A stretch of DNA of 23,956 nt from the IMG/VR virus record IMGVR_UViG_3300034375_011420, positions 1 to 23,956 of that record. One strand, 5' to 3'. The number at the start of each line of letters is the position of its first letter. Position 1 is the stretch's first letter. The stretch comes from a virus. Shown here in pieces: positions 1-23,956 of this stretch. Under the pieces are notes generated by a model. It ran no database searches. It saw only the letters and a program-made list of their open reading frames with translations, and was not told the origin of the DNA. The translations under genes were made by a program, and so were the position numbers.

Positions 1-934
1 CCATACTAAAGATAACATAGTAGTGACTCGTATTAGCTGGTAACTGTCCTGGCCAATTTATATTGAATGATTGATAGACATTCGGATATTCTACATCGAA
101 TCCATCGAAGATACCAAAGTTAGGTCCTCCACCTTGTGCTGTAGTATTTGGAAAGAACTGAAGACTCAATTGGGTTCCAGAACTGTCATATGAATATAAC
201 CAAGCACCTTCACATTGTGTAACATTAGCATTAGGAAGACCAGCACCTCTATCTTCACGTTCTACTCTATTCAAAATACTGAGAGTTCTAAAGTCATTCT
301 CTCTATGATGTTGCATTAGAATTTTCTGTGTACTATTTAGGAAACTTGGTTTACCATCAGTTATTTGTGCAGCAACCTTTGAGTAGGTCCAATCAGTTAG
401 AATATTTGCTACATTCGTAACATTAGTACAACCAGGTTCTATACCACTACCAGCTGCTCTTGGAATCCAGGCGTATTCTAATAGGTTCTCCAACTTTCTC
501 TCTTCATTGCGAGCCATTACTACACTTGCTAATTGTGAAGTAGCGTTGATTGTTAGAGTACCACCAGTTTCTGATCCTACTTTGAGGAACCATTCACTAG
601 TCCATTCTGCACCTCGTTCCCAAGTATTTGGAGTATCACGACCAAATAGGTTGTTACCTGTTGCCTTGTATCTTTCGATTTGTGTTTGCAATAGGTTTCT
701 AATGTTGATGACGGCACGACCTACACGGTTTGGTGCGATTCTAATATCATTTACAGGGTCTATTGAACTGACAGTAGCATCAAATACCTGTATTACGTAT
801 TTGTCAAAGTCTACTGTGACGTCTCCAACGGTTCCCATCTCGATTACTGCATTCCCATTGGCCTGTGTATGAATCATATCGGTCCAAAGAATTGGTGAGT
901 AGGGTCCGTTCTTTATTTCTACTGTTGCTGGCAT
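1..934 (-). CDS. Large tail-associated structural protein, N-terminal part (runs off the window)
   Basis: About 311 residues are visible from the ATG at 932-934 to the left edge; there is no stop, so the gene is cut by the window. It starts two bases after the stop of the gp10-like gene and continues the tail-completion operon. The protein has no signal peptide and is rich in Asn, Thr, aromatic residues and short beta-prone segments. A central stretch (VGRAVINIRNLLQTQIERY, near residue 66) and a later one (FLNSTQKILMQHHRENDFR) recall large hypothetical tail proteins of environmental phages. By position, just after neck and tail-completion genes, it could be a tail shaft, collar or baseplate-associated protein. 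I do not recognise a named family, and I see no sheath-type organisation. Structural role is inferred; exact function unknown. Confidence 0.75.
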   Translation of the reverse strand, partial: MPATVEIKNGPYSPILWTDMIHTQANGNAVIEMGTVGDVTVDFDKYVIQVFDATVSSIDPVNDIRIAPNRVGRAVINIRNLLQTQIERYKATGNNLFGRDTPNTWERGAEWTSEWFLKVGSETGGTLTINATSQLASVVMARNEERKLENLLEYAWIPRAAGSGIEPGCTNVTNVANILTDWTYSKVAAQITDGKPSFLNSTQKILMQHHRENDFRTLSILNRVEREDRGAGLPNANVTQCEGAWLYSYDSSGTQLSLQFFPNTTAQGGGPNFGIFDGFDVEYPNVYQSFNINWPGQLPANTSHYYVIFSM

Positions 935-936
935 AA

Positions 937-1389
937 TTATAAATCTATTCTATTTGCTATTTCTATTGCGATCTCATCAGATAACTCTTCAAGATCAAAC
1001 CATCTTTGTGGTCTCAAACCTAATTGGTAAATCTTCTTTCTAACAGGAATTGGTAGGTCTCCACCAATCATCTCGTAGTCTCCACTAAATCCAAACCTTC
1101 TTCCAGTTCGTGGTTGTAGTACTCCAAACTGTGGTACCTCATCAGCAATTTGTCTGCTCATACCATCTACTCCATAGTTTTGGAAGATACCATAGGCAAG
1201 CATTTCGATGGCAAGTGAGTTATCTTGTACTACTGCTTGAATCGAGTTGCTCAGTTGACCTGTGTTGTATGGTGCTTGACCTTTGAGTTCATTCACAATC
1301 CTTCCACCTACTTCTAATAGGTCACTATCAAGATTCGATAACTGATCTCCAAGACCTTCTAACATATTTGCAAATTGGTCTACTGTCAT
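937..1389 (-). CDS. HK97 gp10-like neck/head-tail joining protein
   Basis: 150 residues. The start chosen is the ATG at 1387-1389, which overlaps the TGA of the upstream gene in an ATGA arrangement; an upstream in-frame ATG at 1405-1407 would add six residues. The N-terminal half is an amphipathic helix followed by the hallmark segment of the HK97 gp10 family: 'IVNELKGQAPYNTGQLSNSI', a basic/polar helix, 'AP..TG.L..SI', then beta strands ('AIEMLAYGIFQNYG'). In that family the protein forms a ring linking head and tail. The length is typical. Its neighbours (a terminator-like protein upstream, a large tail protein downstream) fit a neck/tail-completion cluster. The family call rests on the motif and position, not on a search. 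Confidence 0.7.
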   Translation of the reverse strand: MTVDQFANMLEGLGDQLSNLDSDLLEVGGRIVNELKGQAPYNTGQLSNSIQAVVQDNSLAIEMLAYGIFQNYGVDGMSRQIADEVPQFGVLQPRTGRRFGFSGDYEMIGGDLPIPVRKKIYQLGLRPQRWFDLEELSDEIAIEIANRIDL

Positions 1390-1829
1390 GAGTATGGTGT
1401 TATACAATTATTGATCGCATCTGGTACTACGATTGTTAGAGTTGCTGTCATTCCTGCTACCGTATCTTGGAATCTCTCTTTGAATGGTGTCAGTGAGAAT
1501 GTCAGACTCACATCGGGTCTGTCTGTGAATCCAAATCTCAAGTAGGCAATAACATCATCAATATACTGTTGTGCTTCACTCTGAATCTTCAGGAAGTCAT
1601 CGTCCAATACCATGTCCATAACTATCATGTTGAAGTTATAGGTAATCGATTGTTCTGTTCTCTGATGTGTTGTAGGATTTAGAAACAGGTATGGGTAGTC
1701 TGCTTGATCTGGGTTACCGCCTTCGCTACGCACTTTGATGTCTGATAACTGGCCATAGCCAAAGTCTACCAGCATTTTGTGGTCAAAGGTTACCTGTTTG
1801 ATTCTATCTACTATTTCTTTGTAGGTCAT
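1386..1829 (-). CDS. Tail-completion / tail-terminator-like protein
   Basis: 147 residues, overlapping the preceding chaperone-like gene by 26 bases and the gp10-like gene by 4. It begins with an amphipathic helix (MTYKEIVDRIKQVTF), followed by beta strands around 'YPYLFLNP' and a long middle helix 'DDDFLKIQSEAQQYIDDVIA', then a strand-rich end with 'FKERFQDTVAGMTATLTIVV'. A helix plus sheet with a 'FKERF.D..AG' tail is the organisation I associate with small tail-terminator/completion proteins of environmental siphoviruses. It sits directly before a gp10-like gene, which is the usual neighbourhood. The family cannot be confirmed by eye; another neck protein is possible. Confidence 0.6.
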   Translation of the reverse strand: MTYKEIVDRIKQVTFDHKMLVDFGYGQLSDIKVRSEGGNPDQADYPYLFLNPTTHQRTEQSITYNFNMIVMDMVLDDDFLKIQSEAQQYIDDVIAYLRFGFTDRPDVSLTFSLTPFKERFQDTVAGMTATLTIVVPDAINNCITPYS

Positions 1830-2487
1830 ATTGTCTCTTTTGTTTGAGTTGTCTCTCTCTTTCTTCTAGTGCCTTTTCTTTGCGGAGTGCCATAAAGTTG
1901 AATGCTTCACGGATTCCTAATTCTGTTACTGGTCCTACTTTGAGTGGATCGTCATTTGCAAGGTCTACTAGTACTCTATACCAGCTCTTTGCGCTTTTCA
2001 TCCCTTCATTCGCAGTCTTTTGGTAGTCTTCAGCTACCTCTGAGTATTCACCAATACCAAAGAGGGCACTATAACCTTGGTATAGGTGGGTTCTCCACTT
2101 TATTAGTTCATCGACAAGCCATTGTGCTTGGTGTGCGTTCTCTACCTCTACTTCGAGTATTTCGAGTACTTTGTCAATCGTCTTTTCGATACCAATAGTT
2201 AGGTATACATCAAGATCGATAAACTCGCCAAACTTGAGTTGGTCAAAGTCTTTTACCTTTACCCTTTCTCTGACATTCATAATCGATGCGATAAAGACTA
2301 TACCTAGTTCTAGTGCTTCACGATTGGCCTCTTTCAGTAGATCGATCGGAGCATCTGTAACTATATTGAGTAATCTGGGCCAGTTGGCTTCTTCAAGCAT
2401 GTCCCATTTGATTAGCTCTTTCCACTGATCTACTGTTAGTTTATCTGGTAACTTGTAGACCTCGTTATTGATGGTCATCTTTATCAT
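1804..2487 (-). CDS. Putative tail assembly chaperone-like protein
   Basis: 227 residues from the ATG at 2485-2487. A longer frame starts at 2559, but that start would lie inside the end of the GIY-YIG gene and would add a segment unlike the rest, so I prefer the internal MIKMTINNEVY start (a second ATG is at 2476-2478). The body is acidic and helical: 'LTVDQWKELIKW' near the start, 'NANWPRL'-like and 'VRERVKVKDFDQL' segments, and a highly charged C-terminal helix (residues about 195-227) ending in Arg/Lys/Gln-rich sequence. The 'REAFNFMALRKEK..EERERQ' end resembles tail assembly chaperones of phages, which bind the tape measure, but here the tape measure gene lies far away in the window. Assignment is by resemblance and operon position. 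Confidence 0.5.
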   Translation of the reverse strand: MIKMTINNEVYKLPDKLTVDQWKELIKWDMLEEANWPRLLNIVTDAPIDLLKEANREALELGIVFIASIMNVRERVKVKDFDQLKFGEFIDLDVYLTIGIEKTIDKVLEILEVEVENAHQAQWLVDELIKWRTHLYQGYSALFGIGEYSEVAEDYQKTANEGMKSAKSWYRVLVDLANDDPLKVGPVTELGIREAFNFMALRKEKALEERERQLKQKRQYDLQRNSR

Positions 2488-2522
2488 AACAGTATGAAAT
2501 ATAGAGTTAGTATCTACCTGAA

Positions 2523-2948
2523 TTAGGAAGTATATGTCTTGTGGTTTACGATTCTCCAAGCGCTATTAGTAGATTTCACAGGAAACATCTCACATAGGTC
2601 TCCATACGTGTAATCACCAGTTGCATATAGTCTTCGCATCTCTTCTGCTTGTTCAAAGGTCATCTTGCGAATCCATGTTCTATTACCTCTTTCTGGTCTT
2701 TCCATGTTATACTGTTGTTTTAGCATGTCCTCATGGTTGAGCGCTTCTATCTTTGTATCATATACTGCGACTACTCTGAATTCTACATCTTCATCTTTGA
2801 AGATTGCAGGTCTCGATGGGTAATCGTATTTCGTGTGTTCCGCAAATCTGAGTTTCGGTCTCTTTGTTTGTCCTACGTAGACTACATCTCCCGTTGTAGC
2901 ATCTACTAATTCGTATACGTGATATTTCATATAGGTTATATGAGCCAT
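2523..2948 (-). CDS. Free-standing GIY-YIG homing-type endonuclease
   Basis: 141 residues. The N-terminal GIY-YIG nuclease core shows HVY (residues 10-12, GIY position), YVG (24-26, YIG position), Arg34, Glu73 in 'HEDMLKQQYN' and Asn81, so all catalytic positions of the family are present. After the nuclease (from about residue 95) comes a helix-turn-helix-like tail, 'FEQAEEMRRLYATGDYTYGD' and on to 'SAWRIVNHKTY', as in DNA-binding modules of phage homing enzymes. An internal ATG at residue 7 is an alternative start. The gene lies 16 bases after the large terminase and 35 bases before the next tail gene, a typical insertion site for a selfish endonuclease. Homing activity is inferred from family and context. 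Confidence 0.85.
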   Translation of the reverse strand: MAHITYMKYHVYELVDATTGDVVYVGQTKRPKLRFAEHTKYDYPSRPAIFKDEDVEFRVVAVYDTKIEALNHEDMLKQQYNMERPERGNRTWIRKMTFEQAEEMRRLYATGDYTYGDLCEMFPVKSTNSAWRIVNHKTYTS

Positions 2949-2964
2949 TTACATAATGTTTATA

Positions 2965-4212
2965 TTAGTATCGTCTTGTATTTCTACTGGCCTCAACAGC
3001 ATAGGTTCCAAGAGTTTTATTTTGTTTGCGGTTGTAATTTACAATTGCCAATGACATTACGGTATCATCATGCATCCCGGATGGGTGACCATATCGAATG
3101 CTCCTAGTCTTTGGAGAATACTCGTAGGTGAATATCTCTAACTCGTGTGTTAGTGCTGGGAATACTTGTGGGTTTGGTATCTTTACCTCTGAATTATTGA
3201 AGTCTAGTATGAGTCCTTCGATAATCTCGTTTTTACTCTTGGAACTGGTAACAAATGGATGTGTGTCTTGCCATTCTCTTTTAACCTGCTCAAAGATTAC
3301 ATCACCTATACTATTTACCTCTATCATTACTGTGGCATTCCACTTCTTGATTCTGGTTAGTATCTCTTGGGTCATGTTGGTCCATTGGGTTTTATTATCT
3401 CTGTAGATGTCGATTACTGTTCCTTTAGAATCCATAAAGGTGGCTACTGTGTAGTCTTCTTGTTTACCTAAATCGATACCACAATAGACCCGTCCAATTG
3501 GTTTGGGCCAGTCTCCAGGCCACTGATTCTGTTTGATGTTTTGGAATACTTCACCACCACCATCGATAAATTTAGCAAGGTATTCTTGTTGGAATACTTT
3601 TTCTGGTAGTACTAGTCTGGCTTCATCAATTTCCTCCTTTGAGATATATGGAGTATCGTAACTGGATCCTGTGTAGGCTTGATAATTAGGGTGATCTGCA
3701 CTGGCTCCTAATTGGAATAGATCATAAAACCAGTTCTTGCCTTTAGGTGTAGAGATAAAGAGGGCTTTCTTTCCTTTTACTAATAGTGTAGGTTTGATAG
3801 CCTCTCTCCATGCATCGTCTTTCATGAACGCGGCTTCGTCCAATATGGCATAGTCGAGGGTTTCCCCACGTATATTATCATACCTTTCCGCAGAGCGGAA
3901 GATGATAGTGGAACCGTTGCGAAGGAGTAACTCACTAGATGAAAAGTTGTTTGTCTTCACTATTCCACTCTTTGCAATTGCAGAATAGAGTTCTTTGTGA
4001 ACTTTGCTGGCTTGAGCATATACAGGGCTCACCCACATTATCTTGCATGGAGCGTGATTGATTGCCCAATAGAGGAGAAGGTTCTCTCCCATTAGCGACT
4101 TGCCAAACTGCCTTCCAATATTTGCGATATGATACTTGGCTTGGCTTTGGGTTATCTTTGATATAATCTCTCGCTGCTTTGGATGCGGTGTAAATCCAAT
4201 AAATGTTCTCAT
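2965..4212 (-). CDS. terL: Terminase large subunit (ATPase/nuclease)
   Basis: 415 residues. It is the packaging motor: the N-terminal ATPase drives DNA into the procapsid and the C-terminal RNase H-like nuclease cuts the concatemer. Visible motifs are a Walker A variant GRQFGKS (33-39), Walker B LDYAILDEA (119-127) with the catalytic Glu, and the coupling motif STP (154-156). The nuclease domain starts with 'GRVYCGIDLGKQEDYTV' (acidic Asp) and ends with 'SGMHDDTVMSLAI', which supplies later metal-binding acids. Length is normal for a compact TerL. It overlaps the small-terminase-like gene by four bases (ATGA). Confidence is very high. A short Arg/Asn-rich tail ends the protein. Confidence 0.97.
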   Translation of the reverse strand: MRTFIGFTPHPKQREIISKITQSQAKYHIANIGRQFGKSLMGENLLLYWAINHAPCKIMWVSPVYAQASKVHKELYSAIAKSGIVKTNNFSSSELLLRNGSTIIFRSAERYDNIRGETLDYAILDEAAFMKDDAWREAIKPTLLVKGKKALFISTPKGKNWFYDLFQLGASADHPNYQAYTGSSYDTPYISKEEIDEARLVLPEKVFQQEYLAKFIDGGGEVFQNIKQNQWPGDWPKPIGRVYCGIDLGKQEDYTVATFMDSKGTVIDIYRDNKTQWTNMTQEILTRIKKWNATVMIEVNSIGDVIFEQVKREWQDTHPFVTSSKSKNEIIEGLILDFNNSEVKIPNPQVFPALTHELEIFTYEYSPKTRSIRYGHPSGMHDDTVMSLAIVNYNRKQNKTLGTYAVEASRNTRRY

Positions 4213-4523
4213 TCATCGATACGGTTCTCTGGGTCATTTATATCTGGTCCAAATTCGAATTTGACATTCTTGAATAGGTCTTCGCCATCAGCACCAGTTA
4301 CCTCTTGACGAGCCAGTTTTGGTATAACATATTCAGATAGTTTGAGCATAATTTCCATCGCTTTTTCTTCATCTTCACTTGCTATACGTGTTAACCAAAG
4401 AGTCATATTCTCTAGATTGTTTTCTACTAATCTTTGATATGCCTCTCTGATCTGTCTTGTATTCTTGTTTTGGGCTCCTTTTGGTCTGCCATTAGGATTA
4501 CCACTCTGTCCTGGTTGAAACAT
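4209..4523 (-). CDS. Probable terminase small subunit (DUF5681-like)
   Basis: 104 residues. The N-terminus 'FQPGQSGNPNGRPKGAQNKN' is the basic, Gly/Asn/Pro-rich hook known in DUF5681-like phage proteins found beside terminases. It is followed by helices ('TRQIREAYQRLVENNLENM', 'DEEKAMEIMLKLSEYVIPKL') and an acidic C-terminus. Small terminase subunits recognise the packaging site and load TerL. The four-base overlap with terL and the position immediately upstream support this. The first base pair of its ATG is shared with the stop of the preceding 46-residue ORF (TAATG), suggesting translational coupling. It could instead be a TerL accessory protein. Confidence 0.75.
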   Translation of the reverse strand: MFQPGQSGNPNGRPKGAQNKNTRQIREAYQRLVENNLENMTLWLTRIASEDEEKAMEIMLKLSEYVIPKLARQEVTGADGEDLFKNVKFEFGPDINDPENRIDE

Positions 4524-4663
4524 TATTCTTCAGTTTTCTTTTTAGACTGCTTTTTAGGTTTGAGACTTCTTTTTAACTGTGCAATAGCCTTTTTTAGTCC
4601 CTCTTCTGTTGATGAACCTACTCTATAGGTTACACCATCAATTGTTACTTCTTTCTTCTTCAT
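4523..4663 (-). CDS. Small lysine-rich protein (46 aa)
   Basis: A 46-residue frame runs from the ATG at 4661-4663 to a TAA at 4523-4525 that shares one base with the next start codon. It starts two bases after the previous gene's stop. The N-terminal half is MKKKEVTIDGVTYRVGSS, a beta-hairpin-like segment. The C-terminal half is a strongly basic helix ending in a Lys/Gln/Glu-rich tail. Tight packing on both sides and an AATT-ATG start like the neighbours argue it is translated. Function unknown; a nucleic-acid-binding accessory protein for packaging is only a guess. Confidence 0.65.
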   Translation of the reverse strand: MKKKEVTIDGVTYRVGSSTEEGLKKAIAQLKRSLKPKKQSKKKTEE

Positions 4664-4665
4664 AA

Positions 4666-4875
4666 TTAGAATATTTTTGTTTGCTTGTCAAGTTGTGCCT
4701 TTACGCGCTTCTTGACTCCTGCTACACATCTACCACATGAAGTTATTGGTTTGCTTTCACCAGTAATTTCATTATAGATTCTAAATAGCATTCCTAACTG
4801 GTATGGTGTTAGGCGTACATTTAGAAATATAGATTGATTCTCATCTAACCAGATAATGTCTTCTTCCTTTATCAT
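4666..4875 (-). CDS. Small hypothetical protein with CxxC
   Basis: 69 residues. The N-terminus is acidic with aromatic and hydrophobic residues ('MIKEEDIIWLDENQSIFLNV'). A central helix 'TPYQLGMLFRIYNEITG' is followed by 'ITSCGRCVAGVKKRVKAQL', which carries a CxxC pair in a basic helix. The gene overlaps the upstream membrane-protein gene by four bases (ATGA) and lies in the terminase-proximal small-gene cluster. I do not recognise a family. The two cysteines might bind metal with a partner, but a lone CxxC is weak evidence. Confidence 0.7.
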   Translation of the reverse strand: MIKEEDIIWLDENQSIFLNVRLTPYQLGMLFRIYNEITGESKPITSCGRCVAGVKKRVKAQLDKQTKIF

Positions 4876-5096
4876 AATCTATTTAGTATTTTATAAATTG
4901 CTTCAGAAGTAATGCCAGTTATTGCGGCTACTAATATACCTTTCAAACCATAAAGGGCAAGAAACGGTCCTATTGAATACCAAAAACCAGAACAAAGATT
5001 ACATTTAAACGGTTTACTTGGTAACCACTCAAATTGTTCTAAAAAGTCTGCACCTAAATGTGCGAGTGCTGCAAATCCTAATATTTCTAGTATCAT
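4872..5096 (-). CDS. Small DUF1360-like membrane protein
   Basis: 74 residues with two hydrophobic segments: residues about 1-17 (MILEILGFAALAHLGADFL) and 41-66 (FWYSIGPFLALYGLKGILVAAITGI). Between them is 'WLPSKPFKCNLCSGFW', a Cys-x2-Cys loop before a short aromatic turn, the arrangement I associate with DUF1360-like small membrane proteins of phages and bacteria. It overlaps its neighbours by four bases on both sides, so it is co-translated with the sigma-like factor and the CxxC protein. Its role in infection is unknown. It could be a lysis or superinfection accessory, but nothing here shows that. Confidence 0.65.
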   Translation of the reverse strand: MILEILGFAALAHLGADFLEQFEWLPSKPFKCNLCSGFWYSIGPFLALYGLKGILVAAITGITSEAIYKILNRL

Positions 5097-5605
5097 AATC
5101 TTTTTTTCAGTTCTTCCTTTATATATTTTCTACATTCTGTTACGGCCTGGCTAATACTGGTTCTTGGTATACCTGTTGTTCTACTCAGTTCTGAATAGTT
5201 TGGATTCTCTACATACATTAAAAATAGAGTTGAACGATACCATGTGTCTATATTATCTGTTTGCATTTCTTCTATAATAGCAGTAGCAGCTGTATGCATA
5301 ATATCTTCTGACGTGTCATAGGGTACATCTTCTAGTGATTCAGTTGTTTTATCATATAGTTCATGCACACGGCCTTTTTGGCGATACAGGGTATGATATG
5401 GTGAAGTACTGGAATTGAATGACAGATACATCATTCCACTCATAAACTTCATAGCCTCATTCTTTTCTATTAACTCATCTCTTCTTGGGTGTTCAAGAAA
5501 CTTTGAAAGTACATAGTGTCCTACATCTTCCCATTCATGGCTACCTTTACAAACCCTTTTAGCCATTATCATGATCTTGTCATAGTTATCTCCTATCCAA
5601 TCCAA
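5093..5605 (-). CDS. Sigma-70-like phage transcription factor
   Basis: 170 residues. The N-terminal half resembles sigma region 2 in layout: helices with 'YDKIMIMAKRVCKGSHEWED' and 'VGHYVLSKFLEHPR' (the DLVQEVFLKL-like helix), then an aromatic basic segment. The C-terminal half, about residues 120-170, has a region-4-like helix-turn-helix: 'NPNYSELSRTTGIPRTSISQ' followed by a basic helix ending KEELKKRL. This is the domain order of small ECF-type sigma factors. Such a protein could redirect host RNA polymerase to late phage promoters. It overlaps the downstream membrane-protein gene by four bases. It could alternatively be a non-sigma DNA-binding regulator; the region 4 call is firmer than region 2. 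Confidence 0.7.
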   Translation of the reverse strand: MDWIGDNYDKIMIMAKRVCKGSHEWEDVGHYVLSKFLEHPRRDELIEKNEAMKFMSGMMYLSFNSSTSPYHTLYRQKGRVHELYDKTTESLEDVPYDTSEDIMHTAATAIIEEMQTDNIDTWYRSTLFLMYVENPNYSELSRTTGIPRTSISQAVTECRKYIKEELKKRL

Positions 5606-5606
5606 A

Positions 5607-5870
5607 TTAGTATAAATCTATTTCATAAAGTTTAGCAGTATCTTTTATAATTTGACACATACCATACTCTTCTTTATTTTCCCAAATATGTAGTTGTTCA
5701 CTCATTACATCTGTTAGACTCATCTCTAGTTCCATATCTACAAGATAGGTATGTCTAATCTCTTGTATTCTTTCAAATGTAACGTGTTGTAGGTATTGCT
5801 TTTCAACTTCGTCATATTCAAAATAATTTCGTGACCATTCTACTGGATTCCATCTAGTCTTCCTCATCAT
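5607..5870 (-). CDS. Hypothetical protein with a strong Shine-Dalgarno
   Basis: 87 residues from the ATG at 5868-5870; the next codon is also ATG. This start sits just downstream of GGAGGAGGTC (5871-5880), one of the few clear Shine-Dalgarno sequences in the window, so I prefer it to the in-frame ATG at 5903. It overlaps the end of the upstream gene by 17 bases. The protein is helical and charged: 'RKTRWNPVEWSRNYFEYDEV', 'HVTFERIQEIRHTYLVDMEL' and an acidic C-terminus. No known domain is recognised. It lies directly before the sigma-like gene, so a role in early regulation is possible but unsupported. Confidence 0.7.
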   Translation of the reverse strand: MMRKTRWNPVEWSRNYFEYDEVEKQYLQHVTFERIQEIRHTYLVDMELEMSLTDVMSEQLHIWENKEEYGMCQIIKDTAKLYEIDLY

Positions 5871-6312
5871 GACCTCCTCCTCTTTGATATGCAAATTGAC
5901 CATAGTTACGTGGATGTATCTTTGCTCTTGGTGCTCGCTTTTTCCAACCTGTCCAGTCTGTTACAATATCTTCTTCTATATGTCTGCCCATTAGGTAACC
6001 CCATATTAGGTGACTCTTTTTATATTGAAACTCATACTCAACTATTATTGGTGGCTTTCTCAGAAAACGGAATACCCAAGTGTTTTTACCTACTGCACCA
6101 AAGTGTATGTAACGTGCCCAATCACCCCATCTGTGTACAGGTTCTAACATAAACCTTTGCATGATGGTTCTAGCATCTCTTGGATCTATTACATATTGAT
6201 AACTAAAACCATGTTGCTCAGCTATCCAGTACATATATGCAATGAATAGTTTATCAAACTCAGAATCTAGGTCTAGGGCCCATTTAGGAATAATCAATTT
6301 CAGCATAAACAT
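5854..6312 (-). CDS. Hypothetical early protein (152 aa)
   Basis: 152 residues, or 150 from a second ATG at 6304-6306. It is rich in Trp, Tyr and Arg: 'MLKLIIPKWALDL', 'FIAYMYWIAEQHGF', 'VIDPRDARTIMQRFMLEP', 'WGDWARYIHFGAVGKNTWVF' and a basic C-terminal part with 'WKKRAPRAKIHPRNYG'. It looks like a globular cytoplasmic protein with a basic, possibly nucleic-acid-binding end; the hydrophobic stretches are too short for membrane segments. It overlaps both neighbours (29 bases upstream, 17 downstream). I do not recognise a family. Confidence 0.7.
   Translation of the reverse strand: MFMLKLIIPKWALDLDSEFDKLFIAYMYWIAEQHGFSYQYVIDPRDARTIMQRFMLEPVHRWGDWARYIHFGAVGKNTWVFRFLRKPPIIVEYEFQYKKSHLIWGYLMGRHIEEDIVTDWTGWKKRAPRAKIHPRNYGQFAYQRGGGHDEED
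5871..5880 (-). promoter_or_regulatory. Strong Shine-Dalgarno deciding the start at 5870
   Basis: The minus strand reads GGAGGAGGTC immediately before tandem ATG codons at 5870 and 5867. Most other genes here lack such a sequence, so this site both fixes the start and marks the gene as translated in a different way from its neighbours. Confidence 0.75.
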
Positions 6313-6514
6313 TTTTTAGGGGTGTACAAACTCGCTTTATACATCCTTTGTAGTTTATGTATTCGATTTTAATAGAACCTTCGCGCTCCATATCTCTCAA
6401 TAACCTTTTGGCTTGTATGCCTTGTTCAGTCCATTGTTTGATATGTCTATCGTTCGGATCACTGTCTTTATGCAGGTTGAACCAAACCTTTTCTTTATAA
6501 TGTTTCAGTGTCAT
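6284..6514 (-). CDS. Small hypothetical protein (76 aa)
   Basis: 76 residues. The sequence has a basic N-terminal helix ('MTLKHYKEKVWFNLHKDSD'), a central 'IKQWTEQGIQAKRLLRDMER' helix and a short beta-like 'GSIKIEYINYKGCIKRVCTP' end. The helix-helix-hairpin order is compatible with a small winged-helix or DNA-binding fold, but no motif proves it. Its start codon shares one base with the upstream stop (TAATG). Function unknown. Confidence 0.65.
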   Translation of the reverse strand: MTLKHYKEKVWFNLHKDSDPNDRHIKQWTEQGIQAKRLLRDMEREGSIKIEYINYKGCIKRVCTPLKNVYAEIDYS

Positions 6515-6849
6515 TAGAATAAAGAGTTTTCAGATGTTGCTTTGGGTTCTTCTAAATTATAGTGGTATGTTAGACTCCATCCTGTCTTTGAATTAGGATC
6601 TTTAAATAACTTGATGTAACCTTTCTTGTGTAGACCTTGTAAATTATACTTGACATCTTTCTCATGTGTATGCAATATACTTGCTTGCATTTGAGTTAGA
6701 GCTTGGATTGGTTTAGCACCATTGTTAGTCATTCTCTGAAAGAGAGGTAACATCATTTTTTGAATACCATTGACAGACTTGTCATTCCAAATATGAGCTG
6801 GTATCGTTAGATCTTGGTTTGAATAGTTTTTGTCGTAAATCTTCTTCAT
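6514..6849 (-). CDS. Winged-helix-like regulatory/replication protein
   Basis: 111 residues. After a short basic N-terminus comes 'DLTIPAHIWNDKSVNGIQKM', then 'PIQALTQMQASILHTHEKDV' and 'KYNLQGLHKKGYIKLFKDP', followed by a strand 'GWSLTYHYNLEEP'. Helix, helix and then a 'L..L..KGYI...' wing is the pattern of winged helix-turn-helix proteins, here close to the style of phage replication-initiation helpers. It lies two bases downstream of another wHTH-type gene and shares a base with the next gene, so the three are one transcription unit. The DNA target is unknown. Confidence 0.6.
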   Translation of the reverse strand: MKKIYDKNYSNQDLTIPAHIWNDKSVNGIQKMMLPLFQRMTNNGAKPIQALTQMQASILHTHEKDVKYNLQGLHKKGYIKLFKDPNSKTGWSLTYHYNLEEPKATSENSLF

Positions 6850-6851
6850 AA

Positions 6852-7349
6852 TTATTGTTCTTTATTTAATTCATATACGAAAGCTTCCATCTGTTTCAGA
6901 TTAGGGCCTTTTGGGGTCTTGGAAGAAGAGCGCTCAAAAAGCGCTTCTTCTTCCCTAAAACTAGTTTTATTAGAACTAGTTTTATTATTAGTTTTATAGT
7001 GGACATCTGAGGTACTCTTTTTTGAAGATGAGAGACTCTGAGGTACCTTTGAATCAAGATGAGTACCTGACAGGTACCTATCTAAATGATATGCACTAAC
7101 TTTATATTGATGAGATCTTTTATATTTGCCATCTTTATAAACAATACCATGTTTTTCAAGATCTGCAAATCTTCGATATATCGTTTTTTTATCACATACA
7201 AATTTACGAGCTAACTCTATCTTGCTCATAAAAAATGGTTGATCTTGCCTCTGATATGAAGCAATCCAAGAAATAATATTAATATGGTAAATATCGAGAC
7301 TATTACAGTCGTATAGCCTTTGTTGGATTTGAATAAATGGTTCTTTCAT
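6852..7349 (-). CDS. Helix-turn-helix replication-type protein with embedded DNA repeats
   Basis: 165 residues. The N-terminal domain, about residues 1-95, is a winged helix-turn-helix: 'FIQIQQRLYDCNSLDIYHIN', 'PFFMSKIELARKFVCDKKTI', then 'YRRFADLEKHGIVYKDGKYK'. This is the pattern of HTH_36-like replication or plasmid-type proteins. The C-terminal part is low-complexity, Ser/Thr/Lys/Asn-rich, and encoded by DNA with short repeats (6921-7079) that look like an origin. It is the first gene of the regulatory cluster after the terminator at 7430-7469. A promoter candidate lies 58 bases upstream. The role as an initiator is inferred from fold and DNA context; a transcription regulator is the alternative. 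Confidence 0.65.
   Translation of the reverse strand: MKEPFIQIQQRLYDCNSLDIYHINIISWIASYQRQDQPFFMSKIELARKFVCDKKTIYRRFADLEKHGIVYKDGKYKRSHQYKVSAYHLDRYLSGTHLDSKVPQSLSSSKKSTSDVHYKTNNKTSSNKTSFREEEALFERSSSKTPKGPNLKQMEAFVYELNKEQ
6921..6954. repeat. Imperfect inverted repeat inside the HTH gene
   Basis: Left arm GGAAGAAGAGCGCT (6921-6934) pairs with AGCGCTTCTTCTTCC (6940-6954) around a five-base loop, with a single one-base bulge. No T-run follows on either strand, so it does not look like an ordinary terminator. It adjoins direct repeats at 6960-6999. Confidence 0.6.
6960..6999. repeat. 15-bp tandem direct repeats (iteron-like)
   Basis: ACTAGTTTTATTAGA (6960-6974) is followed directly by ACTAGTTTTATTATT (6975-6989) and a partial third copy AGTTTTATAG (6990-6999). 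In protein they give only low-complexity Lys/Thr/Asn/Ser residues, so the DNA rather than the protein may be conserved. Confidence 0.6.
7010..7079. repeat. Cluster of AGGTAC / AGGTACCT sites
   Basis: AGGTAC occurs at 7010-7015, the palindrome AGGTACCT at 7041-7048 and 7072-7079, and the reverse form GTACCT at 7063-7068. Four copies in 70 bases inside a coding region suggest binding sites, possibly for the HTH protein encoded here. Confidence 0.5.
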
Positions 7350-7406
7350 CTTGTAGTGTTATATTTTTATTAGTAGCCATACTATTGTTTTTTTATATAT
7401 CTACGA

Positions 7407-7436
7407 ATTATATGGAATTTTCCAAAATTGTTTCAA
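7407..7436 (-). promoter_or_regulatory. Candidate promoter for the regulatory gene cluster
   Basis: On the minus strand TTGAAA (7431-7436) is separated by 18 bases from TATAAT (7407-7412), and the ATG of the next gene lies at 7349. It follows directly after a terminator hairpin, which would isolate this cluster from the structural genes. It fits the general sigma-70 pattern better than the Bacteroidetes TTTG/TAnnTTTG pattern, so host use is uncertain. Confidence 0.4.
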
Positions 7437-7469
7437 AAAGAAAGGGACCCACACTACAGGGGTCCCTTT
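7430..7469 (-). terminator. Intrinsic terminator after the glycosyltransferase gene
   Basis: Arms AAAGGGACCC (7441-7450) and GGGTCCCTTT (7460-7469) form a perfect 10-bp stem with a nine-base loop. On the minus strand it is followed by CTTTTTG (7434-7440). It ends the structural/fibre transcript. Sixteen bases of it (7434-7449) recur exactly in the terminator on the other side of the glycosyltransferase gene. Confidence 0.85.
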
Positions 7470-7595
7470 CAAGGCCTAATGGGCTAAAAGTATAAAAAGC
7501 CCGGTGATATATAATAGTTAGCGCGGAAAAACAATAATATATGATAAAGTTCGATGGCTGTAGAACTAAAAAAACCGCTAGATACTAACTACATA

Positions 7596-8480
7596 TTATA
7601 TAACCTCTTCATCTTGAGTTTCATCTACTTCTTGTAAACTCTCAATTATTTTTTCAGTATCGAAGATCTTTTGGTCAGGACCGAATGGACAAGCATCAGT
7701 ACTATTCCATAGACCTTTGAACATGCTATCTAACCTGTCCATGTTCTTGAGTTCAGGCTCGTTACAAAGGATATTAGTATGCATTTCATAACCAAACTTC
7801 TCTACTTCTGTCATTACCCATAATACAGTACTTGGAAGATCTAGAGCTGCTGCTGCGTGGGCGTAAACTGAATCTATTAGTAGTCTCTTTTCTGACATCG
7901 CTAATACGACAAGACTTTGACGTAGATTTAGATCAGCTACATGTTTTACTCCTTCTATCTCTAATTGGTTTGGTCCTCTCAAGTGAATAATCTCATAGTC
8001 CTCTACAAATGGTTGTAGTATTTCTACCGCCTCTTCTAATGGTAGGTCTCTTGGCCAAGCATATCCTGCTTCGCTACCACCATTAGTTTGTACCACGAAG
8101 ATAGGTTTTTCGATGTCTTTCAATAGAGCTTGTACATACATATGCTCAGCTTTATTCAGATATACCTCAGGTTTCACTGGTTCACATATTTTGTTTAGCA
8201 TATAGTTATACGTACATGTGAGGTCGCAACCATCTAGAAGAAACTTGGTGTGTCTGTATGGATCGTCAAAGATTACACGATCATAGACTTTGATGGCTTC
8301 ACCAAGATATTCTACTCTTTGCCAGTCCCATACTTTGTCGACATGTGGGTTACCTTCCCATACTGATGGATGTGCAGTCATTACATCTATTTCATGACCA
8401 GCTTCATGGGCTAATCTGACTGCTCCAGTGGCTGCGATTCCTTTCCCAATTCCACCTTCAATTCCTAATAATATTCTCAT
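7596..8480 (-). CDS. GT9-like glycosyltransferase (heptosyltransferase-type fold)
   Basis: 294 residues, a usual length for a small GT-B enzyme. The N-terminal half has 'MRILLGIEGGIGKGIAATGA', a Gly-rich nucleotide-fold loop like that of ADP-heptose:LPS heptosyltransferases, then 'HEIDVMTAHPSVWEGNPHVD' (the N-P-x-V-D motif of the family). The C-terminal half has 'YEIIHLRGPNQ', 'DLNLRQSLVVLAMSEKRLLI' and 'SVYAHAAAALDLPSTVLW', the family's donor-binding D/S..HxAAAL..P signature. The protein would transfer a sugar from a nucleotide donor to a surface glycan or protein. No signal peptide, so it acts in the cytoplasm. It follows a fibre gene and is flanked by near-identical terminators. Acceptor and sugar cannot be told from sequence. 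Confidence 0.75.
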   Translation of the reverse strand: MRILLGIEGGIGKGIAATGAVRLAHEAGHEIDVMTAHPSVWEGNPHVDKVWDWQRVEYLGEAIKVYDRVIFDDPYRHTKFLLDGCDLTCTYNYMLNKICEPVKPEVYLNKAEHMYVQALLKDIEKPIFVVQTNGGSEAGYAWPRDLPLEEAVEILQPFVEDYEIIHLRGPNQLEIEGVKHVADLNLRQSLVVLAMSEKRLLIDSVYAHAAAALDLPSTVLWVMTEVEKFGYEMHTNILCNEPELKNMDRLDSMFKGLWNSTDACPFGPDQKIFDTEKIIESLQEVDETQDEEVI

Positions 8481-8507
8481 AATTGTAGTTATTTTCTGTA
8501 TTTATCA

Positions 8508-8537
8508 CAAAAAGAAAGGGACCACCAGGGTCCCTTT
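8508..8537 (-). terminator. Intrinsic terminator after the YadA-like fibre gene
   Basis: AAAGGGACC (8515-8523), loop ACCAG and GGTCCCTTT (8529-8537) form a 9-bp stem followed on the minus strand by CTTTTTG. The segment CAAAAAGAAAGGGACC (8508-8523) is identical to 7434-7449. Confidence 0.8.
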
Positions 8538-8558
8538 TATATCTTTATATGTAGGTTA

Positions 8559-10064
8559 TTAGGTTATAACTAGAGCACCAGCATCAGATACTGTTAGTTT
8601 GTACTCAGTACCATTTGGCGACTTCATTGTGATACCTCCACCAGCTATGCAAGTTTCGAGTTCTTTTACTGTAACTGTACATGCTTTAGCGGCTGTAACT
8701 CCAACTCCAAGAGCAACTGCTCCTTCTGCATTTGCAATTGCATTTGCTCCAAGTGCTGTAGAACTTTGAGCACAAACTCTAGAACTAGATCCAAGTGCTA
8801 CAGATGATGATACTCCATTGCAGCTGGAGGCTAATTTTCCTATTGCTATAGTATATAAACCACCTATACTTTTAGCGCAGCACCCAATTGCAATAGCTCC
8901 AGCATTACCAGTAGCACATGCATTTAGACCAATTGCCATAGCCTCATCAAAAGTACCTAACGCAGCTCCTGGACCAATTACAATACCTTGTGAAGATCCT
9001 GGATTTGTAGCTCCACATCCAATAGTAATACCGTTAGTAGAATTAGTTTCTGTAGCGCCATTACCTATAGTTATTGCATTAGCACTAGCAGCCGAAGCGC
9101 CATTACCAAGAGCAATAGAACAAGTACCGGCAGCACTTGCAGCTAAAGTTGTTAGACTTGCAGCACTCTGCATAGAATCAGTACCTGTACCACTTTCAAG
9201 ACCAGCAGCACCTCCACCAACTGGATTACCTCCAATTAGAAGTTCGCTACTGTTATTTACTGTTAGTTTAGGTTGAGCTAAACCATCAGGAGTAGTTAGG
9301 TAAACACCACCACCAGCTACACAAGTTTCGAGTTCTTTTACTGTTACTGTACCTGCCTTGGCTCCAGTTACCGCATTTCCAAGTGCCACAGCATCAGCAA
9401 CTGCTACATTAGAACCAGCACCGATAGCAATACCTCCAGTTTGAAATCCACCTGCTGTTGAACTTGCTGAATTTCCAATTGCAATAGAATGATAACCAGT
9501 TGCATTTGCTGAAGAACCTCCTGCAAATGAATATGTACCTGCTGCATTAGCTTGATAACCTATACCGACACTACAATCACATCCTTTTGCCTGTTGTCCA
9601 ATTCCAACTCCTCTATCGTCTGAGAATGCTAGATAACCAATAGCAACACCAGCTCTTTCAGCCGTATTACTTCCAAGCGTACATGCTTCTCTACCAATAG
9701 CAACTCCATTTGAATCAACGGTTGAATCTGATCTACCAGAACTTGCTCCGTTACCAAGTGCAATATCATATTGGCTCAATGCACTTGCAGCTGTAGTAGT
9801 TAGACTTGCAGCACTCTGCATAGAATCAGCACCTGTACCGCTTTCAAGACCAGCTGATGCTGTAGGTAATCCTGATACTGTAGCACCTGTAAAATCTACA
9901 GTGCCTGAATCAAATGATGTACCACCAGTACCAATGGTCATATTTGTTGCGTTACCTAATCCATCGGTAACTCTTTTTTCTGTAGCGCCAATAATTGCGT
10001 TGTCATCAGTTTTTAGTAAACCACCACAACTCGCATTGATCGCATTTCCGACTAAACTTGCCAT
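8559..10064 (-). CDS. YadA-head-like tail fibre protein
   Basis: 501 residues. The N-terminus 'MASLVGNAINASCGGLLKTD' and 'VTDGLGNATNMTIGTGG' match the start of the 577-residue fibre (11281-13014) and likely form the virion anchor. The rest is built of short repeats ending in AIG or ALG (for example SIAIGNSASSTAG, AVALGNAVTGAKAG, TIAIGKLASSCNG), the left-handed beta-roll pattern of YadA heads, with two copies of a module around residues 70-105 and 290-325 (AGLESGTGxDSMQSAASLTT) and two of 'GTVTVKELETC.AGGG'. The fibre probably forms a trimer and contacts the host. It has unusually many cysteines for a beta-roll. It ends in a terminator at 8508-8537. Confidence 0.85.
   Translation of the reverse strand: MASLVGNAINASCGGLLKTDDNAIIGATEKRVTDGLGNATNMTIGTGGTSFDSGTVDFTGATVSGLPTASAGLESGTGADSMQSAASLTTTAASALSQYDIALGNGASSGRSDSTVDSNGVAIGREACTLGSNTAERAGVAIGYLAFSDDRGVGIGQQAKGCDCSVGIGYQANAAGTYSFAGGSSANATGYHSIAIGNSASSTAGGFQTGGIAIGAGSNVAVADAVALGNAVTGAKAGTVTVKELETCVAGGGVYLTTPDGLAQPKLTVNNSSELLIGGNPVGGGAAGLESGTGTDSMQSAASLTTLAASAAGTCSIALGNGASAASANAITIGNGATETNSTNGITIGCGATNPGSSQGIVIGPGAALGTFDEAMAIGLNACATGNAGAIAIGCCAKSIGGLYTIAIGKLASSCNGVSSSVALGSSSRVCAQSSTALGANAIANAEGAVALGVGVTAAKACTVTVKELETCIAGGGITMKSPNGTEYKLTVSDAGALVIT
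8638..8680 (-). repeat. 43-bp repeat, copy A (paired with 9310-9352)
   Basis: This segment of the fibre gene matches 9310-9352 with three mismatches and encodes the TVKELETC.AGGG module. Confidence 0.75.
9134..9206 (-). repeat. 73-bp repeat, copy A (paired with 9782-9854)
   Basis: Encodes the AGLESGTG.DSMQSAASLTT module and matches 9782-9854 with about five mismatches, including an exact core of about 31 bases. Confidence 0.8.
9310..9352 (-). repeat. 43-bp repeat, copy B (paired with 8638-8680)
   Basis: Second copy of the segment encoding TVKELETC.AGGG, in the middle of the fibre, in the same orientation as copy A. Confidence 0.75.
9782..9854 (-). repeat. 73-bp repeat, copy B (paired with 9134-9206)
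   Basis: Second copy of the AGLESGTG.DSMQSAASLTT module; same orientation, so recombination between copies would delete or duplicate the fibre segment between them. Confidence 0.8.
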
Positions 10065-10082
10065 ATTATCTTTTTATATAAT

Positions 10083-10436
10083 TTATGTTGTTTCCCATAC
10101 TCGGGTTTCAGCTTCCCAGTTATTTGTATTTCCTGACCAAGTAAATGGTACTCCTGGAGCACCTGCATCTGCGAGAGCCCACCACCATGTTCCATTCAAG
10201 GGTGCTGTAATACTATAGTAACCAGCAAGTGCGATAACCCAAGAGCCATCAACAGGTGCTGTGATACCAAAGTGATTACAAAGTGCTTGTAACCAGCTTG
10301 CATTAACAGGAGATGTTACTCCTAAATATTCACAGTAGGCTTGTAACCAAGAACCATTTACTGGTTCGGTCACAGCTCCACTACTTTGATTCAGAACGTA
10401 CTGTTGTACTGCGCTTGTTATATCTGCTGAAATCAT
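10083..10436 (-). CDS. Protein of 18-residue P-V-N-G-S-W repeats
   Basis: 117 residues. After an N-terminal helix (residues 1-20) there are four exact-length 18-residue units beginning at residues 25, 43, 61 and 79: PVNGSWLQAYCEYLGVTS, PVNASWLQALCNHFGITA, PVDGSWVIALAGYYSITA and PLNGTWWWALADAGAP. Each has P-[VL]-[ND]-[GA]-[ST]-W, a conserved Ala, and an aromatic/Gly-I/V-T end. The C-terminus is Trp-rich. It lies between the holin-like and fibre genes. Structural or fibre-associated role is inferred from position; no named family is recognised. Two repeats carry a Cys at the same place. Confidence 0.75.
   Translation of the reverse strand: MISADITSAVQQYVLNQSSGAVTEPVNGSWLQAYCEYLGVTSPVNASWLQALCNHFGITAPVDGSWVIALAGYYSITAPLNGTWWWALADAGAPGVPFTWSGNTNNWEAETRVWETT
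10149..10364 (-). repeat. Four 54-bp tandem coding repeats
   Basis: The four 18-residue units of the preceding protein are exactly in register; the last has diverged most. DNA identity between units is lower than protein similarity, suggesting an old duplication under selection for the Trp motif. Confidence 0.7.
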
Positions 10437-10455
10437 CTGTTATGAAATATAATTT

Positions 10456-10650
10456 TTAGAACTGTTGTCCAGTTTTACGTATTCTCTCTACAATATCTAC
10501 AGCACCCTGAGTGCCAATATATGTAGTAGCAATAATTACCCAATCACTACTAGTCAAGTTACCCCAGAAGGCAAGACCTGTTGCGATTAGGAATACCATT
10601 AGTTTTCTACTAATCCACTTGTTTAGTACTGCGTCTAATATTGCTTTCAT
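10456..10650 (-). CDS. Holin-like small membrane protein
   Basis: 64 residues from the ATG at 10648-10650. A longer frame starts at 10725 inside the connector gene and its extra residues are Arg/Lys-rich and unlike the rest, so I prefer the short start. There is an N-terminal amphipathic basic segment (MKAILDAVLNKWISRK), a first membrane helix 'LMVFLIATGLAFWGNL', and a second 'DWVIIATTYIGTQGAVDIV', then a basic tail. Two short helices with a charged tail fit holins, which form lethal membrane lesions at lysis, but no endolysin is visible nearby. It could instead be a virion or superinfection-related membrane protein. Confidence 0.6.
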   Translation of the reverse strand: MKAILDAVLNKWISRKLMVFLIATGLAFWGNLTSSDWVIIATTYIGTQGAVDIVERIRKTGQQF

Positions 10651-10691
10651 GTACGAATTTGTATAATTTTTTGATGTTCTTGTCTGTTGCT

Positions 10692-11276
10692 TTAGTTTTC
10701 GACGGCAGGGCCGTAGATATCGCAACCGTCACATTTTTCTTCATAGTATTTCTTTCCATATTTTGGTACTTGCGTTACTAATCCAGAGAAGTATGGTGTT
10801 TGTTTATTTGGGTACATTCCATCAGTTCCAGGTGTCTCATAGTCTGGGAACATTCCAGGATTATCTCTGAAGTACTCAATTACTCTCTCGTTATAGAACT
10901 GTGCAGTATTGAGTGTGCTTTCACGTAGATATTTGAGTTCATCTAGTGTTGTCGCCTGTGTCTCCTCACTTGTTCCATTTAGGATTCCTTTGTCTACAAT
11001 TTTATACTTGATGTGTGGTAGCATTAGGTACAGCGCATATTGCATTAGCATCGGTCCTACATAATCTTTTAGTAAAGTCTCTTCATCACTAGTTAAAGCA
11101 TTATTGATGATATTACTTTTGATTGTATTGTAGAATTTTGTACCTAACGTATCTTGTACGTAGATGTCTTGTGCCTGAATAATATAGACACGTATATCTT
11201 CTGTGCGGACATTCTCATCGAGACCTGTCCATTGTTTCATTCTTTGTTCTGATACTAAAAGTGCTGTTCTAGCCAT
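10692..11276 (-). CDS. Head-tail connector (HK97 gp6 / DUF6712-like)
   Basis: 194 residues, nearly all helical. The N-terminus 'ALLVSEQRMKQWTGLDENVR' and 'IRVYIIQAQDIYVQDTLGTK' followed by 'LTSDEETLLKDYVGPMLMQY' and 'ALYLMLPHIKYKIVDKGI' is the helix bundle of adaptor proteins that dock under the portal and receive the tail. The second half has 'LRESTLNTAQFYNERVIEYF' and an extended C-terminus ending in a C-x2-C. It stands next to a fibre gene and three genes downstream of the portal cluster. Confidence is moderate for the family, higher for a virion role. Confidence 0.65.
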   Translation of the reverse strand: MARTALLVSEQRMKQWTGLDENVRTEDIRVYIIQAQDIYVQDTLGTKFYNTIKSNIINNALTSDEETLLKDYVGPMLMQYALYLMLPHIKYKIVDKGILNGTSEETQATTLDELKYLRESTLNTAQFYNERVIEYFRDNPGMFPDYETPGTDGMYPNKQTPYFSGLVTQVPKYGKKYYEEKCDGCDIYGPAVEN

Positions 11277-11280
11277 AATA

Positions 11281-13014
11281 TTATACTATTCTAATTTTCA
11301 ATATTCCATTTGTGTGGTAAATTCCACCAAGAGGTACTCCATTTACCTCTGCTGTATCATCATTTTCATAATTCATATCTACTGTATCGATCAATTGCAA
11401 TTTACGAGTAGTTAGGTAGTTTACAAAACATGCATCTACATTGAATCCAATTGCAACAGAGTTCTGAGCATTTGCACATGTGCTATATCCAATAGCAATT
11501 CCTGCGTTTGCGTTTGCAACTGCTTGATTACCAATAGATATGGTATTTGAATTATCAGAACATGCAGTATTTCCAATAGCAATACTAGATGCTCCACCGA
11601 TTGGTGAATTTGTAATAGTATTAGTACCAATACTAATAGAATCTTGACCAACTGAAACGGCTTCATTACCTATAGCCAATGAACGAACTCCTGTTGCGGA
11701 TGCTGGATTAGTTACAAGAAAATCTGCGTTTTTCATTGAATCAGATCCAGTACTAGCTACAAGACCTGCTGTACCTCCACCTCCTGTATCTCCTTTGTCT
11801 CCTTTAGGACCAGTAGGACCGGTAGCACCAGTATCTCCTTTATCTCCTGGTTCTCCTTTTTGACCTGTTACTACTTCAGCAACATTACTAACATTTACAT
11901 AGACGGATCCAGAATCTGGATGTCCAGTACCCGGTACTGCTTCTAATGATACAAGTGAAGTATCTGATTGCCAATAGATTTCTACATAGTCATTAGCATT
12001 TAGGCTTTCACCAACAAAACCAAATGTTGTAACTACTTCAAATGGTTCAGTAGAACTCTTTCTAGGTGCTAGTGATACGTAGTGTGCACTATTAGGATAG
12101 TCAACACCATTGAATCTCAACCATGCTTTTACCTGTGCAATAGAGTTATTAGGATTTGAAATCTGTAAAGTAACTCTCATGTCATAAACACCAGCATTAG
12201 CAATTACAATTTTAGGACCTATCAAACTAACTCCATTAGAAAGAGTAGTATTTGCAATTTGTACTACTTGTGGTGTATCAATTGCTGAAATTACTTGATC
12301 TGTATTATCATAAAACGATGCGTAGTAACCATTACTTGCGATACCAGCATCTCCTTTGTCTCCTTTATCACCATTAGATCCAGCAGGTCCGGTAGGTCCG
12401 GTAGGTCCTGTTACTCCTTGAATACCTTGGTCTCCTACAACTGATACTGTAATACTAAATAAATCTCCAGGTACAAATACTTCATCACCATCTACAAAGT
12501 TAGCTTCAAATTGTATTTTTGTATCAGGACCTGATGTACTCAATGTACCAGCATCTAATAATTCAAATACAGCAAACTCAGCAGGATTTACAGTACTTTT
12601 TACTGTAATATATGCTTTAGGTGTTCCTGTGCTGGTACCCCATGCTTGTAACCAAGTCGTTATATCATGATTATTATCTTCAATAACGTTGAAATTAATA
12701 TGGGTTGTAGTAGTAAATGTACTTGATTGTGTTCTAACAATATTGAAATCACCAGAAGGTGGGTAAATATCAGTAGCACTTGAATTATAAATATATTCAG
12801 TACCAGCTGGAGTAGCAAGTAAACCAGTAATACTTGCATTAGTAAAATCAACAGTTTGTGAAAATATTGTACTATTTGTACCTACTTGAATTGGCAAGTT
12901 ATTACCAAGACCGTCAGTTAGCTGTACAGGTGTTGATGTAATTGGATCATTATTAGAGGTCTTGATTAGACCATCATAACCATCACAAATTTTTACATTA
13001 GTTATCGATGCCAT
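11281..13014 (-). CDS. Collagen-like/YadA-like tail fibre
   Basis: 577 residues. The first part (about 1-75) is a virion-anchor module shared with the 501-residue fibre ('GLIKTSNNDPI', 'LTDGLGNNLPIQVGTNS', 'TVDFTNASITGL'). Then come Gly-x-y collagen-like tracts near residues 195-225 and 390-415 (GPTGPTGPAG, GDKGDTGATGPTGPKG), with a beta-sandwich-like domain between them ('YYASFYDNTDQVISAIDTPQ', 'VYDMRVTLQISNP', 'GVDYPNSAHYVSL'). The C-terminal third has YadA-type repeats (SISIGTNTIT, SIAIGNTACSDN, GIAIGYSTCANAQ). Trimeric fibre and host contact are inferred from these classes. It overlaps the portal by 17 bases. Confidence 0.85.
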   Translation of the reverse strand: MASITNVKICDGYDGLIKTSNNDPITSTPVQLTDGLGNNLPIQVGTNSTIFSQTVDFTNASITGLLATPAGTEYIYNSSATDIYPPSGDFNIVRTQSSTFTTTTHINFNVIEDNNHDITTWLQAWGTSTGTPKAYITVKSTVNPAEFAVFELLDAGTLSTSGPDTKIQFEANFVDGDEVFVPGDLFSITVSVVGDQGIQGVTGPTGPTGPAGSNGDKGDKGDAGIASNGYYASFYDNTDQVISAIDTPQVVQIANTTLSNGVSLIGPKIVIANAGVYDMRVTLQISNPNNSIAQVKAWLRFNGVDYPNSAHYVSLAPRKSSTEPFEVVTTFGFVGESLNANDYVEIYWQSDTSLVSLEAVPGTGHPDSGSVYVNVSNVAEVVTGQKGEPGDKGDTGATGPTGPKGDKGDTGGGGTAGLVASTGSDSMKNADFLVTNPASATGVRSLAIGNEAVSVGQDSISIGTNTITNSPIGGASSIAIGNTACSDNSNTISIGNQAVANANAGIAIGYSTCANAQNSVAIGFNVDACFVNYLTTRKLQLIDTVDMNYENDDTAEVNGVPLGGIYHTNGILKIRIV

Positions 13015-14140
13015 TCTCTTCTATGTTATTTTCAATTTGAGTTTCTTCATCAACTACTAGAATCTCGTTAGGTTGAACTTCTAGTTTGACGTTATATCCT
13101 GCAAGATTTAGCATATATCCAAAGCTCTTTAGAATCTTTTCGCGTTTAGGTTGTATTACGGTACCCTCAAAGTGTCCGTATGCAATCTTGATCTCATCTG
13201 CATTAGAACTAAAACCAGCAGAGTCTTTGATTCCTAGAAGCAACGGAGATGTTATTCTGTGTGCTGTCAAGATTCTACTAGAGATACGCTCTTCAAGAAG
13301 TAGGTAATAATCGTCGTTTGCGTTTTCGATTGGTGTAACTTGTAATTCTTTTCCTGGTTCACTAAATGCCAAGAAGAATCTACCTGCATTCTCTTCTCCA
13401 CTAAAAGTCTCTTCAATCTCTCTATAAATATCTCTTCGTTCTTCAGGGCTAGGTATGCCGTTTCGGAATTGAACGAACATCGATGGTGCTAATCCGTTTG
13501 AAATATTCGCATTATGGAATTTTGATACTCTACCATCAAGTTCAATATCGTTCAAACCACCAACATAGGCTGGTAATGGGTAATAATCATTACCTGGTGT
13601 ATAGTTCTTGCAAATATAGATTTGCGAAGCGTTTTCTTTCTTGTTATCAGTTGGATCAAATGCTCTATATGGAACCGGTTTGTATTTACGCGTATTTGAC
13701 CAGTCTGAAGAATAGAAATACTCTACTATTTCGTCTTCCTCATCCATCTTTCCACTTCTCACATTAGCAAATGGAAGATGATAGATCTCTGCGATACGTG
13801 AACCCTCTTTGTTCCAGATAACATTCACTGCAAAACTGTTGTATAATGTATAATCTAGTGAAATCTTTTCAAAGATGTCATCGATGGTTTCACCGTGAGT
13901 ATTTATGTATTCCTCTCCATAGTCGATGATTCCTTCACCGATAATACCATCTTTGATAGCTTGTACAGCAGTGTGATGCATAGCACTAGTATCATATAGT
14001 TGTATTAGTTTTTGTGGAAATAGGTTGTCTTCTCCATAGAATACCCACTCTTTACCACGCACTTCTTTAATTTTAGGTAGATCAAGTGCAGCAAATTTAG
14101 CACCTTTGACCGAATATAATCCTTCTGGTATTGTTCTCAT
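12998..14140 (-). CDS. Portal protein
   Basis: 380 residues. The portal forms the dodecameric vertex through which DNA is packaged. Visible features are the N-terminal 'GKEWVFYGEDNLFPQKLIQL' with 'YDTSAMHHTAVQAIKDGIIG' (wing start), central 'YNSFAVNVIWNKEG' and 'EIYHLPFANVRSGK', then the stem/crown segment 'HRITSPLLLGIKDSAGFSSN' typical of phage portals, and an acidic C-terminus. Length is short but normal for the PBSX/HK97-type class. It follows the Ig-like protein by 8 bases and overlaps the fibre gene. It is downstream of capsid and tube genes, not next to terL. Confidence 0.9.
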   Translation of the reverse strand: MRTIPEGLYSVKGAKFAALDLPKIKEVRGKEWVFYGEDNLFPQKLIQLYDTSAMHHTAVQAIKDGIIGEGIIDYGEEYINTHGETIDDIFEKISLDYTLYNSFAVNVIWNKEGSRIAEIYHLPFANVRSGKMDEEDEIVEYFYSSDWSNTRKYKPVPYRAFDPTDNKKENASQIYICKNYTPGNDYYPLPAYVGGLNDIELDGRVSKFHNANISNGLAPSMFVQFRNGIPSPEERRDIYREIEETFSGEENAGRFFLAFSEPGKELQVTPIENANDDYYLLLEERISSRILTAHRITSPLLLGIKDSAGFSSNADEIKIAYGHFEGTVIQPKREKILKSFGYMLNLAGYNVKLEVQPNEILVVDEETQIENNIEENGIDN

Positions 14141-14148
14141 GTTTATTA

Positions 14149-14553
14149 TTAGTAATTTGGTGTGAAGTATGTATCTGCTTCTAAATTCTCATTGTTACTC
14201 ACAAAAGCAGTATCTCCAGTAGTTCCTCCAGGATTTGTAACCACTTTGATTAGTCCAGAATCTAATACTGATTCGTCATCACAAAGTAACTCGTATTCAT
14301 AGATACCATTATAGTGTTCTACAGAATTTTGAAAGGATGCATTTAGGGTTACTCTGAATTCACTATATCTATCATTTGTAGATAATAGTGTCGCTGTAAA
14401 ATAACCACTACTAGAACCAACCCAGGTATCATCAGTTTGGTCCCATTGGCTTCTCATTCTAAATTTATATGCATCTCCCAATCCACAGTCAACATTTGCA
14501 ACGTTGAATGATAAATCAAATTGAGATTCGTTGTTTACTACAATAATAGTCAT
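14149..14553 (-). CDS. Ig-like structural protein
   Basis: 134 residues. The protein is beta-rich: alternating strands 'MTIIVVNNESQFDLSFNV', 'YKFRMRSQWDQTDDTW', 'YFTATLLSTNDRYSEFRVTL', 'YNGIYEYELLCDDESVLDSG' and 'LIKVV', ending in an Asn/Tyr-rich tail. This strand order is that of small Ig-like or decoration-type domains on capsids and tails, where they add stability or bind carbohydrate. It has its own promoter candidate (14577-14608) immediately after the tube terminator, and the portal gene starts 8 bases downstream. No named family recognised; a head or collar decoration protein is the likely class. Confidence 0.65.
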   Translation of the reverse strand: MTIIVVNNESQFDLSFNVANVDCGLGDAYKFRMRSQWDQTDDTWVGSSSGYFTATLLSTNDRYSEFRVTLNASFQNSVEHYNGIYEYELLCDDESVLDSGLIKVVTNPGGTTGDTAFVSNNENLEADTYFTPNY

Positions 14554-14576
14554 ACAAAATTATGTTTTTACAATAG

Positions 14577-14608
14577 GAAATATAGAAAATAGAATACCTG
14601 TAAACAAA
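14577..14608 (-). promoter_or_regulatory. Bacteroidetes-type promoter for the portal operon
   Basis: On the minus strand TTTG (14605-14608) is separated by 20 bases from TATATTTC (14577-14584). This matches the Bacteroidetes -33 TTTG / -7 TAnnTTTG pattern except for the last base. The start codon lies 24 bases downstream. It overlaps the U-run side of the preceding terminator. Confidence 0.6.
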
Positions 14609-14635
14609 AGAAAGGAGCCCCAATAGAGCTCCTTT
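14601..14635 (-). terminator. Intrinsic terminator after the tube-like gene
   Basis: AAAGGAGC (14611-14618) pairs with GCTCCTTT (14628-14635) around a nine-base loop. On the minus strand it is followed by CTTTTGTTTA. Its arms differ from the GGGACC terminators but the flanking CAAAAGAAAGG is similar. Confidence 0.75.
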
Positions 14636-14659
14636 CGCCACAAGTATATAGAATACGAA

Positions 14660-15184
14660 TTACGCTTCTACAATCGTAGATGTAACTTCGTATGAAGGTG
14701 CGGCTTCTAATCCGCTAATAGTGATTTCATATCCTTGACGATCTGCGTATGCAGTTCCACTAGTAACTGTTGCTGCTGAAACGTATGCTCCACGCTCAAG
14801 ACCTACTGAGAAATACTTTGGTGTTTCATCGTTAGTCTTGAATACTACAACCATATTAGTAGCTTCTGCCATTAGTAACAATTGGTTGCGTTTTGCAGCT
14901 TCCATTTTGTTGAATACTAATGTCAATGCTTGGTCATATGTTACTGTACCATTTTCTTGTGATACTGCTACAGTTTCAGTGTATGAACCAGTTTGACGTG
15001 GCATTTCGAAGATAAAGAAATCACTAGGAGTTAGGGCAGATCCGCCCACTGTAATAGCAGTTACAGTACCTGTAGATTCTGTGATGCCTTCAACGGGTCC
15101 GTTTGCGATAAAAACTTTATCAACGCCACCTTGTGCATCGTTACAATCTAGGGTAAATCCTGCTGAGATATTTGAACAACTCAT
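14660..15184 (-). CDS. Probable tail tube (major tail) protein
   Basis: 174 residues. The N-terminus 'SNISAGFTLDCNDAQGGVDK' followed by 'VFIANGPVEGITESTGTVTA' recalls abundant structural proteins in environmental phages located one gene after the capsid. The middle has 'FFIFEMPRQTGSYTETVAVS', 'TYDQALTLVFNKMEAAKRNQ' (the helix of tube monomers) and 'NMVVVFKTNDETPKYFSVGL', ending in strand-rich 'YEITISGLEAAPSYEVTST'. A beta-sandwich with one central helix fits a tail tube monomer. The leader TAAACTAAACAAA lies 11 bases upstream, as for scaffold and capsid, consistent with high expression. A head-decoration role is the alternative. Confidence 0.65.
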   Translation of the reverse strand: MSCSNISAGFTLDCNDAQGGVDKVFIANGPVEGITESTGTVTAITVGGSALTPSDFFIFEMPRQTGSYTETVAVSQENGTVTYDQALTLVFNKMEAAKRNQLLLMAEATNMVVVFKTNDETPKYFSVGLERGAYVSAATVTSGTAYADRQGYEITISGLEAAPSYEVTSTIVEA

Positions 15185-15195
15185 AGTTTCTTTTC

Positions 15196-15208
15196 TTTGT
15201 TTAGTTTA
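15196..15208 (-). promoter_or_regulatory. Leader motif TAAACTAAACAAA before the tube-like gene
   Basis: The 13 bases match the motif before the capsid gene exactly and end 11 bases before the ATG, as they do there. Confidence 0.75.
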
Positions 15209-15209
15209 T

Positions 15210-15235
15210 AAAGAGAGGACCGAAATCCTCTCTTT
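15210..15235 (-). terminator. Hairpin between capsid and tube-like genes
   Basis: AAAGAGAGGA (15210-15219), loop CCGAAA and TCCTCTCTTT (15226-15235) form a perfect 10-bp stem. On the minus strand it is followed by ATAAACTAAAC, a weak U tract. It may be a leaky terminator or an RNA-stabilising hairpin at the 3' end of capsid mRNA. Confidence 0.65.
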
Positions 15236-15248
15236 GGTTATAGTGTGA

Positions 15249-16136
15249 TTATGCTAATCCGTTAGTAGCAAATAGGTTTACTTGGTGTACTGCAACTCCA
15301 AGTCTCCATGCTGCTCTGAACTTCACTACGTCTTCTCCTTCATCGTAGAAGAATTTCATAGTTTCGAAGTCAGATTCTAGACCAGTTCCTGCAACGATAA
15401 ATCCAGCAGGACCAGCTGCAACGTAATCAGATCCTACAAGACCTGAAGATTTTACGATTTTACAGTTAGTTCCGATTAGATCTAGAGTTCTACCATCTCC
15501 TTGGTCGTAGCTATAGTAGTTCAATGCTACTAATGCTCTACGTAGAGTTTGGAAGTTAGCTGGAGAAACGATCATGATTAGATCTTCTCTGTCTTTTACA
15601 GACTCGTCGATTGCATCGAATAGATCTAATGCTTGATCTACTGCGTTAGAAACTGTCCAAGCTGCTGGAGCTGCTGGTACGTTAGCACCGTTAGCTGCAG
15701 TAATTTGAGCTTTGATACCGTTTACAGTACCGTCTCCGTTGATTAGGAAACCTTCGTTGTATTTACGTACTCTTTCTACGTAGTAACCTGAAATTATTTC
15801 CTCGAATGGTACTGAGTCGTTAGCAGTTCCTGCGCTCATTCTCTGAGATAACCAGTACTGGCGTAGGTCTTCTGGACAAAGTTCCATTTTTACTTGTTTG
15901 TCTGCGATTGAGATGTCAACTTGAGAGAAGTTTACATCACCGCTTGGTGACCAACCACATGATAGATCAGCAACGTTTAGGTCACCGTCCATTAGGTTGA
16001 TAGCTACAGTACCTGCTTGAAGACCAGAACGAACGTCAATGTCATTCATCAAGTCTGTAGTCAACACTGCCTTTGCGATCAAGTCTAATGAAAGCTCATC
16101 AGTGTATGCTGTTAGGGCTGTTAAATCAAATGCCAT
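15249..16136 (-). CDS. Major capsid protein (HK97 fold)
   Basis: 295 residues. The N-terminus has 'FDLTALTAYTDELSLDLIAK' and 'DLMNDIDVRSGLQAGTVAIN'; the middle has 'DKQVKMELCPEDLRQYWLSQ' and 'FEEIISGYYVERVRKYNEGF' (spine-helix-like), then 'GIKAQI', 'DLFDAIDESVKDREDLIMIV' and 'SPANFQTLRRALVALNYY' (A-domain-type order), and a C-terminal 'FRAAWRLGVAVHQVNLFA' strand. This is the organisation of HK97-fold capsid proteins of Bacteroidetes and marine phages, and length and neighbours (scaffold, protease, tube) agree. A prohead protease upstream suggests cleavage near its start, but no cleavage site is evident. The leader motif is 11 bases before the ATG. Confidence 0.88.
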   Translation of the reverse strand: MAFDLTALTAYTDELSLDLIAKAVLTTDLMNDIDVRSGLQAGTVAINLMDGDLNVADLSCGWSPSGDVNFSQVDISIADKQVKMELCPEDLRQYWLSQRMSAGTANDSVPFEEIISGYYVERVRKYNEGFLINGDGTVNGIKAQITAANGANVPAAPAAWTVSNAVDQALDLFDAIDESVKDREDLIMIVSPANFQTLRRALVALNYYSYDQGDGRTLDLIGTNCKIVKSSGLVGSDYVAAGPAGFIVAGTGLESDFETMKFFYDEGEDVVKFRAAWRLGVAVHQVNLFATNGLA

Positions 16137-16147
16137 AATAATTGATG

Positions 16148-16160
16148 TTTGTTTAGTTTA
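16148..16160 (-). promoter_or_regulatory. Leader motif TAAACTAAACAAA before the capsid gene
   Basis: Thirteen bases, ending 11 bases upstream of the major-capsid ATG. Identical to 15196-15208 and 12/13 identical to 16762-16774. Confidence 0.75.
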
Positions 16161-16162
16161 GT

Positions 16163-16750
16163 TTATTTGTTCTTTCTGATTGATACAAGCTTTTCAAAAC
16201 GCGCTTCTGCACGACCTTTGATTACCTTTGCTTCTTCAGAGAAGTTGTTTCTGATCTTTTTAGTAGCAGGCTGATCAGCGATTGCCTCAAAACGCTCAGT
16301 TAGAGTGTTTAGTTCTTCTTTTAGAGAGCTAATTTCTTCAGTATATGGTTTGATTAGACCTGCGATCTCTGTAATGAATTCATCAGCGTTGAATTGCATT
16401 TCAACTTCTTCTTTGATTTCTTCTTCAGCTTCGATATTCTCTTCAGCTTTTTCTTCGATCGAAGTAATTTCACCATTTTCACCTACTGTAATTAGCAAAC
16501 CTTCTGTAGTTTCATGTTTCCCCATTGGAGCAAATGGATCTTCAGATGCACCTTCACCAGCTCTAACAAATAGGATTGCTCCTGGTTGTAGTTCGCCTTC
16601 GGTGTATACTTCAGTTCCGTCAACTAGAGTAGCTTCAGCCATAGTAACTTCTACTTTCTCTTCTTTTTCCTCGTTTTGGATTTTCACTACTTCTTCAGTC
16701 TCAGCTCCAAGTAAAACTCGTAGCTTTGTAATTGCTTGTTGTACATCCAT
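16163..16750 (-). CDS. Scaffold-like protein
   Basis: 195 residues. The N-terminal half has 'TEEVVKIQNEEKEEKVEVTM' and a small beta-barrel-like part with 'ATLVDGTEVYTEGELQPGAI' and 'HETTEGLLITVGENGEITSI'. The middle is very acidic (Glu-rich, about residues 103-120). The C-terminal part is a coiled-coil helix ('TEEISSLKEELNTLTERFEA') with a basic end. Acidic, helical, located between maturation protease and capsid gene: the expected scaffold position. Scaffolds guide capsid assembly and are often removed by the protease. A minor head protein is the alternative. The leader motif is 11 bases before its ATG and a promoter candidate lies further upstream. Confidence 0.75.
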   Translation of the reverse strand: MDVQQAITKLRVLLGAETEEVVKIQNEEKEEKVEVTMAEATLVDGTEVYTEGELQPGAILFVRAGEGASEDPFAPMGKHETTEGLLITVGENGEITSIEEKAEENIEAEEEIKEEVEMQFNADEFITEIAGLIKPYTEEISSLKEELNTLTERFEAIADQPATKKIRNNFSEEAKVIKGRAEARFEKLVSIRKNK

Positions 16751-16761
16751 AATGAAATAGT

Positions 16762-16774
16762 TTTGTTTAGGTTA
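16762..16774 (-). promoter_or_regulatory. Leader motif before the scaffold gene (12/13 match)
   Basis: TAACCTAAACAAA, one base different from the capsid and tube leaders, again ending 11 bases before the ATG. Confidence 0.7.
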
Positions 16775-16780
16775 CGTAAC
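16771..16780. promoter_or_regulatory. Palindrome GTTACGTAAC, possible operator
   Basis: A perfect 10-base palindrome that would overlap the transcription start of the minus-strand promoter at 16786-16814. It also overlaps the leader motif by four bases. Confidence 0.4.
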
Positions 16781-16785
16781 ATATA

Positions 16786-16814
16786 GAAATATACGGGATT
16801 GAAAAATGGACAAA
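16786..16814 (-). promoter_or_regulatory. Bacteroidetes-type promoter for scaffold, capsid and tube genes
   Basis: On the minus strand TTTG (16811-16814) is followed after 17 bases by TATATTTC (16786-16793), a slightly short-spaced version of the Bacteroidetes TTTG/TAnnTTTG pattern. It lies in the only divergent gap, upstream of the scaffold gene. Confidence 0.55.
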
Positions 16815-16897
16815 AGTTGAATTTTTTTATGGTCTACATGAAACTTTTTCTTGGAGACCACTATAACTATCGTAAATAATTAAAAAACAACAACAAA

Positions 16898-17044
16898 ATG
16901 GAAAAACAAATTGAAAATCTAACAGCAGCGATCGAAGATCTAACCTTGGAAATCAGTCTTCTAAACACAGGACAAATGTACGGAGGAAATCTAACAGATG
17001 CTATCAACATCCTAGCAGAAGTAATCGCAAAACAAGAGAAGTAA
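16898..17044 (+). CDS. Small helical protein on the opposite strand (48 aa)
   Basis: 48 residues from the ATG at 16898-16900, on the plus strand in a minus-strand head operon. It has an A-rich leader (AACAACAAA) and an intrinsic terminator eight bases after the stop. The protein is a single amphipathic helix-turn-helix-like hairpin ('EKQIENLTAAIEDLTLEISL', 'DAINILAEVIAKQEK') with a Gly-rich turn (YGGN) in the middle, likely a small coiled coil. Its function is not recognised. Its own leader and terminator suggest independent expression, like phage morons. Confidence 0.7.
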   Translation: MEKQIENLTAAIEDLTLEISLLNTGQMYGGNLTDAINILAEVIAKQEK

Positions 17045-17051
17045 AACTAAC

Positions 17052-17071
17052 GGAGAGCCTTCGGGCTCTCC
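17052..17071 (+). terminator. UUCG-tetraloop terminator of the 48-aa gene
   Basis: GGAGAGCC, loop TTCG, GGCTCTCC: an 8-bp perfect stem closed by C-G around the extra-stable UUCG tetraloop, followed by TAATTT on the plus strand. The U-run is short. Confidence 0.75.
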
Positions 17072-17084
17072 TAATTTAAATATT

Positions 17085-17570
17085 ATGTACACAATATACA
17101 AAGGAAAATTACCGAATGGCCATTGGAAAATTGGATGCGATATGAATTATCCAAATAGACCAGTATCTCAAAATATGTCTGAATACTTTATATTAGAACA
17201 ACACTCTGATATTATGATTGCAAGTGAACGAGAAATAGAATTACAAAAAGAACACAATGTTAGAGTAGATGGTACTCCATATTACATGACTAAAATAAAT
17301 GCAGCAAAGGCATCTAAAGCTGCTAAAGAAAATGGTAACCATAATTGGCAAAAAGGAAATAGAGTAAAACGGACACTTTCACCTAAACATCAATTTGCTT
17401 TTAGTAGTGCTGGTGGTAAAGCAAATAAAGGTAAACCAAAACCACATGCTATAGAATTAGCAAAATCACTAAATAAAGAGTGGACTTGCGAAGTATGTGG
17501 CAAATCAGGAAAAGGAAGAGGTAATTATGTTAGATACCATAAAAACTGTGAAACAAAATTGCATGATTAG
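17085..17570 (+). CDS. Degenerate GIY-YIG protein with CCHC zinc finger (homing-type)
   Basis: 161 residues on the plus strand. The N-terminal part shows YTIY (2-5) at the GIY position and WKIG (14-17) at the YIG position (Tyr replaced by Trp), with Arg25, Glu50 in 'SEREIELQKEHN' and Asn58, the same Glu-to-Asn spacing as in the GIY-YIG enzyme at 2523-2948. A middle segment is 'SPKHQFAFSSAGGKANKGKP'. The C-terminus is a C-x2-C-x13-H-x2-C zinc finger (135, 138, 152, 155). This is the make-up of free-standing homing-type proteins of phages. Target site unknown; the degenerate YIG raises doubt about activity. It ends head-on to the holin-like gene. Confidence 0.7.
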   Translation: MYTIYKGKLPNGHWKIGCDMNYPNRPVSQNMSEYFILEQHSDIMIASEREIELQKEHNVRVDGTPYYMTKINAAKASKAAKENGNHNWQKGNRVKRTLSPKHQFAFSSAGGKANKGKPKPHAIELAKSLNKEWTCEVCGKSGKGRGNYVRYHKNCETKLHD

Positions 17571-17590
17571 CATATAATCTTCAGGTTTAT

Positions 17591-17636
17591 GCAGGAAAGA
17601 GAAGGATCTAGTTTTAGGACTGGTCCTTCTTCCTGC
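17591..17636. terminator. Probable bidirectional terminator between convergent genes
   Basis: GCAGGAAAGAGAAGGATC (17591-17608) and GGTCCTTCTTCCTGC (17622-17636) form an imperfect stem between the plus-strand GIY-YIG gene and the minus-strand small membrane protein, whose stop lies in its loop. Confidence 0.5.
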
Positions 17637-17781
17637 TTCTAATGGCATGTATTCTCACGATATTTAGAATAATACCTGAGACTATTAAACCCAAGGTTAG
17701 CCACTCGTTCCAGTTCATTATAGCAGCACCTGATCCTGCTATTGTAACTATATTAGCTGTAGTATCTTTGATTTCGTTCAT
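17614..17781 (-). CDS. Small holin-like membrane protein (55 aa)
   Basis: 55 residues; its ATG shares one base with the stop of the protease gene (TAATG). It has a short N-terminal region (MNEIKDTTANIVTIAG), then 'WNEWLTLGLIVSGIILNIVR' as a single membrane helix (about residues 24-43), and a strongly basic tail 'HAIRSRKKDQS'. A short N-terminal amphipathic segment, one helix and a basic tail is the make-up of small holin-like or membrane-lesion proteins. It is the last gene of its transcript before the plus-strand cassette. Holin role is inferred; it could be a virion-associated membrane protein. Confidence 0.6.
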   Translation of the reverse strand: MNEIKDTTANIVTIAGSGAAIMNWNEWLTLGLIVSGIILNIVRIHAIRSRKKDQS

Positions 17782-18959
17782 TAGTTCTTGATTGCTTTTT
17801 CAAGGAAGTTTCCAGCAATACTAAAACCATTCAGTTCGCCGTCTTTGATCTTCTTCCACGTTTCTGAATTATTTATCTTGTAGCTCGTCATCCAAGTGCC
17901 TTTTGGTACATCAAATCCATATAAACTTGATTTATCTCTTTTAGGATCTTCTACTAACCAAGATTCTAGTAGTGTATTTTCTTGCACTACTTCGTCGTTA
18001 TGATTTACATCTGTATTGTGGAGCTTCTGTTCCTTCATGAATCTCTCAGCAATCTCCTTGATGGTGTCTTTGCTAAAGAATACATGGAATAGATTACCCA
18101 TTGCATCTCTACGTGGTATCAAGATATTTGGAATCATGGCAGGTCCCACTACTATTTGTTGATCGTCTTCTGAGAATGCAAATGCACCAGGGTATCTCCA
18201 ATAATTATTACTAGCACTTGCAATTCTACCAGCATTACCTCTTGCTGGTCCTTTACTAATCATTACAGTTTCTCTACCATCTTTGAATACTTCTAACTCT
18301 TCCCAAAAGTGCTTGCAGTTTACTCCTCCTTTGAAATCAAAGATTGAGTATGGTTGTCCATTGTGACGGAATCCTGTATTGATGCGAGAATCCATCTCAT
18401 CGATCTCTTCTCTTGTATAGATCTTGCGAAGTCTCTGCATTGCTTTACAGAAGTTACGTTCAGCTGGTGGTCCAGCATATCTGTACTTTGTTTCAGCTTG
18501 TCTTGTTAGGTCACGTTTACCAAGAATATCAAGTGCTCTAACTCCTTTTAGGTAATCACCAATATCTTCGAATTCATTTTTAGTACCATCAATTATAACT
18601 ACAGTTTCTGGATCGTATTCTTCACCAAATTCATCTGATGAAGCCATCTTTAGAATTTCATCATGTATATTAGCTGATTCGTCTTCCATTGCTGTAGGGC
18701 CATGTACTTCTTCCCAGTAACTGTGGCAAATTGCAGCTGCTTGATCGCTTGGATAACCTTCACCAGTTACTACTGAAATACAGCGACTCATGAATGGGTC
18801 GTGTTCTTCTCCGCTTTCTGGCATGACAAAGTCTTCTTCAGCAAAGGCTTGCCAATTGACGCCAATTGCTGGTTTGTCGACGAGAGACATAATATCGACA
18901 CCCATGTTATCAAATTCAAGTTCATCTATGTTAATGAGTAATTCTACAATCTTGTTCAT
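17781..18959 (-). CDS. XkdF-type head maturation protease (putative)
   Basis: 392 residues. The N-terminus contains 'MSLVDKPAIGVNWQAFAEED', the start typical of XkdF-type proteins. An inserted middle region carries a conserved-looking 'YRYAGPPAERNFCKAMQRLR' and 'FDFKGGVNCKHFWEELEVF' that I recall from head-morphogenesis-associated proteins of environmental phages. The C-terminus 'LVEDPKRDKSSLYGFDVPKG' and 'IKDGELNGFSIAG' is the XkdF (PBSX-like) putative serine protease signature. It would cut scaffold and capsid proteins during maturation. It starts two bases after the tape-measure gene ends. Catalytic residues cannot be assigned by eye. Confidence 0.75.
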   Translation of the reverse strand: MNKIVELLINIDELEFDNMGVDIMSLVDKPAIGVNWQAFAEEDFVMPESGEEHDPFMSRCISVVTGEGYPSDQAAAICHSYWEEVHGPTAMEDESANIHDEILKMASSDEFGEEYDPETVVIIDGTKNEFEDIGDYLKGVRALDILGKRDLTRQAETKYRYAGPPAERNFCKAMQRLRKIYTREEIDEMDSRINTGFRHNGQPYSIFDFKGGVNCKHFWEELEVFKDGRETVMISKGPARGNAGRIASASNNYWRYPGAFAFSEDDQQIVVGPAMIPNILIPRRDAMGNLFHVFFSKDTIKEIAERFMKEQKLHNTDVNHNDEVVQENTLLESWLVEDPKRDKSSLYGFDVPKGTWMTSYKINNSETWKKIKDGELNGFSIAGNFLEKAIKN

Positions 18960-18961
18960 AA

Positions 18962-20896
18962 TTATAATTTTGCTAGATCTTCGATCTTTTTATTTGCTTC
19001 TTGTTCGCTAGTAACTTCTGTTGCTACTACGTATGCTCTAATTGGTGCTTGTGTACCTTGCTGGCTTGCAGTAACTGTAGCTGCTCCTTCTTGTCCAGCT
19101 GCTGTAGCATCTAATGCTGCTTCTGGATTGAATGTAGGAATTGTTGGTCTACTTGGTACTCCACCACCAGCACCTCCACCACCACCTCCAGCTGCAGGAG
19201 TAGGTGTAGAAAGTATTTGTTGTACATTCGCAATACCACTGGCAACTGCGATTCCTGCTGCAATAGTTGCACGTATTGGAGAGGTTGGATCACCAGGAAT
19301 CAACTGAGATGCATAGGCAGATTGTGCTGCTTGGTATGTTTGTATCGTAGTTGCTGCAATCGCTGCTGCTTTACCAACTGCTGTTTGTTCTCCAACAAGA
19401 CTAGCAATAGCACCAAAGGCTCCAACTGCTAATTGTAACTCGTTATCCTTCTCAGCCTTCTTGAGTGCTACATTGTAATCAGCCTCTTCTTTTGCCAGCT
19501 TTTCACGTTTCTTTTGGAACTTGTCGCGTATTTGTTGCTTTTGTTCTTCAGTAGCTCCAAGTAGTGCAAGTTCTTCCATTGCCTTTTGTTCTTCAAAGGC
19601 AAGTTCTTCTTGTGCACGCTGAAATTCATTCTCAATACTCTCAAAGTATGCAGCATCTAGAATCTCTTTTAGTCTTGCTTGTTTATCTTTATATTCTTGT
19701 AATTCTGCCTCTTCGCGTTCTTTACGTTTTTGTGTTTCAGCATCAGCAAAATCTTGACGCATTTGAGATAGTTGATTCTCATATAATAGTTCGGCTTCTG
19801 CTAACTGTTCTTTAGTTGCCTTGTTCTCACGTAACTCTTTGAGTGCTGCTTGCTTTTGTATCTCTAATTGTGCTTCAGCCTTTTCTTGTTCATCTTTAAT
19901 ATCCTCTACTCGCAAGTCACGTAGTATATCAGATACTGTTTGTTCTTGTGCAAGTCTCTCTTCTATTTGGGCTTTACGTTCTTCTGCTGCTTGTGTTCTA
20001 ATTTCACGACCAACCCTTTCAGCATCATACTCGATATTTGCAATTTGAGTTTGTTGTTCAATTAGTTGTGCTTGTAGTTCAGCAATTTCTTGTTGTTTCT
20101 CTCTACGCTCTTCGTAGTTATTAGTGAGTGTTAGTTGCGCCTGTGCAGCTTGTAGTGCTAATTGTGTTTCAGCAACCTGGTTCTCTGCTAATTGTTTAGT
20201 AGCAGCTGTAACCTTGTCAAGTGCTGCAAGTCTTTCATCAAGACCTAGTGTAGTATCTTCAAGAATCTTCTTTTGTGCCTCTATTTCTGCATTTAGTTGG
20301 GCATTCTCAATAATAGTCTTTTTACGAAGATCTGCCAGTTTCTTTTCAGCATCAAAAAGACTATCAACTGCTGTAGTAGCCTCATTGACGGCATCTTTCA
20401 TAGTATTGAATGCTTCTGCGAATTTACCTTGTACTAATAACTTCAAGGCTTTACCTACATTGGCTACAATAGCACCAAGTCCTGCCATTACCTTCTTTAG
20501 AGCTTTGGCTCCACCTTCTAAATTCTTGAAATAGTTTACTAACGCAAGTACTAATGGTACTAGAAGACCAATACCAGTTGCTGCAATAGCCGCTGATGTT
20601 ACTTTACCAAATACATTTGCAGCTTTACTACTGATTCCAAATCCTTTTGCAATACCAGATAAACCTGTTTGTAACGTCTTGTAACCTTTCTTGAGGTCAT
20701 TGAAACTATTAGATAATCCAGAGAACTTCTCTTTGATGGCATCTAATTGCTTTGAAAAGAATCCACCCTCTTTTTCTGCTTGTTTGGTAGCCTTTCCAGC
20801 TTTCTCCATCTCTTTGGTGAAGTCTTCAATATTGTCGACTTCTTTCTCTATACCATCGATGGTAAACTTGATTTTGACTTCTTTTTCTGCTGCCAT
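18962..20896 (-). CDS. Tail tape measure protein
   Basis: 644 residues. N-terminus: 'KEVKIKFTIDGIEKEVDNIE', then a Gly/Ser/Lys helix region. A hydrophobic stretch ('VTSAAIAATGIGLLVPLVLA', about 96-120) is followed by an Ala/Lys membrane-like helix, then a very long Glu/Gln/Ala/Lys-rich coiled coil (about 180-490). Near residue 510 'AAIAATTIQTYQAAQSAYAS' is a signature I associate with tape measures of marine/Bacteroidetes phages. A Gly-rich (GGGGGGAGGG) and Pro-rich linker precedes the C-terminus. It sets tail length: at about 0.15 nm per residue, near 95-100 nm. A stable hairpin at 20931-20966 lies between it and the preceding gene. Confidence 0.88.
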   Translation of the reverse strand: MAAEKEVKIKFTIDGIEKEVDNIEDFTKEMEKAGKATKQAEKEGGFFSKQLDAIKEKFSGLSNSFNDLKKGYKTLQTGLSGIAKGFGISSKAANVFGKVTSAAIAATGIGLLVPLVLALVNYFKNLEGGAKALKKVMAGLGAIVANVGKALKLLVQGKFAEAFNTMKDAVNEATTAVDSLFDAEKKLADLRKKTIIENAQLNAEIEAQKKILEDTTLGLDERLAALDKVTAATKQLAENQVAETQLALQAAQAQLTLTNNYEERREKQQEIAELQAQLIEQQTQIANIEYDAERVGREIRTQAAEERKAQIEERLAQEQTVSDILRDLRVEDIKDEQEKAEAQLEIQKQAALKELRENKATKEQLAEAELLYENQLSQMRQDFADAETQKRKEREEAELQEYKDKQARLKEILDAAYFESIENEFQRAQEELAFEEQKAMEELALLGATEEQKQQIRDKFQKKREKLAKEEADYNVALKKAEKDNELQLAVGAFGAIASLVGEQTAVGKAAAIAATTIQTYQAAQSAYASQLIPGDPTSPIRATIAAGIAVASGIANVQQILSTPTPAAGGGGGGAGGGVPSRPTIPTFNPEAALDATAAGQEGAATVTASQQGTQAPIRAYVVATEVTSEQEANKKIEDLAKL

Positions 20897-20930
20897 ATTG
20901 GTCTGTTATTATTCTATTAGAAATATATCG

Positions 20931-20966
20931 AGAGAGTCCGATGAACTAGACGCCATCAAACTCTCT
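20931..20966 (-). terminator. 13-bp hairpin spanning the stop of the 947-aa gene
   Basis: On the minus strand AGAGAGTTTGATG, loop GCGTCTAGTT, CATCGGACTCTCT; the two central T-G pairs are wobbles on the minus-strand RNA but mismatches on the plus strand. The TAG stop at 20946-20948 lies in the loop. Only a weak U-run (ATATATTTC) follows, so it may terminate partially or pause. Confidence 0.6.
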
Positions 20967-23789
20967 ACAATTATCATCAAACTCTGTTGGTTCTTCTCCA
21001 AAGTTTTGGTTATTACATGCATCACAGTCGATATAGACTTGATCGATAATCTCATACTGTGCAGTGTCTGTACTAAAGTCGGTAATAGTAACACAGCTTT
21101 GGCATGCATCATTTATTCTAACTACTTCACCTCCAGTGTATGATGTAAATGATGAAACAAATACATTACCACTACCATCACAGTATTGAGCTGCATAAAC
21201 TTGTGGTGTAACAATACCAAAACATGTAGGACAGTCAGGATAAACTGCCGATACTGTAGTTAATGGTTGTACTTGCGAAACTGCGACTACCTTCCAACAA
21301 CCAGCAAATCCATTTAGTGCTACTACATCTCCTATATTTATTGCAGATGTATGTGATACAATTGTTTCGAGAATAGGAAGTACTACACAGTTAGTATCAT
21401 ATCTCTGTATACGATAGACAAAATTTTGTTGGTTGTTATCCAAACAATCTTGACAATCTGTAAATGTTTCAAACCATGCATAATCCCAAATAACGGTACT
21501 TGCAGGATTCATAATTCTAAAACAGTCTGTAGAACCTGTTACACCTACAACATCATTATTATTTAAAGGTACAGGACTTTGGATAATAAAAATATTACTA
21601 CTCAGTGCAGTACAAGTATCGATACGTGCTTCATAGTAATAGAATTGAGTTGGTTGATCCTGATCACTTGGCTTGAAGTTATTTAATTTGATCAATTGTA
21701 CCTTCACCTTGTCTTCAAGTCCAACAGGCGCATCGACGATTTTTTCTGGTCTATAGTATGTACCATCTACAAAGATAACATCGTCAAATGAGAATTCTAT
21801 TAGGTCAACTGCGTCTAATACAAAGTAACCTGTTAGTCTTCTACTAAACTTGTTGTATAGTGAAGAAATATAGTCACTCCAATAGCGATTGAATAGACTA
21901 GTACCAAGTTCTCCATTTATTCCAAATAGTGTTAGGTCTCCGTAGTATGGAAACTGAATATTCCAATTTAGTTGTATGTCATTTACACTTGGTGGCCAAT
22001 TCTCATGGTAGCTTGCAAGTGGGTATTCTGTTTGCGGTTGCGCTGTTCCACCTTGTGCCATATACCATGTATTTAGTCCAACTGTTTGTAGACCATTATA
22101 AAATAGGAATCTTGTGTTAGGACTAATAGGTTCACTTTTACCATCTTCTGAAGTATAGAGCTTTGGAATTACAAATGGACTATTACTTGCTGCACCATCT
22201 ATTTGGGCAAACGGTGTAGGTGACCATTCTGTAGTTACATCTCTTGTGTCTTTGAGTAACTCACTACCACTATCAAAGTTTAGTTGGCCATATACTTCTT
22301 TTAATGCTGTTTGGTTATAGTTATTGATTAGATCTTCATCCTCTGCACCTTTGAATTCTATACGATCACTCTGTGTAAAGAAGAGAGGTTCTAATACTGC
22401 ATCTTTTGCCCTGTCTAATTTATCAGTCCAATCGAATATATCACCACTTGCGATATAGTCAACCCATGGTTCGATGATAAATGTAGTTGGATTTCCCTTT
22501 TTTGGTGCCATTACCAATCTAAATGTAGTTAGTAGATCTTTGATAAAATCGATTTGCTTGTATTCACAGTCAAGGTTATTTACAGGATTGAAAATACCTG
22601 GAGCTGCTGTACATCTAAAGATTCCATTCTCGATTGCTGCAACATCGGTAGTCGGTGTGAAGTCTACTGCAAACTGAACTGTTTGACCTGCTGTTAGGTT
22701 TAGTGTAGCATTCACTGTAATAACTCCGATTGAATTACTACTACCACTTGCAATTTGACTACCATTTCTGAGAAGAATTGCAGTAGCATATGCTGTAGTT
22801 CCTATATCAGGTTGTACTGTTACTCCAGTACTTGCTTGGAATGTGTAACTACCAGTTAGTGGTGCAGTATATGCATAATGTGTTAGAATTGGACCAGTAC
22901 TTGTAGGGTTGAAGTTATTACCTGGATCACTTGATTCGTTATTTATTGGTACTACTATTAGACTCGTAGCTTGTTGTACGAGAGTACTTGAGGCATTGAA
23001 TAGGTTTTCACTCTCATTTACTTGTGCCTCAATGTTAGTATCGTTACCAAATGCAGAAACATAGAGTTTCTTGAATAGGTTACTATCAATAAAGTTAGAC
23101 TCATAGCTGTAATCAGTACTATCAAAGACTGCATCTACTAGCGCCTTTGCTCTAATCATTGGTTTGAATCTTTCAGGTTCTAATGGCCAATTAGAATCTG
23201 TAAATGTCTTTGGGAAAAGCGATGCATCTACTTTGATTTCTGATTCTAATGCAAGTCCTGTATTACCATACGTATTACCATGATCGATTAGTGGGTAAAT
23301 CACATCACCATTGAGTAGACCATCTGTAGGTCCTCCTTCAGGATATGCTTGCCATGAACCTGTAACATTTGCATAACTCATAGTGTGTACGAGATCAAGG
23401 TTTAGTTCACACATTGGGCTATCACCTAATGCACTTGCAAAGTCACGTGTTTCTCCAAGAAATACAATCTCATAGTCATAACGATCTAGGTCCTCGTTCT
23501 TGTAGATCTTTTGTAATCTGATATGGCCTTCACGGAATGGTTCTCCATCAATTAGTATTTCTGCTGTCTTCTTTACAGTTACATCATAGTCAATACTGTC
23601 TACATAAAAGGCAGCTTTGAAGAAGTCATTATTGTGTGCAGTTCCAGGTACTCTAAATGTACGAGTAAATGCACTAGTCGCATCAGTTGAAGTAATGTCC
23701 TCTACTGAAAGGTTTATCTTGATTGGTGACTCTTCATATAGATCTAACCAATACTGAGTTCCGTCATTATAGACTCGTAATTGTACCAT
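20946..23789 (-). CDS. Large tail/baseplate-type protein with cysteine-rich repeats
   Basis: 947 residues. The N-terminal third ('YWLDLYEESPIKINLSVEDI', 'DATSAFTRTFRVPGTAHNND', 'YDVTVKKTAEILIDGEPFRE', 'YDYEIVFLGETRDFASALGD') has the appearance of a tail tip or baseplate hub-type protein seen in environmental phages. The middle is a beta-rich region with 'GPILTHYAYTAPLTGSYTF' and a later part ('YWSDYISSLYNKFSRRL', 'LIEFSFDDVIFVDGTYYRPE'). The last 227 residues have 14 cysteines in three ~70-residue repeats, each with Cys, a CF/CW-type or CxxC turn, and a final CxxC (779/782, 853/856, 922/925). Directly upstream of the tape measure. Tail-tip role is inferred. Confidence 0.75.
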   Translation of the reverse strand: MVQLRVYNDGTQYWLDLYEESPIKINLSVEDITSTDATSAFTRTFRVPGTAHNNDFFKAAFYVDSIDYDVTVKKTAEILIDGEPFREGHIRLQKIYKNEDLDRYDYEIVFLGETRDFASALGDSPMCELNLDLVHTMSYANVTGSWQAYPEGGPTDGLLNGDVIYPLIDHGNTYGNTGLALESEIKVDASLFPKTFTDSNWPLEPERFKPMIRAKALVDAVFDSTDYSYESNFIDSNLFKKLYVSAFGNDTNIEAQVNESENLFNASSTLVQQATSLIVVPINNESSDPGNNFNPTSTGPILTHYAYTAPLTGSYTFQASTGVTVQPDIGTTAYATAILLRNGSQIASGSSNSIGVITVNATLNLTAGQTVQFAVDFTPTTDVAAIENGIFRCTAAPGIFNPVNNLDCEYKQIDFIKDLLTTFRLVMAPKKGNPTTFIIEPWVDYIASGDIFDWTDKLDRAKDAVLEPLFFTQSDRIEFKGAEDEDLINNYNQTALKEVYGQLNFDSGSELLKDTRDVTTEWSPTPFAQIDGAASNSPFVIPKLYTSEDGKSEPISPNTRFLFYNGLQTVGLNTWYMAQGGTAQPQTEYPLASYHENWPPSVNDIQLNWNIQFPYYGDLTLFGINGELGTSLFNRYWSDYISSLYNKFSRRLTGYFVLDAVDLIEFSFDDVIFVDGTYYRPEKIVDAPVGLEDKVKVQLIKLNNFKPSDQDQPTQFYYYEARIDTCTALSSNIFIIQSPVPLNNNDVVGVTGSTDCFRIMNPASTVIWDYAWFETFTDCQDCLDNNQQNFVYRIQRYDTNCVVLPILETIVSHTSAINIGDVVALNGFAGCWKVVAVSQVQPLTTVSAVYPDCPTCFGIVTPQVYAAQYCDGSGNVFVSSFTSYTGGEVVRINDACQSCVTITDFSTDTAQYEIIDQVYIDCDACNNQNFGEEPTEFDDNCREFDGV
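20949..21629 (-). repeat. Three ~70-residue cysteine-rich protein repeats
   Basis: Cys at 726, 756, 779, 782; 801, 831, 853, 856; 870, 896, 899, 922, 925; plus 941. The first two units share the spacing C-x29-C-x21/22-CxxC; the third is slightly shorter and has an added CxxC. Conserved surroundings are a Y..(R/Q)-D/C start, GDVV or GEVV before the second Cys, and a DC..C end. Confidence 0.75.
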
Positions 23790-23790
23790 A

Positions 23791-23956
23791 TTATCCTCTT
23801 TGTGAATTCAAGTTGATCGCATTTACTAGTGTTATCTCTAATTGGAATAACTTGTTCTTGCGATATGTTTTCTCTACTATAGATTTATTCTTGATAGTAG
23901 CAGCATACTGGTTGCCTTCACCATCGATGTATTGTACGTCTGGTGAGAAGAACATA
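23791..23956 (-). CDS. C-terminal end of an upstream tail-module gene (partial)
   Basis: 54 residues are visible, ending at a TAA (23791-23793) one base before the next ATG. An ATG at 23953-23955 is in frame, but the true start may lie beyond the window. The visible part is 'MFFSPDVQYIDGEGNQYAAT' then 'KSIVEKTYRKNKLFQLEI', a small beta/basic segment. Tight spacing to the 947-residue gene suggests one tail operon. Function unknown. Confidence 0.7.
   Translation of the reverse strand, partial: MFFSPDVQYIDGEGNQYAATIKNKSIVEKTYRKNKLFQLEITLVNAINLNSQRG

Follow-up and report, generated by a model that had tools for sequence, protein, structure and literature searches.

An A-rich leader before three virion genes of an uncultured phage as a probable Shine-Dalgarno-independent translation-initiation signal

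Introduction

Bacteroidota leave Shine-Dalgarno (SD) sequences unused, for reasons that have been described (PMC6847099, PMC9976891). How ribosomes that ignore the SD choose strong starts is an open question, for which phage capsid genes are natural expression extremes. Ribosome profiling and reporter mutants in F. johnsoniae revealed that A-3, A-6, A-12, and A-13 raise translation, and changing positions -14 to -11 of the EF-Tu leader to UCCC led to the loss of 90% of GFP (PMC6847099). In the same species, bS1 is suspected to make contact at -12 to -15 (PMC6847099). Twofold stimulation of an SD-less mRNA by bS1 has been described (PMC9976891). Two further described systems are relevant here: the Bacteroidota sigmaA promoter with its -33 TTTG and -7 TAnnTTTG elements (PMC6847099, PMC9723704), and the E. 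coli ompA and papA mRNAs, in which a 5'-terminal stem-loop is followed by an unstructured leader (review PMC3997798).

Here, we analysed an IMG/VR record of 23,956 bases (the window, i.e. the whole stretch of DNA) with almost every gene on the minus strand, in which a preliminary description had noted a 13-base motif upstream of the scaffold, major capsid (MCP), and tube-like genes. The leaders of these genes share with the SD-less A-rich/Kozak-like leader of the F. johnsoniae EF-Tu type (Baez et al. 2019, PMC6847099) the absence of an SD, A residues about 11-14 nt before the AUG, A-3, and low structure. The EF-Tu type signal is strongest in highly translated genes, and this presumably holds for the phage leaders likewise. 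In contrast to this type, the phage leader is longer (~30 nt) and almost G-free at the MCP gene, shows an A peak at -19 to -16 in addition to -14/-13, and in this lineage has its own 13-mer common to three genes. We interpret the motif as the core of a strong Bacteroidota-type SD-independent translation-initiation leader for the most abundant virion proteins, with a probability of roughly 0.78. In location and nature it corresponds to the SD-less A-rich start signal already proven in F. johnsoniae, but it is stronger and its peak lies about 4 nt further upstream.

Results and discussion

The phage family and its virion genes

The phage is uncultured and its host is probably flavobacterial. In the collection searched, no cultured phage encoding the same MCP was found. 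The sole cellular match was a Flavobacteriaceae MAG holding three 24-kb phage contigs binned as host; this MAG was rejected as host proof because its contigs C5, C7, and C8 are phage. These contigs of the public MAG FRAM18_bin221 (G001; L240-L245) represent three different 24-kb phage genomes of the family. Another record, G045 (L235, L236; 26,279 bp), has a perfect 2,242-bp terminal repeat and therefore corresponds to a phage genome of 24,037 bp.

The features of the window are compiled in Table 1. The putative scaffold gene, for which family searches gave no hit, is named by its position alone, and "tube" is likewise a positional label, the matching PHROG being unnamed. For comparison, the MCP and tube proteins were used as queries to fetch 80 contigs each, and gene starts were placed by tblastn. 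The order protease - scaffold - MCP - tube - portal is retained in the relatives.

Table 1 Coordinates and assignments of features in the window.
Feature	Position	Strand	Remarks
Candidate promoter reader, ECF-sigma-like protein	5093..5605	-	170 aa
Tube-like virion gene	14660..15184	-	matches phrog_19091 only, a PHROG without named function
Tube-like gene leader	15185..15209	-	A-rich, nearly G-free
13-mer TAAACTAAACAAA before tube-like gene	15196..15208	-	exact copy; -24 to -12 of ATG 15184
UUCG-type hairpin AAAGAGAGGATTTCGGTCCTCTCTTT	15210..15235	-	directly upstream of tube leader; z -2.5
Major capsid (MCP) gene	15249..16136	-	phrog_11320 (unnamed), E 3e-9; phrog_267 major head protein, E 8e-4, weak
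MCP leader	16137..16165	-	G-free, from TAA stop of scaffold ORF
13-mer TAAACTAAACAAA before MCP gene	16148..16160	-	exact copy; -24 to -12 of ATG 16136
Putative scaffold gene	16163..16750	-	between protease and MCP
13-mer TAACCTAAACAAA before scaffold gene	16762..16774	-	one-mismatch copy; -24 to -12 of ATG 16750
Palindrome GTTACGTAAC at predicted mRNA 5' end	16771..16780	-	loop-less remnant of relatives' hairpin
-7-like element TATATTTC	16786..16793	-	
-33-like element CTTTTGTC	16809..16816	-	15 nt from TATATTT box

Three genes of the window share a 13-mer leader

The three-gene repeat, two exact copies and the one-mismatch copy at the scaffold gene, proved to be real. The best same-offset triple among the leaders scored 37/39. 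Simulation of 200 sets of 26 leaders gave at most 33, and 37/39 was never reached in 20,000 sets simulated with the A-rich composition of the three leaders. When up to 3 mismatches to the 13-mer were allowed, matches were not enriched across the window (26 vs 23.6 expected), and an Rfam search with the motif gave no match. The copy at the MCP gene sits inside a triple repeat, TAAACTAAACTAAACAAA, which opens with the preceding gene's stop codon. As the preliminary description had stated, a classical SD is absent at all three starts. Its further claim of a constant 11-base gap between motif and ATG holds for the three genes of the window, but the spacing is not rigid, being 10 nt at the scaffold gene of the closest relative (L003/L083; MCP 100% identical). 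The preliminary description had not found the motif before other genes: within the window, the 13-mer is indeed confined to the three genes. However, leaders of a similar A-rich, G-poor kind are also found upstream of portal (14140-) and of a 48-aa ORF (16898+). All three genes display AAA at -14 to -12 and A-3, and A-6 is found at MCP alone.

Base composition and A positions outlast the letters of the motif

The exact 13-mer is kept only in relatives that are at least 95% identical. Below ~80% MCP identity, other A/C/T strings such as AACTAAAAAAACAA stand in its place, and what is conserved in ~50 divergent relatives is A at -18 to -16, at about -14/-13, and at -3, together with avoidance of G along ~30 nt upstream of the MCP start and over-representation of the word AACTAA. 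Among 56 non-redundant MCP leaders, 86% contain no G from -32 to -4 (mean 0.18 G per 29 nt), and A-3 is present in 100%, A-17 in 98%, and A-18 to -16 in 89-98%. The pattern at the tube leaders is similar (A-16, 100%; A-18 to -16, 91-100%; A-3, 87%), and the scaffold leaders show A-17 to -13 in 79-91%, with A-13 in 89% and A-3 in 70%; across the relatives' leaders, A-13 is present in 76-89%. In contrast, the A pattern is far weaker at portal, protease, and other genes of the relatives, including the gene after tube. The last 30 nt before the start are predicted to be unfolded in 62/62 MCP leaders, 85% of tube leaders, and 83% of scaffold leaders. Relative to dinucleotide expectation, AACTA and ACTAA are over-represented in the leaders of MCP (AACTA, z 6.7) and scaffold (AACTA, z 4.4), whereas at tube any excess is weak. 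A position weight matrix gave mean scores of 13.6 for MCP and 10.3 for tube leaders, on which it had been trained, compared to -7.1 for portal, 0.3 for host EF-Tu, and -6.3 for host groEL leaders. The letters of the 13-mer are thus a lineage dialect of an unstructured A-rich leader: in relatives below ~80% MCP identity the exact letters are lost, but base composition and A positions are kept.

Host leaders carry a related, weaker signal

Leaders of random genes from three Flavobacteriaceae genomes contain 3.6 G per 29 nt and are only mildly enriched in A, peaking at -11 to -13, and host EF-Tu leaders have A-12 to -14 in 75-85%. In the Flavobacteriaceae tuf genes, a conserved leader, TATAACTAAGATTAAA, lies upstream of EF-Tu (L159-L188). 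The phage leaders have their A peak (-19 to -16) some 4-5 nt further from the start codon than the hosts do (-11 to -14). Host groEL leaders frequently carry AAAAACTAAAAA ahead of the ATG and look similar to the phage leader. In random host leaders, enrichment of AACTAA was seen (29 occurrences vs 13.0 expected). An enrichment of 7-mers in a pooled set of host leaders was discarded because orthologous leaders had been counted too often, and the analysis was redone on random regions. We therefore regard the phage leader as a host-type signal in stronger form, shifted upstream.

In Cellulophaga phage phi14:2, an unrelated crAss-like flavophage, the leader of gp102 (L211:35036, minus strand), a structural protein confirmed by proteomics, ranks first among 47 gene leaders when scored with the matrix trained on the MCP and tube leaders. 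In phages 11b, P2559S, and B124-14, the MCP start as annotated did not rank high; at least for P2559S, the MP1 annotation may be from a wrong start.

An initiation leader fits better than a binding site or a duplicated segment

The A positions of the phage leaders coincide with those identified by mutagenesis in F. johnsoniae (PMC6847099), and the best fit is a translational enhancer, as had been proposed, that would serve virion proteins of high copy number in a probable Bacteroidetes host. We judge the 13-mer to be a translation-initiation enhancer rather than a site for a dedicated protein. Against this reading stand the upstream offset of the phage A peak relative to the host peak and the annotated MCP starts of 11b, P2559S, and B124-14, which did not rank high. 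In the mechanism that we envisage, the unstructured, G-free, A-rich stretch, with AAA near -18 to -16 and near -14 to -12 as well as A-3, would allow fast loading of the 30S subunit, probably assisted by bS1. The loaded 30S would find the sole nearby AUG, and capsid, tube, and scaffold proteins would be made at the high rates that they need. The AAAC repeat in the 13-mer sets AAA on both A peaks.

The preliminary description had also considered an RNA-protein binding site. If a dedicated phage or virion protein bound the 13-mer on the mRNA to coordinate the three genes, by repression or activation, the three equally offset copies in a single genome would be accounted for, and leaders of the same genome are indeed more alike than leaders across genomes (longest common substring, p<0.001, all three gene pairs). 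However, in a same-offset test across genomes, the MCP-tube pair alone was significant, the gap becomes 10 in the nearest relative, AACTAA(A) occurs in host leaders as well, and a site that is read letter by letter is not supported, given the exchange of the 13-mer for other A/C/T strings while composition and A positions stay. A binding protein is therefore improbable and is retained as a rival because the coherence within genomes leaves room for genome-specific tuning or duplication. That same likeness within genomes would also be expected if a single leader had recently been duplicated, or if the leaders were recombination linkers joining gene modules, their identity being without a function of its own, and the short tandem repeat TAAACTAAACTAAAC that constitutes the MCP copy fits such an origin. 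In contrast, in dozens of divergent relatives the three leaders retain their base composition and A peaks, which the portal and protease leaders do not, and selection therefore acts on the three, whatever their origin. As an explanation without function, duplication is thus even more doubtful than a binding protein.

A predicted phage-specific promoter precedes the scaffold gene

Upstream of the scaffold leader, a promoter-like pair, CTTTTGTC-N15-TATATTT[A/C], was found with an exact 15-nt gap in 51 of 52 non-redundant relatives. The pattern is single in the window and occurs once per contig in those relatives whose records matched exactly, the two matches in G045 being the two ends of its terminal repeat. 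CTTTTGTC contains the TTTG and TATATTT the TAnnTTT of the Bacteroidota sigmaA promoter, and the spacing is similar. However, the closing G of the -7 element, nearly invariant in hosts, never occurs in the phage promoter (A 61%, C 39%), whose -33 element is 8 nt long and near-invariant and whose spacing is exactly 15 nt. In hosts, the phage pattern appears only within phage contigs or as chance matches: among 149 Flavobacteriaceae genomes, and outside the three phage contigs, four matches in three genomes corresponded to the control level and had surroundings like gene interior, and a host sigma class was rejected as its source. A scan for E. coli-type promoters remained at chance level. We predict that CTTTTGTC-N15-TATATTT[A/C] is a phage-specific promoter, which would be the larger find of this analysis.

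The closeness of this promoter to the scaffold copy might suggest that the motif itself is transcriptional, as part of a promoter or start site at each gene. This is very improbable: the scaffold promoter is a different sequence (16816-16786) that lies upstream of the motif, its pattern has a single match in the window, no such promoter precedes the MCP and tube copies, and the motif, which falls inside the predicted 5' UTR, is devoid of TTTG/TAnnTTTG elements. Least credible of all is that the TAA-rich leader mainly serves as a multi-frame stop insulator, ending translation of the upstream gene before reinitiation: downstream of the scaffold gene, TAAACTAAACTAAAC places TAA in each of the three frames, and MCP leaders have stops in 2.26 frames (1.73 expected), but AATAA is depleted and ACTAA enriched, the scaffold leader has no stop excess (1.84 vs 1.74 expected), and A-3 and the A peaks are left unexplained.

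The protein encoded at 5093-5605, which is divergent and has an apparent TTG start, is a candidate reader of the scaffold promoter, the link between the two being their co-occurrence. It is present in 11 other contigs of 13 examined, some of which are fragments. Its PHROG match is phrog_1740 (sigma factor, E 4e-5), and the relatives' versions also match phrog_1025 (sigma) and phrog_79 (Q-like), whereas a Pfam search of the protein gave no sigma hit. Its AlphaFold model (pLDDT 85, pTM 0.46) retrieved mainly ECF sigma factors in a Foldseek search against the PDB, with weak scores (best probability 0.93, E 0.04, TM ~0.3).

A covarying hairpin at the predicted 5' end of the scaffold mRNA

In 48 of 51 relatives, a hairpin is found at the predicted mRNA 5' end, in most cases starting 4-7 nt after TATATTT, and F. 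johnsoniae transcription start sites fall at the distance after the -7 box at which the hairpin begins. The hairpin covaries, with 33 distinct 5-bp stems and all four Watson-Crick pair types at each of the five positions. The mean stem score was 14.9 compared to 6.0 in shuffles, in a stem-anchored count that leans towards structure and has the shuffles as its control. This count was used because loop lengths vary, so that MAFFT/RNAalifold yielded no consensus structure for the scaffold 5' region. In the window and its closest relatives, only the palindrome GTTACGTAAC is found at the hairpin site. The relatives' scaffold mRNA would thus have the same layout as ompA and papA mRNA, a 5' hairpin and an open leader, which protects ompA-type mRNAs (review PMC3997798), and by analogy the hairpin may protect the scaffold mRNA. 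Differences are that the phage leader is SD-less and A-rich and that the hairpin, known by covariation, is eroded in the window. The 5' region of the scaffold gene would accordingly be a composite of phage-specific promoter, mRNA-5'-terminal hairpin (eroded in the window lineage), and leader.

Taken as a whole, we tentatively propose, at somewhat less than even odds, a ~24-kb flavobacterial phage family with its own late-gene cassette, in which a phage-encoded ECF-like sigma factor would recognise a private promoter present once per genome, the mRNA would begin with a hairpin conserved in structure and not in sequence, and G-free AACTAAA leaders, tuned ~4 nt further upstream than those of the host, would favour virion genes on SD-blind Bacteroidota ribosomes. 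Dozens of divergent leaders agree in G exclusion, A positions, and AACTAA, and can serve directly as a test set and as candidates for strong leaders in flavobacterial reporters. Likewise, the near-invariant promoter and the conserved sigma-like gene form a testable phage promoter-sigma pair in a family with no cultured relative in the collection searched.

Additional features of the window

The UUCG-type hairpin AAAGAGAGGATTTCGGTCCTCTCTTT upstream of the tube leader is a possible terminator, attenuator, or 5'-protecting hairpin. Hairpins are found upstream of the tube leader in many relatives; a hairpin with a UUCG loop between the MCP and tube genes occurs in L087, L125, L065, L143, and others, often followed by a T run, and is missing in some relatives. 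Elsewhere in the window, a protein with a GIY-YIG nuclease domain (2523-2948, minus strand) is encoded adjacent to the terminase large subunit gene.
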